The notes under the pieces: model-generated
Seen by the model: the letters and a program-made list of their open reading frames with translations, nothing else
The model's database searches: none
What the model was told of the DNA's origin: nothing
Shown here: one piece after another, positions 1 through 64,000 of the stretch
Layout of the letters: every line of letters starts with the position of its first letter
How positions within the stretch are numbered: the first letter of the stretch is position 1
Made by a program: the position numbers and the translations under genes
DNA from: Verrucomicrobiota bacterium
GTDB lineage: Bacteria > Verrucomicrobiota > Verrucomicrobiia > Chthoniobacterales > UBA10450
Direction: 5' to 3'
NCBI GenBank assembly: GCA_003219695.1
Contig: QHQA01000057.1
Span: 1 to 64,000 of the forward strand
DNA: 64,000 nucleotides

Positions 1-5
1 TCCGG

Positions 6-617
6 CTACAGATCGCCGCTTCTTAGAAGAACCGCGCCGACATCTCGCATTTCATCTAGCGCGCGGTGGATGTCACCCCGCTCCAGCTCGATTCCGCGGC
101 AGCCATCGACGATGACATGCGTGTTCAATCCGAGCTGACGCGCATCGAGGGTGCTGTATTTCACGCAGTAATCCAGCGCCAGACCCATCAGGTAAATGTC
201 CTTGATCGATCGCTCCTTCAAATAATCAGCAAGACCGGTATCGCGGCGATGAGCGTTGTCGAAGAACGTGCTGTAGCTATCAATGTTTCGTTCGACGCCC
301 TTGTGAAAAACGTGAGCGATTCGGCTTGTGTCGAATGACGTGGCGAACTCCGCACCATGCGTATTCTGAACACAATGGACCGGCCAGAGAATTTGTTCGA
401 TGCCGTCGAGCATGATGCGATCACCGGGTTTTTTGCCGGGGTGATTTGCCGCGAAGCTGCCATGCTCCGGCGGATGCCAGTCTTGCGTTGTAAGGACCAG
501 CTCGAACCGTTGTTGCAACTTATTTGCCACCGGAATGACTTCATCACCCCGGGGCACCGGCAAAGCGCCGCCGGGCAAAAAATCATTCTGAAGATCGACG
601 ATAATCAGCGCGTTCAT
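6..617 (-). CDS. pncA: Nicotinamidase/pyrazinamidase
   Basis: MNALIIVDLQNDFLPGGALPVPRGDEVIP N-terminus and GLALDYCVKYSTLDA isochorismatase-fold Cys motif. Confidence 0.93.
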   Translation of the reverse strand: MNALIIVDLQNDFLPGGALPVPRGDEVIPVANKLQQRFELVLTTQDWHPPEHGSFAANHPGKKPGDRIMLDGIEQILWPVHCVQNTHGAEFATSFDTSRIAHVFHKGVERNIDSYSTFFDNAHRRDTGLADYLKERSIKDIYLMGLALDYCVKYSTLDARQLGLNTHVIVDGCRGIELERGDIHRALDEMRDVGAVLLRSGDL

Positions 618-2085
618 TGGGTTGACGGCATTGTTCCTTCGCGCGCGCGATCAATTTTGATCGTAGCTCGTGCAATGACCTTTCGAGCCCGATCTTGTAA
701 GGCGCCGGCTTCTTCAACTGCAAAATCTCGGGAGGCGCGCAACTGAGCTGTTGGCGCGCATATTCACGCGACACCTCGATGTTTGGGGCTTCATAGACAA
801 GTTCGCCTCGCCGGAAAACGGCCACCAGCAAATCGGAATAGTAGGTCTTCGCCGGAATCTTAGTCTCCTTCTTGGTTTCGATAGCTACAATTTCACAAGG
901 TTCACCTATTCCGTGATCGGTTTCATAAATCGCGTCGGCGATGAATCTACCGTCCGGCTGATGAAACCGCCGGACCTGCAATGAGCCTGGGAATGAAGTC
1001 TTCGCGTGTTCATCGGAAAGTTTGATGCGATATTGCCATTGACCGCCAGGACGTCGCACGGCACCGAGTTTATAAATGCCGCCCAGAGCAGCATCCGGCT
1101 GGCCGGTCGTGAGCTTGGTCCCCACGCCCCACACGTCGATCTTTGCTGCATTCTGTTTCATGTCCGCGATGATGTATTCATCCAGATCGCCTGAGCAGAC
1201 GATCTTTGCACTGGTGAAACCAGCCTGATCAAGCATCCGCCGCGCTTCAATGCTCAAAGCCACTCGGTCGCCAGAATCCAGCCGCACCCCGATCATCTCG
1301 TGGCCTTGCTCCCGCAACTGACCAGCTACATCAATCGCGTGACGCACACCCTCGATTGAGTTGTAGGTGTCCACCAGGAAAATACAGTTGTTAGGCATCG
1401 CTCTGGCGTATTGCTCAAACGCCTCGCGCTCGTTCTCGAAAAACATGATCCAACTGTGCGCTTGCGTTCCGCTCACTTGGATGCCGAACCGCTGGCCTGC
1501 CTGCAAATTGGATGTGCCTGCGCAGCCGCCGATATAAGCCGCGCGCGCCGCCGTGAACCCGCCATCCACGCCCTGCGCGCGGCGCAGACCAAATTCGATT
1601 ACGGGATCATTTTCAGCAGCCATGCAGACGCGCGCTGCTTTTGTGGCGATGAGGCTTTCGAAATTGCAAATGTTCAGCAGGGCCGTCTCCAATAACTGGC
1701 ATTGGGCGATGGGACCGCGAACACGGACTAGCGGTTCGTTCGGAAAGACAAGCGTACCTTCCGGAATTGCATCAATATCGCACCTCAGGCGCAGATTACG
1801 CAGATAATCCAGAAAGCCCGAATCAAAGAGCGGTTTGCCATCGTTGCCGCGCTGCGAGGCGAGATATGCAATTTCTGTTTCGGTAAATTGAAAACTGCGC
1901 AGGAAATCGATCGCCGTTGCCAGGCCGCAGGCGACCGTGAATTGTCCGCCAAACGGGTTCTCCCGAAAGGTCACGTGGAAGGCTGCCTCGTAATCGTTCA
2001 CACCAGCTTTCCAGTAACCGCACGCCATCGTGACCTCATAGAGGTCGGTCGTTAGGGCGGAGAAATTATGCTGTGCGGGCTTCAC
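583..2085 (-). CDS. pncB: Nicotinate phosphoribosyltransferase
   Basis: ALTTDLYEVTMACGYWKAG start, GVRLDSGD and SGDLDEY motifs; next to pncA. Confidence 0.93.
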   Translation of the reverse strand: MKPAQHNFSALTTDLYEVTMACGYWKAGVNDYEAAFHVTFRENPFGGQFTVACGLATAIDFLRSFQFTETEIAYLASQRGNDGKPLFDSGFLDYLRNLRLRCDIDAIPEGTLVFPNEPLVRVRGPIAQCQLLETALLNICNFESLIATKAARVCMAAENDPVIEFGLRRAQGVDGGFTAARAAYIGGCAGTSNLQAGQRFGIQVSGTQAHSWIMFFENEREAFEQYARAMPNNCIFLVDTYNSIEGVRHAIDVAGQLREQGHEMIGVRLDSGDRVALSIEARRMLDQAGFTSAKIVCSGDLDEYIIADMKQNAAKIDVWGVGTKLTTGQPDAALGGIYKLGAVRRPGGQWQYRIKLSDEHAKTSFPGSLQVRRFHQPDGRFIADAIYETDHGIGEPCEIVAIETKKETKIPAKTYYSDLLVAVFRRGELVYEAPNIEVSREYARQQLSCAPPEILQLKKPAPYKIGLERSLHELRSKLIARAKEQCRQPNERADYRRSSE

Positions 2086-2131
2086 TATCCGAATTGAAAT
2101 TTAGACGTCCGATGCGAATTCGCGAGTTTCT

Positions 2132-2266
2132 GGGGAGCACAGGCTGCCAGCCTGTAGTTGTCGGCAGCCCTGCTGGCAACATGTTTGCGCATGCAATCCG
2201 AGATGACGCCGTTTCTCCGCTCTCGGCAAGCTGCCGAGAGTTGCAGGCTGGCAGCCTGCGCTCCCC
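2132..2266. repeat. Nested palindromic element, copy A
   Basis: GGGGAGCACAGGCTGCCAGCCTGTAGT at left, GCAGGCTGGCAGCCTGCGCTCCCC at right, internal hairpin CTCTCGGCAAGCTGCCGAGAG; lies in the pncB/comA-like divergent intergenic region. Confidence 0.85.
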
Positions 2267-2308
2267 GGACACAACCGTTGCGCATCTGCGCAACGTTTCC
2301 CAGATGGA

Positions 2309-3163
2309 ATGGCAGCGAGACCGAAACCAAAACAGCCCGAGCGTAGTTTTGCGTTTTTGCGAATCAACGAGCGCGAAAGCAAACCGCGAAAGCGTGGCTT
2401 AACTGAAATCCGAGGCCCGTATTATTCGGTAGTAGGCCGGCGATATCTCGAAGATCTGTTCGAAACAATGAGCGCCTACGTCGATTCACTGAAGTTCGCC
2501 GGCGGCTCGTTCACGCTCATGCCCGAGGGAGCGGTGCGAGACATCATCCAGCTTTGTCATAAACACGATGTGCTCGTTTCCACCGGCGGTTTTATCGAGC
2601 GCGTCCTGGTGCAAGGCGGCGACGCTGTTCGCAAATACGTCGCCGAATGCAAGAGACTCGGCTTCGATACGATTGAGATTTCGGCCGGGTTTATCTCGAT
2701 TCCAACGGACGATTGGCTCCGACTCATTGAGCTGGTGCGCAAGTCCGGACTGAAAGCGAAGCCGGAAGTGGGCATTCAATTCGGCGCTGGCGGCGCAACC
2801 GCAGCCACAGAACTGCAAGCAGAAGGCACGCGCGACCCGAACTGGGCGATCGCGCAGGCAAAACGATTTCTCGAAGCCGGCGCGGACATCATCATGATCG
2901 AGAGCGAAGGGATCACCGAGAACGTCGAGCCGTGGCGCACGGACGTTCCTGCTAAATTCATCGACCAAATCGGCATGGAAAAGCTGATGTTCGAAGCCGC
3001 CGATCCCGATGTGTTCGCTTGGTATATCAAAAATTACGGCGCAGGCGTGAACCTTTTCGTCGATCACAGCCAAATCGTGCAGCTCGAATGCCTGCGCGCC
3101 GGTATCTGGGGAACGAAGAGCCTTTGGGGACGCGTCGTGAGCTACAAAGAAGGGAGTGAGTAA
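2309..3163 (+). CDS. Phosphosulfolactate synthase (ComA)-like protein
   Basis: GFDTIEISAGFISIP, KPEVGIQFGAGG, IMIESEGITENVEPWRTD resemble the ComA/HSA32 family. Confidence 0.82.
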   Translation: MAARPKPKQPERSFAFLRINERESKPRKRGLTEIRGPYYSVVGRRYLEDLFETMSAYVDSLKFAGGSFTLMPEGAVRDIIQLCHKHDVLVSTGGFIERVLVQGGDAVRKYVAECKRLGFDTIEISAGFISIPTDDWLRLIELVRKSGLKAKPEVGIQFGAGGATAATELQAEGTRDPNWAIAQAKRFLEAGADIIMIESEGITENVEPWRTDVPAKFIDQIGMEKLMFEAADPDVFAWYIKNYGAGVNLFVDHSQIVQLECLRAGIWGTKSLWGRVVSYKEGSE

Positions 3164-3170
3164 GCGCGCA

Positions 3171-3253
3171 GTCATCCTGAGCGGCGTCGAAGGATCCCGC
3201 GAAGGTACCTTTAAGCTTACGATCCGAGATTCCTCGACTTCGCTCGGAATGAC
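3171..3253. repeat. Intergenic inverted repeat GTCATYCYGAGCG-type
   Basis: gtcatcctgagcggcgtcgaaggatc ... gattcctcgacttcgctcggaatgac are near-perfect inverted arms. Confidence 0.8.
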
Positions 3254-3255
3254 AA

Positions 3256-3912
3256 CTAACAGTTGGCGCTGTCCGCGCCAATGTGATTGACAAACCAATC
3301 GCTCGCCAACCTGGCGACTTTCTCCAGCGCGCCAGGTTCCTCAAAGAGATGTGTCGCGCCGGGGACAATTTCCAGTTTCACCTCACATCGCATTTGACCG
3401 CGCGCCATCTCATTTAACTCGATCACAACGTCGTCGTTACCGCCGACGATGAGCAACGTCGGCGCTTGCACTTTGGGCAGAGCGTCCCCGGCGAGATCGG
3501 GGCGCCCGCCACGCGATACCACAGCGCCGGCATCTTCTGGAATCTGCGCTGCTGCCACCAGCGCTGCGCCGCCGCCGGTGCTCGAGCCGAAGTAGCCGAT
3601 GTGCAAATCGCGCGTTTGGTCCTGCTGCTTTGCCCACTTCGTCGCGTGCACAAGTCGCTCGGCCAGCAAGCCAATGTTGAATCGATGCTCGCCAGTCTGA
3701 AGGTCGATCGCTTCCTCTTCCTGCGTGAGCAAATCAAAAAGCAACGTCGCCAGTCCAGCATCGTTTAGCGTGCGCGCCACAAATTGATTTCGCGGACTGT
3801 GGCGGCTGCTCCCGCTGCCGTGCGCGAACAGCACCAGCGCCGTTGCGTGCCTCGGAATCGTCAGCTCACCATCGAGCGTTGCGTGTTCAGCTGGAATTCT
3901 GACGTCACTCAT
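3256..3912 (-). CDS. Alpha/beta hydrolase, dienelactone hydrolase family
   Basis: LFAHGSGSSRHSPRN, IGYFGSSTGGGAAL nucleophile elbow, GATHLFEEPG. Confidence 0.8.
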   Translation of the reverse strand: MSDVRIPAEHATLDGELTIPRHATALVLFAHGSGSSRHSPRNQFVARTLNDAGLATLLFDLLTQEEEAIDLQTGEHRFNIGLLAERLVHATKWAKQQDQTRDLHIGYFGSSTGGGAALVAAAQIPEDAGAVVSRGGRPDLAGDALPKVQAPTLLIVGGNDDVVIELNEMARGQMRCEVKLEIVPGATHLFEEPGALEKVARLASDWFVNHIGADSANC

Positions 3913-3927
3913 TTTTGATATCGATGC

Positions 3928-3952
3928 GGCGCGCCCGGCGGTCGCGCCCTAC
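3928..3952 (-). repeat. GTAG-hairpin REP-like module
   Basis: minus strand GTAG followed by GGCGCG-N9-CGCGCC stem. Confidence 0.55.
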
Positions 3953-3976
3953 CAAGTTTGCGTGGCCGAATCGCTC

Positions 3977-5299
3977 TCACAATTTGAACGGATACGTTTC
4001 CGGTAATTCGCCTTCTTCCCACACGCTGGTTCGCTCGAGCGGCTCGACCGCGCGCGTTTCGTCGATGTGAATGATGGCATCAAACTGTTCGGGGAGCCGC
4101 GCGTGAAAATAATGACTCAACCGCTCGGATTCGGGGCGATAGATCACGCCGATCGCGCGTTCGATCCGCCGCTGTTGCAGGACGCCGATCTGGCCGGCGC
4201 CTCGCAAATCGATCCAAAACCGTGGTAACCCAGTCTCGTGAAACAACTCTTCGTAACTGCCTCGTAGCGCTGGCCGGACATTTTTGCGCTCGGCGGGCGC
4301 GCCCCAGTCTGATGCTGCAGTCACAGTGCCGTGGTGTGTGGTGAATCCGATCAGCACAGCCTCGTTGCTAAATCGCTCGCGAATCAATTGTCCAACGTTC
4401 AGTTCGCCGTAATGGCTCATCTCCGTAGCGCGCGCGTCGCCGAGATGCGAGTTATGCGCCCAGAGGATCGCTTTCGGTTGCCGGCTGCCATCGAGGTGCG
4501 CGACCAGACTTTCCACCGTTTCCATCATGTGCCGGTCACGCAAGTTCCACGATGACGCGCGCCCGCGAAACATCGCCCGGTAATATTGCTCTGCATCTTT
4601 CACCAGCCTCGCGTTTTGTTCTGCGAAAAAGAGCTCCTCCGCAGCAACTTCACCATCGCGACTTAAAAATTCCCTCGCTTTTTGCTGCAACTCGAGCAGC
4701 TGTTCGACGACCGCCTCCTCACAAGATTCCATCGCGTCGACAGTGGTGGCGTAACCGTACTCCTGCGGCTTGCGACTAAAATGATCGAAGCAGGCGTATC
4801 GCGAACGCGCGCGCCTCGCCGCGTCGGGATCGACGTTCTCGAGATATTTGAGCACGGCGTCAATTGACGTGTGCAGGCTATACAGATCCATTCCGTAGAA
4901 TCCAACCGGCGCTTGTTTTGGATCGAGTTCGTTATTGAAGCGGCGTAACCACTCGACGAACTTCACGACAACCGTGTTGCGCCACATCCATGTCGGAAAT
5001 CGGCGAAACCCCAAGAGCGCTTCATCTGCAGTAGCGTCTGCCGTGGTGCCACGCACATAACGATGCACGCGTGATGAATCCGGCCAGTCCGCCTCAATCG
5101 CCACGATGGAGAAACCTTTTTCAGCGATGAGCCGCTTCGTAATCATGGCGCGCTCGAAGTAAAATTCATGCGTGCCGTGTGTCGCTTCGCCCAGCAGGAC
5201 AAATCGCGCTTCGCCGATCAGTTCCAGCAACGGATCGTAGTCACCGGGGCCGCCAGAGAGCGGCCGCGCGATCTCGCGAACAAATTCGGCATCTGTCAT
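3977..5299 (-). CDS. Erythromycin esterase family protein
   Basis: [51 protein letters not shown]. Confidence 0.9.
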
Positions 5300-5967
5300 T
5301 GGTGATTTTGCGCGGCATGGCTCAGCAACTCGCGCACGTCTTCGTCGCTGGTCTGCGAGAAATCGTCATAATACTGGCCGACCGCCTGAAAGAACGCAGG
5401 CGTGCTAAGGCAGATTGTTTCGTCAGCTTGTTCTTCAATCTCGCGGCACGTCTCCAGCGGACCAACGGGCACTGCCACGATAATCTTCGCTGCACCGCTC
5501 TGTCCCAGCGCCTTTACCGCCGCGCGCATGGTCGCGCCGGTGGCCAACCCGTCATCGACTAAAATTACAACGCGATCGCGCAACTCCGGCGCCGTGCGTC
5601 CAGCGCGATAAAGTTGTTCGCGCCGTTCCAACTCGGCTGTTTCCTTCGCGGTAACTGCTTCGATCGCTTCTTCACCATGCGGTATTGCGCGCACGACATC
5701 TTCGTTTAAAACGCGCACGCCTCCCGAGGCGATCGCGCCGGCGGCCAGTTCTTCGAAACCGGGAACGCCGAGTTTGCGCACGATGAAAACGTCGAGGGGC
5801 GCGCCAAGCCGCCGCGCAACTTCATAGGCCACCGGCACACCGCCCCGCGGCAGCCCCAGCACAATTACGTCATCGCGACCTGCATACCTTTCGAGCTTCT
5901 CGGCAAGCAGGCGACCCGCTTCGGTTCGGTTTGGAAAAGCGCGTTCCATGCGGGGAACTCCGCCCAT
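5296..5967 (-). CDS. Phosphoribosyltransferase family protein
   Basis: [36 protein letters not shown]-binding motif; overlaps next gene by 4 nt. Confidence 0.88.
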
Positions 5968-5970
5968 GCA

Positions 5971-6408
5971 CTATGCTGCTTTGGCGAACTCCGGAAACAG
6001 CGGTTGCATGTGCTGCGGAAAACTATGCTTCACCTTATGCATTTCGCCGCCGCCGATGTAACTCGACACCACAGAAAGCACGGCCTGCGTCGTCTCCAGG
6101 GGATCGATCACGCGGTCGGCCACGATTTTCTCCCGGATAACGTCGAGGAACTGCTGCCGCGACATTTTGATTGGCACCTTCGACGGTTCCCAGCTCTCAC
6201 AATAAAGACCGCGTATGAGCATGGGAAGTTGGGCGCCGAAATGCACCGTCACATCGAGCGGCAGCGGGTCCCGCACGGTCTGTAACACCGCGCGTAACGA
6301 TTTATACGCGTCGCGTTTCTCCATGTGTAATGCCTCCGCGATGCGCGCGATCCACTCGTGCGTTTTCTGTGTGGTCGATTCGATAGTTTCAAGACCTTGC
6401 TCACTCAT
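5971..6408 (-). CDS. DUF2267 domain protein
   Basis: MSEQGLETIESTTQKTHEWIARIAEALHMEKRDAYKSLRAVLQTVRD; internal ATG at 6408 preferred to ORF-track start. Confidence 0.75.
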   Translation of the reverse strand: MSEQGLETIESTTQKTHEWIARIAEALHMEKRDAYKSLRAVLQTVRDPLPLDVTVHFGAQLPMLIRGLYCESWEPSKVPIKMSRQQFLDVIREKIVADRVIDPLETTQAVLSVVSSYIGGGEMHKVKHSFPQHMQPLFPEFAKAA

Positions 6409-6679
6409 GTTTGTAATCCTTTCGTTTCTTGTTTGGCTTGGAGAGGCAGGAACCCTCCTCTCTATTTCGCGTCTCAATGCGGCGTCACGTGTTCCGAAGC
6501 CCGGCAAGTGGCATCACTTTACTGGCCGGGCGATCTCCGCAGTCACTCGCCGCGAATACTTTCGCCGATCGACATGACTTCGCTGAGTGGCTCAGTCGCT
6601 TCGAGATAATTCCGCAAACCGGGCCAATTTTCGATTATGACCGAAAAGGAGCGCAGCAGGTCGGCGCAGCGCGTCGACC

Positions 6680-9600
6680 CTACCCGGCGGGGTTGCGATT
6701 CGGCCATGGTGGAGGCGATGGCAGCTCGTATCGTTTGGTCTTTAGTTCTTCGTCTATTTCCTGAAGCGCGCGATCGAGTTGCTGATCTTCGCCTTTGAAT
6801 TCTTTGCCGGGATCGTTATCGACGACAATATCGGGATCGACTCCGTGGCCTTCGATGATCCATCGTTTGCCGTCTTTTGAATAGACAGCGAATTCCGGTT
6901 TGAAGAATTGACCGCCGTCAACCAGCGGCAGCGACTCGCGAATGCCAACAACGCCGCCCCAGGTACGTTTGCCGATGAGTTTTCCGAGCCCAAGGGTTTT
7001 AAAGCGATACGGAAAAATATCGCCATCCGACGCGGAGAATTCGTTGATCAACGTCACCATCGGGCCCGTGAACGTTTGCGGTGGGTCCGTTTGCGGCATG
7101 CCGTTGCGCGCGATCCCGATCATCACCAGCGCGCGGCGCAATCGTTCGATTACGAGTGAGGAGACAAAGCCGCCGCCGTTACCGCGAACATCGACGATGA
7201 GCGCGTGCTTTCGGATTTGTGGAAAATAAAGCTTCGTGAACTCGTCCAGACCGGGACGGCCCATGTCGGGAATGTGCAGATAACCAACCTCTCCGCCGGT
7301 TTTCTTGTTCACGTAGTCGATGTTCTTTTGCACCCAATCGAGATAGTAGAGCGGTCCCTCATCATCAGTGGGGACAACGGTCACGTCGCGCGCGCCGGCG
7401 TCAGTCGGCTTGGAATTCACGCGCAAAATCACTTGTTTGCCTGCGGTGCCGATGAGTGCGTCGTAAAGATTCGGCAAACTCGACACTGCCGTGTTGTTGA
7501 TCGCGAGAATATAATCGCCCGGTTTCACGTTTACGCCGATATCAGTGAGCGGCGAGCGCGTCTGTTTGTTCCAGTTCTCGCCCGGTAAAATGCGCTCGAT
7601 CCGATAGGCACGCGTCGCGGGGTCGCGGGAAAACTCTGCGCCCAGCAAACCGAGCTTAATGCGCGGTGTGTCCGGGCGTTCGCCGCCCGCGATATAGGCG
7701 TGGCCATTATTCAGTTCACTGATCAGCTCGCCCAACAGGTACGTGAGATCATTACGATGATTCACGAAGGGGAGCAGCGCGGCGTATTTATCGCGCATCG
7801 CCTTCCAATCGACGCCGTTCATCGTAGGCGAAAAGAAGAAATCGCGCATTTGGCGCCAGCATTCGAAATAGATCTGGCGCCACTCTGCGTGGCGGTCCAA
7901 TTCCATGTCGAGACCCTGGATCTTGTGCTCGTGGTCCTTGGTTTCGAGCTTGTCTTTTGGGACGTCGATGATGGCGTAATCCTTTTTGATCTTCACCAGC
8001 ATCTTTTTGCCATCGAACGTGATCTGGTAATTATTGGCGTCGCCGAGTACGGTTTCCTTGCGGTCATCGACGTTGTAAACGCACAGGTGCGATTTCTTGT
8101 CTTTCTCGGAAAATAATTCTTCTTCCTCTTCGCCCACTTCATCAGCAGAGGTGCGACGCAGGTAGAAGATACGATCGTCGTCGAGCATCCGGATATTGCG
8201 ATAGTTTCCAGGGGTGATTTCCAAACCCAAGATTCGATTCTGGATTCCGTCCGTGTCCACTTTCACCACCACCGGTTTCTTCGGTTTTTCTTCCGGCTTT
8301 GTCGCGCTCGGGCTCGCCTCCGGTTTTTTCTCTTCAGCTTCTTTCGCTTTTTCTTTTTTTCGTTTTTCTTCAGCCTTGCCGACCTCATCGCTTTTCGGTG
8401 CGAGCGGATTCGCGGTCTCCTTCGCGAGGGTGACGAGATAAACGCGCTCCATGTCGCGGTAGATGTTTGCAAATTCCTCGTCGCCAAAACTCGGTTTGAA
8501 ATCGCGCGCGGAGTTCAGCAGCAAATATTTGCCGTCATCGCTGAAGACCGCTTCGCCGGAGCCGTACCAGCTGTCGGTGACAGCGGTCTGCTGTTTGTTC
8601 GCGACCGAGTAGAGATAAACACGCGGCATCCCGTTTTCTTCCGGGCGCGCCCAGGTGATCCACTGACTGTCGGGCGACCAATTATAACCCTGGATCTCAC
8701 CCCATTTGTCCTGATCAACCAGCGTCACTGCCTTGGTCGTAACATCGACATAACGCAATCGTTGCAACCGATCGCTCCAGAGCAGTTTCTTGCTGTCGGG
8801 CGACCATTTCAGCTCGTAGTAATAAGTGTCTGCGCCGCTCGTGATTTGCTGGGGTTTGCCTTTGCCGTCTTGGGAGCGGACATACAATTCGTTTTCGCCG
8901 GTCTCATCCGAGTTGTACGCGATCCATTTGCCGTCCGGCGACCAAACCGCGTCGCGCTCGTGCGCGCCTGAAGTTTTGCTCAAATTGCGCGGCGTGCCGT
9001 TCTTTGCCGGAACGGAGAAGAGATCGCCGCGCGCGACTGCGATGGTGCGCTCGCCGTCCGGCGCGAGGTTCACCGATTCGAGATGCTTCGATGCATCCAC
9101 CAGGCCGCCGCGGCCGCTGTCGAAATCTTCTTCGATTTTGATCGGCACAGGCGCGGCTTGTCCGGTGGCAAGATCGTAGCGCCAGATGTATCCTGCTTGC
9201 TCGAATACGATGGAGTCTTTGCCGATCGAGGGAAATTTGATGTCGAAATCGGTGAAGTGCGTGAGTTGCTTTGTTTCTTTGGTTCCAAGGTCAACAACGT
9301 GAAGGTTCATCCGATTGTCGCGATCGGAGATGAAATAGATTTTATTGTCCGGTCCCCACATCGGACAGATGTCCTGCGCGGGATTGTTAGTCAGGTTTTC
9401 GGTAGCACCGGTTTTGAAATCGTAAATCCAAATGTCGTCTGCCATGCCGCCGCGGTAATGTTTCCAGGTGCGGAATTCCCGGAACACGCGGTTATAAGCC
9501 ATCTTTGAATCATCCGGCGAAAATGAAACAAATCCGCCGCGCGGCACCGGCAATTGCTGCGGCAATTCGGCATCGAGCCCCACCGCGAACAGCGCGCCAA

Positions 9601-10126
9601 TGAAATCGTTGAACGACTTCATGCGCGAACGGAAAACAACTAGCGGCTTCGTATTCTCCCACGCCATCACGATGTTGTTAGGCCCCATGCGATCCGAGAC
9701 ATCGTCGCGGCCAAGCGTGGCCGAAGTCGTCAGACGCTTTGGCGTTCCGCCTTCCGCCGGCATCACATAAACTTCGGTGTTACCGTCGTATTGCGAGGTG
9801 AACGCGATCTGCGTTCCGTCCGGTGAAAACCGCGCAAACGAAGTGTAACCCGGACCGCTGGTCAGCCGGCGTGCAGTGCCGCCGTCTTTGCCCACGGTAT
9901 AAAGCTCGCCTGCGTAACAGAAGACGATCTGTGTTCCGTTTGTAGTTGGAAAACGCAACAGACGCGTCGTCTTCGGCAGGTTCTGCGCCGAGGCCGTCGG
10001 AACCAAAAGCGGACCGGGCGGGAACAAGCATAGGAGAAGGAAAAGCCGAGAAAGCATGTTCATAGAAAAAAGATGAAGCCAGCAAGCTGCTGTTGAACGA
10101 ACGCGATGCAACCTTGATTTCAGCAA
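6680..10126 (-). CDS. Tricorn-type S41 protease, beta-propeller plus PDZ plus S41 domains
   Basis: Repeated WSPDGKWIAYNSDETGENELYV-type propeller motifs, PDZ-like GDYILAINNTAV, S41 LIVDVRGNGGGFVSSL. Confidence 0.88.
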   Translation of the reverse strand: MLKSRLHRVRSTAACWLHLFSMNMLSRLFLLLCLFPPGPLLVPTASAQNLPKTTRLLRFPTTNGTQIVFCYAGELYTVGKDGGTARRLTSGPGYTSFARFSPDGTQIAFTSQYDGNTEVYVMPAEGGTPKRLTTSATLGRDDVSDRMGPNNIVMAWENTKPLVVFRSRMKSFNDFIGALFAVGLDAELPQQLPVPRGGFVSFSPDDSKMAYNRVFREFRTWKHYRGGMADDIWIYDFKTGATENLTNNPAQDICPMWGPDNKIYFISDRDNRMNLHVVDLGTKETKQLTHFTDFDIKFPSIGKDSIVFEQAGYIWRYDLATGQAAPVPIKIEEDFDSGRGGLVDASKHLESVNLAPDGERTIAVARGDLFSVPAKNGTPRNLSKTSGAHERDAVWSPDGKWIAYNSDETGENELYVRSQDGKGKPQQITSGADTYYYELKWSPDSKKLLWSDRLQRLRYVDVTTKAVTLVDQDKWGEIQGYNWSPDSQWITWARPEENGMPRVYLYSVANKQQTAVTDSWYGSGEAVFSDDGKYLLLNSARDFKPSFGDEEFANIYRDMERVYLVTLAKETANPLAPKSDEVGKAEEKRKKEKAKEAEEKKPEASPSATKPEEKPKKPVVVKVDTDGIQNRILGLEITPGNYRNIRMLDDDRIFYLRRTSADEVGEEEEELFSEKDKKSHLCVYNVDDRKETVLGDANNYQITFDGKKMLVKIKKDYAIIDVPKDKLETKDHEHKIQGLDMELDRHAEWRQIYFECWRQMRDFFFSPTMNGVDWKAMRDKYAALLPFVNHRNDLTYLLGELISELNNGHAYIAGGERPDTPRIKLGLLGAEFSRDPATRAYRIERILPGENWNKQTRSPLTDIGVNVKPGDYILAINNTAVSSLPNLYDALIGTAGKQVILRVNSKPTDAGARDVTVVPTDDEGPLYYLDWVQKNIDYVNKKTGGEVGYLHIPDMGRPGLDEFTKLYFPQIRKHALIVDVRGNGGGFVSSLVIERLRRALVMIGIARNGMPQTDPPQTFTGPMVTLINEFSASDGDIFPYRFKTLGLGKLIGKRTWGGVVGIRESLPLVDGGQFFKPEFAVYSKDGKRWIIEGHGVDPDIVVDNDPGKEFKGEDQQLDRALQEIDEELKTKRYELPSPPPWPNRNPAG

Positions 10127-10359
10127 ATAGCTGGCATTCGGACAATCATATAATGAAGACGCCGCTAAGTGCCGGCTTTGTCTAAACGAACCAGGGCGAT
10201 TTCGAAGGCGCTCGTTCCTATTGAGCGTCTGAGAAGAACCGCTACGATTGAAAGACCCAGGGGACGACTAAACACACTAAACAGGCGAAAATTTTATTCT
10301 GATTTTTCTCGTCATTTCGTCTGCTTCGTGGGCGAATTTCAAATGCGTTGCGAGAAAAG

Positions 10360-10449
10360 TGGCGGAAGGGGTGGGATTCGAACCCACGGTGGGTTTCCCC
10401 ACGCTCGATTTCGAGTCGAGTGCCTTAAACCGGACTCAGCCACCCTTCC
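10360..10449 (-). tRNA. tRNA-Ser(CGA)
   Basis: minus strand GGAAGGGTGGCTGAGTCCGG...CTCGACTCGAAATCGAG...GGTTCGAATCCCACCCCTTCCGCCA: 7-bp acceptor, CGA anticodon, long variable arm, encoded CCA. Confidence 0.95.
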
Positions 10450-10461
10450 TTGGTTCGAAAA

Positions 10462-10531
10462 GAACGTCGAACGCTGAACGTCCAACATCCAACGTCGAAC
10501 GCAAATATCATTGTGAAGTTGGACGTTGGAC
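10462..10531. repeat. Heptamer array with inverted second arm
   Basis: GAACGTC GAACGCT GAACGTC CAACATC CAACGTC GAACGCA then GTTGGAC GTTGGAC. Confidence 0.75.
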
Positions 10532-10719
10532 GGGTGCGGGATACCCCCCGAAAAATGTTACAATTTTTAGCTTGCCATGCCTATCCCCGGGGCTGCATAT
10601 TGTATATCCAACCGGACGGCCACGCTATTACTTGTTGTTGACTGGTATTGACAGGTTGTTGGCGCCGCTGTTCACCAGTATTCGCATCTTATTCTAAACC
10701 TCAACCCTCCCTCACCGTC

Positions 10720-11661
10720 ATGATTCAACTAAAACCTGGAATCCCGCCCGCTTCACTTAAAGGAATCTCTGAACCGGCTGCGCGCCGAAAAAACACGGGC
10801 CAAAAGAGGAAAAACACCGGTCTGCATTTTGAGCGCGTGTTCAGCAACGCTGCTGTAGCGCCGTTTGATCAGATCGAATGGGAACGGCGCACCGCGGAAA
10901 TCACTGACGACAGCGGCAAGATCATTTTCAAGCAGGAAGACGTCGAGGTCCCAAAAAGCTGGAGCGCGCTCGCGACCAAAATTGCGGTTTCAAAATATTT
11001 CTACGGCGACATCGCAAACGGCACCGATCCTTACAAAGGCGGAAGGGAAACGTCGGTGCGGCAACTGATTCATCGCGTCACGCGGACGATTACTGATTGT
11101 GGGATAGCAGATGGTTATTTCGCCGACGCCGAAGCGGCGGAAATTTTTTACGATGAGCTGACCTGGCTTTGCCTGAATCAACATGGCGCGTTTAACTCGC
11201 CGGTCTGGTTCAACGTGGGCTTGTATCATCAATACGGCGTGGGCAAGGACGGCGGGGCGGGGAATTATTTTTACAATCGCGAGACTGGCAAAGCCGAGCG
11301 CGCGCTTTCGCAATATGAATATCCACAGGGAAGCGCCTGCTTCATCCAGAGCGTGGACGACACCATGGAAGACATCATGCGTCTGGCAATGAGCGAGGCC
11401 ATGCTCTTCAAATACGGCAGCGGCACCGGCACCGATCTTTCTTCGCTCAGATCGACCAGAGAAAAACTGAGCGGCGGCGGCAAGCCCAGCGGACCGCTCT
11501 CGTTCCTGAAAGTCTATGACCAGGTTGCGAACGTAGTGAAGAGCGGCGGCAAAACACGGCGCGCGGCGAAGATGAACACGCTCAAAGATTGGCACCCGCG
11601 TGGGCGCTCATTGAGCAAGGCTACGACGGCAGTTACAACGGCGATGCGTACGGCTCGGTGA
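10720..11661 (+). CDS. nrdJ: Vitamin B12-dependent ribonucleotide reductase, N-terminal part (disrupted)
   Basis: QLIHRVTRTITDCGIADGYF, FNSPVWFNVGLYHQYG, KYGSGTGTDLSSLRSTREKLSGGGKPSGPLSFLKVYDQVANVVKSGGKTRRAAKMNTLKDWHP; frame is lost near 11603. Confidence 0.88.
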   Translation: MIQLKPGIPPASLKGISEPAARRKNTGQKRKNTGLHFERVFSNAAVAPFDQIEWERRTAEITDDSGKIIFKQEDVEVPKSWSALATKIAVSKYFYGDIANGTDPYKGGRETSVRQLIHRVTRTITDCGIADGYFADAEAAEIFYDELTWLCLNQHGAFNSPVWFNVGLYHQYGVGKDGGAGNYFYNRETGKAERALSQYEYPQGSACFIQSVDDTMEDIMRLAMSEAMLFKYGSGTGTDLSSLRSTREKLSGGGKPSGPLSFLKVYDQVANVVKSGGKTRRAAKMNTLKDWHPRGRSLSKATTAVTTAMRTAR

Positions 11662-13811
11662 TGTATCAAAACGAAAATGTGAGCGTGCGGGTGAGCGACG
11701 AATTCATGGAAGCGGCGCAGGAGGGGCATGAATGGTGGACGCGCCGCGTAACCGACGGCCAGCCGTGCGAGAAGAAAGACGCGCGCTCGTTGCTGCACAA
11801 AATCGCCGAAGGCACATGGGTCTGTGGCGATCCCGGAATGCAATTCGATACTACGATTCACAAATGGCATACGTGCAAAGGCACAGACCGGCAAAATTCC
11901 ACTAATCCATGCAGTGAGTATCTGTTCCTCGACAACACGGCCTGCAATCTGGCGTCATTGAATCTGATGAAGTTCAAGACGCCGGACGGCGATTTTGATG
12001 TCGAGCGATTCAAAGCGGCGGTGCGCATTTTCATCACCGCGCAGGAGATCATTGTCGATAACGCAAGTTACCCGGTCAAAGAAATCGCGGAGAACTCGCA
12101 TATTTTCCGCACACTGGGACTCGGTTATGCGAATCTCGGCTCGCTCATCATGAGCTACGGTTACGGCTACGACAGCGTGGAAGGCCGCGCGCTGTGCGGC
12201 GCGATCACTTCCATCATGACCGGCGAAGCTTACGAGCAGAGCGCGCGCATGGCGCAAGCGCTGGGACCGTTCCCGGGTTATCACGACGCGCGCGCCAGTG
12301 GTGTGGCAAAGCCGGTCGCCAAAGACAACGTCGCCTCAATGTTGGAAGTGATCGAGCTGCATCGCTGCTCGGTGCGCGAAATCTCGGATGCGAAAGAGTT
12401 CGCACATTTGAAAGAGGAAGCCGCAAAGGTTTGGGACAGCGCGGCGGAACTTGGAAAGCGCTACGGTTATCGCAACGCGCAAGTCACGGTGCTCGCGCCG
12501 ACGGGCACGATCAGTTTCCTGATGGATTGCGACACGACCGGAATCGAACCGGACATCGCGCTGGTAAAATACAAGCTGCTCGCCGGCGGCGGCATGTTCA
12601 AAATTGTCAACCAGACAGTTAAGCCCGCGCTGGAGAAACTAGGTTACAACGCCGAGGAGATCGAACGCATCATCGCGCACATCGATGCGTTCGACACGAT
12701 TGAAGACGTCACTGACACCGATGGATCGACAATTTCATCGGGACTAAAGCCGGAACACTTGTCGATCTTCGATTGCGCGTTCAAGCCGTTCAAGGGCGAA
12801 CGCAGTCTCAATTACATGGCGCATCTGCGGATGATGGCAGCAGCCCAACCATTCCTGAGCGGCGCGATTTCGAAGACGGTTAATATGCCGGAAGCGGCCA
12901 CCGTGGACGACATCATGAGCACCTACGTCGAAGGTTGGCGGCTGGGATTGAAATCGATCGCGATTTATCGCGATGGCTCGAAACGTTCCGCGCCGCTAAA
13001 CACACGTAAAACAAAGGACATGGGCACTGTAGCCGGCATCGGTGATGCCGGCACCGACGCGGACGCACTACCAAAGCGCATTCTTGAATTGGAGCAAGAA
13101 CTGGCCACGTTGCGCAGCCAGCTCAATCAGCCGGTTCGGCATCGCATGCCGGACACGCGCCATTCCATGACCCATCGGTTCGAGATTGCCGGTCACGAAG
13201 GTTACATCACCGTCGGTTTGTATGAGGACGGGCAACCGGGCGAGCTTTTCATTACCATGTCGAAGGAAGGCAGCACCATCGGCGGGTTAATGGACACAGT
13301 GGGCACGCTCACCTCAATCGCGCTGCAGTACGGGGTGCCGCTGGAGAGTCTCGTGAAAAAATTCGCGTATCAGAGATTCGAGCCAAGCGGGTTTACAAAA
13401 AATCCCGACATCCGTCACGCGACAAGCATCACCGATTACGTTTTCCGTTGGCTCGCCTGCCAGTTCATCAAAGGCTACAAAGAAGCAACGTCGCCGAACC
13501 GTGCGCAGCCCGACTTGCCACTTAAAGAAATTGTCGAGATCGAGAATAAAGCGCTGAACCGGCCAGTCACGGATTTAGCGCGCACCGGCGACAAACAAGT
13601 GATCGACGTGATCACGAACAAGTCGGCCGATGATCCTGCCGCCGTCGGAGGGAATGGTAACGGCACCAGCAACTCGCCGGATCGCGTCACGGTAGCGCTC
13701 GGCAGTATCTTCATGGGCATCACCTGTTCGGTGTGCGGCAGCGACAAAGTCATCCGCGCAGGCGCATGCGGCGTCTGCATCGAATGCGGCACCAGCCAGG
13801 GCTGCAGCTGA
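11589..13811 (+). CDS. nrdJ: Vitamin B12-dependent ribonucleotide reductase, C-terminal part
   Basis: WALIEQGYDGSYNGDAYGSVMYQNENVSVRVSDEFMEA, NPCSEYLFLDNTACNLASLNL, C-terminal CSVCGSDKVIRAGACGVCIECGTSQGCS. Confidence 0.9.
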   Translation: MAPAWALIEQGYDGSYNGDAYGSVMYQNENVSVRVSDEFMEAAQEGHEWWTRRVTDGQPCEKKDARSLLHKIAEGTWVCGDPGMQFDTTIHKWHTCKGTDRQNSTNPCSEYLFLDNTACNLASLNLMKFKTPDGDFDVERFKAAVRIFITAQEIIVDNASYPVKEIAENSHIFRTLGLGYANLGSLIMSYGYGYDSVEGRALCGAITSIMTGEAYEQSARMAQALGPFPGYHDARASGVAKPVAKDNVASMLEVIELHRCSVREISDAKEFAHLKEEAAKVWDSAAELGKRYGYRNAQVTVLAPTGTISFLMDCDTTGIEPDIALVKYKLLAGGGMFKIVNQTVKPALEKLGYNAEEIERIIAHIDAFDTIEDVTDTDGSTISSGLKPEHLSIFDCAFKPFKGERSLNYMAHLRMMAAAQPFLSGAISKTVNMPEAATVDDIMSTYVEGWRLGLKSIAIYRDGSKRSAPLNTRKTKDMGTVAGIGDAGTDADALPKRILELEQELATLRSQLNQPVRHRMPDTRHSMTHRFEIAGHEGYITVGLYEDGQPGELFITMSKEGSTIGGLMDTVGTLTSIALQYGVPLESLVKKFAYQRFEPSGFTKNPDIRHATSITDYVFRWLACQFIKGYKEATSPNRAQPDLPLKEIVEIENKALNRPVTDLARTGDKQVIDVITNKSADDPAAVGGNGNGTSNSPDRVTVALGSIFMGITCSVCGSDKVIRAGACGVCIECGTSQGCS
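13029..13052 (+). repeat. GTAG-hairpin REP-like module inside nrdJ
   Basis: GTAG CCGGCATC GGT GATGCCGG. Confidence 0.65.
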
Positions 13812-13924
13812 GGGTTTAGGTCGAAACTGAGACGCACGGCCGAATCAGGACCGAGCGACTGCTTCGATTTGCTTCTCGGATCGGAATTCATCTTGAATCT
13901 CCAGGAGCGACTCTCCAATCTGGA

Positions 13925-14812
13925 GTGAATGGTCTGATGAGCTACGAAAGCAGAATGCTCGAGCAATTGGCGATGCCGAGACGCGCGGAAGTTCAGAATG
14001 CCTTGCTTCGCACGCTGTTGAAACATGGTGGAGTCGTCAAAGAGTTTGCGGCGGGTGAAGAAGTCGTCGACGAACTTGCGGATCGTTTTCGGCTAAATCC
14101 GGCTCAGCGCACCGCTGCTCTTGAGACGGTGTACCGAAAAGAAAACCGCCTTAAGAAAACGCTTCTATGGCATCGGCTCCTTTTTCGTGCCGCCGATGCG
14201 CTCGCGACCGATGGGGTAGTCTCTCGGCCCACACAAACGTCTCGCCTAACGGGCAAAAGAGAATGGATGCTCACCGAAAAAGGTTTCGACGAAGCGCTGC
14301 GTATTTCGCAAATCCCCGCTGCAGAAAAGGACTCGCTGCCGATTAAATCCTACGAAGTTCAGAAAGTTGTGAAAAAGCTTTTGGACGCCCCGAGACCTGA
14401 AAACTACCAGCCGTTCGACAGCACTCGGAAGCTTGTAAAGAAGATCAGGGAAACAGCAGTGCGACTTCGTGGTTTCCGGCAAGCTGTCATTGAAGTTTAC
14501 GATTTTCGTTGTGCTGTATGCGGCTTGAAGATCAATTCACCTGACAATCTGTGCTGGGAAGTCGAAGCCGCCCACATTGTTCCTCACGCCTCATTTGGTC
14601 GGGACGATCTTTTCAACGGGATCGCATTGTGCCGCTTTCATCATTGGGCGTTCGACGTCGGTTGGTTCTCGTTGCTCGAGCGATGGGGAGATTATGAGTT
14701 GATTCGCGCGCTCACGGAACAGCAGACAGGAATTCGGTTGCCGAGGAGGCGGGGAGTCTATCCGCACATCAATTCAATCCGCTGGCATCGCCAATTCATT
14801 TTTTGTCAATGA
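13925..14812 (+). CDS. HNH endonuclease with N-terminal winged-helix-like region
   Basis: CAVCGLKINSPDNLCWEVEAAHIVPHASFGRDDLFNGIALCRFHHWAFDVGWFSL; alternative ATG at 13937. Confidence 0.85.
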   Translation: MNGLMSYESRMLEQLAMPRRAEVQNALLRTLLKHGGVVKEFAAGEEVVDELADRFRLNPAQRTAALETVYRKENRLKKTLLWHRLLFRAADALATDGVVSRPTQTSRLTGKREWMLTEKGFDEALRISQIPAAEKDSLPIKSYEVQKVVKKLLDAPRPENYQPFDSTRKLVKKIRETAVRLRGFRQAVIEVYDFRCAVCGLKINSPDNLCWEVEAAHIVPHASFGRDDLFNGIALCRFHHWAFDVGWFSLLERWGDYELIRALTEQQTGIRLPRRRGVYPHINSIRWHRQFIFCQ

Positions 14813-14827
14813 CGTCTAGTTTGCTCT

Positions 14828-15028
14828 ATGAAAACCGCAAATGAAGAGACCGTTTACAAAATATCCGTCGAGGATCTGCAGCAGGTCGCTAAGGAAGTTC
14901 TCGAGCGAGAATTGACGAGCGAGGAAATTGCCGCGGTTGGAAATGCCGTCGGCGATTACATCGATTGGTTTCAAGCAATCGAGAATGCAATCCACCATTG
15001 CGTTCGCGGTAGCGATCCGACCCCTTGA
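14828..15028 (+). CDS. Small protein of unknown function
   Basis: 66-aa acidic ORF starting 16 nt after the HNH gene, ATG start. Confidence 0.45.
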   Translation: MKTANEETVYKISVEDLQQVAKEVLERELTSEEIAAVGNAVGDYIDWFQAIENAIHHCVRGSDPTP

Positions 15029-15059
15029 AATTGGATTGCAGCACGAAGACATTTACGCG

Positions 15060-15086
15060 GTGTCCGTTGGACACGCGCGCGTGTCC
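15060..15086. other. Overlapping alternative hairpins upstream of acyl-CoA dehydrogenase
   Basis: GTGTCC-GTT-GGACAC followed by perfect 18-bp palindrome GGACACGCGCGCGTGTCC sharing the GGACAC arm. Confidence 0.7.
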
Positions 15087-15124
15087 GGTTACAATGCGTG
15101 GCCGCCGTTCTCAGGGCGAATTTA

Positions 15125-16906
15125 ATGAACAAACTCGACGCGCAGAGACAGAAAGAAATTCAGCAGGCTGAGGAACTGCTTTTTGCAGGGCCGCAGGCAC
15201 TCGGGTTCGCCAAGGGACTTTTCCAAGGGCATTTCGTCTCCGATTGGGTAATGCCTTATCCGCGCATCCCCGCTGCGCAACAAGTCGAGTTGGATGAAAC
15301 GCTCAGCGAACTCCGCCAGTTTCTCGATGAACACCTTGATCCTGCGGAGGTCGATCGGCAGGCAGATATTCCGCGTGACGTGATCGATGGCCTCGGCCGC
15401 ATCGGGGTGCTTGGTATGACCGCGCCGAAGGAATACGGCGGACGCGGCTTCTCACAAATGGCGAACTGCAAGGTGCTGGAAGAGATCGGCCGTCGCTGTG
15501 CATCGACATCGGTTTTCGTCAACGCGCATCACTCGATAGGGATTCGCGCGTTGCTTTTGTTTGGCACGCACGAGCAAAAGCAGCAATGGCTACCCAAATT
15601 ATCAAGTGGCGAGCAGTTGGGTTCATTCGCGCTCACTGAGAAAGAAGCCGGATCGGATGCGGCAAATGTGCAGATGCAGGCGCGTCCCAACGAGGACGGG
15701 TCGCACTTCATTTTGAACGGCGAAAAACGTTACATCACCAACGCCGCGATCGCGCATGAGCTCACCGTGATGGCGCGAACGCCTGTGCCCGGCTCAGACA
15801 AGACCGCGATCACGGCATTTCTGGTCACGCCTGACATGCCGGGGTTCGAAATCCTCGAGGCGCGCATGCCGAAGATGGGGATCCGCGGGACCGCCACGGG
15901 GCGATTTGCGTTGCGCGACGTGAAAGTGCCCAAGGAAAATATTCTCGGCCAGATGGGCAAGGGACTGAAGGTCGCACTGACGGTGCTCGATTTTGGGAGG
16001 ACCACATTCGGCGCCTGTTGCACGGGCGCAGCCAAAACCTGTTTGGAACTTGCCGTTCAGCACGCGAACACGCGCAAACAATTCAACAAAACGCTGGGCA
16101 ATTTCGAACTGGTGAAAAAGAAAATCGCACGCATCGCGGCCGACGCGTACGCGATGGAAGCGATGACCACGGTCACGGCGTCGTTCATCGACCGCGGCTT
16201 GGAAGATTACATGCTCGAGACTGCAATGCTGAAGGTGTTCACTACCGAGCGGGTCTGGGAATGCATCAACGACGTGTTCCAAATTTATGGCGGCGCAGCC
16301 TATATGACCGATCTTCCGCTGGAGCGAATGATGCGCGACGCGCGTATCAATCAGATCGGGGAAGGCGCGAACGAAGTGCTCACTTCATTCATTGCGCTGG
16401 TCGGCATGCGCGGACCTGGCATGGAGTTCAAGGAAATTTACGACACGATGATAAAACCGTCCCGCGATCGGATGAGCAGAGCATGGGCCGCCGGAAAGAA
16501 CCGCCTGGGCGCGACGATTCGCGTGCCCGATGTGCCGGTGCAAAGCGATGAGCTTCGTGCGCACGCGCGCCAACTCGGCCGCTTGATCTGGCGTTTTAAC
16601 TTCGCCGTCAACCGCGCGTTGATCACGTATCGCGAACCGATTCTCGACATGCAGCTTGTTCAGGAACGGATAGCGAACGCGGCGATGGATCTTTTCGCGT
16701 CGACCTGTGTTCTCAGCCGCCAGGACAGCGAAATTCAGTTCGCCCGTCGAAATGGCGATGCGGCACCGCCCGATCACTCAGCTGCCGATCTGTTTTTGCG
16801 ACAATCATTTCGCCGCATTCGCGGTTTCCTTGGCGCACTAACGGACAACGACGACAAAGCGCTGCTCGCAGCGGCGAAATCGTGCCTGGGTAAGCCACGA
16901 AGTTAA
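15125..16906 (+). CDS. Acyl-CoA dehydrogenase family protein
   Basis: GSFALTEKEAGSDAANVQ, FILNGEKRYITNA, QIYGGAAYMTDLPLERMMRDARINQIGEGANEVL. Confidence 0.92.
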   Translation: MNKLDAQRQKEIQQAEELLFAGPQALGFAKGLFQGHFVSDWVMPYPRIPAAQQVELDETLSELRQFLDEHLDPAEVDRQADIPRDVIDGLGRIGVLGMTAPKEYGGRGFSQMANCKVLEEIGRRCASTSVFVNAHHSIGIRALLLFGTHEQKQQWLPKLSSGEQLGSFALTEKEAGSDAANVQMQARPNEDGSHFILNGEKRYITNAAIAHELTVMARTPVPGSDKTAITAFLVTPDMPGFEILEARMPKMGIRGTATGRFALRDVKVPKENILGQMGKGLKVALTVLDFGRTTFGACCTGAAKTCLELAVQHANTRKQFNKTLGNFELVKKKIARIAADAYAMEAMTTVTASFIDRGLEDYMLETAMLKVFTTERVWECINDVFQIYGGAAYMTDLPLERMMRDARINQIGEGANEVLTSFIALVGMRGPGMEFKEIYDTMIKPSRDRMSRAWAAGKNRLGATIRVPDVPVQSDELRAHARQLGRLIWRFNFAVNRALITYREPILDMQLVQERIANAAMDLFASTCVLSRQDSEIQFARRNGDAAPPDHSAADLFLRQSFRRIRGFLGALTDNDDKALLAAAKSCLGKPRS

Positions 16907-17107
16907 TGATAAGTCTGGCTTCAATTCTCCGCGCAGCGGAATTGATAGGATTTCGTGGAAAAATGTGACCGCGATTATTGGATCGAGGATACCCAAAAGG
17001 ATGAGTTGCGGGGATCGTTTTGACCGACCGGCATTTTCGCCGCGAAGCGGCTGTATGAGCTTAGCTCGGTCTTTCAAGACTGGGGTAGGCGAGCACGAAA
17101 CCGTCCA

Positions 17108-17123
17108 CGTCGCGTTAGCGACG
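17108..17123. repeat. Hairpin upstream of transposase
   Basis: CGTCGC GTTA GCGACG. Confidence 0.6.
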
Positions 17124-17149
17124 ATTGAAGGGCGAAGTAGGATAGGGCC

Positions 17150-17602
17150 ATGGCCAATACCTACACATCCCTTCATTATCATCTCATCTTTTCAACAAAG
17201 AACCGGCAGCCTTGGATTGCGGCCGAAACTGAAGAACGCATTTGGGCATATATCGGAGGAATAGCGCGTGCCCATAAGATGACCGTTCTGCAAGTAGGCG
17301 GCGTGACAGATCACATCCACGTGCTTGTAACGGCACCGGCGACGATCGCCCCGGCACAGATAGCTCAATATCTCAAGGGCGATTCTTCGAAATGGATTCA
17401 CGAGGAGTTTCGAAACATGCAAGGCTTTGGTTGGCGGGATGGATATAGCGCTTTCACGGTAAGCAAATCAAGCCTTCCTGAAGTGGTGCGTTATATTCAG
17501 AACCAGCGCGAGCATCATCACACAAAGACATTTCAAGAAGAGTATCTGGAGTTCTTGGGTAAGCACGGGATCGAATACGATGAACGGTATCTCTGGGGTT
17601 GA
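17150..17602 (+). mobile_element. IS200/RAYT-like Y1 (HUH) tyrosine transposase
   Basis: YTSLHYHLIFSTKNRQPWI, DHIHVLV (HUH), VVRYIQNQREHHHTKTFQEEYLEFLGKHGIEYDERYLWG (catalytic Tyr region). Confidence 0.9.
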
Positions 17603-17607
17603 TTCAG

Positions 17608-17625
17608 CCGTCGCTGACGCGACGG
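17608..17625. repeat. Hairpin immediately downstream of transposase
   Basis: CCGTCGC TGAC GCGACGG, 7-bp stem. Confidence 0.65.
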
Positions 17626-17645
17626 ATGGAGCCGTTAGGAGCTTT

Positions 17646-17669
17646 CCCGGCCTTGAAAGGCCGGGCTAC
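17646..17669 (-). repeat. GTAG-hairpin REP-like module beside transposase
   Basis: CCCGGCCT TGAA AGGCCGGG directly followed by CTAC (GTAG on minus strand). Confidence 0.75.
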
Positions 17670-17728
17670 AATCGGAGTGTCGCTACGCGACCAATGGTCG
17701 CCTTTGGCGCTAACCATACACGCTAAAT

Positions 17729-18718
17729 TTGGCCGCACGCATTTATACCGAGAAAGATGTCGATCTTCACTGGCTGAAGGGAAAAACGTGCGCAGTGATC
17801 GGCTTCGGCGCGCAAGGCCGCGCGCATGCCCTCAATCTTCGAGACAGCGGGATGCACGTGATCGTTGGGCTTTATCCTGGCAGCAAGTCGCGCGCTCGCG
17901 CCAGGCGCAGTCGCCTTCGAGTGTTCGAGACACCGGAAGCAACGCGGCGCGGTGACATTATTTTTCTGGCGCTTTCAGAAACCCGGATGCCGGCCATTTA
18001 CCGGGAACAGATCGCGCCGAATTTGCGCCCCGGTCAGACTCTCCTCTTGGCGCACGGTTTCGCGATTTATTACCGGACTATCGTTCCGCGCAAAGATGTC
18101 GATGTGGTGATGGTCGCGCCCAAGGGGCTTGGGCCGATGGTGCGCCGCGAGTTTGTGCGTGGTCGCGGTGTGCCCGCGCTGATTGCGATTCACCAGGATC
18201 GCAGCCGACACGCGAAGCGAACAGCTCTTGCGTGGGCAAAAGGAATCGGCTCCACGCGGGCCGGCGTTCTCGAGACAACTTTCCGGGAGGAAACTGAGAC
18301 CGATCTATTCGGCGAGCAGGCGGTGCTGTGTGGCGGCACCAGCGCGCTAATTCGCGCGGGCTTTGACACCCTCGTCCGCGCCGGGTATCCGCCCGAGCTC
18401 GCCTATTTCGAATGTCTGCACGAGCTCAAGTTCATTGTCGATCTTATCCACGAGGCAGGACTCGCCGGAATGCGCAAACGGATTTCCGACACCGCAAAAT
18501 GGGGCGAGCTGACCGTTGGTCCAAAGATTATCGATCAAACAGTGCGAAAGCAGATGAGATCTGCGTTGCGCGACATTCGCACAGGCAAATTTGCGCGTGA
18601 ATTTGTTCGGGAAATGGCCACTGGCGCGCCGCGCCGGGCCGGGCTGCTGCGCAAGGCTGAAGCGCATCCGATCGAAAAAGTCGGCGCACGCCTGCGGGAT
18701 CTAATGAGCTGGAAATGA
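17729..18718 (+). CDS. ilvC: Ketol-acid reductoisomerase-like protein
   Basis: KGKTCAVIGFGAQGRAHALNLRDSG, APKGLGPMVRREFVRGRGVPALIA, EETETDLFGEQAVLCGG, AYFECLHELKFIVDLI. Confidence 0.88.
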   Translation: MAARIYTEKDVDLHWLKGKTCAVIGFGAQGRAHALNLRDSGMHVIVGLYPGSKSRARARRSRLRVFETPEATRRGDIIFLALSETRMPAIYREQIAPNLRPGQTLLLAHGFAIYYRTIVPRKDVDVVMVAPKGLGPMVRREFVRGRGVPALIAIHQDRSRHAKRTALAWAKGIGSTRAGVLETTFREETETDLFGEQAVLCGGTSALIRAGFDTLVRAGYPPELAYFECLHELKFIVDLIHEAGLAGMRKRISDTAKWGELTVGPKIIDQTVRKQMRSALRDIRTGKFAREFVREMATGAPRRAGLLRKAEAHPIEKVGARLRDLMSWK

Positions 18719-18791
18719 AAACAAAAACCAGTTGGCCGCTGCCCAAATCGAGCAGCGTTACCGCTCGCCGAACTGCGGTCTCTTGGCGAAA

Positions 18792-19031
18792 CTATCTAAT
18801 CTCCGGGTCGCGCCCGATAACTAGTAGCGGGCTGGCGATGGTCGGAAACGCCCCGTACAACCTTTCGCATCGCTGAGGAATGCCGGAAGCGACGGTTTTC
18901 ACATAGCAGATTTTTACCACTCTTGGATAAGCAATCTGCTGTGTTGATTGCGTAACGTTCTTGCTCGGGTCTGTAGCAAATGCCGATGCGCAAAATGCGA
19001 GCGCGAGCACGATGCCTACACATGTTTTCAT
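18792..19031 (-). CDS. Small putative secreted protein
   Basis: 79-aa ORF with signal-peptide-like MKTCVGIVLALAFCASAFA. Confidence 0.5.
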   Translation of the reverse strand: MKTCVGIVLALAFCASAFATDPSKNVTQSTQQIAYPRVVKICYVKTVASGIPQRCERLYGAFPTIASPLLVIGRDPEIR

Positions 19032-19112
19032 GTCCTGATTGTGAGCCTGCTTCGAATTTTGTGCAAGCTAATTCGCAAAGTCTTTAGGACAGAAAACCGA
19101 CACTTTCAGCTA

Positions 19113-19139
19113 CCCGCCGTCGCTCAAGGCTTCGGCGGG
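19113..19139. repeat. Hairpin CCCGCCG...CGGCGGG
   Basis: cccgccg-tcgctcaaggctt-cggcggg downstream of the TPR gene stop; related arm also inside uvrA. Confidence 0.6.
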
Positions 19140-19148
19140 CAAGCTCAG

Positions 19149-21599
19149 TCAATCTGCCCAAAGAAAGTGTTCCAGGCGCAGATAATTCAGCCGGGCCTTG
19201 GCTTCGTCGCTTCGATTGCCACCCGCCGCGGCCATGCGCTCATAGATCGCCGCCGCGGACTCCCATTTTGAATCCTCCTCCAACAACCGCGCCGCATTAA
19301 ATCCAGCCTTGTAGTACCAGAAGAGTTCAGGCTGTCCGTATTGGCGCGTTTCGTCCTCCAGGATTTTGTAAAAAGTCTCGAGCGCGCCGGCGCGGTCATT
19401 TTTCTTTTCCAGGCAGAGGGCCTTTTTAAATAGCGCCTGGTTGCGCCAGTAGCTCCGCTCGTTTTTGTTCGACGCCAATTGGTCATAAGTTTCGATGGCC
19501 TGCTGGTAATTTGCGCTCCCGCCCATCTCGAAAAAAATGTCGCCCTTGCCGCAAAGCGCTTCTCGTTTTTCAGATTGCGGAGCATCGCTCTTCAGCACTT
19601 CATCGTACAATGTGAGACCGTCTTTGGGCTTCCCAAGCTTGCGCTCGATGAGGGCTTGTTCATTGCGCGCGGCCCATCGTAGCGCGCCCTTTTTCTGCAC
19701 GACCCGATCGAACAGAACAATCGCCCGGTCCAGCGCATGCTCACCCATACTCGACATGGCTGATTCTGCCGCGAAAAAAAGTGCTTTTTCCGCGAGAGAG
19801 TCATCCGGATGCTGTTGCGCGATAGTTTCAAACTGCGTCTGCGCGTTTGCGAAATCCTGGCGCCGGTAATAAACCTCCGCCAATTTCATTCGAACTTCCG
19901 GAGCGAAGGGTGAAAGCCCGTGTTGCTCCAGAAATCGCTTTGCAAGCTCAATGACTTTAGCCTCGTTTCCGCCAGCTGCTTCTTCGACCCAGATGCTGAG
20001 ATAATCCGCGCGCTCCGCAGCCGCAGCGGTTGGCGCCGACTCGGCTGCACGAGCCAGATTTTTGCGCGCTTCATCCACGCGCGGCGGCGACGAGTGAAAG
20101 GCCAGCTCGGCCAAGGCAACCCATGCTTCCGAGACCCGCGGATTTTTGGGAAAATCACGAACAAATTGCCGCAGCGAAGGCTCCGCGTTGTTGTCGCCTT
20201 TCGCCGCCTGCATCAGACCCTCCTCCAATCGCAAATTGGCGCGAGCCTCTTCGTCGCCGCCCTGCTCCTTCAGCTCGGTGTAATCCACCAGGAAACGAGC
20301 GTGATTACCAAGTTGTAACCAGCCGCTGGAGGCGTTAACCAGCGCAGCTCTCGCCCACGGTGAATTGGAATGCGCAATTTGTTCAAAGGCCGCCGTCGCG
20401 GTATCAAATTGCTTTGCCAGATAGTGCGCTTGCGCAGATAAAAAATCGATCCGCGTCAGCAAAGCCCGTTCGGGATGCAGCAGACGCACGTCATCCAAAA
20501 TCGCAATCGCCTCATCGAAATGCCGGTCTTCCACTTCAAATTGCGCAAACTCGAGCAAGCCAGGCGCGATCGCTGGCGATTTGATGCCGGTGAGTCGCAG
20601 ATCAGTAAACAATTGGCGGGCACGCTCTCTCCGCCCGGCGCGAATTTCCAGCCGGGCGAGATACCACCTCGCGAATGTTCGCCGTGGCTCTTCCGGTCTG
20701 CGCACCCATTTCTCGAGTTCGCTGCGCGAGGGTTTATGCTCCGCACGGTACAACTCATCTAATTTTGCAAACAGAAGAGGTAGAGCCGGGTCTGCCGGAT
20801 GACGCTCGATATATCGCTCGATGACATCATCTCCGGCTTCGGGCGTTTTTAGCTGCTCGTGTGCTTCCGCTATGCCGAAGAGTGCCGCGACTAGCGTGGC
20901 ATGAGTCGCTCCCTGTGGCCTTTTCAGAAGCGCTTGAAACATACCGAGGGCTCTCTCCGGCCGGCCCAAGATCAGCTCCAGACGCCCGCGTACTAGTCGG
21001 CGTTCTTTCCGCTCCACCAGCAATGTTGGCTGCATTTCGTCCAGGAGACGCTGCGCATCGGGGACATTGGCCATTTCGATGTAGAGTTCAGCCGCTCGTA
21101 ATTGCGCTCGAGTAGCCCATTCTTTGTCATGGAGGAGAAAGTTAAGCTTCCTCAAGGCTTCCTGCGGCTTTCCTAACGCGCGCAGCGCCTCCGCCGCCCC
21201 AAACGCAGCTGCTTTGTGGAATAGCGAACCTTCGTCCGTCATCACTTCCTCATAGAGTGGCAGCGCATCTGCCCATCGATTCAGGTCCGCGAAGGCTTGA
21301 GCGCGCCAGAACTTTGCCCACGGGAGTTCGCGTATTCGAGCGTCCGCTAACAAGACGAGAGTATCCTCCGGCTCTTTTGCAGCCACTTGGGCTTCCGCAA
21401 GTTTCTCGGCAACCGCGCGCCACTCGTTATCCGGCAGATTCTGATTCAGCAACGTCTGCAGCCGCGCGACTGCGACCTCCGGCACGCCCTGTGTAAGCGG
21501 CGCACTCGCTCTGGCAATCTCAGCGGACACGCCCGCGCGGGCGAATTGCGCGAGCACGCTGATGAGACTGATGAGAGCTATGTGTCTTATGGGGATCAT
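19149..21599 (-). CDS. Tetratricopeptide-repeat protein with signal peptide
   Basis: 816 aa, repeated TPR-like A...Y...A motifs such as AKVIELAKRFLEQHGLSPFAPEVRMKLAEVYYRRQDFANAQTQFE. Confidence 0.8.
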   Translation of the reverse strand: MIPIRHIALISLISVLAQFARAGVSAEIARASAPLTQGVPEVAVARLQTLLNQNLPDNEWRAVAEKLAEAQVAAKEPEDTLVLLADARIRELPWAKFWRAQAFADLNRWADALPLYEEVMTDEGSLFHKAAAFGAAEALRALGKPQEALRKLNFLLHDKEWATRAQLRAAELYIEMANVPDAQRLLDEMQPTLLVERKERRLVRGRLELILGRPERALGMFQALLKRPQGATHATLVAALFGIAEAHEQLKTPEAGDDVIERYIERHPADPALPLLFAKLDELYRAEHKPSRSELEKWVRRPEEPRRTFARWYLARLEIRAGRRERARQLFTDLRLTGIKSPAIAPGLLEFAQFEVEDRHFDEAIAILDDVRLLHPERALLTRIDFLSAQAHYLAKQFDTATAAFEQIAHSNSPWARAALVNASSGWLQLGNHARFLVDYTELKEQGGDEEARANLRLEEGLMQAAKGDNNAEPSLRQFVRDFPKNPRVSEAWVALAELAFHSSPPRVDEARKNLARAAESAPTAAAAERADYLSIWVEEAAGGNEAKVIELAKRFLEQHGLSPFAPEVRMKLAEVYYRRQDFANAQTQFETIAQQHPDDSLAEKALFFAAESAMSSMGEHALDRAIVLFDRVVQKKGALRWAARNEQALIERKLGKPKDGLTLYDEVLKSDAPQSEKREALCGKGDIFFEMGGSANYQQAIETYDQLASNKNERSYWRNQALFKKALCLEKKNDRAGALETFYKILEDETRQYGQPELFWYYKAGFNAARLLEEDSKWESAAAIYERMAAAGGNRSDEAKARLNYLRLEHFLWAD

Positions 21600-24547
21600 T
21601 TCCGCTCCAGCATCTGCCGCAAGTATTGCCCCGTATGGCTATTTGGAACACTTGCAATTTCCTCCGGCGAACCGGCCCCGACCACCTCACCGCCGCGTTC
21701 ACCGCCTTCAGGTCCCAGATCAATGATCCAATCAGCGCACTTGATCATCTCCAGGTTATGTTCGATCACAATCACCGTATTTCCCGCGTTGCGCAGCTTC
21801 ATCAACACTTGAAGCAGCTTCTCGATATCGGCGAAATGCAATCCCGTCGTCGGTTCATCGAGAATGTAAAGGGTGCGCCCGGTTGCCTTTTTCGCAAGCT
21901 CAGTGGCCAGTTTCACCCGCTGGGCTTCTCCACCGGAAAGAGTTGTTCCTGCCTGCCCAAGCCGCAAATAGCCAAGACCAACATCCAGCAATGAGTTTAG
22001 CTTTTCCGAAATGCTGGGCACATTGCGGAAAAAGCGAGCTGCCTCATCCACGGTCAGATCGAGCACGTCGGCAATATTCTTGCCTTTGTAAGTGATCTCG
22101 AGCGTCTCGCGGTTGTAACGCTGGCCATGGCACACTTCGCATTCCACATACACGTCCGGCAAAAAGTGCATCTCGATCTTGATCAACCCGCCGCCTTCGC
22201 AGTTTTCGCAACGGCCGCCTTTGACATTGAAACTGAAGCGCCCTGCGTCGTAACCCCGCACGCGCGCCGTGGGCAATTGTGCGAACAGCTCACGTATGGG
22301 CGTAAAGGCGCCGGTGTAAGTAACGGGATTCGACCGCGGCGTTCGCCCAATCGCGCTCTGGTCAATCACAATTGCCTTGTCGATCTGTTCCAATCCGCGA
22401 AGCGCCCGATAAGCGCCCGGTTTTTCCTTCGCATTGTAAAACCGCCGAAACAGAGCGCGCCGCAGAATGTCGTCCACCAATGTAGATTTGCCGCTGCCGG
22501 ACACGCCGGTTACGCAAGCAAGACTGCCAAGAGGAAACGAGACATCGATTTTTTTCAGATTGTTTTCGCTCGCGCCCACGACGGTAAGCCAGCCGTCGGC
22601 CTGCGGCTGGACGCGATGTTTTGGAACCGCAATGCGCGCGCGTCCGGAAAGATAATCGGCTGTTAAAGAATTTTTCGAGCGCAGGATGTCGGCAAGACTT
22701 CCCTGCGCAACGATCTCGCCGCCGCGCGGACCCGCACCCGGGCCGAGATCAATAATGTGGTCGGCGGCACGGATTGTTTCTTCATCGTGCTCGACCACGA
22801 TGACCGAATTGCCCAGATCACGCAGCCGTCGCAGCGTGCCCAGCAAACGCGCATTATCGCGCTGGTGTAAGCCGATGCTCGGTTCATCCAAAATATAGAG
22901 AACGCCTGCCAGACCCGAGCCAATTTGCGTCGCGAGCCGGATTCGCTGCGCTTCGCCTCCGGAAAGCGTGCCGCTCTCGCGATCCAACGTGAGATAGCCC
23001 AGCCCGACCTCGACAAGAAATTGCAGGCGCGATTGAATTTCGCGAACGACGTCGCTGACGATGGCATGCTGTTGCGCTGTGAGCTCGAGAGCTCCGATAA
23101 ATTGCAGGGCTGCCTCTACGGTTTGTTCACTGAATTGATGGATGTTCAACTCGCGTCCATGCTTGCCCGCCGTAGCCTCGGCGGAGGAGGGTCGATCCTT
23201 AATCGTGACAGCCAGGATTTCCGGTTTAAGTCTTGCGCCGCCGCACACTTTGCACCGCTCACGCGTCATGAATGCGCGAATCCGAGCGCGCGTGAACTCG
23301 CTCTGTGTTTGCTCGTATAGCCGCTGCATTTGCGGCACAAGGCCTTCGAACGGCTTTGTGACTTTCTTTCCACCATCGCTGGCAAACTCCATTTCAATCG
23401 GCCGGCCATTGGTGCCGAAATAAAGCGCGGTCTTGAATTCGTCCGGTAACTCAGCAAACGGTACATCTTCGCCAACGTGGAAATGTTTCACGAGCGCGCT
23501 TTGCAGATGACGATAGTAGGCGCGCATGCGCTTCGTGCCGCGTCGCCACGGTGTGATTGCTCCCTCGGCCAAGGTTTTGCGCGGATCAGAAATCATCAGC
23601 TCGGGATCGATGACCAGTTGCGTGCCAAGCCCGTGGCAAGCTGGGCATGCCCCGAGATGACTGTTGAAAGAAAAGTGTCTGGGAGTGAGCTCGCCCAGCG
23701 TGAATCCGGTCTCCGCGTTTCCGTAATCTGTGGAGTAACGGAGTTCTTTCCACTGTTCTTCTTCGATGTTCGATGTTCGGTGTTCGGTGTTCGATGTTTT
23801 GTGCTTTGATCGCAAGATAGCCAATCTGTTCCCACCCCATTTGAGCGCAGTCTCAATTGAATCTGTCAGGCGCACACGAATCCCATCGCGCAGGACCAAC
23901 CGATCAACGACCGCCTCGATCGTATGGCGGCTGTTCTTGTTGAGCCGGATCGGCTCGGGGCGATCCAGCTCGACGATCTGGCCGTCGATCCGCGCGCGAA
24001 CGAATCCTTCGCGCCTGAGCTTTTCGAGCACATCCCGGAATTCGCCCAGTTGATTCTCAATCAGCGGCGCCAGCACAATAATTTTGGATCCCGGTTCGTA
24101 GGACAGTATCTGATCGACAATTTGCTGAGGCGTTTGGCGACTCAACGGCCGACCCGTCACCGGATCGTGCGGCTGACCAATAGCGGAAAAAAGGACGCGG
24201 AGATAATCATAAGTTTCGGTGGTGGTCGCGATTGTCGATCTTGGATTCGTGCCCGCGCTGCGCTGCTCGATCGCAATAGCAGGCGAGAGACCCTCGATAA
24301 AATCGACATTTGGCTTCTCCATCTGATCGAGGAACTGCCGCGCATAAGCCGAGAGGCTTTCGACATATCGGCGCTGCCCTTCGGCATAAAGAGTGTCGAA
24401 AGCCAGCGAGGATTTCCCCGAGCCACTCAGACCGGTAATGACCACCAGCTTCTCCCGTGGAATCTCCACATGAAGGTTCTTGAGATTGTGCTGGCGGGCA
24501 CCGCTGACTTTGATAACTTGCGCAGGCATTCTGACGGAGAATGTCAA
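21596..24547 (-). CDS. uvrA: Excinuclease ABC subunit A
   Basis: ITGLSGSGKSSLAFDTLYAEGQRRYVESLSAYARQFL, LSGGEAQRIRLATQIGSGL, VTGVSGSGKSTLVDDIL; start may be internal MPAQVIKVSGARQHNL. Confidence 0.96.
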   Translation of the reverse strand: MTFSVRMPAQVIKVSGARQHNLKNLHVEIPREKLVVITGLSGSGKSSLAFDTLYAEGQRRYVESLSAYARQFLDQMEKPNVDFIEGLSPAIAIEQRSAGTNPRSTIATTTETYDYLRVLFSAIGQPHDPVTGRPLSRQTPQQIVDQILSYEPGSKIIVLAPLIENQLGEFRDVLEKLRREGFVRARIDGQIVELDRPEPIRLNKNSRHTIEAVVDRLVLRDGIRVRLTDSIETALKWGGNRLAILRSKHKTSNTEHRTSNIEEEQWKELRYSTDYGNAETGFTLGELTPRHFSFNSHLGACPACHGLGTQLVIDPELMISDPRKTLAEGAITPWRRGTKRMRAYYRHLQSALVKHFHVGEDVPFAELPDEFKTALYFGTNGRPIEMEFASDGGKKVTKPFEGLVPQMQRLYEQTQSEFTRARIRAFMTRERCKVCGGARLKPEILAVTIKDRPSSAEATAGKHGRELNIHQFSEQTVEAALQFIGALELTAQQHAIVSDVVREIQSRLQFLVEVGLGYLTLDRESGTLSGGEAQRIRLATQIGSGLAGVLYILDEPSIGLHQRDNARLLGTLRRLRDLGNSVIVVEHDEETIRAADHIIDLGPGAGPRGGEIVAQGSLADILRSKNSLTADYLSGRARIAVPKHRVQPQADGWLTVVGASENNLKKIDVSFPLGSLACVTGVSGSGKSTLVDDILRRALFRRFYNAKEKPGAYRALRGLEQIDKAIVIDQSAIGRTPRSNPVTYTGAFTPIRELFAQLPTARVRGYDAGRFSFNVKGGRCENCEGGGLIKIEMHFLPDVYVECEVCHGQRYNRETLEITYKGKNIADVLDLTVDEAARFFRNVPSISEKLNSLLDVGLGYLRLGQAGTTLSGGEAQRVKLATELAKKATGRTLYILDEPTTGLHFADIEKLLQVLMKLRNAGNTVIVIEHNLEMIKCADWIIDLGPEGGERGGEVVGAGSPEEIASVPNSHTGQYLRQMLERK
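23168..23185. repeat. Hairpin repeat inside uvrA
   Basis: CCGCCG TAGCCT CGGCGG; encodes RPSSAEATAGKHG in uvrA. Confidence 0.6.
23764..23798. repeat. Heptamer array inside uvrA
   Basis: CGATGTT CGATGTT CGGTGTT CGGTGTT CGATGTT; encodes KTSNTEHRTSNIE in uvrA. Confidence 0.85.
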
Positions 24548-24592
24548 ACCTATCAGTCAAGCACAGCCGTTCCTTTTCTCCAGCGAAATTGC
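24511..24592. repeat. uvrA 5' end/leader repeat, copy 1
   Basis: cttgcgcaggcattctgacggagaatgtcaaacctatcagtcaagcacagcc. Confidence 0.75.
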
Positions 24593-24613
24593 GGGAAGTT
24601 TCAAGATCAGCGC

Positions 24614-26281
24614 ATGAACAGCGATTTTGCTGGCCCGAACCGGTTCAGTAGGTCTTCAGGGTGGTCACCGGCAGCAAAAGTCGGAGAGTTTGCCTATTGG
24701 GGCGCCGTCGCAGCTGTTTTTGCCTGGGCGGCCTGGCTGCGATTTCGGCTACCGCTCTACCCGATCGCTGTTCCGGATTATCTATTGCCAGCGCTGAGAA
24801 AATTAACTGGTGCCGAGTTTGGCGATATAGCGCTGGGGCGTACCATTATCTATCCGGGATTCGTGTATCTCGTGTTGCGAGTCTTTGAAGATTTTCGTGC
24901 GATTACAGTCATTCAGCATCTTCTTGGGTTGGTGGCTGGCGGTGTGTTGCTGCTCACTTGGCGACGGATTCGCGATTTCATTCCAAGTGCGCATTTGCCA
25001 TTTCCGATTTATCGCTGTCTGGGATTAATAGCTGCGGCAATTTATATTTTTTCCAGAGAGCCGCTCTGGTTTGAAATGAGCATTCGGCCGGAGGGCATTT
25101 GCGGATTCTTGATCAGCATAAATCTCTACTTTCTCCTCCGATTCACTGCTTGCTGTTTTTTGGAAAGCCACCGAACGGCCACGGTCACCTATGGAATCGC
25201 GGCTGTGTTCAGCTCGGTCCTGCTGGCTTCAGTGAAGCCAAGTTTTTGGCTGAGTGCGATCGTCGCACTGGTACCGGTCGCCACGCTTTTCTTTCGACGG
25301 GGCTGGTTTCGGCAAAAGATTCTGCTCGGTGGAGGGGTGGCAGCGAGCGCAGCGTCGTTATTATTACCGGAGCGCTGCCTAATCCGTAATAACGACGTGA
25401 ATGAATGCTTTTTGCCGACCCAGCTCTTCGTAATTCATGCGAACTTAATCCGTGATCAAATGGGTGATGATCTGGAACGCAATGCGAAAGTCCCCTATCC
25501 ACGGGAATGGCTTGGGCGCGTTCATGCTGTGCTTAGCGCCGAGATCGCTAAATCTTTCGCGGCTTGGCCGCGGCATTATCGCACACTGGGTTTCGATCCT
25601 GATTATCTGATGTACAACCCAGCCTCTATTGCGGTGCAATTACACAAGGAATTTGGCACCAATGTATCTGCGCTTTGCGCTTTTTATTGGTATTACTACT
25701 GGCGAATCTGGCTGCACCGGCGACCTTTCGTGGCGAAGAAGATCATGCGCCAAATGTCAATCTTTTATGCGCCGAAGTGCCCCGCCTATCGACTAGGGAA
25801 CTTTCTCTCGCTTAGCGAGGACTATAAACGCAGCGTTACTTCCCTTGGCTCGGAACCCTATCGCAAAGTTTGGACAGCTTATCCTCCAGCTATGAATTTT
25901 ATGAGCCGGACGGAGCTGTTGGCACGCACTGCGCCGCTCGTGGAACAGCCAGCTTATATTCGGAGACCACTTGGCATTCTGGCGGCAACGTATCTGCCAT
26001 TATTATTGATCGCGCTCGCGCTAAGCGTTGCGGTGTTCTCGCACGAGGGAACCCGAAGACGCCTCGGCTGGCTCGCGGCCATAGTCCTTTTCGCCTATGT
26101 GTATAATGCAGCGAATTGCTTCGAAGTTGCAGTTGTTCATTCGTTGGATAATCCCCGCTACCTCACCGTGCAAATGTTCTTTGCGATTCTCGCGCAATTC
26201 CTGACAGCGCTGCTGATTTTTGAGGTTCTTCTTGCGAGTCGAGCGCTGATTAGCGGCAGATCTTCTAGGCCAAGTGGGTAG
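24614..26281 (+). CDS. Large multi-TM membrane protein, GT39-like topology
   Basis: Many hydrophobic segments; start at ATG 24614 (MNSDFAGPNRFSR) because the ORF-track extension overlaps uvrA. Confidence 0.6.
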   Translation: MNSDFAGPNRFSRSSGWSPAAKVGEFAYWGAVAAVFAWAAWLRFRLPLYPIAVPDYLLPALRKLTGAEFGDIALGRTIIYPGFVYLVLRVFEDFRAITVIQHLLGLVAGGVLLLTWRRIRDFIPSAHLPFPIYRCLGLIAAAIYIFSREPLWFEMSIRPEGICGFLISINLYFLLRFTACCFLESHRTATVTYGIAAVFSSVLLASVKPSFWLSAIVALVPVATLFFRRGWFRQKILLGGGVAASAASLLLPERCLIRNNDVNECFLPTQLFVIHANLIRDQMGDDLERNAKVPYPREWLGRVHAVLSAEIAKSFAAWPRHYRTLGFDPDYLMYNPASIAVQLHKEFGTNVSALCAFYWYYYWRIWLHRRPFVAKKIMRQMSIFYAPKCPAYRLGNFLSLSEDYKRSVTSLGSEPYRKVWTAYPPAMNFMSRTELLARTAPLVEQPAYIRRPLGILAATYLPLLLIALALSVAVFSHEGTRRRLGWLAAIVLFAYVYNAANCFEVAVVHSLDNPRYLTVQMFFAILAQFLTALLIFEVLLASRALISGRSSRPSG

Positions 26282-26348
26282 GGATCTACAAGAAATTGAT
26301 AACGCACGCTCGCCCGTCAGCCATTGTGCTTGTGCATACCACTAATTT

Positions 26349-26430
26349 GGATGACTTGCGCAGGCATTCTGACGGGAAATGTCGAACCTATCAGTCAAGC
26401 ACAGCCATTCGTTTTGTTCAGCGAATTGCG
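26349..26430. repeat. uvrA 5' end/leader repeat, copy 2
   Basis: cttgcgcaggcattctgacgggaaatgtcgaacctatcagtcaagcacagcc. Confidence 0.75.
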
Positions 26431-26609
26431 TCGCTTATCCGGAATCGGCATCGTCTTTGGCTGAGAGCCCGTGAGAGCGACGGCTGGCGTGCGGCCAAGG
26501 AAGCGAAAGCCTTGAATCGCGCTGGAATTGAAGGAAATTGCGGCCCGAATCTGCGTGGTGAGCCCGCACACGAGGACTTGACGTTGCAGGCAACATTGAT
26601 TGCGGCAAG

Positions 26610-28103
26610 ATGGAAGTTGTAATAAGCGAGCGCAAGACGAACCAGGAAGGCTGGGGACCGGCTGCGCTGGAACAGAGACGCGAAGGCGCGCGCCAACACC
26701 TGGGAGCTATCGCCTCGCGCCGCGAAAGTTGGATAAAGCGCAACAGATATTACTACGAACTCCTGAGCCGACTTCTTCGGTTCCTGGTCGAGCCGGGTAA
26801 AAGAGTACTGTCGGTTCGTTGCGGCACGGGCTATCACTTGGCTGCCGTCGCGCCTAGCGAAGGGAAAGGCGTGGACCTTTGCGCCGAGATAGTGGAAATC
26901 GCGCGACAACGCAATCCCGCATTTCACTTCGAAGTCGTTTTTCCAGACAAAGAGGAATTCCGTCAGATTTTCGGACCGGATGAGAAATTCGATTACATCC
27001 TCTTCAATGATATCGGCGACACGGTGGATGTGCTCCAGGCGTTGCGTAATTTGAGGCCGCTATGTCTGCGACACACCCGTTTGCTGGTCGAAACCTATAA
27101 TCATTTGTGGGAGCCGTTGGTCGGCTTCGCCGAATGGACCGGGATGAAGGTGCCTCGCACACAGCAAAACTGGCTTTCCACGACCGACATTCGTAACCTG
27201 ATGAAGCTCGCCGGATTTGAAGTTCTCGAGACGCACTGGATCGTGTTGCTGCCAAAGTATGTGCCGCTGCTGTCGGCGTTCTTGAATCGATTCTGCGCGC
27301 GTCTGCCATTGTTGAAGAAACTGTGCATGACGCAGATCGTTGTCGCCCGAGCGCTGCCGCCGCCGGTTCCAAAGGAAGAGTTGTCGTTCTCGGTGATTGT
27401 TCCCTGTAAAGACGAAAGAGGCAATGTGGAAGATGCCGTCCAACGCATACCGCAACTGGGGCGCCAGGCGGAAATAATTTTTTGCGACGATCAATCGACC
27501 GACGGCACTGCCGATGAGGTCATGCGAATGTGCTCACTTTACCCCGAAAAGAATATTCGACTCGAACGCGGTCCGGGGATTTGCAAATCCAAAAACGTGT
27601 GGACCGGGTTTAACGCAGCCAGAGGCGATGTCTTGATGATTCTTGATGCCGACCTGACGACGATGCCCGAGGAGCTGGTTTATTTTGTGGACGTAATTGC
27701 CTCGGGCCACGCGGAATTCGTTAATGGATCGCGCCTGGTCTATCCCGTCCCAAAAGGAGCGATGAACACAGCAAACATGCTGGGCAACAAATTTTTTAGT
27801 GTTGCTTTTACCTATCTGCTCGGGCAACGAGTAAAAGATACGCTGTGCGGCACCAAAGTCCTCTGGAGAAGCGACTGGGACCGGATTAAACCGATGCTCG
27901 GAAGCTGGGGAACCGAAGACCGGTGGGGAGACTATGAGCTGCTATTTGGCGCCGCAAAGTTGAATCTTAAAATTTTGGACCTGCCGGTCCACTACCAGGA
28001 ACGCATCTATGGTTCCACGAAGATGACCAAGGTCTTTCGGAACGGACTCGTCATGCTAAAGATGTGCTGGCATGGGTTTTTGAAACTAAAACTGGGCTAC
28101 TAA
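26610..28103 (+). CDS. Methyltransferase-like plus GT2 glycosyltransferase fusion
   Basis: N-terminal LSVRCGTGYHLAAV SAM-binding-like; C-terminal FSVIVPCKDERGNVEDAV ... ILDADLTTMPEEL ... YGSTKMTKVFRNG. Confidence 0.8.
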   Translation: MEVVISERKTNQEGWGPAALEQRREGARQHLGAIASRRESWIKRNRYYYELLSRLLRFLVEPGKRVLSVRCGTGYHLAAVAPSEGKGVDLCAEIVEIARQRNPAFHFEVVFPDKEEFRQIFGPDEKFDYILFNDIGDTVDVLQALRNLRPLCLRHTRLLVETYNHLWEPLVGFAEWTGMKVPRTQQNWLSTTDIRNLMKLAGFEVLETHWIVLLPKYVPLLSAFLNRFCARLPLLKKLCMTQIVVARALPPPVPKEELSFSVIVPCKDERGNVEDAVQRIPQLGRQAEIIFCDDQSTDGTADEVMRMCSLYPEKNIRLERGPGICKSKNVWTGFNAARGDVLMILDADLTTMPEELVYFVDVIASGHAEFVNGSRLVYPVPKGAMNTANMLGNKFFSVAFTYLLGQRVKDTLCGTKVLWRSDWDRIKPMLGSWGTEDRWGDYELLFGAAKLNLKILDLPVHYQERIYGSTKMTKVFRNGLVMLKMCWHGFLKLKLGY

Positions 28104-28166
28104 TTCGCTATCTCAAATTCTAGAGCTGACGACTAAACGCATGGGAGTTTCAAATTCGCAGTCAAC

Positions 28167-28892
28167 TTGATGCAAGAACGCATTGCTAAGGAAATTCAAC
28201 ACGGCCGCTTCCTGGCCGAGCATGGCGCGGGCGACATTTGGAATTGGGAGAGTCCAGCGGGCAGAGTGCGCTGGGCGCGCCGGGTGAAGATGCTTGGTGG
28301 GCATCTCCAGCCGGGAATGAACGTCCTTGAACTTGGATGCGGCACTGGCTATTTCACTCGAGAACTGGCTCGCTCCGGAGCGGACATTATCGCAATTGAC
28401 GTTTCGCGTGAGCTTCTGGAAATCGCGAGGGTGAATTGTTCTGCGCCAAATGTTCGTTATGAACTCCAGAACGCCTATGAATTGCGCTATCCCGACGCCG
28501 AGTTTGATTCAGTCGTGGGCAGCTCGGTTTTGCATCACCTCGAGATCGAAGCGGCACTACGCGAAATTTACCGGGTGTTAAAGCCCGACGGCACAATTTA
28601 CTTCACAGAACCAAACATGCTGAACCCTCAGATCGCAATCCAAAAAAATGTGCCTTGGGTGAAGCGAAAACTTGGCGACTCACCGGACGAGACCGCATTC
28701 TTCCGGTGGCCGCTCCGAAGACTGCTTGAACAAACAGGCTATCGTGATATTCGGATCGATCCATTTGATTTCCTGCACCCGAAAACGCCGCTTCCGCTGG
28801 TAGATCGAGTAAACAGGTTAGGCCGTTTCCTCGAAAACATGCCAATGATCTCGGAGTTTGCCGGCTCGCTATATATTCGCGCCGTCAAATGA
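28167..28892 (+). CDS. Class I SAM-dependent methyltransferase
   Basis: VLELGCGTGYFTRELARSGADIIAIDVS. Confidence 0.85.
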   Translation: MMQERIAKEIQHGRFLAEHGAGDIWNWESPAGRVRWARRVKMLGGHLQPGMNVLELGCGTGYFTRELARSGADIIAIDVSRELLEIARVNCSAPNVRYELQNAYELRYPDAEFDSVVGSSVLHHLEIEAALREIYRVLKPDGTIYFTEPNMLNPQIAIQKNVPWVKRKLGDSPDETAFFRWPLRRLLEQTGYRDIRIDPFDFLHPKTPLPLVDRVNRLGRFLENMPMISEFAGSLYIRAVK

Positions 28893-29671
28893 GCAGCACG
28901 ATGATCGCTCAGAGTGAAGAGGCCAAAGATCGCGAGGCCACGTTGCGTAACCGGATCCGCCTCGGTGCCAATAAAAATCTGCTGTTCTGGTATCGCGAAC
29001 TCTACCGTGATCAGTTCAAAGCGTTTCCCGACCCGTCGGCGCTATCGATCCTCGAGATAGGAAGCGGCACTTCACCTCTGAAGCAATTTCTCTCAAACGT
29101 CATCACCAGTGACGTGCTTGAGCTTGATTATCTCAACCTTGTGTTTGACTGCCACGAGATCGATAAATTGGATACGATCAAGGACAACACTCTTGACGTG
29201 ATTACACTCACCAATGTGTTGCATCATCTTAAAAGCCCGATTGCGTTTTTGGACCGCGCGGCCAACAAGTTGAAATCTGGCGGCAAAGTGATCTCCACCG
29301 AGCCATTCTTTTCCGCGATTTCAACCGTTATCTTTAAGTACCTGCACCATGAGCCGGTCGATTTCAAAATTTCCGAGCCAGAACTGGAGGAAGTGCAGGG
29401 ACCGCTGGCGTCGGCCAACATCGCGCTGCCCTGGCTGATTTTCTTCCGCCGGCGCGACTGGCTGCAACGATTGAACGAAAATTTCGATATTGCGACTCTT
29501 TCGACTCGACCCTTTAGCGCCCTATCCTACATGGCTACCGGAGGAATATCGCGCACGTTGCCAGTCCCGCACTTTCTTTATCGCGCATTATTTCCCGTTG
29601 ACCTCGCGCTTAGCCGTTGCTGTCCGCGGTTATGCGCCTCGTTCTTCACTCTCACTCTGACGCGGCGCTGA
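28889..29671 (+). CDS. Class I SAM-dependent methyltransferase
   Basis: ILEIGSGTSPLKQFLSNV, DVITLTNVLHHLKSP; overlaps upstream gene by 4 nt. Confidence 0.78.
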   Translation: MSSTMIAQSEEAKDREATLRNRIRLGANKNLLFWYRELYRDQFKAFPDPSALSILEIGSGTSPLKQFLSNVITSDVLELDYLNLVFDCHEIDKLDTIKDNTLDVITLTNVLHHLKSPIAFLDRAANKLKSGGKVISTEPFFSAISTVIFKYLHHEPVDFKISEPELEEVQGPLASANIALPWLIFFRRRDWLQRLNENFDIATLSTRPFSALSYMATGGISRTLPVPHFLYRALFPVDLALSRCCPRLCASFFTLTLTRR

Positions 29672-30426
29672 TGTCGATGCTTTCGCTGCTTCGCAGTGTC
29701 GGAAACAAGATTTACCGACACGCCTTCCCAATCTACCGGCCGCTTTATGCCGCCTATAAGACCTACACTGATCGCGCGGAGCGACAGCTGCTAAGGAAGG
29801 TTTTGTTTCAAGGCGCCGTCGTGGTAGATGTCGGCGCTAACATTGGAATTTACTCGGAGTTTCTCTCCCGCTGTGTTGGCCCGACCGGCAGCGTCCACGC
29901 GTTTGAACCGTCGCCAGATAATTTCAAGAGGTTGTCTGCTGCCACACATGGTCTTTCAAATATCCAACTCACCCAAGGGGCAGTTGGAGAGCGGAGCGGC
30001 GAGTGCAAGCTTTACGTTTCGGACAAGCTAAACGTCGATCATAGAACGCACACGGCCGATGGCGATTCGCGTCGCGCCGTTCCCGCTGAAATGGTTGCCC
30101 TCGACGATTACTTCAGACCCGGCCAATGCGTTGACCTGATTAAAATGGATATTCAGGGATACGAGCTGCATGCGTTAATGGGAGCACAGCGGGTGCTACG
30201 GGAAAACCCGGACATCAACCTCTTGCTCGAGTTCTGGCCTGCTGGATTAGAACAGGCGGGCGTCAGCTGGGAAGGACTTGTCGAAATGCTCCAGGGCTTG
30301 AATATGAATCTGGCTCTCGTGAGAACCGGTGGTTTGGTCCCCTTCGATGCGCACGATGTTCGAAACGATATCTCTTGGTATGTTAACCTCTTCGCTCATC
30401 GTAAGCGCGGTCAGACGCGGAATTGA
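29671..30426 (+). CDS. FkbM-family methyltransferase
   Basis: VVVDVGANIGIYSEFLSRCVGPTGSVHAFEPSPDNFKRL, DLIKMDIQGYELHALMGA. Confidence 0.87.
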   Translation: MSMLSLLRSVGNKIYRHAFPIYRPLYAAYKTYTDRAERQLLRKVLFQGAVVVDVGANIGIYSEFLSRCVGPTGSVHAFEPSPDNFKRLSAATHGLSNIQLTQGAVGERSGECKLYVSDKLNVDHRTHTADGDSRRAVPAEMVALDDYFRPGQCVDLIKMDIQGYELHALMGAQRVLRENPDINLLLEFWPAGLEQAGVSWEGLVEMLQGLNMNLALVRTGGLVPFDAHDVRNDISWYVNLFAHRKRGQTRN

Positions 30427-30488
30427 CCGGATTAATGTAGCTCCATTTCTCACCGGGCCAGCACACGCCGGAACGGAGCTGCACGGCC

Positions 30489-30689
30489 TTGTGTGAGGAA
30501 ATTAGTGGGCGAAAACTAAATTGGAGCTACGAGGAGACTAACCGGATCGGGGATCACATCTGGTGGATTAGCGATGTCAGGAAATTTCAAAAACATTACC
30601 CGGTTTGGAAATTTCGCTACAGTTTGCGAGACATTCTTGAGGAAATTCACCGCGCAGTCAGCCAGCGCACAACGTTGGTGAGCGGATGA
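30489..30689 (+). pseudogene. C-terminal remnant of NAD-dependent epimerase (CDP-paratose 2-epimerase-like)
   Basis: [52 protein letters not shown] with no N-terminal Rossmann domain upstream. Confidence 0.65.
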
Positions 30690-30707
30690 CATGACCAGTT
30701 TGTAGCC

Positions 30708-30738
30708 GCGTTGTCCCTCGGCATAAAGAGTATCGAAA
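30708..30738 (-). pseudogene. Fragment resembling uvrA codons for FDTLYAEGQR
   Basis: gcgttgtccctcggcataaagagtatcgaaa matches uvrA 24371-24401 at 27/31 positions by eye. Confidence 0.6.
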
Positions 30739-30818
30739 TAGCAGAGAGATTATCGTGGTGGACGAGCACGCTCGAGATCGAATACAAGCTGTGCTAAAGG
30801 AAAGATATTGCTCTCTGG

Positions 30819-32444
30819 TCACTGAGTGGAAGTGAGTCGCAAAATCACGGCCTCGCCTGTGGTGTCCTCGACTGGCATCCAGTGGTAACCAGGAACGTTC
30901 GGCAGTCGTGACGCCTTTTCATCGAGTTCCTTGATTGAAACAAACAGCGCGTAGACTGGAATTGATCGACGCAAGTTGAGTTCGGCTAGCGCGACGGCTT
31001 GCGCGTGATCGTAATGCACAATGTGTCTGAATTGGATGTACCTTTTTCCATCCAAGGGAGCCGCCACAAATCCGGGCGGGAAAAGAGCATTCAGGTAAAC
31101 AGGACTAATATCTGAAAAGACGAGTCCAGGGGCCTGCCGAACGCTCTCGATGAAACGTCGTTGCGCGATAAACTCGGCCGACTGGCGGGGGCGGGTGCTA
31201 AAGTGGAGAGCTTCCCAACTCTGCGATCGATCCGCTCTCAGTCTATTATCGAGCGAGCGCGAAGGATAACCCAGGCAAGCCGCTGTAAACAAAACGAACA
31301 TTGCCAGAGAAGCGATAGTTCGTTTCGGCACAACGAGATTTTCCGCTGCCCACGTCACAGGTAGAACGGCAACTGCTACTAGCAGCATTAAGAGCGGCAG
31401 ATAGTACCCCATGTACATGACGGGGAAGTAACGCATGGTCAAGACAAGGAAACTCAAGCCGGCTGAGAACGCGCAGATGACGAACCTGTTGAGGCGGATG
31501 AAGAATGCACCCGCACAAGCTAAAAAGATAAATGCGGCAACAAAACAGGTGCCGGTGCCAAAGTGATTCACGGCAGAGAACTGCTGTGGACGCAGAGCGA
31601 GTTCCCGCCAGAGCAGTGCAGCATTGTACGGAATGTAACGCCAGGAAAACATCGGGTGCTCTGCTAAAAAGCTTGGATTGGCGTAATAAGTGTATCCTGT
31701 ATGAAGCGGGGAATGAAACTGGATGGAATTTAGCACCAGCAGCGGGCTTGCTATCAGAACGAAAACAATCGGCAGTGCAAGACAATGTAGAAGCCAGCGC
31801 ACGCGTGCTTCCTTCACCGGGAATAGAGCCATGGCCAACAACAACGGCACGAAGAAAATCGACTGTAAACGAATGTTTAGCGAAAGTCCTAGAAACGCTG
31901 CCGAAGCATAGATTTTCCAACGGCGCTCCTCCTTTAGACCAAGGTATGCGAACATAAAAGCTAGCGCGTCGAATGCGGATGCACTGAGGTCGCTCAGTGA
32001 CGAACGACAGAACGTGAAAAAAGCGGGCAGCGTGGCAAGCAAGACCGTTGCAAATCCGCCCGTTAGGGGTTTGGCGAGATAGAGATAAAAGCCAAACACC
32101 CCAAAGAGTAGGAGCAAACCGATTGTTTGATTCGTCCTAAACGGGGCGAGGATAGAATCTGCTTCCGGAAGGATCTTCAGCCACGGAAGCATCAACGTCG
32201 GATATCCAACCGGCCACAGTGGTGGCAGTTTCTCGTAACCGATTTGTATAGAGGGCAATTCATGTTTAAGGAGCGCCCTTGCTTGCGCGAAGTACGATGC
32301 CGCATCTGCGTAGCCGAGATAAAGTAGTTTGCTGTCGCGATAGTTGATCGTGAGTACGGAGAAGTAATAAAATGTTAACGCGCAAATAAACAGCAGTGCA
32401 CCGATCAAGATTTGTGTGCTCGCGATGTTTTTATCGTCCCGCAT
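30819..32444 (-). CDS. Multi-TM membrane protein, GT39-like
   Basis: About 12 hydrophobic segments, soluble C-terminal domain. Confidence 0.6.
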   Translation of the reverse strand: MRDDKNIASTQILIGALLFICALTFYYFSVLTINYRDSKLLYLGYADAASYFAQARALLKHELPSIQIGYEKLPPLWPVGYPTLMLPWLKILPEADSILAPFRTNQTIGLLLLFGVFGFYLYLAKPLTGGFATVLLATLPAFFTFCRSSLSDLSASAFDALAFMFAYLGLKEERRWKIYASAAFLGLSLNIRLQSIFFVPLLLAMALFPVKEARVRWLLHCLALPIVFVLIASPLLVLNSIQFHSPLHTGYTYYANPSFLAEHPMFSWRYIPYNAALLWRELALRPQQFSAVNHFGTGTCFVAAFIFLACAGAFFIRLNRFVICAFSAGLSFLVLTMRYFPVMYMGYYLPLLMLLVAVAVLPVTWAAENLVVPKRTIASLAMFVLFTAACLGYPSRSLDNRLRADRSQSWEALHFSTRPRQSAEFIAQRRFIESVRQAPGLVFSDISPVYLNALFPPGFVAAPLDGKRYIQFRHIVHYDHAQAVALAELNLRRSIPVYALFVSIKELDEKASRLPNVPGYHWMPVEDTTGEAVILRLTSTQ

Positions 32445-32586
32445 ACAGGAATTTATGCCGGATTCTTGTGGTCGCTAAAGAGATTATCCCATATCGGTCA
32501 GCGCGGAGACGACGTCCGCCGGCCTTGTCGAAAGCAAGGAAGAGAGGAGCCGAGGAAATTCCGTTTGTCGGTGCAGCTGTTTTTGA

Positions 32587-32647
32587 TGACCTTCCCAAGG
32601 CAATTCTGACGACAAATGTCAAAGCGCTCAGTAAAAGCACCGCTCCC
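32587..32647. repeat. uvrA 5' end/leader repeat, diverged copy 3
   Basis: tgatgaccttcccaaggcaattctgacgacaaatgtcaaagcgctcagtaaaagcaccgctcc aligns with copies 1 and 2. Confidence 0.5.
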
Positions 32648-32762
32648 GGTTTTGCCAGCTAAAACGCGGACGGTCCGCTGTGAGTAAGTGCGTTCTCTTA
32701 ATGCTCGCTTGCGCTTCATGGTTGCGATGAAGAAGCGCGCGGGTATTGAGCTTTCTGGACAC

Positions 32763-33398
32763 ATGGCGACCTTTTCTCGCGACACGATCTATGCGCCCTT
32801 ACGGACAGCACGACTTTACAATCTATTGCAAAAGTGCGCGGGCGGTAGCCGGGACCGCGCAGATTTCGTAAGGAAGCACGTCGTTATCGGTCCTGAGCAG
32901 AAAGTGGTGGATGCTGGTTGCGGCACCGGCAGTGCCTTGGAGTTTCTACCATCGGTTAACTACTTCGGATTTGACCCTAACCCCGGTTACATTCGCGTGG
33001 CGCGATCACGATACGGGAGCCGCGCAGAATTTTTCTGCGGAGACGCGGGCAACCCGCATGTCCGGCAGTTGGCGCAGGACGCAGACGTGTTTTTTTCCCT
33101 TGGCGTACTTCATCATCTGACGGACCAGCAGATCGGCGAGATACTGAACCTCGCGCGAACGTGCCTGCGACCCACGGGCTGTTTCGTTTTTTACGAGCCT
33201 TGCTTCAGCGCAAAGGACGACTGGGTTGGGCGGCTGTTTATGCGTTTGGATCGCGGCAGAAACATAAAGACCGACCAAGCGTGGCGAGCATTGGTATCAG
33301 AGTATTTTGGGACTGTCGAAGAGTATATTCGCCGGCCTGTTTACTTGTTCCGCTATACCATTCAAGCTCTCATCGGCCGGAACCCGCGTCGGGGGTGA
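32763..33398 (+). CDS. Class I SAM-dependent methyltransferase
   Basis: VVDAGCGTGSALEFLPSVNYFGFDPN; start uncertain (32688-32763). Confidence 0.8.
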   Translation: MATFSRDTIYAPLRTARLYNLLQKCAGGSRDRADFVRKHVVIGPEQKVVDAGCGTGSALEFLPSVNYFGFDPNPGYIRVARSRYGSRAEFFCGDAGNPHVRQLAQDADVFFSLGVLHHLTDQQIGEILNLARTCLRPTGCFVFYEPCFSAKDDWVGRLFMRLDRGRNIKTDQAWRALVSEYFGTVEEYIRRPVYLFRYTIQALIGRNPRRG

Positions 33399-34263
33399 CT
33401 TTTCCCCCGCGGGCCAGATAATCGACGAACGAAAAGGGACGAAAGTTGTAATCGCGACGTGCCGGTGAAATGTCGTAGGTCTTTGGTGGGAGGAGGCGAT
33501 CGATTTGATCCCGCTTGAATGGAACGGGTAATCGGAGCGCATTCGCCGCGCGAAGGATTATGATTGGGACGGGAACGACAAAGAGAGGATGCACCGAGGA
33601 GCGGAGCGCTTCCGCCATCTCGAGAGCGCTACAAGGGCGCTCAGCGCACACGGTATACGTTTCATTTGTGCTGCGGTGCTCCATCGTCACCTTTGCGATG
33701 AATTGGGCTGCTTCCTCCACACTAATCGGGGCGTAGGTGATTGAGCCCCGCCAGCGGAAGTCTGGTAGGATGTGAATTTTTCGCGCAAGCTCAAGCAGCG
33801 CGTCGATTCCTTCACCGCTTTTCGAAGCGTAGATCTCCGCCGGCCGGATGATTGTATAGGTTAAGCCGCTGTTGCGGATCGCTTCTTCAGCCAACCATTT
33901 CGATCGCCCATAAGCGCCGCCATCGGGATGCGCGCAAATCGTGCTGACATATACAAAATGTTGCTGCGGATTGCACGCCGAGAGCAATTGTTTCGTCAAC
34001 TCTGTATTCACACGAAAATATTCGGACGGATTTTCTGAATGCGTGACAGCCGCCATATGCAGAATCACCTGTGCTCTTTGCAATGGTGCCGGGTGGCGGA
34101 CAGCTTCCTCCAAGCCTCCATGCAACAGCTCCATTTCGGCCGCCGGAATCTCGACATTACGACGGTGTACTGTCGCCAGGACGCAGACTCGCGACGCCAG
34201 ATTACGCAGGACATGGTGACCGAGCGTTGAACTGCCGCCAGTGACGAACGCCGTATCCATCAT
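33370..34263 (-). CDS. NAD-dependent epimerase/dehydratase
   Basis: TAFVTGGSSTLGHHVLRNLASR, YGRSKWLAEEAIRNSGLTYTIIRPAEIYA. Confidence 0.85.
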   Translation of the reverse strand: MMDTAFVTGGSSTLGHHVLRNLASRVCVLATVHRRNVEIPAAEMELLHGGLEEAVRHPAPLQRAQVILHMAAVTHSENPSEYFRVNTELTKQLLSACNPQQHFVYVSTICAHPDGGAYGRSKWLAEEAIRNSGLTYTIIRPAEIYASKSGEGIDALLELARKIHILPDFRWRGSITYAPISVEEAAQFIAKVTMEHRSTNETYTVCAERPCSALEMAEALRSSVHPLFVVPVPIIILRAANALRLPVPFKRDQIDRLLPPKTYDISPARRDYNFRPFSFVDYLARGGKVTPDAGSGR

Positions 34264-35012
34264 TTGTTTTTCTTGGCCAGCGAATGCGAGCGCCACCAGT
34301 AGTTAACCATGTGTCGGAGGAATTGCACGACCGCGCCCGGCTTCACGAATGACTTCCTTGCTCCCAGAGAGTGGAATTCAACGGGAATCTCGTAGATATG
34401 GAGATTCAGATTAACGCAATTTAAGATCAGCTCCGCGTCGATGAACCAGTCGTTAGACTGCAAGGTCATCTTTCCATACGCTTCGCGTTTCATGATCTTT
34501 GGCTTTGAGTTTACATCGCGAAGCCTTTTGGAGCCGGGAAAAAACAGATGGAAAAGCCAGTTGTAAACGCTCGAAATGAGTCTTCGATAAAGGCCGTCCT
34601 GGCGCTCAACGCGGTACGTTTTTACCATATCAAAATCGTCACTTCTGATTTTAGCGAAACAGGAAAATATCGCTTCCACCGGAAACTGGCCGTCGCCGTC
34701 AATCACTCCGATATATCTTCCTCTGCAAGCGTCGAGTCCGCAGCGCATATCCCATCCCATCCCCCCGTGCTTTGGCTCAGCCAGCACGCGAACATAAGGC
34801 AGTCGTTGAGCAAGCTGTTGGCAGATTTCCGGCGTTTGGTCCTTTGAGCCTTGCCAAAAATTTGCAACGAGGACCAATTCCCAGTCAAATCGAAACAGCG
34901 ACATTATCTTGTGAAGATTCTCCACGAATGGGATGATTTCTTCTTCCGCGCGATAACACAGTACCGCAATGGAAAACTCGATGGGCGTTTCAACCATTGC
35001 CTTTCGATGCAA
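34260..35012 (-). CDS. GT2 family glycosyltransferase
   Basis: FSIAVLCYRAEEEIIPFVENL, YIGVIDGDGQFPVEAI. Confidence 0.87.
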   Translation of the reverse strand: MHRKAMVETPIEFSIAVLCYRAEEEIIPFVENLHKIMSLFRFDWELVLVANFWQGSKDQTPEICQQLAQRLPYVRVLAEPKHGGMGWDMRCGLDACRGRYIGVIDGDGQFPVEAIFSCFAKIRSDDFDMVKTYRVERQDGLYRRLISSVYNWLFHLFFPGSKRLRDVNSKPKIMKREAYGKMTLQSNDWFIDAELILNCVNLNLHIYEIPVEFHSLGARKSFVKPGAVVQFLRHMVNYWWRSHSLAKKNK

Positions 35013-35087
35013 ATCATCGCAGAGTCATGATCTTGGTCAATTGTGCCGAGCGACGTATTTGGGCAGCGGGCATAAAATAATGGTCTG

Positions 35088-35867
35088 ATGGAAAAGAGTT
35101 ATGCCGAGCACTATGCCGTGCTTGAAGGAGAGCACTGGTGGTTTCGGGCACGTCGGATGATACTGCGAGATTTGCTTGCCCGTCTTGGGTGGCCACCGCA
35201 GCCAAGAATTTTGGAAATCGGTGTTGGCCCCGGCCACAATCTTCTCGAAATTTACCCATCAGATGCTCGCCTTGAGGGCGTCGAACCCGATGCGGCGTTG
35301 GCCAGATTGGCAGCAGCACGAGGCCCCGTGCGGGTCCTACAAGCATCAATCGACCGGCTCCCTCCAGAAATTCAGGACGGTTCTTATGACGGTGTTACAA
35401 TGTTTGATGTGCTCGAACATATCGAAGATGATGTCCACGCGTTGCAGGTCGTAAACCAAAAGTTGAAACCGGGTGGCCGAATCGTATTGGCAGCGCCGGC
35501 TTATATGTGGTTGTGGGGACAACAGGACGTCGTTAATCAGCATTACCGACGGTACAACTCCCGCGAGCTTCGAGAAAAGTTACGGGCCGCCGACTTTACG
35601 GCTGAGCGGATCACGTACTTTAACACATTCTTGTTTCCGCCGATTGCCGTAGTTCGCTTACTAGCGCGCCTCGGTTCTCGGCAAGCAGCCCCAGGGGGAG
35701 ACTTTGCTTACCTCCAGAGGTCATCAAACGCTCCGTTGTTTACTCTGTTTGCCTCTGAACGCATCTTCTTGAGATTTTTTGATTTTCCATTTGGCGTTTC
35801 GGTTTTCGCGACAGCGCAAAAAAGATTAGCACGCGTTACCGGTCCTGATAATTTGCGCATGCAGTGA
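35088..35867 (+). CDS. Class I SAM-dependent methyltransferase
   Basis: ILEIGVGPGHNLLEIYPSDARLEGVEPDAA, VTMFDVLEHIEDD. Confidence 0.85.
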   Translation: MEKSYAEHYAVLEGEHWWFRARRMILRDLLARLGWPPQPRILEIGVGPGHNLLEIYPSDARLEGVEPDAALARLAAARGPVRVLQASIDRLPPEIQDGSYDGVTMFDVLEHIEDDVHALQVVNQKLKPGGRIVLAAPAYMWLWGQQDVVNQHYRRYNSRELREKLRAADFTAERITYFNTFLFPPIAVVRLLARLGSRQAAPGGDFAYLQRSSNAPLFTLFASERIFLRFFDFPFGVSVFATAQKRLARVTGPDNLRMQ

Positions 35868-38224
35868 CAACCGGTTCTAAACAAGCCGCAAAGCACAGCG
35901 GCCCAAAGGACCTGCTGTTCGACAAAGCGGTGCAACCCGCAACCATGAGACAACGATTAATCGGTTTGAGACGATTGAAAATCTCGGGTTGGCTGTTGGT
36001 CGGGTTATTCTTGATCAGTGTGTTCCTGATTAATAATAGAGAGCTAGTAAGCGGAGCACGGGTTCAAATCTGGGACGCCTGGTCGTTTTATACCCCGGCG
36101 TTCTCGCTTGTTGCTGATCATGCTCGCAGTGGCCGGTTGCTTCTATGGGATCCGTGGCTGGCAGGTGGTACACCAGATTTCGCTGATCCACAGGTTGCCG
36201 CCGCCTCTCCTATTGCAATCATGGCAGGTGCGATCGGTGGCGGTAATTCGACGGCTTTTCGAATTTACTGGCTTTTTATCTGGATGTTAGGGCCGCTCGG
36301 TCTGCTTCTTTTGGCACGCCATCTCGGTGCTCCTCGCTGGGGCGCTTTCTTGGTGGCGCTAGGGTACGCCTTTTGCGGCTTTTATACGGCACATGCCGAG
36401 CACACAACGGTTCTCTATTCTTTCTCATTCGTGTCCTGGTTTATCTGGCGGTTTGACGTGGCACTAACATCGCTTCGCTTTAAACCAGCTGCCCAAGCCG
36501 GCGCGCTATGGGGACTATCCGCCTTGGGTGGATATCCAGCTATTGTAATTTTGAGCGGCGGAATGTTGTTCTTATGGGGCGTGGGACGATGTTGCAGTTC
36601 TGACCACGGGGCAGCATTTCCAGTCCACAAGCAACCGATTTGGGATCGATTTAAGTTCACCTTTTTAGCACTGGCGATGGTTTTTTGCGTCGGAGTGTTG
36701 ATTATGGCGCCGACTTATGTGGCGTTTTTCAGGGAAGGACTCGGTTATACCGAAAGAGCTGGAGCGGAGCCCCGCTGGCTGGTGACCGCGGGGAATGCTC
36801 TTGATCCTCGGGCGCTTGCCACCTTTGCAAGCCCTTACCTTACCGCCTTGAAGTTCCCTTATCGGAATCCTAGGCTGTGGCCAAAGACCAACATTTCGAT
36901 GGCTGACGTTTACATAGGCGTTCTTCCTCTCATCCTAAGCTTGTTGGCGCTCTGGCAACGACCACGGTCGATCTGGCGTTGGTGGCTGGTTGGAATTATC
37001 GCTTTTTCCCTGGCGTGCGCAGTCGGCGACAGATTACCGGTTCGTGGCTGGCTGTACGACTACTGTCCTCCCACCCGGTATTTCGCGTATCCTGCAATGT
37101 TTCGTGGCTACGCCATTTTTTCGGCAGCCGTGTTAGCCCTCCTGGCTACCAGTGATCTTGAAGCAGCAATTCAAAGCCATGAAAAGCGGATATGGCTGCA
37201 ACTGGCCTTCCTGTCACTAGCAGCGAGCATTGCTGCTGTGTGGGCTTACGTACAGATCGTCTCTCGTGTGGCTAACTTGGGCAGTCAGTTTCACCTTAGC
37301 AACCTGCATCTAGTCGCTATTTGGTTCGGAGCGGTTGGAGTTTCTGTTCTGCTTTGGTTATTTCAGCGGGCAAGAAAATGGCTTCCCGTTTTGTTCGGCG
37401 TTCTGGCAATTCTGGACGCAGGCCTCACGCTGCGTCTTTCTCAGGACTTCGTGTCTGACAGCGGCCGGACACGTTCGTTGTTCAGTCGGATGGATGCCGA
37501 CCACAAAACCACGTTGACTCTGGACAGTCTTCAGCGGGAGGCCAAGCCTCCCTTCTCCCTCGGTGGTGCCCACACCAATAACACGCTCCCCCTTAGGATT
37601 CCTGTGTTTTACAATGATTCAACTATGAAGAACCGCTTTCAGACAGGATTTGCTGACCATCCGGTTTTACTCAGTATGGCCCTGGGTGCTGACAGAATCT
37701 GGTTCACGAAGGAAGCTGCCATTGTGGCCCCTTCGAACGAAACGTTCACGGCTCTTGTCCACCGAAGCGAAGAACTAGGGGCGCCGGTCATAGTCGTCCA
37801 TCCTCGTTTACAAATGCGGAATGTCAGTAGGGTTAGTTCGCCTGCAACTCCGGATAAAGCTGCCCTCGCGTCTATCTCTCAGCTGGCGCCGGCTGAGAAG
37901 GTTCGAACGCACGTTCTAAAATACAGTGCCAACCGATTGAAGCTTAAAGTCTCTTGCCCCGCTGATGGCTGGCTACTGGTGACCGACCGATGGGCAGCTG
38001 GCTGGCGCGCCCGAGTCAACGGTGTTCCAGCGGAAGTCTTCGGCGGAAACTTTATCTTTCGGGCAGTGCGCGTTCTCGCGGGAGAGAACACAATCGACTT
38101 TTATTATCCGCAGCCTCTGTATTTCATACTGGTTTTTGTTAGCTGGGGCACGTTGGTGGCAGTGCTTGCAGTGCCGCCATGGAAAACAAAGCGCACTGCC
38201 TGCCTGCCAAGTCAGTCCGTATAG
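35864..38224 (+). CDS. Large multi-TM membrane protein, YfhO-like
   Basis: 786 aa, many TM segments, C-terminal WAAGWRARVNGVPAEVFGGNFIFRAVRVLAGENTIDFYY. Confidence 0.65.
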   Translation: MTTGSKQAAKHSGPKDLLFDKAVQPATMRQRLIGLRRLKISGWLLVGLFLISVFLINNRELVSGARVQIWDAWSFYTPAFSLVADHARSGRLLLWDPWLAGGTPDFADPQVAAASPIAIMAGAIGGGNSTAFRIYWLFIWMLGPLGLLLLARHLGAPRWGAFLVALGYAFCGFYTAHAEHTTVLYSFSFVSWFIWRFDVALTSLRFKPAAQAGALWGLSALGGYPAIVILSGGMLFLWGVGRCCSSDHGAAFPVHKQPIWDRFKFTFLALAMVFCVGVLIMAPTYVAFFREGLGYTERAGAEPRWLVTAGNALDPRALATFASPYLTALKFPYRNPRLWPKTNISMADVYIGVLPLILSLLALWQRPRSIWRWWLVGIIAFSLACAVGDRLPVRGWLYDYCPPTRYFAYPAMFRGYAIFSAAVLALLATSDLEAAIQSHEKRIWLQLAFLSLAASIAAVWAYVQIVSRVANLGSQFHLSNLHLVAIWFGAVGVSVLLWLFQRARKWLPVLFGVLAILDAGLTLRLSQDFVSDSGRTRSLFSRMDADHKTTLTLDSLQREAKPPFSLGGAHTNNTLPLRIPVFYNDSTMKNRFQTGFADHPVLLSMALGADRIWFTKEAAIVAPSNETFTALVHRSEELGAPVIVVHPRLQMRNVSRVSSPATPDKAALASISQLAPAEKVRTHVLKYSANRLKLKVSCPADGWLLVTDRWAAGWRARVNGVPAEVFGGNFIFRAVRVLAGENTIDFYYPQPLYFILVFVSWGTLVAVLAVPPWKTKRTACLPSQSV

Positions 38225-38252
38225 CGATGCAACTGGGAAGATCGATTGCTTG

Positions 38253-40643
38253 TCACTCAAGACAGTTCGATTCTGCGTGCCGGTCTCCGCCCAACCTTGC
38301 CCGAGATAGCGAATGGCGACGCCAAACAGCACGCGCTTGTCGAATAATCGCTATGGTCCCGCAAAGCAAGAGCACCACCATCGTAACCCGGTTCAATACC
38401 ATCAAGACCTGAAACAGTGTCGGACGATACGCGAACTCGACACGATTTTTGCCGGCATTCAGGAGCACTCCGGCCTGCCACTGGTTTACTCGCAAAACCG
38501 CCTGTTGCTTACCGTTCACCCGGACTTTCCACGCTGGTGTAAACCATTCGTTCAAAATCAGGAGCGAAGCCGCATCGGATTCCACCGTTGAGTAACTGCG
38601 ATTCGGTTGGTTATGAGGATTCGTGATGCGATCACCAGAGCCCGACGGCGGTTGTGCCGCGCCCAGAAGCCGCCGCGCGGCGTTGAAGTCTCGCGGCCTG
38701 ACATACGCCTCGGAGAAGTAATCAAAGCCGTTCCTGACAACGTTTGTGAATCCGCGCTCGCCATTGGTCAGGGCTGCAACGCGATGCACCAGCGTGAGTC
38801 GCTCCATTGGATTGGGGTTTTCGTACAAGCGATAGCCTTCGGTCTCGAGAATCTGTTTTGCATTTGGATCAAGCGACGAATCACTCGGACCACATAACAC
38901 ATAACGCGCTCCCATCATCTCGCGCAGATGAGGGACGTTGGTCAAATTGCTGAAACGAAACTGATCAAAAGGCTGTGGAGGTATCTGATTGTAGAAGCTT
39001 TTGATTCCATAGTAACTTGCGTTCATTGCCCAAAACCGGTTAGAAAATGCCTTGTCACGGAAATCTACCCGGTAATCGGCCGCATCGATTTTTCGAGCCA
39101 CGCTCTGGAGCACTCGGTGGCTAAGTAGATTGGGCGGCTTGTCGAAGTCTGACTGAGAGACTGAGATTCCTCTTACAGGAATCACCATTGCGGCGACCGA
39201 AACGAGTACCCCGGCTGACGTGACATCCTTGTAGCGAGCTACCCTACAGGAACGCCCCAGTACGAACAGAATCGGTGCCAATGCCAGGATCCAAAATCCA
39301 CCTTGCGTCCGGTGGCCTGCGTCCTCTATAAGCTCCCAGAGAATGATTCCAGCGAAAATTAGCATCAATACTGCAGCCGGAATCAGCGAGCGCGGATTTC
39401 GGTGTTCTTTCCATTGCTCAAAGCGCCGCGCCAAAAGGCTGTAGCCAAGCCCGCTTAACAAGGAAGCGCCAATCACGAAGAGAACAAGATGCCGTCCAGC
39501 TTCGCGAATCTTGTTAATCAACGGAAGATGGAAGTTCACGTAGGCCATTCCCAGGTTAGTCCCAAAGCCCGAAAGCAAGCCATAAAGGCCGATGATTCCA
39601 AATGCCACCACCAGCATGCGGCGAAAACCATCGAGGTGGCGAAAGTACACGCCGGTCAGCAGCGCTCCGAGAACACCGAGCGGGCCGACGTAAGGGCTTC
39701 CGACGATGCTAATCCAGGTTGGTTTGATTATAATACCTTTGGCCTGGCCTAGCGTAACTTGAGTGAGGTTGAAATTTTCCCATGGAATATGAGCGTGTCC
39801 GATCACCGCTGCGCCAGCGCCGATGTGGCGAATCATCCCGCCAGTGGCGATGTACGTGGGGAGTATCGCCGCCCCCGCGAATCCGAATGCGATCGCGCCA
39901 CACAACGCTAGGGACCACGCGACGCGCCCGAGGTCCCGTAAGCGTCGCTGCAGATACAACCACGCACTGACTGTTGCAAATAGTATGGCGCAACTCAAAG
40001 CGGTATGAATTACGGCTTGTGACGGGCTTGCCAGGGCTAGCAGGCCCGCTGCAATGGAGAAGACCAGCATTCCCGGGAGCTTGCCGGGAAATCGCAATAA
40101 CAACACCCCGCCAGCAAGCACTAACGGCAACCATGCATAGCTGGCTGTAACAGTGATCCAACTGGCGTAGAGTTCTGTGTTACGCGCCAGCATTCCGACG
40201 GATGCGCCAATATACGCCGCCCACGGTGGAACCGTCGTGCATCGCAACAACACATAAAGATTGACGTAAAAGATAAAGAGGTGAAGCAGGGTCAGATGGG
40301 TGAGCGTATAGAGCGACGCCAACGGCCCGCCATAGTTGATCAGCCCAAAAAAATAAAACGGGTAGAGAATTGAAAAGTGCGGACTCTCAAAAACGGGAAA
40401 GCCGGTCCCGATATCCGGCAAGTAGTAGGGCACAGTCCCTGAGAACGCCAAGCGTGAGACCTCGGAAAATATCGGTCCATAGATGTGGACATTGTCCAGA
40501 AAGGGCCCAAAGAGCAGCCGGCCCGCTAAGAATGAGCCGTAGCGAAGCAAAAATGTAATAACCAACGCGAGAATGATAAACGCGTCCGAGCCGCCACTGT
40601 ATCGCTGCTCGGGGATCATGCGCTCAGAAGGTCTTATGGCCAC
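38253..40643 (-). CDS. Large multi-TM membrane protein, YfhO-like
   Basis: 796 aa, C-terminal LILNEWFTPAWKVRVNGKQQAVLRVNQWQAGVLLNAGKNRVEFAYRP. Confidence 0.7.
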   Translation of the reverse strand: MAIRPSERMIPEQRYSGGSDAFIILALVITFLLRYGSFLAGRLLFGPFLDNVHIYGPIFSEVSRLAFSGTVPYYLPDIGTGFPVFESPHFSILYPFYFFGLINYGGPLASLYTLTHLTLLHLFIFYVNLYVLLRCTTVPPWAAYIGASVGMLARNTELYASWITVTASYAWLPLVLAGGVLLLRFPGKLPGMLVFSIAAGLLALASPSQAVIHTALSCAILFATVSAWLYLQRRLRDLGRVAWSLALCGAIAFGFAGAAILPTYIATGGMIRHIGAGAAVIGHAHIPWENFNLTQVTLGQAKGIIIKPTWISIVGSPYVGPLGVLGALLTGVYFRHLDGFRRMLVVAFGIIGLYGLLSGFGTNLGMAYVNFHLPLINKIREAGRHLVLFVIGASLLSGLGYSLLARRFEQWKEHRNPRSLIPAAVLMLIFAGIILWELIEDAGHRTQGGFWILALAPILFVLGRSCRVARYKDVTSAGVLVSVAAMVIPVRGISVSQSDFDKPPNLLSHRVLQSVARKIDAADYRVDFRDKAFSNRFWAMNASYYGIKSFYNQIPPQPFDQFRFSNLTNVPHLREMMGARYVLCGPSDSSLDPNAKQILETEGYRLYENPNPMERLTLVHRVAALTNGERGFTNVVRNGFDYFSEAYVRPRDFNAARRLLGAAQPPSGSGDRITNPHNQPNRSYSTVESDAASLLILNEWFTPAWKVRVNGKQQAVLRVNQWQAGVLLNAGKNRVEFAYRPTLFQVLMVLNRVTMVVLLLCGTIAIIRQARAVWRRHSLSRARLGGDRHAESNCLE

Positions 40644-40804
40644 GCGGCGATTATCCTCTGGGATTCAGCTCCTGCAACAGCGCCATAAGCGTTTCTGTGA
40701 AAACTGAGTGGCGAAAGTCTTCGCAGCTGGATGTGAATCTGATCGCATCCTGCGAAGTAACATGTCGGCGGCTGCTGGTGTCGGCAGGCTTTCGGCTCCC
40801 TGAC

Positions 40805-42772
40805 TCAAGCCTTCGGCTCGGTATTACTTGGTAACATCAAGACCAGCCCACCGGCTTCCAAGACGCGATGCCAACCGGGGTCTATCGCTTTAAGGGTCGT
40901 CAATACTCTCTCACTTTCAGATTCTGGAACGGCGACGGCATTTGCACGACCGGTTTCTATCACGCGACGGAATTTTGGCTCCAACCGTTGGAGCCGCTGG
41001 AGATTACCGGATTTTTCACTCTCGATGAAAGCCTGCGCGTAGTGGCGGAGATTGCCTTCCTCCGGGTTTCCGGCGTTTGCGAAATAATGGGTCACGAGTC
41101 TGGGAGCGACGACTTTCATTTCCGGGAAAAGAAGCGGCAACTCACAGCCAGCCGTCCAAGTTGGCGCGAGCAGCCTGGCATGAGCGATGTATCTGCCGGC
41201 AGCCCTGGCAAAGTCAACGTTTGCCGGAAGCAGTTGGTATTCTCCTGGCGATTTCCAGCCGATGCCGAGTGCCGGATCTCTTGGCATGATCGATAGCCCG
41301 CCAAAGCTGTAAATAAAACTCAGTATGACCGCCAGTAGCGCGACCGCTGTTGGTAATCGTCCCGTGCAAGGCCGGGCTTGTCGTGCCAGTCGCGGCCCTG
41401 CGGCCGCGACTAGCGCACACAGCAGCGGCAATTGCAAAAGATAGACAAGCCGGAAATAACAGTAAGCGAGAATGTTCTTCATCCACCAATGCGCCAGGAG
41501 CGGATTCAAACAAAACAGCCACACGGCGCATAGATAAGAGAAAAGGAACAGGCCATTCCTCCCTCTGACGATTAGCAGCGGCACAACAACCATGAGTATC
41601 GCGTCGCGCACGAGCTCAGCCCGCTCACCCAGAACGTAATCTACAGCTTCGGACCACGGCATGTATCTTGGGCCAAACATTCGGATGTCGATCGGCTTTG
41701 GGATGACGTTAAGTGTGAGTAAAACCAGTACCCCAATTGGGTAGGCGAGTGGAATTAGCAGGAGGAGGCCGCGGCGAATTTGCGCGGCTAAATCATGTCG
41801 TATCCTGTTTTCCACAAGCTCAAGCGCAAAAAAAGCTATCCAGGAGCACCCGATGGTTGCTGGGATCAAGTAGAGAGCGCTGTTATGTAAACCCACTCCT
41901 GCGATCGCTAAAAGGACAAGGCATGTCAGATCGCCAGGGTTTCCCCGGCGCAAGAACCGATAAGTAAGCGAAAGAGCCAGTGGCAAGAACAGGAGCCAAA
42001 CGATCGGTTTACCCTGCCACATGTAGCCGGAAACAGTCGCAAACCCGAGCCATCCGGCACTCTGGATCGATTCAAGCGGTCGGCCAGCGATCAGAGAAAA
42101 GCCAGCGCCAAGAAGGGCTCCGATTGGCGCAGGATCGGCGACGAGCAGAAATGCCATTCCTAGCAAGGCCCCGATTGCCGCAGGCCAGCGATCCAAGCCG
42201 AATCGTCGAGTACACCAATAGAAAACAAAAGGAACCGAAAACGCCGCAAAGATGTGCCCGATGACCTGGTAAAAGTACAAAGGATCGACTCCGAGGTAAT
42301 GTCCCAGGAAAGCCATGAGCATCTCGTGACTGGTTGCCAGATGAACTGGCGAAAACGCCGCGGCATCCATATCCACGCTTGTCTGATGGAGGAAAATCGG
42401 CTGGTCGAGCGCTGAGAGTTGAGCGAGAGCTCGATGAAAATAGACCACGTCATCTTGATTAGGACGGCGCACAAAAAGAGCCGTTGTCGCGTAGGCGATG
42501 CCCAGGACCAGCAGAAGGACTTGGGACAGGTGAAACCGATATCCTTTGCCCGGCGTCGCGTTCGTTTTCTTCCACAGCCGCCCGAGAGAAAAGAAACCGG
42601 CAACGGCCATGGCCAGGAAACACCACGTGATGGTTTTCGCCGGCCATCTGAGGACAAGAACAAGCTGATAGGCGAGCGTCCAAAATGCGGCTGCGGCTAT
42701 TGGCAGCAGCAGCATATCCCCGGCGTGAGAGTCGGCGGGTCTTTCACTTTCAGAGAAACGCATGGAGTTCAT
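40805..42772 (-). CDS. Large multi-TM membrane protein
   Basis: 655 aa, multiple hydrophobic helices. Confidence 0.6.
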   Translation of the reverse strand: MNSMRFSESERPADSHAGDMLLLPIAAAAFWTLAYQLVLVLRWPAKTITWCFLAMAVAGFFSLGRLWKKTNATPGKGYRFHLSQVLLLVLGIAYATTALFVRRPNQDDVVYFHRALAQLSALDQPIFLHQTSVDMDAAAFSPVHLATSHEMLMAFLGHYLGVDPLYFYQVIGHIFAAFSVPFVFYWCTRRFGLDRWPAAIGALLGMAFLLVADPAPIGALLGAGFSLIAGRPLESIQSAGWLGFATVSGYMWQGKPIVWLLFLPLALSLTYRFLRRGNPGDLTCLVLLAIAGVGLHNSALYLIPATIGCSWIAFFALELVENRIRHDLAAQIRRGLLLLIPLAYPIGVLVLLTLNVIPKPIDIRMFGPRYMPWSEAVDYVLGERAELVRDAILMVVVPLLIVRGRNGLFLFSYLCAVWLFCLNPLLAHWWMKNILAYCYFRLVYLLQLPLLCALVAAAGPRLARQARPCTGRLPTAVALLAVILSFIYSFGGLSIMPRDPALGIGWKSPGEYQLLPANVDFARAAGRYIAHARLLAPTWTAGCELPLLFPEMKVVAPRLVTHYFANAGNPEEGNLRHYAQAFIESEKSGNLQRLQRLEPKFRRVIETGRANAVAVPESESERVLTTLKAIDPGWHRVLEAGGLVLMLPSNTEPKA

Positions 42773-42850
42773 CCTTGGAACTCTTCGGAATTCCGATCCT
42801 TTTCAGCGCCTTCCGGATGTTCGGCGTGGCAGCGTCTTTTCACTTCCCAC

Positions 42851-43270
42851 TCATAAGGGCTGCGCGAGCAAGTAAATTGCGACCAGCGCGAGCAGAAAGT
42901 AGGGAACAAGCACCGCCGCTCCGGCATAATCTTTTGCCATTCGCTGCCCAAAAAATAGCGCAAGGATCGCAACGGCGGAAATCACAGCGCCGTAGAATGC
43001 GATCGTTGAATCCCGCAACAGAATTACCAGGACGCAACCGATTGCGCTCAAAGCGCCGGCCGCCGTCTCAAGGATTGTTATGATAGTCAGCAGTGCCGGA
43101 ACGGTTCCCGCCAACGGACTCTTGGCGAAATGTCCTTTTAGCCATTCGAGGTTCCCGCAGCGATCAACAACTTTATCAATCCCCGATTGAAGGAAAAGAA
43201 TCGCAAAAAAAGCAGAAGCGAAGATCTGCGCGAGATAAATTGCCAGGGCGAATGTGTGCAAAGCCGACAT
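42851..43270 (-). CDS. Small four-TM membrane protein, DoxX-like
   Basis: 139 aa, FAILFLQSGIDKVVD and four hydrophobic segments. Confidence 0.55.
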   Translation of the reverse strand: MSALHTFALAIYLAQIFASAFFAILFLQSGIDKVVDRCGNLEWLKGHFAKSPLAGTVPALLTIITILETAAGALSAIGCVLVILLRDSTIAFYGAVISAVAILALFFGQRMAKDYAGAAVLVPYFLLALVAIYLLAQPL

Positions 43271-43390
43271 AACTAACGCATGTTAGCTGCAACATTCCAG
43301 CATTGTCGATGGTTCAGTGCTAACAACTGCCCTGTTTTTTTTGGAGGGCGCAGGCCGGTTCTTGGCCAGCGAATCTGCTGTGCGCAAGAA

Positions 43391-43423
43391 AAACAGGGAC
43401 GCGGTTTATCCGCGTCCCTGTTT
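43391..43423 (-). terminator. Rho-independent terminator of the S8 protease gene
   Basis: AAACAGGGACGCGG TTTAT CCGCGTCCCTGTTT perfect 14-bp stem; minus strand continues TTCTT. Confidence 0.85.
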
Positions 43424-43443
43424 GATGTTTTTCAATCTGATTA

Positions 43444-45708
43444 TTAGCGGCCGACGGTAGCGTAGTATGCGAAATGCAGGTCGTTGCTGCCCGGTCCATC
43501 GAGGTTGATCCAACCTTGGACCACATCGCCATGACCTGCACTGACCGTCACCGTCATTGTGGTCGAACCGTTGGCCGGCACGGTCACACTGGCCGGGACG
43601 GTGACTCGGCTATCGCCAGCGCTCAGGATCCCAGCATCGTAAATGCTGTCGACAGTGCCCCCGAACGTGTCCGGAGTGAACTTTGTCGTCGAGACGCTGA
43701 ACGTCTCGCTGCTGCCAGTCGGGTTGTAAAGCGTGATCGTCAACGATGTCGGATGTCCAACGGTTACTTTGCCGAAGCTCGCCGAGACCGGATCCATCCA
43801 CGTTGTCGCGTCTGCCGCTACGGAAAGGTTCTCGCGTCCGGTGCCCTGTGCCGTCGGACCGATGTCGTGCGTGCCAGTCAATGAGTCTTTGATCACCAAG
43901 TCAGCTCGGTTAACAAGGGCCGACTTGACTTGTGCGGGCGACCACGTCGGATGGAGGTTCAGGAGCACGGCTGCCGAGCCGGCAATGTGCGGCGTTGACA
44001 TCGACGTGCCGCTGAAGAAAGCCCAGCCTGAACCATCACCCGGGCAGCCGGGCCCCTTGCCCACGCATGTGATCGAACTCAGGACGTTCACACCGACTGA
44101 GGTCACGTCAGGCTTGACGGCAAAATCAACAGCCGTTGGGCCCTGACTGCTGAAGCCGGCGAGGATATCCTGGCTAGCAGTGATGAACTCCTGGAAAGTC
44201 GCAACCGCTGACGCATCCGGTGGATTGGCCGCTCGCAGCGCTGCCCCTTCGTTCTTGCCGATCATGACTGCGGGCAAGTCATCGCCGCCAAGCCCGTCCT
44301 TCGCCATCGCGATTGGGTCACCGGCGACATTATTAATCACCAGCACGCCGACAGCACCGGCTGCGATGGCGTTCCGCACCTTGGTGCTGAACGTACATGT
44401 CCCGCGATCGACGATCGCCAGCTTGCCGGAAGCGCCTGGATCGATGCTGGTGCAACTGGTAGAATGAGCGTCGAAAAGATCATACGAGGCGGTGGGAAGA
44501 GGAGGGAAGTCCCCGACTGCTGCGCCAATTGTCGTGCCGCCGCTCGCCGGATACGTGAACGGCTGGCCGACGAAATGTCTGTTTGTGCTCGCGCCGACCG
44601 TGATGATCTTGCGCGCGCGACCGGGTGACTCAATCGTGCCTGCCCCGGGGCCGCTGTTACCGGCTGCCACCGCCACGACCAAGCCCGCGTCCACCGCATT
44701 GTCGAGTCCGTTCGCAAGCAGGTCGTTGTTACCATGGTAGGTGCCGCCCAGCGACAGATTGAGAACGTTCATCCCATCGGCGATCGCGGCCTCGACGGCG
44801 TTGAGAATGTCCTCGCTGCGGGCGTTAACAACGTCTCCGGGAAAGACGTTGTAGTTGCCTAGCCAGGCGCCCGGCGCGATTCCAGACATGTCACCGATGC
44901 TGACGCCATTTACGACAGCATTGAGGTTAGGGTCGTAAATTCCGGCCGCGATCCCGGCGGTATGTGTCCCATGGTCCTGAATGGCCTGCGCGTCGAGGCC
45001 CTGCTGGTTGGCCTTGTTGTAGAACACCTTCGCGACAATGACTTTTTGCGAGACGTACTTGCAGTCCTGGTCTTGATGATGCGAATTGCTGTCTGCTGCG
45101 TCGCACTTTGGAAATCCGGGAGGATAACTGAACCCGCTCGGATTGAAGAACGGATGCGTATTATCGATACCAGTGTCGATATCGCCAATCTTGATGCCAG
45201 CACCGGCGTTGGCTCTGCCCCCCGCCTCGCCCCAAGCGCCCGATGCATTAATGATCTGGTAGCTCTGGCTCAGGTTGGGATGGTAGAAGACGTTGTACTG
45301 AACCTGTTGCACCATCGGCGCGCCTGCAATCGTCTCCAGCGATGTCCCGTTAAGTTGCACGGCGACCGCGTTAAGTGAAATGTCGTACTCGCTGGTTATT
45401 TTCGCGTTCGGCGCGTTGGTGCGCAGCCAGTTTCTGAAACCGTTGCGCAACACAGCGAGTTGAGCACGGTACGATTTAACGGTGTTACTGTTGAAATCGA
45501 TTGTCTTGCCCGGAGCCGGTTTGGTAGCGGAATACGTGCTTAGCGGATCGCCCCTGAGTTGGACGACCACGCTTGAGTTGTCGACGTCGGGCCCGTGGAT
45601 AAAGGCGTCGGCGCTTGCCTTCGGTCGAGGCGAACCGCCCACGCCAAATGCAATTACGCCCAAGCCAATGGAAGAGAATATCAGGAATGTTGCGATGATT
45701 TTTTTCAT
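43444..45708 (-). CDS. S8 (subtilisin-like) serine peptidase with PA domain
   Basis: IGDIDTGIDNTHPFF, DHGTHTAGIAAG, FFSGTSMSTPHIAGSAAVL, signal-like N-terminus. Confidence 0.93.
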   Translation of the reverse strand: MKKIIATFLIFSSIGLGVIAFGVGGSPRPKASADAFIHGPDVDNSSVVVQLRGDPLSTYSATKPAPGKTIDFNSNTVKSYRAQLAVLRNGFRNWLRTNAPNAKITSEYDISLNAVAVQLNGTSLETIAGAPMVQQVQYNVFYHPNLSQSYQIINASGAWGEAGGRANAGAGIKIGDIDTGIDNTHPFFNPSGFSYPPGFPKCDAADSNSHHQDQDCKYVSQKVIVAKVFYNKANQQGLDAQAIQDHGTHTAGIAAGIYDPNLNAVVNGVSIGDMSGIAPGAWLGNYNVFPGDVVNARSEDILNAVEAAIADGMNVLNLSLGGTYHGNNDLLANGLDNAVDAGLVVAVAAGNSGPGAGTIESPGRARKIITVGASTNRHFVGQPFTYPASGGTTIGAAVGDFPPLPTASYDLFDAHSTSCTSIDPGASGKLAIVDRGTCTFSTKVRNAIAAGAVGVLVINNVAGDPIAMAKDGLGGDDLPAVMIGKNEGAALRAANPPDASAVATFQEFITASQDILAGFSSQGPTAVDFAVKPDVTSVGVNVLSSITCVGKGPGCPGDGSGWAFFSGTSMSTPHIAGSAAVLLNLHPTWSPAQVKSALVNRADLVIKDSLTGTHDIGPTAQGTGRENLSVAADATTWMDPVSASFGKVTVGHPTSLTITLYNPTGSSETFSVSTTKFTPDTFGGTVDSIYDAGILSAGDSRVTVPASVTVPANGSTTMTVTVSAGHGDVVQGWINLDGPGSNDLHFAYYATVGR

Positions 45709-45968
45709 AGGTTTTTGATAGGTGAAAGTTCATGACTTTCAAAAGCTGCTGACTAGTTGTCAACCCGTGTTTTCTGCGCGATCCAAAAGACTTGCCGGTG
45801 CTGGCGGCAGCCGTGGCGGCGCGGGTAGACGCGATCGCGACGGGCGATAGTAGCCAGGCATCTTGTCCGCCACAGGACGGACTCGCTGCGGCGAGCCCGT
45901 GGGCCGGCGGGCGTCTCGCCTGCCGAGGACGCTAAAGGCCGCACCAGGCTGGCAGTGCCAAACCATCG

Positions 45969-46946
45969 TCAGACTCCATCGCGCGCTCTCGTCAGAATTC
46001 TGCGGAGTTGACGTTCATCCGTGCGCAAATCCCTGTTGAGTTTTTGCAGCATCCACAATGTTCGCGCTTCGCCTTTTAGCTTCAGTGCGTCGGCTTCCTT
46101 CCGTACTTGCGTAGCGCGGATCGCTTCCGAACGCGCAGCCGATTGATTTGCGCTGAGCTTTGATCCCTGCTTCGGAACGCCGCGCGCCTTGTTCAGTGCC
46201 GTAATCGCGCGCCAGTTCAAATCCCGTTTGGGATCGAAACTCCAGTAGGCCGGAATAAAGATCATTGTTCCAAACGGCGTTAGATTCGCTGTGAGCTTCA
46301 GAAGCAGCGGCCGATCGCCGCGCATTCCGTAGAGATGCCATCGCTGACAAAACACGTCGAAGATCGCGTGAAACCGGTCTGCTGTTTTCGTCCAGCGAAC
46401 CGGCCAGTAATCACGCATGCTGCGCTCAGTGACAAGCCGGCGTCGGATGATTCCTTTGTGATCAGTAAACTTTTTCACATCAAAGTGCGCTTTAATCGCA
46501 TTCCATTGTGCTTGAAACGCGGGATCTTCAGCGAGCAAACGTTCGACGTTATCGTATTTGTGACGCGCGCGGATTAACGGTTCGTAATTGCCGTACTGAA
46601 CCGAATGCTCGTGCTCCGAAACTGCGCGCTGAGTTCGATTACTCGGCAGCGGTGGAAGCAGATTAATCAGCAGAATCATCGTGTTGTCGAGCCGTCTGCC
46701 GGCTAGTGCGCGATAAAGCCCGACGCGAAATAATCCTTCGATATCGACGGGCCATAGCGTGATCGGGACGAAAAGCCACTCGTAAAGTTTTTGGAGGTGA
46801 TCCGAATCGGGGTGCTTGGTCCTGGGGAGACGGTGAAACTTCTCAACCAAATCCTTGCTGTTCTCGAGCCGACGATACGCCAGTGCAGCGAGACGTTTTA
46901 AGTCGCTCGCAAGAGAGGGACGCTTCTCTGACTTTGATCGTCGCAT
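45969..46946 (-). CDS. Protein of unknown function
   Basis: Long ORF, start at MRRSKSEKRPSLASDLKRLAALAYRRLEN; no family recognised. Confidence 0.55.
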   Translation of the reverse strand: MRRSKSEKRPSLASDLKRLAALAYRRLENSKDLVEKFHRLPRTKHPDSDHLQKLYEWLFVPITLWPVDIEGLFRVGLYRALAGRRLDNTMILLINLLPPLPSNRTQRAVSEHEHSVQYGNYEPLIRARHKYDNVERLLAEDPAFQAQWNAIKAHFDVKKFTDHKGIIRRRLVTERSMRDYWPVRWTKTADRFHAIFDVFCQRWHLYGMRGDRPLLLKLTANLTPFGTMIFIPAYWSFDPKRDLNWRAITALNKARGVPKQGSKLSANQSAARSEAIRATQVRKEADALKLKGEARTLWMLQKLNRDLRTDERQLRRILTRARDGV

Positions 46947-47006
46947 CTCGATTGTCCCCAAATGTTGTCCGGTTTTTAGGACCCGAATTTCACTAAACTT
47001 ACAGGA

Positions 47007-47897
47007 ATGAAGCAGAGCGAACCAGCCAATCCGAGAAGAATCAACGTGCAACCAAATAGGTTCCGTCCGCAGCCGCCAAGTCTCGCCGACCAGATGTCCG
47101 GTTACTCCGATACTGGAATGACCCGCGAAACCCACCGCCTCGCGCGGACAATTCTAGCCAAGCCGGACATTTCAGCTGAAGAATTTTGCGAAACACTCAT
47201 GACCGCAGGTGTGGAACAGAACTTCGAGAAGTGGAGGCCGAGAATCGAAGCAGCCCACGCGCGACAATCGCGCGAGTTCAAACGCAAGGTCCGTCCGTGC
47301 ATGTTGTCGATGTACGCTTCGTTGGGAGATTACGAGAATGCCCGGAGATTTATTTCACTCCGGAACGCGTGGACTGCCTTTGAAATGTTCTGGAGCATGG
47401 ATGTGCTGCTCGCGCTTGATATGTTGGACGACGCCAAATGTCTAGCGCGAAGATCTGTGAAATGTTTACCGCTAGCGACGACGCCAATAGAGCAAAGCCT
47501 TCTAATTGATGCCGCCGCAACCTTCTTTGCGCGAACGCGCGAATGGGACAAGGCAATTACACTATGGAAGCACGCGCCGGCGTACGAGCCGTTACGTGGA
47601 AACGCGCTCGAGGGAATCATTCACATACATTTGGCGCGAGCGTTTGAAGCAGTCGAACGCGGACTCGAGATCGTCACCGAACTGAAACGGAAGCCTGACA
47701 CTACATTAGAGTTGTGCCTGCCGGGCAACGAATCGGCAATGCTCGAAGACGATGAAAAACAGCTGCTAAAACTCAAGCGCGGAATCGCCAAGATTCTGCC
47801 TGAAGAAGCTCGGAGAGAGCTCGGCATTTCGAATGGAGGGATTGAGCAGCGCAACGAAAATCGGCCAGGTGAAATCGCGAACCGGATACGATCCTGA
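47007..47897 (+). CDS. Helical protein of unknown function
   Basis: 296-aa ORF; stop overlaps start of the next ORF by 1 nt. Confidence 0.55.
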   Translation: MKQSEPANPRRINVQPNRFRPQPPSLADQMSGYSDTGMTRETHRLARTILAKPDISAEEFCETLMTAGVEQNFEKWRPRIEAAHARQSREFKRKVRPCMLSMYASLGDYENARRFISLRNAWTAFEMFWSMDVLLALDMLDDAKCLARRSVKCLPLATTPIEQSLLIDAAATFFARTREWDKAITLWKHAPAYEPLRGNALEGIIHIHLARAFEAVERGLEIVTELKRKPDTTLELCLPGNESAMLEDDEKQLLKLKRGIAKILPEEARRELGISNGGIEQRNENRPGEIANRIRS

Positions 47898-48223
47898 TGA
47901 AATTCACGGTCGCTGTAGCCGAGCTTGAGCGTTTGTTCAAAGCGACCGTTGAACGCCCACGCAAAACAGACACCGTCACGCTCTCCGCCTGCGCCGGGCA
48001 TGTCTTCATCGAGTGCAGAGGCGATGTCGCGGGGATTGAGTCGCCCGTCATTCGCGATGGGGCGGTGACGTTGTCAGCACAGAAATTCCGAGACCTTCTC
48101 AGGACTTACAAGGACATGGGTGCGCTAACATTCGACGGAGGCGCGGAGGGGCTGCACATAGAAACACTGCCGATGCGAGTGCTCGGCTACGATCCGCACC
48201 CGAAACCGCTGGCGGAGCTATAG
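47897..48223 (+). CDS. Small protein resembling the N-terminal domain of a DNA sliding clamp
   Basis: MKFTVAVAELERLFKATVE ... GAVTLSAQKFRDLLRTYKDMGALTFDGGAEGLHIETLPMRVLGYD resembles DnaN domain 1 (MKFTV..., ATTVPARKFFDICR...). Confidence 0.45.
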   Translation: MKFTVAVAELERLFKATVERPRKTDTVTLSACAGHVFIECRGDVAGIESPVIRDGAVTLSAQKFRDLLRTYKDMGALTFDGGAEGLHIETLPMRVLGYDPHPKPLAEL

Positions 48224-48319
48224 GTTAAAAGCGCGTCCTTCGACTCCTCGTTCGTCATCTGCGACCGTTGCGGACCACGTGCTTGCCTAGTGGTTCTTGG
48301 GGCTGGCGCAAACTGCGCT

Positions 48320-49162
48320 TCAGTGATTCCGGCTAGTCAGGGAGGTACCACCCGCAAGCTCATCGAGAGAAAGATTAAACGCCTCTTCGATAAATTTCCG
48401 TGTCTTCGGCTGCGTAGCGAGTGACGCCACAACTCTTTGCGGTGCGTAGAGTCCGGCGTTTCGCTGAAATTTCGCCTCCCCACGCGGAACAGTTTTTTGC
48501 CATCGAATTGCAACAAGGTACTGCGCTAACTCCGGATCGTCCGCGTTTTCAAACAGATTCGGCTCCCGAAGTTGCGCAGGTTGAAGCGGCTTCCCGCGGA
48601 AACGAAACTGCTTTACACGCACCGCTCGCCTCTCAACTACGCCGACGCCAGCGTACCCCGATCCAGTAAGATACGCGACAACTACATCGCCAAGATTCAG
48701 GCGATCAAGCTGCTCACTCCAATTCCGCCCATTGCCAGCAGCGAGGAACCCAAATCTTCGACAATCCTCCCAAGAACGATGTGGGCCTTCAGCTACGTTA
48801 ACGTAGTAAATGTCATTGAAGAAATCGAACTCGGGCAACTGAACGTGCATTGAATACAAGGGCCGGAACACTCGTCGCGAGTGATGTCCCTGCACGATAT
48901 TCTCTAGAGAACGACCCAGCTTCCAAATAAGCGTAGCCTCGACGAGAAATGCCTCCTTTTCAGTGAGGCCTTTAGCAATGACGCGGATAATTGGCTCTTC
49001 GCCCGATTTTCGAATTGCAGCGACGCGCTTTGCCATTCCAGACTCACCCGATGCCCCTAACTGTGCGTCTTTCCGCCCACCGCAGCCCTTACCATAGTAG
49101 AACTCCTCGTAATTCCGAGGGTCGATATAAACATAGACATAGTAGTCGGATCGCTCTGGCAT
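48320..49162 (-). CDS. GIY-YIG (LEM-3-like) nuclease fused to EVE/PUA-like domain
   Basis: YVYVYIDPRNYEEFYYGKGCGGR ... GLTEKEAFLVEATLIWKLGRSLENIVQGHH; C-terminal SWEDCRRFGFLAAGNGRNWSEQLDRLNLGDVVVAYLTGSGYAGVGVVERRAV. Confidence 0.75.
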   Translation of the reverse strand: MPERSDYYVYVYIDPRNYEEFYYGKGCGGRKDAQLGASGESGMAKRVAAIRKSGEEPIIRVIAKGLTEKEAFLVEATLIWKLGRSLENIVQGHHSRRVFRPLYSMHVQLPEFDFFNDIYYVNVAEGPHRSWEDCRRFGFLAAGNGRNWSEQLDRLNLGDVVVAYLTGSGYAGVGVVERRAVRVKQFRFRGKPLQPAQLREPNLFENADDPELAQYLVAIRWQKTVPRGEAKFQRNAGLYAPQRVVASLATQPKTRKFIEEAFNLSLDELAGGTSLTSRNH

Positions 49163-49252
49163 AGATCGCGCCCCTTCTAGCAAGAATCACCGCAGATCGC
49201 AAGTTTTCATTCACGATTAGGCCGTCGCGGCACCGTGACGAACAACTGCCAC

Positions 49253-49618
49253 TTATTTCGCTGTTGGCAGACCGGCGGCTTTCCAGGCTTTGAAGCCGCC
49301 GGCCATGTTGCGGACGTTTTTGTAGCCCATCTTTTGCAGGCTCTCAGTCGCCAGCGCGCCGCGGCCGCCTCCGCCGCAATGACAAACAATCATTGCGTTC
49401 GGATCCGGCACTTTTTCTTCGATGTCGAGCTCGATGGTGCCTCGGCTCAGGTACATCGCGCTTGGAATGTGGCCTTCGTCCCATTCGTCTTTCTCTCGGA
49501 CATCCACGATCACTGCTTCGCCACTTTTCAATTTCGCTGCCGCATCCTGCGGCGAGATTTCGGTGATGTTTCTCTTTGCCTCTGCGACCAATTTTTGGAA
49601 ACGAGCATGTCCTGCCAT
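49253..49618 (-). CDS. Rhodanese-like domain protein
   Basis: GEAVIVDVREKDEWDEGHIPSAMYLSRG, MIVCHCGGGGRGALATESLQKMGYKNVRNMAGGFKAWKAAGLP. Confidence 0.88.
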   Translation of the reverse strand: MAGHARFQKLVAEAKRNITEISPQDAAAKLKSGEAVIVDVREKDEWDEGHIPSAMYLSRGTIELDIEEKVPDPNAMIVCHCGGGGRGALATESLQKMGYKNVRNMAGGFKAWKAAGLPTAK

Positions 49619-49627
49619 ACCTCAACC

Positions 49628-49771
49628 TAACCACGGATTACGCGAATGGCACGGATCGAAAAGCGGCGTCAGGCCGCCGCACTCCAAAGCGCTTCCCGCC
49701 ACGGCGGGCAGGCAGCGCGAAACGGCGCGCCCTACCAATTTAATCCGTGTTATCCGCTTAATCCGTGGTTA
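49628..49771. repeat. Composite inverted-repeat element, TAACCACGGATTA tips
   Basis: taaccacggattacgcgaatggcacggat ... atccgtgttatccgcttaatccgtggtta, with inner hairpins and a GTAG-hairpin at 49715-49735. Confidence 0.75.
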
Positions 49772-49782
49772 AAGATGTCTTT

Positions 49783-50460
49783 CTATTCGTAGCGCAAGGC
49801 TTCGATGGGATCGAGGGCGGCGGCTGTGCGCGCGGGGTAAAAGCCGAAGAAAACGCCGACTGCTGCGCTGAACAAAAATGCGATGGCGATTGAGCTGATC
49901 GATATCAGCGTGGGCCAATGCGCGTAGATCGAGAGAACGCGGGATGCGGCGATGCCGCAGACGATTCCAATCACGCCGCCGACGGAGCTCAATGTTACGG
50001 CTTCAATTAAGAATTGAGTGAGAATGTCGTTGCCGCGCGCGCCGACGGCCATGCGCACACCGATCTCGCGTGTCCGCTCGGTCACGCTCACCAGCATGAT
50101 GTTCATGATGCCGATTCCGCCGACCAGCAGCGATACGCCCGCGATTGCGCCGAGCAGGACTGTCATTACGCGCGAGGTCGCTGTGGCCGTTTCGGCGATC
50201 TCCTGTTGCGTGCGCACGGTGAAATCATCATCGTGCCCCGGCCGGATGTTGTGCCGTTGTCGTAGCAACGAGATGATTTGTTGCTGGGCGGCTTCGACTT
50301 GACGGTTATCGGCGATTTGCACATTGATGTTGCGCAAAGTGGTGCCGCCGATGACGCGTTTCATCGCGCTGGTGTACGGCATCACGACGATGTCGTCCTG
50401 ATCGACGCCTTGCGGGCTCAATCCCTTTGGCGTGAGCACACCGGTAATCGTGAACGGCAC
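49783..50460 (-). CDS. MacB-like ABC permease, C-terminal part (frameshifted)
   Basis: PFTITGVLTPKG, GGIGIMNIMLVSVTERTREIGVRMAVGAR. Confidence 0.85.
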   Translation of the reverse strand: MPFTITGVLTPKGLSPQGVDQDDIVVMPYTSAMKRVIGGTTLRNINVQIADNRQVEAAQQQIISLLRQRHNIRPGHDDDFTVRTQQEIAETATATSRVMTVLLGAIAGVSLLVGGIGIMNIMLVSVTERTREIGVRMAVGARGNDILTQFLIEAVTLSSVGGVIGIVCGIAASRVLSIYAHWPTLISISSIAIAFLFSAAVGVFFGFYPARTAAALDPIEALRYE

Positions 50461-51001
50461 ATTTTTTGATCCGCAAAATTTGGCCTATAGGGTTTTCGTT
50501 GCCATAAATCTCCGTAGCGGTTGTGCGGCCAATCACGCAAACCTTGTTTGCGCTGCGCACATCCTGTGGCGTAAAGGGTGCGCCGTCGGCGAGCGGCCAC
50601 TGGCGAATATCGAAATAATCCGCTGATTCGCCGAAGATTCTCGTGAACCAGTTTTGATTTCCGGCTGCCACTTGCGTGGTCGAGACAACTTCTTCGCTCA
50701 CGCCGATGACGCCGGGCACTTCGCGTCGGATCGCTTCGGCGTCTTCAATTTTCAACGTGCCTGCGCCGCCCCAGCCGGTGCGGATGCCACTCGACGTGGT
50801 GCTTCCGGAAAAGATCAGGATCACGTTTTGTCCAAGGCTGGCGATTTGCGCTTCCACCTGCGCCTTGGCGCCGTTGCCGATCCCGGCCATCGCAATGACT
50901 GCCCCGACGCCGATGATGATTCCCAGCGCAGTGAGCACGGAACGCATTTTGTTGCGGCGCAGCGCGCGGTAGGCAACGTGAAATGTGGGCGCGATTCGCA
51001 T
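50306..51001 (-). CDS. MacB-like ABC permease, N-terminal part (frameshifted)
   Basis: AYRALRRNKMRSVLTALGIIIGVGAVIAMAGIGNGAKAQVEAQIASLGQNVILI; frame lost at T6 run 50462-50467. Confidence 0.85.
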   Translation of the reverse strand: MRIAPTFHVAYRALRRNKMRSVLTALGIIIGVGAVIAMAGIGNGAKAQVEAQIASLGQNVILIFSGSTTSSGIRTGWGGAGTLKIEDAEAIRREVPGVIGVSEEVVSTTQVAAGNQNWFTRIFGESADYFDIRQWPLADGAPFTPQDVRSANKVCVIGRTTATEIYGNENPIGQILRIKKCAVHDYRCAHAKGIEPARRRSGRHRRDAVHQRDETRHRRHHFAQHQCANRR

Positions 51002-51008
51002 TTGGTTC

Positions 51009-51040
51009 GTTAAAGCGTTGAAGCGTTAGAGCGTTGAAGG
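51009..51040. repeat. Octamer array
   Basis: GTTAAAGC GTTGAAGC GTTAGAGC GTTGAAGG. Confidence 0.75.
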
Positions 51041-51197
51041 GGAGCGCGGGCATGTTGCCCGCCCTGTCCGGCATTTTGCCGGACAGCTTCCAGGCGAGAT
51101 CGATGTGAACGTCGATTCACTCGTCAGCATGGTCGACATCAATACAAGAGCCGCCGGCAACATGCCGGCGGCAGCGGGCAGAATGCCCGCGCTCCCC
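51039..51197. repeat. Nested palindromic element, copy C
   Basis: GGGGAGCGCGGGCATGTTGCCCGC...CCGCCGGCAACATGCCGGCGG...GCGGGCAGAATGCCCGCGCTCCCC. Confidence 0.85.
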
Positions 51198-51228
51198 ATA
51201 ACATCCGCGCTTGTCGTCAAACTCTGCA

Positions 51229-51972
51229 TTACTCGTTTGCTCTGCGCTTAATTTGGTCCGTCGCGTCTAGTCGTCGCGCCACAACGTGATCGTGCGTGAT
51301 CAGCCCGTCGCGCATGATGACGTTGCGCTGCGCGTAGGCAGCGATGTCCTGCTCGTGAGTGACCATGACGATCGTGATTCCGCGCTCGTTGAGCTGCTGA
51401 AAAATCGCCATAATCTCGACGCTGGTGCGGCTGTCGAGATTTCCGGTTGGTTCATCGGCGAGCAACATCTCGGGATCGTTGATCAAGGCGCGGGCAATTG
51501 CGACGCGCTGTTGCTGACCACCGGAAAGCTGGCTCGGATGATGATCTTCGCGGCCGCCGAGCCCGACTGAGGACAGGACGCGATCGGCTTTTTCGCGAAG
51601 CTGCGCATGCGACAAGCGCTGCGCACTGTAAATCAGCGGCAACTCGGCATTCTCGCGCGCGGACGTGCGCGGTAGCAGATTAAAATTTTGGAACACGAAA
51701 CCGATTTTGCGATTGCGAATATCGGCGAGCTGATCGCGGTTTAGTCCGGAAACGTCTGCGTCGTCGAGAAAGTACTGCCCAGAACTTGGCCGGTCGAGGC
51801 AGCCCAGCATGTTCATCAGTGTTGATTTGCCCGAGCCGCTGGCACCCATGAGCGCGACGAATTCGCCGCGTTTGATTTCAAGCGACACGCCGCGCACGGC
51901 GGGCACTTCCATCTCGCCGGTGCGATAAACTTTGTGGACCTCCAGCAACCTAACGAGTGCACCGTCTGTCAT
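51229..51972 (-). CDS. ABC transporter ATP-binding protein, MacB/LolD type
   Basis: VALMGASGSGKSTLMNMLGCLDRPSSGQY, LSGGQQQRVAIARALINDPEMLLADEPTGNLDS. Confidence 0.94.
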   Translation of the reverse strand: MTDGALVRLLEVHKVYRTGEMEVPAVRGVSLEIKRGEFVALMGASGSGKSTLMNMLGCLDRPSSGQYFLDDADVSGLNRDQLADIRNRKIGFVFQNFNLLPRTSARENAELPLIYSAQRLSHAQLREKADRVLSSVGLGGREDHHPSQLSGGQQQRVAIARALINDPEMLLADEPTGNLDSRTSVEIMAIFQQLNERGITIVMVTHEQDIAAYAQRNVIMRDGLITHDHVVARRLDATDQIKRRANE

Positions 51973-51998
51973 ATGGCTTGAAGTTCGCTGGCAGATGT

Positions 51999-52075
51999 TG
52001 TAGCCGCGTCTCTGTGAGACGCGCGGGACGTGCGTGTGAAGCCAACGTTGCGCTTCGCACAGCGAAGCGGCTACA
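51999..52075. repeat. Inverted pair of GTAG-hairpin modules (BIME-like)
   Basis: GTAGC CGCGTCTC TGT GAGACGCG ... CGCTTCGC ACA GCGAAGCG GCTAC. Confidence 0.8.
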
Positions 52076-52116
52076 GTAGCCCGCGAGTAAAATGGCGAGT
52101 TCTCGTTTCCTCGCCA

Positions 52117-53304
52117 TCATGGGAACCTCCGCGGGCCGCCGAAGGGATTTGCAGGAGTCGATGTTCTGGCGGCTGCAGAAGTTAATTCTGCGGTCACAAC
52201 GCGATCGCCTTCCTTCAATCCTTCAACAACTTCGGTCACGACGCCGTCGCTGATTCCTGTTTTGATTTGCACTGGCTTCGGTTGGTTGCCGGACAAAACA
52301 TAGACGGTACGCTCGCTCGTTCGTCGCTGGCGCGCACCGACGCCACGCGCGCCTGCGGGCGCGGGCGATCTGGATCCCATTTCGGGGGGCGCCGCTTCCG
52401 CCGGGCGATAACGCAGCGCGGCGTTCTTGATCTGGAGCACGTTGTCCTTATGTGCGACGATGATTGAAACGTTCGCGGTCATTCCCGGTTTCAATTTCAA
52501 ATCCGGATTGCTTACGCCGATGACCGTGTCGTAAGTCACCACGTTCTGCACTGTGATGGGCGCGTTGCGCACTTGCACAACTTTGCCGTGGAATGTGCGC
52601 ATCGGGAACGCGTCCACGGTGAAATCGACATCCTGTCCCACTTGCACGACGCCGACATCCGCCTCAGCGACATTCGAGTCGATCTGCATTTTGGTGAGAT
52701 CATTTGCGATTTGGAAAATGACCGGCGCCTGCAGACTGGCGGCGACGGTCTGGCCGACATCGACACTGCGCGAGATCACGACGCCATCGATCGGCGACGT
52801 GATGGTGCAATGCTCGAGGTCCGCCTTTGCCTTATCGAGCGCGCCTTGTTTGATTTTCACGTTGGCTTCGGCTTGATGAAGATTGGCCATCGCCTGATCG
52901 AGATCGGCTTGAGAAGATGTTTTCCGAGCGAAGAGGTCCTGTGTGCGTTTTGCGTTCACCCTTGCGAGCTCGAGCGCAGCTTGCGCGTTGGCCAGGTCGC
53001 CCTCGGCCTGGGTGACAGTGGCTTGAAAAAGCGCCGGATCAATCTGCGCTACTACCTGGCCGGCTTTGACCTGCGAATTAAAATCCACGAACAACTTCGC
53101 GATGTTCCCCGAGACCTGGCTGCCAACCTGCACGTTGACCACCGGATTGAGCGTGCCCGCCGCGGTAACCGCCTGAGTGACTGGACCACGCGTAACGGTT
53201 GCAGTCTGATAATTTGCAGCGCCACTGTTGCGGCACTGCCGGACAACAAGCAGGACAATTACCAGCCCGACAATAACGACGAGCCAGGGGAACAAACGTT
53301 TCAT
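52117..53304 (-). CDS. Periplasmic adaptor (MacA-like) of efflux system
   Basis: AAGTLNPVVNVQVGSQVSGNIAKLFVDFNSQVKAGQVVAQIDPALF, TITSPIDGVVISRSVDVGQTVAASLQ. Confidence 0.92.
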   Translation of the reverse strand: MKRLFPWLVVIVGLVIVLLVVRQCRNSGAANYQTATVTRGPVTQAVTAAGTLNPVVNVQVGSQVSGNIAKLFVDFNSQVKAGQVVAQIDPALFQATVTQAEGDLANAQAALELARVNAKRTQDLFARKTSSQADLDQAMANLHQAEANVKIKQGALDKAKADLEHCTITSPIDGVVISRSVDVGQTVAASLQAPVIFQIANDLTKMQIDSNVAEADVGVVQVGQDVDFTVDAFPMRTFHGKVVQVRNAPITVQNVVTYDTVIGVSNPDLKLKPGMTANVSIIVAHKDNVLQIKNAALRYRPAEAAPPEMGSRSPAPAGARGVGARQRRTSERTVYVLSGNQPKPVQIKTGISDGVVTEVVEGLKEGDRVVTAELTSAAARTSTPANPFGGPRRFP

Positions 53305-53349
53305 TTAATCAGCGGTTGACGCGCCTATAGTAAAAGACAGGAGGAGCCG

Positions 53350-54144
53350 GTGCGGCGTTACATCGAAATATATTCCATCATGCTTCGCAACTCGCTTATT
53401 CGCGAGATGAGCTTTAAGGCAAATTTTCTGCTGTGGATGGTGGTGGAGATCCTTTGGTTCTGCGGGCAGATCGTTTTCTTCAGCATCATCTTTGGCAACG
53501 TCGATCACATTGGCGACTGGACCAAATGGGAAGTCGTGCTGCTCGTCGGCACGCACCAGATTATCGCGCAACTGTTCCAGGCGTTCTTTTTTGTAAACGT
53601 CGCAAACGTCCCCGAGCTGGTGCGCACGGGAAAGTTGGATTCCGTTCTGGTGTTGCCGATCGACAGCCAGTTTGCGGTGTCCACGAAACAATTTGGGCTC
53701 GACAGCATCGTAAACGCGGCGCTCGGTGGCGCAGTGGTTTGCGTTTCGTTGTCTAAGTTGGGCGTGGTGCCAAATCCGCTTTCTATCTTGCTGTACCTCA
53801 CGGCGCTTTGCTTCGGCATCGCCGTGCATTATTCCATCATGCTCGGTCTCGCGGCGGTCAGTTTTTGGATCGTCCGCGCGCAGGGGCTGGTCTATGGCTA
53901 TTTCAATTTTCTGAACATTGCGCGTTATCCCGACGTGATTTACCCGTGGCTTTTCCGGATCATCTTCGGCTGGGTCATTCCGGTGGTGATCATTGCGAAT
54001 ATCCCAGCGCGCCTGCTCATCAAATCCTTTGGACAGCCGTTTCCGCTGATGTTTCACCTGGTTGTCGCATCGACGATTGTTTTTTGGCTGTCCCGCGTTT
54101 TCTGGAGATTTGCCCTGCGGCATTACTCCAGCGCGAGCTCGTAA
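53350..54144 (+). CDS. ABC-2 family permease (DUF990-type)
   Basis: MRRYIEIYSIMLRNSLIREMSFKANFLLWMVVEILWF, six-TM pattern; GTG start. Confidence 0.75.
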   Translation: MRRYIEIYSIMLRNSLIREMSFKANFLLWMVVEILWFCGQIVFFSIIFGNVDHIGDWTKWEVVLLVGTHQIIAQLFQAFFFVNVANVPELVRTGKLDSVLVLPIDSQFAVSTKQFGLDSIVNAALGGAVVCVSLSKLGVVPNPLSILLYLTALCFGIAVHYSIMLGLAAVSFWIVRAQGLVYGYFNFLNIARYPDVIYPWLFRIIFGWVIPVVIIANIPARLLIKSFGQPFPLMFHLVVASTIVFWLSRVFWRFALRHYSSASS

Positions 54145-54331
54145 AACAGCCATCTTGGCTGTCTTGTCGATCGGGCATCTTGCCTGAAAACAAGATACAT
54201 GCTGGCAGCCTGCATGACAGAACAGGCACGGATGCTCTATGTTACGAAATATCCGCTTGCGCAGTGGACGAAATATTCTTAATTAAGCGTCCATTTTTCC
54301 GGCGCCAGGCGATTAGAGGGCGCTTACAGTT

Positions 54332-55036
54332 ATGGCAAAACCAACGAAAAAGAAGAGTTCTGCGAAAAAGTCCGCTGCGCGAAGGCCGCGGCCGACGCGC
54401 AAGGTCCACGCCAAGAAGGCTCCCCGGAGGCGGGCTGCGGCGCGGCAGGCGGGCTCGAAAAAGGCTGTGCGCGGCGCGAAGACTGCGCGACGTGCGCCGA
54501 AAATTAAACGAGAGAGCACAGAATCGCCTGCGACACTATTGGGGCTGAATCATCGCGAAAAGAGGCTCGATCCGTTCATCCGAAAGCAAAAACAAAAGCT
54601 CCTCCAGCTTCGCGATGCCATGGTCGATTCGATGGCCGGTGTGGCCCAAGGCACGCTTCGCTCCCGCGCTGAAGGCAGCGAAGCTTCCGCTTTTGGCATG
54701 CACCAGGCGGATGCCGGATCCGACGCCTACGATCGCGATTTCGCGTTGAGTTTGCTTTCGCAGGAGCAGGACGCGCTTTACGAAATCGATGAGGCGCTCA
54801 AGCGCATCGAACTGGGGACGTACGGAAAGTGCGAGATGTCGGGCAAACCAATCCCGCATGCGCGGCTTGAAGCGATCCCATTTGCCCGTTTCACCGTTGA
54901 ATGCCAATCGCAGCTGGAAAAACAAAGTAGAGCGGCCCGCGTACGTCCATCGGTCACCTCTTTGTTCGGCTTGACGGAGGAGGAAGGCGGCGAGGCCGAG
55001 GAGGAGGAAGCCACGCCCGCGGAAGTGAAGGAGTGA
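54332..55036 (+). CDS. TraR/DksA-like protein with Lys/Arg-rich N-terminal tail
   Basis: KKSSAKKSAARRPRPTRKVHAKKAPRRRAAARQ; ALYEIDEALKRIELGTYGKCEMSGKPIPHARLEAIPFARFTVECQSQLE. Confidence 0.8.
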   Translation: MAKPTKKKSSAKKSAARRPRPTRKVHAKKAPRRRAAARQAGSKKAVRGAKTARRAPKIKRESTESPATLLGLNHREKRLDPFIRKQKQKLLQLRDAMVDSMAGVAQGTLRSRAEGSEASAFGMHQADAGSDAYDRDFALSLLSQEQDALYEIDEALKRIELGTYGKCEMSGKPIPHARLEAIPFARFTVECQSQLEKQSRAARVRPSVTSLFGLTEEEGGEAEEEEATPAEVKE

Positions 55037-55042
55037 CGCGGA

Positions 55043-55216
55043 ATGGCTCAGGAAATTGTCACGCTGGAATGCACTGAGGCTAAAGCGCTGGGCAAACCCG
55101 TCTCGCGCTACATGACCACGCGAAACAAAAAAAGTCCGCGCACGCCGAATCGCCTCCAGAAAAAGAAATACAATCCGTTTTTGCGGCGACACACGTTGCA
55201 CCGCGAAACCAAGTAG
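55043..55216 (+). CDS. rpmG: 50S ribosomal protein L33
   Basis: [57 protein letters not shown]; absent from ORF track because it is below 60 aa. Confidence 0.9.
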
Positions 55217-55222
55217 CAATTG

Positions 55223-55462
55223 ATGCAGCCAAAAACCCCAAAACGCCGTTCCGCGTTCCGCCGCGCGAATCGCCCCATGCCGCGGCGCCGGATCGATATC
55301 GCCATCGAAGCGATCGATTACAAGAACCCCGATCTGCTGAAAAAATTTGTCAGCGAGAGCGGGAAGATCCTTCCTCGTCGCGTAACCGGCATGCCGGCGC
55401 ACCTGCATCGCAGAATCACGCGCGAGATCAAACGCAGCCGTTCCGTGCTGTTGATGAAGTGA
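55223..55462 (+). CDS. rpsR: 30S ribosomal protein S18
   Basis: [55 protein letters not shown]. Confidence 0.92.
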
Positions 55463-55604
55463 CAAATTTGGCTCGCGCCAAATTTGTCATCCCGAGCGAA
55501 GCCGCCTGCCAAGCCGTAGCTTTATGCGGAGGCTGGAGAGATCTCTCAATAAAAGCCGTCGCTCACGCCCATCAGAGCAGATCTCCCGCTGCTTCGAATG
55601 ATGT

Positions 55605-55628
55605 GGGCGTTTCACAGAAACGCCCTAC
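55605..55628 (-). repeat. GTAG-hairpin REP-like module
   Basis: minus strand GTAG GGCGTTTC TGT GAAACGCC. Confidence 0.75.
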
Positions 55629-55635
55629 AACAATT

Positions 55636-55670
55636 GGGTGTTGAATATTGGGCGTTGAGCGTTGGACGTT
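55636..55670. repeat. Heptamer array
   Basis: GGGTGTT GAATATT GGGCGTT GAGCGTT GGACGTT. Confidence 0.75.
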
Positions 55671-55676
55671 TTCCCG

Positions 55677-56042
55677 TCACCGCCCCTTCCGGGTCCTTTC
55701 GCCTTCCTCGATCAGCTCCCAAAACTCGCGGGTCTCGCCCAGTTGCGCGTCTTCGGAGACCGGCAGTTTGCTGCGGAAAAGAAAATCGCGGAACGTGTTT
55801 TTGTGTAACACGCGGTGGACCTTGATGCCTTTGTCGGTCTTCGCGAAATAAATCCGGTAATCTTTCGCGCGGTAGCGATACAACCTTTTTCCCTTGCGCT
55901 CGATCACGCCAAACCGGTCCGAATCGAGTTGATCCAGGTCTTCGGGGAGGATTTGAAACTCGGTCAGCAACTCAAGCTGCAATTTCTTTGGCAGCGCTGA
56001 GATCTCGGCCGCGCTCAGTTCGTTAAAGATGATTTGGAACAC
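55677..56042 (-). CDS. RelE/ParE-like toxin-fold protein
   Basis: MFQIIFNELSAAEISALPKKLQLELLTEFQ, KRLYRYRAKDYRIYFAKTDKGIKVHRVLHK. Confidence 0.7.
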   Translation of the reverse strand: MFQIIFNELSAAEISALPKKLQLELLTEFQILPEDLDQLDSDRFGVIERKGKRLYRYRAKDYRIYFAKTDKGIKVHRVLHKNTFRDFLFRSKLPVSEDAQLGETREFWELIEEGERTRKGR

Positions 56043-56104
56043 CGGCAGAAAAGTTAAAGTGGCTAAAAGTATTACAAGGTTAAATCATGCTCCGAGGCGA
56101 CCGT

Positions 56105-57193
56105 TTAAACAAATACTCGCTGCACCCGCGCGCCGATCCGGGTGATAATTTCCCACGTGATCGTGCCGGCCTTTTCGGCCAGTTCCATGCATGAAATTTC
56201 CTCGCTTCCATCGCGCCCCATCAGAATGACTTCGTCGCCAACCTGCACATTGTCGATGGCGCTCACGTCGACCATCATCAAGTCCATTGTTACCCGGCCA
56301 ATAAGGGCGCAACGTTGCCCGCGTACCAGGACGGCGGCGGCGCGATTGGAAAGATGCCAGGGATAGCCATCGGCATAACCAGCCGACAAGGTTGCGATCC
56401 GCATTTTTCTCGGCGTTATGAAGGTGCGGCCATAACTGATAGAGCTGCCTTTGGGCATGTCGCGCACGAGTGAAATTCGCGTCTTCCATGTCATCACTGG
56501 CTTGAGCAGCTTCTGAAATTCCGGGAGCGGCGAAATCCCGTACAGCATGATGCCAGCTCGCACGATGTCGAACGTGGGCGGGTTGAACGCGAGTGCGCCT
56601 GCGCTCTGCAAGACGTGCGCCTTGTAACTTCCCGGAACTTCAGCGCGAATCCGCTCGACGATTCTTCGGAATCGGACGAGCTGGCCGCGCGTGAATTTCT
56701 CATCTTCGTTTGAGACCGGCATGTGGGTCGAGACGCTGTGAATGGTAATATTCGGCAACGCCGTCACGCGTTTGAAGACATGGTGCGCTTCATTCTGCAC
56801 CACGCCCATTCGCCCCATGCCGGTGTCGATCTTGAAATTGATCGCCACCGGCCCGAGTTGATCGAACGCCTGCGCTTCTTCGAGGCTGGAAATGGTCGGA
56901 ATAAATCCGTGCTCGGCGATGATCGATCTTTCCTCAGGAATTGCGGGGCCGAGAATAACTATGGGGTGGGGGAGCGACTCGCGCAGCGCGAGCGCTTCTT
57001 CCAGATTGGCAACGCCAAATAGCTGCGCGTCATCGGCCAACGCTTGGGCTACGCCGAGTAAGCCGTGGCCGTAGCCGTTCGCTTTCACTACGGCGAGCAT
57101 CTCGGCGGAACCGATCCGTTGGCGCACAATTCTTGCATTGTGCCGCAACGCGTCGCGATCGATTTCAGCCCAACAACGATAAGTTTCTTTCAT
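56105..57193 (-). CDS. alr: Alanine racemase
   Basis: WAEIDRDALRHNARIVRQRIG, AVVKANGYGHG, SISYGRTFITPRKMRIATLSAGYADGYPW. Confidence 0.95.
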   Translation of the reverse strand: MKETYRCWAEIDRDALRHNARIVRQRIGSAEMLAVVKANGYGHGLLGVAQALADDAQLFGVANLEEALALRESLPHPIVILGPAIPEERSIIAEHGFIPTISSLEEAQAFDQLGPVAINFKIDTGMGRMGVVQNEAHHVFKRVTALPNITIHSVSTHMPVSNEDEKFTRGQLVRFRRIVERIRAEVPGSYKAHVLQSAGALAFNPPTFDIVRAGIMLYGISPLPEFQKLLKPVMTWKTRISLVRDMPKGSSISYGRTFITPRKMRIATLSAGYADGYPWHLSNRAAAVLVRGQRCALIGRVTMDLMMVDVSAIDNVQVGDEVILMGRDGSEEISCMELAEKAGTITWEIITRIGARVQRVFV

Positions 57194-57789
57194 TTCGGCA
57201 AGGTGATGTGCGGCTCACGCAAATAAATCGGCTCCAGCGGGGGGAAATGAAAACCGCGTTCTGGCTCGCGCGCAACTCTTGCCAGCGCGAGAGCCGAGGG
57301 AAAGTGAACCACGGCACGATCAAATTGCGGGAGCAACTCCGAAGAGAAGACCGGCATCGTCGGCTCAAGCGTATCGAGTTTCGCTTTTAAGTCCGGCTCA
57401 GGGAAAAGAGCGGGGCCTTCAACCAGTTCGTTCTCGCGAATGCGCGCGAAGAAAAACGATTTCCTGCGCGCGTCGCCGATCACGCAATATTCGGCCGCCT
57501 CGCATTCCATTGCGCAAGCAGAAGGAAAACCGATCAGGCGCGCGCCAGAAGAGAGTTGCAACCCGGTTGCGGCGGAAATAGCGATACGTGTTCCGGCATA
57601 CGAGCCTGGCCCAAGCCCCACAATGATAGTCTCGGGAGAGCCAAACTTTTTGATAATGGCGTCGAGGTTCGTGAAAAGAGCGCCGGAATTTTTCCGGTCG
57701 TTAGGCCACTCGCGCGCGACCTCGATTTCGCCATCCAGCCAGGCAAGGCTGCCGCGGGCGGTGGAAAGCTCAATGGCAAGGATTTTCAT
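57190..57789 (-). CDS. tsaB: tRNA t6A biosynthesis protein TsaB
   Basis: MKILAIELSTARGSLAWLDG, IIVGLGPGSYAGTRIAISAATGL. Confidence 0.9.
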   Translation of the reverse strand: MKILAIELSTARGSLAWLDGEIEVAREWPNDRKNSGALFTNLDAIIKKFGSPETIIVGLGPGSYAGTRIAISAATGLQLSSGARLIGFPSACAMECEAAEYCVIGDARRKSFFFARIRENELVEGPALFPEPDLKAKLDTLEPTMPVFSSELLPQFDRAVVHFPSALALARVAREPERGFHFPPLEPIYLREPHITLPK

Positions 57790-57796
57790 CGCAATC

Positions 57797-58261
57797 TCAA
57801 GGAGCGGCGGTCTCTAGTCCGCCGTCTCTAAATGACGACCGGGAGGGCGCCGTTCCTTGGAAGGTAATCGCGCGCTGATTTTCTGATTTTATCTCGAACA
57901 AAATCCAGCGCGCATGCTGTGGAATAAATTCGGGAAAGCGATCGGCCCACTCGATCACCGAAACACCGTCACCGAAAAGGTAATCATCCAAGCCAAGTCG
58001 CGCGACTGATTGTCGATCTTCTAGGCGAAAAAAATCCAAATGGTAAATGGGCAATCGCCCTCCACGATATTCGTGCAGGATGGTAAACGTCGGGCTGGTC
58101 ACTTCGGCGCGGCTGCCTAACCCGGCGACAATGCCTTTGACGAACATCGTTTTACCGCTCCCCAAGTCGCCCTTTAGAGCGAAAATCGATCCGGCATCGA
58201 CATCCCCTGCAAGCCGGCGCCCAATTGCGTCGGTTTCAGCTGGGCTGTTGGAAATGAACAT
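57797..58261 (-). CDS. tsaE: tRNA t6A biosynthesis ATPase TsaE
   Basis: FALKGDLGSGKTMFVKGIVAGLGSRAEVTSPTFTILHEY, LDFFRLED; internal start MFISNSPAETDAIG. Confidence 0.92.
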   Translation of the reverse strand: MFISNSPAETDAIGRRLAGDVDAGSIFALKGDLGSGKTMFVKGIVAGLGSRAEVTSPTFTILHEYRGGRLPIYHLDFFRLEDRQSVARLGLDDYLFGDGVSVIEWADRFPEFIPQHARWILFEIKSENQRAITFQGTAPSRSSFRDGGLETAAP

Positions 58262-59135
58262 AGCCACGGGGCAGGAGTTGACGGTCTTTAGTTGGGAGTT
58301 GAGAGAGGGAGCCAATTCGAGTAAGCGGTAAGTTCGGAAATTTTTTCCCCCATTGTCGCTCGAGCCGGTTCCTGTCGCGCGGTGAAATGGCGAAGAGCAA
58401 CTCATAATCTTCGCCCTCTGAAATTGCGTCGTCGGCTGTAGTCCCGCGGGCAAGGGGCAGGTTTTTCATCTCCATTTCAAATCCGACCTTGCTCGCGCGC
58501 GCGAGCCGCGGAAGGTCGGTTCCCAGCCCGTCGCTTAAATCCATCATGGCGTGGATCGAAAAATTTTTCGTTAACCAGCGCGACTCGGCAATTCGCGGCG
58601 TGAATCGCAAATGTTTTCGTTTGAGTGCGCCTCCGAGCCGGCCGGTAACGAAAAGATCATCGCCCACCTTGCCGCCGCGGCGCGATGCCCAACGGTCTCT
58701 TTCGACCCAGCCAACAACGCTTGTCGAAATAGCAATTGGCCCTGGTGTTCTGCTTGTCTCGCCGCCAACTATGCTGACTTTGAATCGCGTGGCGGCCCGG
58801 CGCAGGCCGCGATAAAGTTCCTTCACCCACGCGACCTCCGTTTGTTTGGGAGCCATGAGCGTGATCAGAGCAAATTGAGGCACGGCTGAAGTCGCGGCAA
58901 AATCGCTGAGCGGGCGCATCATTGCTTTCCATCCCACGTCCAGTGCACTCGTTCCTCGCAAAAAATGCACGCCTTCGACAACGCAATCGGTTTTGAGCAC
59001 CAGGAGCTCGCGGTGATCCGGCGTTTCCACGATAGCGCAGTCGTCACCCGGCCCTGCGGCGACTGTTCTTGCGAGGGGAAGATTGAACAAAAGCTGGCCA
59101 AGCAACTGGTCTTCGCCCAGGTCGCCAAGTCTCAT
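58236..59135 (-). CDS. thiL: Thiamine-monophosphate kinase
   Basis: MRLGDLGEDQLLGQLLF, AAGPGDDCAIVE, VVEGVHFL, MMDLSDGLGTDLPRLA. Confidence 0.9.
   Translation of the reverse strand: MRLGDLGEDQLLGQLLFNLPLARTVAAGPGDDCAIVETPDHRELLVLKTDCVVEGVHFLRGTSALDVGWKAMMRPLSDFAATSAVPQFALITLMAPKQTEVAWVKELYRGLRRAATRFKVSIVGGETSRTPGPIAISTSVVGWVERDRWASRRGGKVGDDLFVTGRLGGALKRKHLRFTPRIAESRWLTKNFSIHAMMDLSDGLGTDLPRLARASKVGFEMEMKNLPLARGTTADDAISEGEDYELLFAISPRDRNRLERQWGKKFPNLPLTRIGSLSQLPTKDRQLLPRGYVHFQQPS
58272..58299. repeat. Degenerate heptamer array at thiL 3' end
   Basis: CAGGAGT TGACGGT CTTTAGT TGGGAGT. Confidence 0.45.
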
Positions 59136-59965
59136 TGCGAAAGGATTTCTGGAAATGCGAGGACGATGAGGGTGAGCGAATTGAAGAGCGAATGCATGGT
59201 CATTGCGACAAGAATGGAGCCGCTCCACTCGTAGGCGATGGCGAAACAACTTCCCAAAACGAACAATGGCGCAAACGACGGGAAATGCGCGTGCGCCGCG
59301 GCGAACAACAGCGCGCTGAGTATCACGCCAAGGAGGCGCCCCAAATAGCGTTTGATCACGTTGTAGAGGAAAAATCGAAAGAGAAATTCTTCAATTACCG
59401 GCGCAATGGCCACTGCGAAGACGATAATCGCAACCCGCTGCTCGATGGTGCGCGATCCGCTGAAAAACTCCACGATGCTTTGTTTGCTCGAGCCACCCCC
59501 GAAGACCCGCTGCGTAACGGCGTCACACAACAAGATCAATGGATAAGCGAAAAAAAGCAGGACCGCTCCGGTGCCCAACGTCCGGATGAAACTCATTTTA
59601 AAAAACCCGCCTAACGAGCCAACATCAAATCCGCGGAGCTGGAGAAGAGTTACGATGAAGAGCACCACGAAAACGGTGAGCAGGAAATTCGCCACAAGAT
59701 TGCGCGTACTGAACTGGACCGAAGGATGGGAGATGGATGTGCCGATATTCAGCAAAAGGAAAAGGATCAACAGCCCCGCGAGTATCGCTTCGGGCAGCCC
59801 GAAGGTTCGCTCCGGGGCACCAGGCGGCGCCGATGATCGTGCGCTGATCTGGTGAATCAGGGAAATATAAAGGTAAAAGCCAGCCAGAAGATAGAGGAGG
59901 GAAAGAAGGCCCAAAGGGAAACTGGAAGTGGCTTCGAATGCCGCGAAGAGACTGCCGGATGGCAT
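59132..59965 (-). CDS. CPBP family intramembrane metalloprotease
   Basis: APVIEEFLFRFFLYNVIKRYLG, LFAAAHAHFPSFAPLFVLGSCFAIAYEWSGSI. Confidence 0.85.
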   Translation of the reverse strand: MPSGSLFAAFEATSSFPLGLLSLLYLLAGFYLYISLIHQISARSSAPPGAPERTFGLPEAILAGLLILFLLLNIGTSISHPSVQFSTRNLVANFLLTVFVVLFIVTLLQLRGFDVGSLGGFFKMSFIRTLGTGAVLLFFAYPLILLCDAVTQRVFGGGSSKQSIVEFFSGSRTIEQRVAIIVFAVAIAPVIEEFLFRFFLYNVIKRYLGRLLGVILSALLFAAAHAHFPSFAPLFVLGSCFAIAYEWSGSILVAMTMHSLFNSLTLIVLAFPEILSQ

Positions 59966-59979
59966 GCGTTTTCCCAGCC

Positions 59980-61020
59980 CTACGGCGCGTAGTAACTCGG
60001 CAGGAAATACGCGCGCCCCGATTCCAACTGCGGAATGAACTGCTTCGGAAGCTGGAGTTCGATTTTTGAATCCGTTTCTCCAAATATCCGGAGGAAGCGG
60101 CTCAGACTGAAAGGTGGTCCGTACTTCACCACTTTCGCATACGGCGCGTTACCCAATTCTCTTGCTTTAGCGAAGGCGTCATCCAATTCACCAAGGCCAT
60201 CAATTAATTTATGTGCGAGCGCTTCCTTGCCCGACAAAATTCGACCATCGGCGATCGTGGTGCGCAAAAGATCGGCCGGCAGATTTCTCTCCTTCGCCAC
60301 CACGCCGAGAAATTTGCCGTACGTTTCCATGATGAAGTTCTGCACCAGCTGCCGTTCCTCCGGCGTCACCGGTCGGTCCCCGTTAAGCATGTCTTTAAAT
60401 TTACCGCTTTTGAAAACCACGGAAGCGAGCCCGACCTTGTTAAATAACTGCTCGTAATTAAGCGTTTGGATGATGACCCCGATGCTGCCCGTGATGGTCG
60501 TTTCGTTTGCCATCAAAAATTTGCCGCCGCAGGAGACGTAATAACCGCCGGATGCCGCCAGCGAACCCATATACACGACGACTGGTTTCTTCGTGCGCGT
60601 TTTGACGACCGCGCTGTAGATCGCATCCGACGCAGTCACTTCACCGCCGGGCGAATCGATCTCCAGCACGATGGCTTTGACGCGACTGTCATCGCGCGCC
60701 TGTTGCAGCGCCGCGCGCATGTCATCGACCATTGAATCGCTCACGCTGCCCGGGAGCGAAGAACTAATCAAGCCGTGCATGCTGATGACAGCGACCTTGT
60801 CCAGGCTTCCGCGCATGCTCCTTTGAAGCAGGATCTCGCGAAAACGCGGGATCGGCTCTGGTTCCCGGATCCCCGCCAGGCGCTGAAACACCGCCGCTAT
60901 CAGCACAAAGTTAACAAACAAGCTGGCACAAAGCGCGACGAACAAGAAAATGCTGAGACAACCTAGTGTGCGATTTCCCGCCATGACAGAACGAAACTGC
61001 CGGAGAACCGCCGCGCGCAC
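59980..61020 (-). CDS. sppA: Signal peptide peptidase SppA-like S49 protease
   Basis: VLEIDSPGGEVTASDAIYSAV, VVYMGSLAASGGYYVSCGGKFLMANETTITGSIGVIIQ. Confidence 0.92.
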   Translation of the reverse strand: MRAAVLRQFRSVMAGNRTLGCLSIFLFVALCASLFVNFVLIAAVFQRLAGIREPEPIPRFREILLQRSMRGSLDKVAVISMHGLISSSLPGSVSDSMVDDMRAALQQARDDSRVKAIVLEIDSPGGEVTASDAIYSAVVKTRTKKPVVVYMGSLAASGGYYVSCGGKFLMANETTITGSIGVIIQTLNYEQLFNKVGLASVVFKSGKFKDMLNGDRPVTPEERQLVQNFIMETYGKFLGVVAKERNLPADLLRTTIADGRILSGKEALAHKLIDGLGELDDAFAKARELGNAPYAKVVKYGPPFSLSRFLRIFGETDSKIELQLPKQFIPQLESGRAYFLPSYYAP

Positions 61021-61078
61021 AAGATGTTTTCGTTGGCTCGGAAATCTCTATGGAAACCTGCGCATCGCGCGAGACTTT

Positions 61079-61214
61079 GGGGAGCACAGGCTGCCAGCCT
61101 GTAGTCGTCGGCAGCTTGCCGATGACCGCACCGGGAGCCAAGCGGGAGTTTCAGTGAGCGCAGAAGCTTTTCGGCAGGCTGCCGAAAAGGACAGGCTGGC
61201 AGCCTGTGCTCCCC
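61079..61214. repeat. Nested palindromic element, copy B
   Basis: GGGGAGCACAGGCTGCCAGCCTGTAGT ... ACAGGCTGGCAGCCTGTGCTCCCC with inner TTTTCGGCAGGCTGCCGAAAA and GTAG-TCG-TCGGCA-GCT-TGCCGA. Confidence 0.88.
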
Positions 61215-61240
61215 AGAATGCCGCCTCGCGGCGTGATCCG

Positions 61241-61264
61241 TTTCAACGCTTCAACGTCTCAACG
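61241..61264. repeat. Octamer array
   Basis: TTTCAACG CTTCAACG TCTCAACG. Confidence 0.65.
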
Positions 61265-61288
61265 AATCACTAGTCACACAAAAACGGA

Positions 61289-62218
61289 TTATTCGGCGAA
61301 GTCTATTTGGATTGGAACGTCGATGTAGCCTTTGCTGCGCGCTTCCGTCAGGAATTTGCGGACAGCGGCGCGACCGGTCTCACCATAATCGCGAGTAAAC
61401 TCATTCACATACATGCCGATGAATTTCCCCGTGAGCGTCGCGCCCATGTCGCGCGCGTAAGCAAGGGAATGGCGCACCGCCTCGTCCCGATGCGCCAGGC
61501 CGTAGTCGATGCTTTCGCGAATAATTTCGCTGAGATCGCGCCGGACTCGGGGCGGGATATCCTTGCGCACCACATTTGCACCAAGGGGCAACGGGAAGCC
61601 GGTCTTGCGCTTCCACCACTCGCCAAGATCGATCACTTTCTCGAAACCGGATCGCGCGTAAGTGAGTTGCCCCTCGTGAATGATCAAACCGGCGTCGGCG
61701 CGACCGGTTTTGACTGCGTCGAAAATTTCATCGAACGGGACGACAAGATAATCGAATTCCCCGAGAAAAAGCTGAAGCGCGAGAAATGCGCTGGTCATGC
61801 GCCCTGGGACAGCGATTGTGCAACTTCGCAATGACTCGCGAGCGGCTTCGTCAGTCGTTGGCGGCCTCGCGGCGCGCACGGGAGTGCGCGTCCTACCTCG
61901 CCGTTTCGCCGTTTCGCCGTTTCGCCGTTTCTGAACAATAATCGGCCCATATCCATCGCCCATGCTCGCACCACAGGGCAGCAGCGCGTATTTGTCCGCG
62001 ACATACGCATACGCGTGAATCGAGATCGCGGAAATATGCAGCTCGCCGCGCCGCGCCCGCTCATTCAGTGTTTGAATGTCCTCCAGCCGATGTTCGAACT
62101 GGTAACCGCGGAGGTCGATCTTATTTTTCGCGATCGCGTAGAACATGAACGCGTCGTCGGGGTCGGGGGAATGACCGAGGGTAAAGAGATCAGGAGTGTC
62201 CTTTGTACTGCGATGCAT
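61289..62218 (-). CDS. mqnD: 1,4-dihydroxy-6-naphthoate synthase-like protein (futalosine pathway)
   Basis: FTLGHSPDPDDAFMFYAIAKNKID, ISAISIHAYAYVADKYALLPCGASMGDGYGPIIV, IIHEGQLTY. Confidence 0.85.
   Translation of the reverse strand: MHRSTKDTPDLFTLGHSPDPDDAFMFYAIAKNKIDLRGYQFEHRLEDIQTLNERARRGELHISAISIHAYAYVADKYALLPCGASMGDGYGPIIVQKRRNGETAKRRGRTRTPVRAARPPTTDEAARESLRSCTIAVPGRMTSAFLALQLFLGEFDYLVVPFDEIFDAVKTGRADAGLIIHEGQLTYARSGFEKVIDLGEWWKRKTGFPLPLGANVVRKDIPPRVRRDLSEIIRESIDYGLAHRDEAVRHSLAYARDMGATLTGKFIGMYVNEFTRDYGETGRAAVRKFLTEARSKGYIDVPIQIDFAE
61873..61930 (-). repeat. GTAG-hairpin plus four perfect octamers inside mqnD
   Basis: CGCGCAC GGGA GTGCGCG, CTAC at 61893-61896, then CGCCGTTT x4 at 61899-61930. 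Confidence 0.85.
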
Positions 62219-62243
62219 TTACGCGGAGGAAATCGGCGGTCGG

Positions 62244-64000
62244 TCAGTCGCCGTCTTCTTCAATTAGTGGGCAGGCGCAGAAGAGGTGTCTGTCGCCATA
62301 GACGTTGTCGATGCGGGCGACGGCGGGCCAGAATTTGTGTTCGCGCGTCCAGGGCGCGGGGAACGCTGCTTGTTCGCGCGAGTAAGGACGCTCCCATTTG
62401 TCGGACGCGATTTGGCGCGCGGTGTGCGGCGCGTTTTTGAGCAAGTTATTTTGTCGATTTTGTTTTCCGTCGGCGATCGCTTGCATCTCCTCGTGGATGG
62501 AGATCATCGCCTCGCAGAAACGATCGAGTTCGTGTTTCGGTTCGCTCTCGGTCGGCTCGATCATCATTGTGCCGGCAACTGGAAAGGAAATGGTCGGCGC
62601 GTGAAAGCCGTAATCCATCAAACGCTTTGCCACGTCTTCGACTTCGATGCTTGCGCTTTTCCACTGGCGCAGATCGATGATGCATTCGTGCGCGACCAGG
62701 CCGTGCTTGCCTTTGAACAGAACTGGAAAGTACGGGTCGAGACGTTTGGCGATGTAGTTTGCGTTGAGAATTGCTACCTCGCTCGCTCGTTTCAATCCTT
62801 CCGCGCCCATCATGCGGATGTACATCCACGTGATCGCCAGAATACTGGCGCTGCCCCAGGGCGCCGCCGAAACATTGCCGCCTTTGCCGCCGCCGTGGCG
62901 GTAATCAGAGCCGCCTCCGGTTGGCGGGCGTTTGCCACGTTCTCCTTCGCCAAACAAGATTCGGCCAGTCTCCGGATCGAGAATGAATTGTCGCGGAAAA
63001 TACGGTGCGAGATGTTTGGCCACACCGATCGGCCCCACGCCGGGCCCACCGCCTCCGTGCGGGATGCAAAACGTTTTGTGCAAATTCAAGTGACAAACGT
63101 CGGCGCCATAGTCGCCGGGGCGACAAAGACCGACCTGCGCGTTCGTGTTCGCGCCGTCCATGTAAACTTGCCCGCCGTGCGTGTGCATGATGTCGCAGAT
63201 TTCGCGGATAGTCGGTTCGAATACACCGTGCGTGGACGGATACGTGACCATCAACGCGGCGAGATCGCGTGCGTGCTCATCTGCTTTGGCACGCAGATCT
63301 GCAAGATCGATGTCTCCATCTTTCAAACAGGCAACTGAGACAACTTTAAATCCGGCCATGACCGCGCTGGCTGGGTTGGTGCCGTGCGCCGAGGTGGGGA
63401 TGAGACAAACGTTGCGATGTGCTTCACCGCGCGACGCGTGATACTCTCGAATGGCGAGCAGACCCGCGAATTCGCCTTGCGATCCGGCATTTGGTTGCAA
63501 GGACACGGCCGCGAAGCCGGTGATTTCCGCAAGCCAGTCTTCCAACTGCCGGAAAATTTCCGTGTAGCCCGTTGCTTGTTCAATGGGGGCGAACGGATGC
63601 AGCTTGGCAATCTCCGGCCACGAGATGGGAAACATTTCCGCAGTCGCGTTGAGTTTCATGGTGCACGAGCCAAGTGGAATCATTGATGTCGTCAGCGACA
63701 GATCGCGCGATTCCAGCTTTTTCAGATAACGCAGCATTTCCGTCTCGGTATCGTGCGTGTTGAAGATGTGATGAGTGAGAAACTCGGAATTGCGGATTGC
63801 GAATTGCGGAATGCGCAGTGGTGGCTCGCCTAAATCGTCATCGGCGAAATCGCGCACGGTGGTGCCGCGGAAGATCGACATCAGCAGCTCGATGTCTCGC
63901 GGCATTGTTGTTTCGTCGAATGAAATGCCGACTGCGCGTTGACCGAGCGCGCGCAAATTGCAGCCGGATTTTGCCGCGTGTTCCAGAATGACTTCGCTCG
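62244..64000 (-). CDS. gcvP: Glycine dehydrogenase (P-protein), C-terminal part; runs off the window
   Basis: [55 protein letters not shown]; frame open past 63956 ([19 protein letters not shown]). Confidence 0.95.

Follow-up and report, generated by a model that had tools for sequence, protein, structure and literature searches.

The macA/macB junction lies within the window, the 64-kb stretch of DNA that was analysed as a whole, and contains a pair of inverted hairpins between the macA-like gene and the macB-like ABC ATPase gene (Table 1). The two genes are co-directional and separated by a gap of 144 nt, giving the transcription order macA, repeat, ATPase. Each hairpin is composed of a GTAG tag, a single C, an 8-bp stem and a TGT loop, and the two hairpins face inward with the GTAG tags at the outer ends. 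The outer arms of the doublet, 26 nt each, are 85% complementary to each other and enclose 25 nt. The dinucleotide on the 5′ side of GTAG is TT in the left REP and, read on the minus strand, CT in the right REP. A preliminary description of this DNA had already recognized the paired hairpins with their GTAG-C tips, 8-bp stems and TGT loops, with coordinates that prove correct to the base, and its placement of the doublet between macA-like and ATPase genes agrees with the domain matches to HlyD_D23 and ABC_tran. The permease gene that follows the ATPase gene is represented by two overlapping frames, which look frameshifted by sequencing error or real mutation; translation across them contains stops. 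The window also harbors an IS200-type transposase gene, followed by a palindrome, and a second dispersed repeat.

Table 1. Features of the macA/macB junction and other elements of the window
Feature	Position	Strand	Remarks
Whole REP doublet, head-to-head heterodimer (BIME/REPIN)	51999–52075		TGTAGCC ... GGCTACA; ends set by the mirrored outer T/A
Left REP, GTAG-C-CGCGTCTC-TGT-GAGACGCG	52000–52023	+	GTCTC core, class B; core in 8/64 genome REPs
Doublet spacer, 27 nt	52024–52050		Between left REP and right REP
Right REP, GTAG-C-CGCTTCGC-TGT-GCGAAGCG	52051–52074	-	TTCGC core, class A, commonest; core in 17/64 genome REPs
macA-like periplasmic membrane-fusion gene, 395 aa	52117–53304	-	HlyD_D23, E 9e-23; upstream of doublet
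macB-like ABC ATPase gene, 247 aa	51229–51972	-	ABC_tran, E 3e-36; downstream of doublet
Permease gene after the ATPase gene	49783–51001	-	Overlapping frames 50306–51001 and 49783–50460
IS200-type transposase gene	17150–17671		Y1_Tnp, E 6e-30
Palindrome GTAGCCCGGCCTTTCAAGGCCGGGCTAC	about 17645–17671		Follows the IS200-type transposase gene
Second dispersed repeat, CATTCCGAGCGAAGTCGAGGAAT	3229–3251	-	

The preliminary description read the locus as BIME-like and named two checks, further matches in the genome and covariation in a wider alignment. Within the 64-kb window alone the signal is weak, the pattern at two or fewer mismatches occurring three times against 0.8 expected. In the 3.1-Mb genome, the exact pattern is present in 35 copies and its reversed control in none, while an arm-blind pattern (GTAGCC-N6-CTGTG, with tag and loop fixed and the arms free) gives 65 matches compared with one for the reversed control. 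A few of these 65 matches represent a sister type (GTAGCCAC...). The genome counts against the reversed patterns reject a chance origin. An Rfam search of the window assigned no family to the doublet and had as its one hit a tRNA at another position of the window.

Covariation was assessed on 54 distinct copies gathered with the arm-blind pattern. The stem cells of these copies are paired in 91.4% of cases, compared with 71.4% after shuffling and 31–54% when the partner is slid; relatedness among copies inflates the shuffle tests, but the slid controls retain this relatedness and yet fail. In addition, double-sided changes affect 88 stem cells, against 29.5 expected, and a separate whole-arm shuffle, subject to the same inflation, gives 6.09 of 7 pairs versus 4.48 ± 0.11. 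Since pairing exceeds both the shuffled and the slid controls, the stems are maintained while their sequence changes. Both checks therefore came out in favor of the BIME-like reading, which is further borne out by the inverted pairing of the copies.

The genome of the window contains 64 REPs, arranged as 24 pairs within 100 nt and 16 singles. All 24 close pairs are head to head, the GTAG tags outermost, and the starts of the two REPs are mostly 48–57 nt apart, five pairs having a spacing of 26–28 nt. A REP pair of the opposite orientation occurs in genome G034. The gene context of the copies in the window's own genome was drawn from the fetched loci: 30 of 44 testable copies lie outside genes predicted with a crude gene model, versus about 9% of random positions. 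The repeat thus has the defining features of a REP, namely a GTAG tag beside a repeated short palindrome, a compensated stem and a mainly extragenic location, and its usual unit is an inverted REP doublet with a short spacer, as in a BIME or REPIN. Locus L300 on contig C89 of the same genome holds, at 2022–2102, a sister-type doublet (GTACCCACGGCCCTGTGGGCCGTC ...) within a gene judged by eye to be protein-kinase-like, where the doublet is possibly read through in frame. On the same contig, inverted sister REPs 585 nt apart, one of them belonging to a doublet in a protein-kinase-like gene, were considered as a RAYT cassette and rejected, with no RAYT between them.

The family is specific to one genus. 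The exact pattern is present in all 34 other genus members searched, with 1 to 37 copies in each of these incomplete assemblies, and is missing from all 23 genomes searched outside the genus, including two of the same family. Among named records, the commonest copy is found in soil Verrucomicrobia labelled Candidatus Udaeobacter, Spartobacteria or Chthoniobacterales, and some named soil Verrucomicrobia records hold 79 to 127 REP copies.

In sister genomes, full-length RAYT genes are directly flanked by matching REPs at three loci, L221 (= L115), L255 and L334. The encoded proteins possess a Y1_Tnp domain and a HUH-type histidine motif, for example PDHVHFF, which takes the variant form DRLH in L334. 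In a tree of 25 RAYT proteins the three are grouped with a support of 90/89. The neighbouring clade L264/L266 is adjoined by hairpins of the type GTAGCCAC..TGT, and the neighbouring clade L261/L265/L335 by GTAG[AC]CG.. hairpins with TCT or TCC loops. The REPs of sister RAYT clades are themselves of sister types, and no other observation speaks as strongly for the mechanism as this agreement.

Several RAYTs are present in the window's own genome (93% complete assembly), none of them from the L221/L255/L334 clade. Their identity does not exceed 47%, and the REPs beside them are of other types; the best of them, at 47% identity, contains a stop codon and has GTAGCCGGGATC repeats beside it. The cognate RAYT is likely absent from this genome, and the macA/macB doublet is probably immobile there at present, since no cognate RAYT was detected. 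The high-copy genome G032 shows no cognate RAYT either. A RAYT on contig C58 of the window's genome (L333) looked promising as the cognate, with a GTAGCCGC REP upstream, and was rejected because its other neighbouring hairpins differ (GTAGGGC..) and its identity groups it with L337/L338.

RAYT/Y1_Tnp domains also occur in frame, with no stops, inside the housekeeping genes recG, metH and carB, and in relatives inside sua5, alaS and an mgsA/rarA-like gene. Host-gene domains are found on both sides in most cases. Such loci include L040, L037 and L038 in the window's own genome (contigs C8, C84 and C82) as well as L223, L224, L341, L344, L345, L346 and L347. The arrangement looks like an intein-like lodging of the transposase domain, and a literature search turned up no description of in-frame RAYT domains in housekeeping genes.

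The stem cores of the macA/macB doublet, GTCTC and TTCGC, differ by compensated changes, as the preliminary description had pointed out, and unequal cores turn out to be the rule of the family. Among 61 doublets, assigned by hand as pairs from listed coordinates in the whole-genome lists of eight genomes, three have equal cores, compared with 12.9 ± 2.7 expected from within-genome shuffling of the cores. An earlier count of 5 in 139 is biased, as its loci were fetched with the TTCGC core. In ensemble calculations with DNA energies, 44 natural heterodimers form both short hairpins with a mean probability of 0.71; equal-core versions of the same 44 elements have essentially no two-hairpin form, and their long hairpin reaches 0.99. 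The macA/macB doublet itself folds strongly (DNA z -4.4; RNA z -4.5, -57.3 kcal/mol), and in its ensemble a long hairpin competes with the two short ones. The short hairpins have a probability of 0.07 and the long pairing 0.69 on the plus strand, compared with 0.56 and 0.37 on the minus strand. As the long hairpin is favored on the plus strand, this copy makes a weaker case for the two-hairpin form than the family does.

According to a proposal by Bertels and Rainey, RAYTs recognize the clover form and not the long hairpin (PMC3116915). Tentatively, and at well under even odds, the unequal cores may represent a selected design, in which the two halves stay perfect short hairpins and must not pair perfectly together. 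The doublet would then be poised between a two-hairpin form usable by the transposase and an unusable long hairpin, and this poise would set its mobility and survival. A partly technical origin of the shortage, through the loss of perfect long palindromes in short-read assembly or library preparation, appears unlikely: most of the genomes are fragmented drafts, and equal cores would give a 24-bp perfect inverted repeat, but some equal-core doublets do assemble, three of them in genome G061, and families made up of heterodimers only have been reported from other species (PMC3733652). Alternatively, equal cores may be rare because perfect palindromes are lost in cells.

Comparison of relatives reveals a patchy distribution at the macA/macB junction. 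The doublet is located at the same place in 9 of the 27 readable orthologous junctions, as well as on one partial contig, and the junction of the nearest relative is without it. Both deep clades of the genus tree include carriers, corresponding to at least seven changes of state, and the carriers have flanking bases in common, for example CTACAACATTYG. As the same site and related flanks recur in both deep clades, the copy is old; an old insertion that was lost or overwritten several times is the simplest reading of the junction pattern, the alternative being repeated insertion at this one spot. Neither a clean pre-insertion site nor an excision product came to light. In the relatives L240 and L254, the spacer matches those of other carriers only as the reverse complement (scores up to 16–19, versus 4–8 in the same-strand comparison), whereas the direction of the outer flanks is preserved. 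The doublet has therefore flipped in place in these two relatives, which suggests recombination between its two inverted arms. Junctions of non-carriers often hold other repeats, particularly a CATTCCGAGCGAAGTCGAGGAAT-like repeat (L226, L228–L232). The macA/macB setting given in the preliminary description stands, and the patchy distribution, the inversion in two relatives, the RAYT link, the genus-wide spread and the general inequality of cores within a pair were unseen in it.

These observations bear on whether the doublet is an RNA element specific to this locus, that is, an intercistronic hairpin selected to stabilize the upstream macA mRNA or to tune macA/macB output. REP sequences in other operons are reported to have effects of both kinds. 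The location between two co-directional genes and the strong RNA fold are in line with such a role, as are the REP arms, which are 92–94% identical in the seven carrier junctions compared, versus about 65% for the flanks. The higher identity of the arms is explicable by selection or by conversion with other copies. The doublet is present in only the minority of readable junctions given above and is missing from the nearest relative, and the family has dozens of copies elsewhere, at unrelated sites. We therefore consider a locus-specific RNA element improbable. A secondary effect on macAB mRNA is possible, and the patchy distribution gives it no support.

A miniature element of a cut-and-paste transposon with terminal inverted repeats would also be a short inverted-repeat element of fairly constant size. 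In the present family, however, both ends form perfect GTAG-tagged hairpins of their own, and no transposase genes other than RAYTs turned up beside the repeats, making this origin very doubtful. The GC-rich stems, very stable on either strand, would suit an intrinsic terminator or attenuator at the macA/macB junction, but such a function is hardly credible, given that neither stem is followed by a U-run, a terminator scan of 51900–52200 finds none, and a mirrored pair within a genus-wide repeat family is not a terminator feature.

We conclude, with a probability of roughly 0.87, that the macA/macB element is one copy of a genus-specific, RAYT-linked family of GTAG-type REPs, arranged as a head-to-head heterodimer (BIME/REPIN). 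By analogy with other RAYTs (PMC8266576, PMC3116915), the elements would spread as single-stranded DNA; the RAYT would bind each short hairpin together with its GTAG tag, cut at the CT beside GTAG and move the doublet in trans. REP transposases characterized so far cleave at C|T (PMC8266576). For the cut, support at the sequence level comes from a T directly 5′ of GTAG in 45/45 copies and a CT dinucleotide in 34/45. The unequal cores may let each half remain a perfect hairpin and prevent the two from joining in a single long hairpin; such a structure would conceal both binding sites or create an unstable long palindrome. In this scheme, macAB mRNA would be influenced only secondarily, if at all.

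The REP doublet belongs to a known class of element, the RAYT-linked REP/REPIN kind, whereas the family itself is new. A close likeness is to REPtron Sm of Stenotrophomonas maltophilia (TnpA_REP group 3, PMC8266576), which has a GTAG tag, an 8-bp perfect stem, a 3-nt loop, a HUH/tyrosine RAYT nearby and CT beside the REP. The present family differs from it by the extra C between GTAG and the stem, the TGT loop, other stem sequences and a Verrucomicrobia host, and it is described here from sequence. The REPINs of Pseudomonas fluorescens SBW25 (PMC3116915) likewise have an inverted REP doublet as the unit, a spacer less conserved than the REPs, an extragenic location and a RAYT gene matching each REP group. 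The SBW25 doublets, however, pair REPs of one group, whereas the two stems of the doublets described here almost always differ, weakening the long hairpin.

Heterodimers as such are already known in other species (PMC3733652). Head-to-head dimers of unlike elements are formed by GTAG-3 of enterobacteria, with different loops, and by GTAG-24 of P. aeruginosa, with different stems (PMC3733652); both belong to other sequence families, and in the family described here the stem core varies while the loop is constant. The GTAG repeats of Opitutus terrae (PMC3733652), from the same phylum, also form dimers and have some intragenic copies, but they are distinct families with dimer spacers of 1–2 bp, and the exact GTAGCCGC-TGT form is confined to the window's genus among the genomes searched.

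The most useful additions of this work are the genus-wide matching of RAYTs with REPs and the measured rule against equal cores. With this analysis, soil Verrucomicrobia, Candidatus Udaeobacter among them, gain a defined REP/REPIN family and RAYT lineage. The genus has several related RAYT clades that each adjoin a hairpin type of their own, a natural series for RAYT hairpin recognition; the extent to which equal stems are avoided, now quantified, yields a clear and testable statement on the fold needed by the transposase.

Follow-up and report, generated by a model that had tools for sequence, protein, structure and literature searches.

How does a gene for menaquinone synthesis come to carry a hairpin and a tandem array in frame inside its coding sequence, and what becomes of the enzyme? 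We addressed this question in a stretch of 64,000 nt (hereafter the window) from a soil bacterium of the phylum Verrucomicrobiota, whose genome (G000) is a 3.14-Mb draft, 93% complete. Among named relatives, the nearest are MAGs from soil with the labels Verrucomicrobia, Spartobacteria or Chthoniobacterales, and every genome compared here is a draft MAG. The host gene, mqnD (61289-62218, minus strand; 309 aa), is open from end to end and matches PF02621 at 5e-74. PDB entries 1zbm and 2czl align to both sides of the insert, and by both profile and two-domain fold the product is a member of the MqnD family. Since MqnC is also encoded in this genome, the cell probably uses the futalosine route and needs mqnD, in agreement with an earlier sequence-only reading, which had called mqnD a likely important menaquinone gene.

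Alignment of the flanks delimits a variable linker of 90 nt (residues 97-126, 30 aa; 61841-61930, minus strand) that contains the insert. Read along the sense strand, GYGPIIVQ precedes 4.2 copies of the octamer CGAAACGG (CGCCGTTT on the plus strand), which adjoin the 27-nt element GGTAGGACGCGCACTCCCGTGCGCGCC (61871-61897, minus strand) with no gap; GCGAGGCCGCCAACGACTGACGAAGCCGCT comes next, and then the conserved part of the protein again. TRF places the array at 61898-61931 (minus strand), with period 8 and 100% match. No period-8 array as strong as this one was seen in a second-order shuffle of the window, and first-order shuffles gave about 0.05 arrays of that strength per 64 kb. Array and element together measure 61 nt, and the insert peptide is basic. 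The hairpin within the element (61873-61890) has the stem CGCGCAC/GTGCGCG and the loop TCCC. Both repeats thus lie where the sequence-only reading had put them, and its in-frame composite of GTAG hairpin and octamers inside a real mqnD is borne out. The peptide that it gave is in frame, but the residues ARESLRS before CTIAVPGRM had been omitted. Its 'about 30 extra residues' describes the whole in-frame linker of 30 aa; the excess itself depends on the reference and amounts to 12 aa over the 18-aa linker of the sister gene.

As can be seen from its anatomy, the element resembles a REP of the GTAG type: GTAG stands at the foot of a stem-loop in the 20-40 nt range, with a GGTAGG head, a 7-bp stem and the TCCC loop, and as RNA GGTAGGACGCGCACTCCCGTGCGCGCC folds at -16.3 kcal/mol (z -2.3). 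In 464 kb of G000, GGTAGG is followed by a hairpin stem of at least 8 in 16 of 76 cases, compared with 2.3% for permuted hexamers. A search for the bare 18-nt hairpin elsewhere gave no exact copies, and near matches at control level; a search pattern is informative only when it includes the GGTAGG head. The mqnD subtype so defined is low-copy, with six copies interspersed through the genome (control 0). Two of these, at C200:10111 (plus) and 10765 (minus), bracket a RAYT at 10261-10642 whose frame is broken, and two further copies on C157 form an inverted dimer with the GTAG ends outward. A commoner subtype, GGTAGGGCGCGACCGCCGGGCGCGCC, has 56 copies genome-wide (at most 3 mismatches; control 0), and on C100 its copies at 38169-38194 (plus) and 38685-38710 (minus) stand around an intact RAYT (38253-38624). 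Inverted copies that flank a RAYT, as in REPtrons, are therefore present on both C200 and C100. The mqnD copy, being inside a gene, departs from the usual extragenic location, which does not strictly define REPs. We conclude, on the strength of sequence comparison, that the mqnD hairpin is a REP associated with a RAYT gene, with the anatomy described for GTAG REPs and REPtrons (PMC3733652). Its movement would presumably be due to a RAYT, and the C200 RAYT that shares the mqnD subtype is frame-broken.

IS200-like Y1 transposases (PF01797) were also considered as mobiliser of the REP and rejected, the flanks that were read showing other hairpins or incidental GGTAGG only. The window itself holds a stand-alone IS200-like Y1 transposase of 150 aa with flanking hairpins of its own (17150-17602). 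As a RAYT, the window's IS200-like transposase scored 22.9 bits against a cut-off of 80 bits (NF047646), and it was set aside for true RAYTs.

In order to compare the linker between species, the DNA between the conserved flanks was excised from about 90 mqnD loci. The linker is exactly 15 nt (5 aa) long in 45 more distant species (other Verrucomicrobiota, Planctomycetota, Sumerlaeota and others), mostly 39-57 nt (13-19 aa) and free of obvious repeats in Chthoniobacterales outside the window family, and 24-141 nt within that family. Periodicity is significant (p <=0.01 against shuffles of the same linker) in 21 of 35 family linkers, with a 7-nt period in 16 and an 8-nt period in 5. The contents differ in most of the 35 members and include heptamers, octamers and other dispersed palindromes; when checked across congeners, the linker sequence was not conserved. 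For example, CCCGCCTACGCCAAGGCTACGGCGGG, which occurs as a dispersed repeat in the genomes of 31 of 35 congeners (the reversed control pattern gave 0 matches), lies inside the mqnD linkers of G030 and G027. The latter draft genome has two mqnD loci (G027:C184 and G027:C73), with the palindrome CCCGCC(T/G)ACGCCAAGGCTACGGCGGG in or near both linkers, and these represent a duplicate gene or a mixed bin. The frame is kept in 34 of the 35 family rows. The only exception, L120 (G024:C134), has heptamers and a stop and has lost GASMGDGYGP, which could reflect either pseudogenisation or misassembly.

On a maximum-likelihood MqnD tree of 38 rows, built with the linker removed, the repeat class (octamer, heptamer or none) changes at least 13 times; strongly supported branches alone give at least 4 changes for heptamers. 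The sister of the window gene (L009; support 99/98, DNA identity 92.5%) has a linker of 54 nt (18 aa) with heptamers and no REP, compared with octamers and REP in the window, which means that the window insert is younger than the split or was replaced in L009. Among the species compared, none was found with the identical octamer array but no REP. Considering which repeats occupy the linker, that they are in frame and that they recur at this position, all of which can be read directly from the loci, we conclude that the mqnD linker is a recurrent landing site and a hotspot in this family. The earlier expectation that homologs would not carry the same linker was borne out by the alignment, but the insert is no one-off, most congeners having another repeat insert.

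An AlphaFold2 model of MqnD based on 39 aligned homologues has a mean pLDDT of 90, with residues 103-115 below 50, and the top Foldseek matches of the model are PDB 1zbm (TM 0.96) and the MqnD structure 2czl (TM 0.94; both by target length). The core of the enzyme is thus predicted to be intact and the insert disordered, in line with the earlier proposal that the extra residues are tolerated. The insert follows directly after strand 93-97 of the model. Since the topology of the periplasmic-binding-protein-like fold suggests that this is the first hinge strand, the insert should protrude from the surface close to the hinge, outside the active site, and the enzyme would be expected to remain active. 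A basic, disordered loop could in turn have a selected role, for example in tuning domain motion or in binding a partner; the longer linker is retained throughout the family, and the window insert is basic. However, sequence, length and repeat type differ between sister species, and the unrelated UvrA shows the same behaviour (see below), so that we regard an adaptive linker as improbable. Most likely, the repeat has no function in MqnD.

Arrays of this kind are not restricted to mqnD. In the 464 kb of the 3.1-Mb G000 on which array statistics were computed, 27 heptamer and 13 octamer arrays were found, mostly outside genes; with about three or more units, at many loci and above chance, they form a tandem-repeat class. 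Under a more stringent cut-off, heptamer and octamer arrays number 4.8 and 2.2 per 100 kb in the 400 kb that lie beyond the window, compared with 1.8 and 0.8 in congeners; G039 and G044, of the same order, have 3 and 2 heptamer arrays per 100 kb and no octamers, G038 and G043, also of this order, have neither kind, and shuffles yielded zero arrays of period 7 or 8. The sequence-only reading had recognised the composite in mqnD, but as an interpretation it was incomplete: the hairpin is a RAYT-tied REP, and the genome contains dozens of 7- or 8-mer arrays, the mqnD array among them. In-frame arrays also occur in genes supported by Pfam: uvrA, a gene whose product has the array between its B12-binding and MeaB domains (L153:3827-3861), that of a dihydroorotase-like amidohydrolase, and an LpxL/GT9 fusion.

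The uvrA array, made of heptamers, follows the UvrA interaction domain (window 23762-23798). Over 30 genomes of the genus, this loop ranges from 39 to 105 nt, contains heptamers, octamers or palindromes and is in frame in 29; in one subgroup its length is constant at 72 nt while the heptamers decay through point changes. We conclude that the uvrA loop behaves like the mqnD linker. In one uvrA, L304 (G034:C2), the frame is broken across a perfect heptamer run, owing to slippage, a pseudogene or misassembly. A heptamer-like stretch (63789-63815) in gcvP (62244-63998, minus strand) was rejected as a second insert: the part of the gene that contains it is of one length, 69 nt, in 29 of the 30 genomes compared within the genus, which marks it as old and conserved rather than recently inserted. 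In the gcvP of L331 (G028:C27), the segment is 33 nt longer, in frame, and includes GGCATAGGCTTCCAGCCTGTGG, which is similar to a dispersed AGGCTGCCAGCCTGT palindrome.

The broken frames bear on two further explanations. Eight is not a multiple of three, and slippage by one unit would break the mqnD frame, such that the array could act as a phase-variable contingency locus in which a unit gained or lost switches the gene off or on; a heptamer array in a frame-broken uvrA (L304) does exist. This is very unlikely for mqnD, given that its array has only four units, that the repeats vary between species rather than being conserved, that 34 of 35 linkers are in frame and that mqnD is a metabolic and not a surface gene. 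Alternatively, the insert could be an assembly artefact or a chimera, the data being MAGs and the L120 and L304 frames looking damaged. This can be set aside almost entirely, since the 61 nt of array and REP are shorter than a typical short read, the site is on a 71-kb contig, and more than 20 independent MAGs have in-frame repeat inserts. With the L120 mqnD and L304 uvrA frames broken, either tolerance of the inserts is incomplete or these two assemblies are wrong.

We therefore consider it highly probable that neutral or selfish repeats entered a permissive mqnD linker and that selection keeps the in-frame outcomes. On this view, repeat DNA would have produced the 90-nt linker by inserting at a permissive point between the two domains: slippage presumably lengthened or shortened an 8-nt array, at whose edge a single GTAG-REP associated with a RAYT would have landed. 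As the total length is divisible by three and contains no stops, the two-domain fold would be kept, with a basic disordered loop and a functional enzyme. Because selection would purge frame-breaking and active-site events, the inserts that survive would be those in frame and in linkers. A protein linker would thus be repeatedly rewritten by unrelated repeat DNA while the surrounding enzyme is conserved, a natural experiment in which non-coding repeats turn into protein sequence.

The association with RAYTs extends into other core enzymes, as many RAYT matches sit in very long open frames. We read 21 such embedded matches (including L336 in G000:C84, L337 in G000:C8, L338 in G000:C82, L340-L351 and L353-L356) and assigned seven hosts by Pfam and the rest by similarity of the flanking sequences. 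The MetH and CarB carriers, and all RecG carriers but one, belong to the genus of the window. In MetH, a RAYT lies between the homocysteine and pterin domains in the window genome (C84, by Pfam) and, by similarity, in G003 and G008; G007 (by Pfam) and G001 have it at a second site, ahead of the activation domain. In RecG it lies inside helicase motor 1 in the window genome (C8, by Pfam) and in G001, G003, G007 and G011, and a RecG of another family in the order (G038, by Pfam) also has one. In CarB the oligomerisation region is occupied in the window genome (C82) and G003 (both by Pfam) and in G001, G007, G012, G028 and G031 (by similarity), and a valyl-tRNA synthetase carries a RAYT in G042 of the same order, likewise outside the window family (by Pfam). 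For scale, residues 336-583 (248 aa) of the window-genome RecG correspond to residues 436-469 (34 aa) of the PDB RecG 1gm5.

The HUH motif is kept in all embedded RAYTs except one, which is cut by a contig end, and the catalytic tyrosine motif in most. Where dS is unsaturated, dN/dS is 0.05-0.10 for the RAYT part compared with 0.06-0.10 for the host part, although dS is high and these values are rough; apparently, the embedded RAYTs are under purifying selection about as strong as that on the host enzyme. In a quick tree with long branches, they cluster together, apart from the sampled free RAYTs, in clades that are largely host-specific. Inverted palindromes clearly bracket the RAYT within the reading frame in 6 of 10 copies tested, for example GGTAGCGCACGCGTCTCGCGTG in a congener's RecG. 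In the window genome's RecG, the RAYT ends are GGGGAGCACAGGCTGCCAGCCTGT, a palindrome that occurs 18 times in 464 kb, 13 of the copies being exact (control 0). An inverted pair of this palindrome just downstream of mqnD consists of a copy at 61079-61102 (plus), identical to the recG RAYT ends, and another at 61191-61214 (minus), 75 bp from the stop. Since its ends are identical to this abundant dispersed palindrome, the helicase-fused transposase may be the source of the GGGGAGCACAGGCTGCCAGCCTGT repeats.

On balance, we lean towards seeing the mqnD insert as a small-scale form of a habit shared across the lineage, whereby a RAYT/REP system resides in frame inside core enzymes and the transposase forms an internal domain. 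A classification of the RAYT transposase family excluded members of unexpectedly great length, treating them as fusions or annotation errors (PMC6006769), and a targeted literature search, with most subscription journals outside its scope, yielded no account of RAYTs within RecG or MetH. This is the part of the present observations most worth following, and the direct question that it raises is whether RAYTs are lasting domains of RecG, MetH and CarB and are active from there.

How does the mqnD insert compare with known systems? GTAG REPs have a GTAG head, a stem of 7-9 bp and a RAYT with inverted flanking copies, and intragenic cases have been reported (Di Nocera 2013, PMC3733652). Most intragenic GTAG REPs were those of Opitutus terrae, also one of the Verrucomicrobiota, uvrA genes included, and one comparable same-site case, recB of two Xanthomonas, is noted there (PMC3733652). 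Head, stem, RAYT flanking and intragenic location are common to the mqnD element, which differs in that it adjoins a tandem octamer array, in its host gene, and in that the same site has varied repeats by species. Rickettsia palindromic elements, of about 100-150 bp, lie in frame in unrelated housekeeping genes and encode a conserved peptide (PMC10969869); the mqnD element is likewise a palindromic repeat in frame in a housekeeping gene, but it is only 27 nt long and the linker peptide differs between species, so that it does not belong to this class. Tandem repeats of 7- to 9-nt units are abundant and mostly intergenic in Xanthomonas and Nostoc (PMC4692102), in Beggiatoaceae (PMC4679880) and as cyanobacterial STRR, as are the heptamer-class arrays of the window genome; here, however, arrays of units that are not a multiple of three also occur within conserved genes without breaking the frame. 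We conclude that in-frame REPs are known already, from Opitutus and Rickettsia, and that what is new is the composite of REP and octamers, together with turnover that recurs at a single site.
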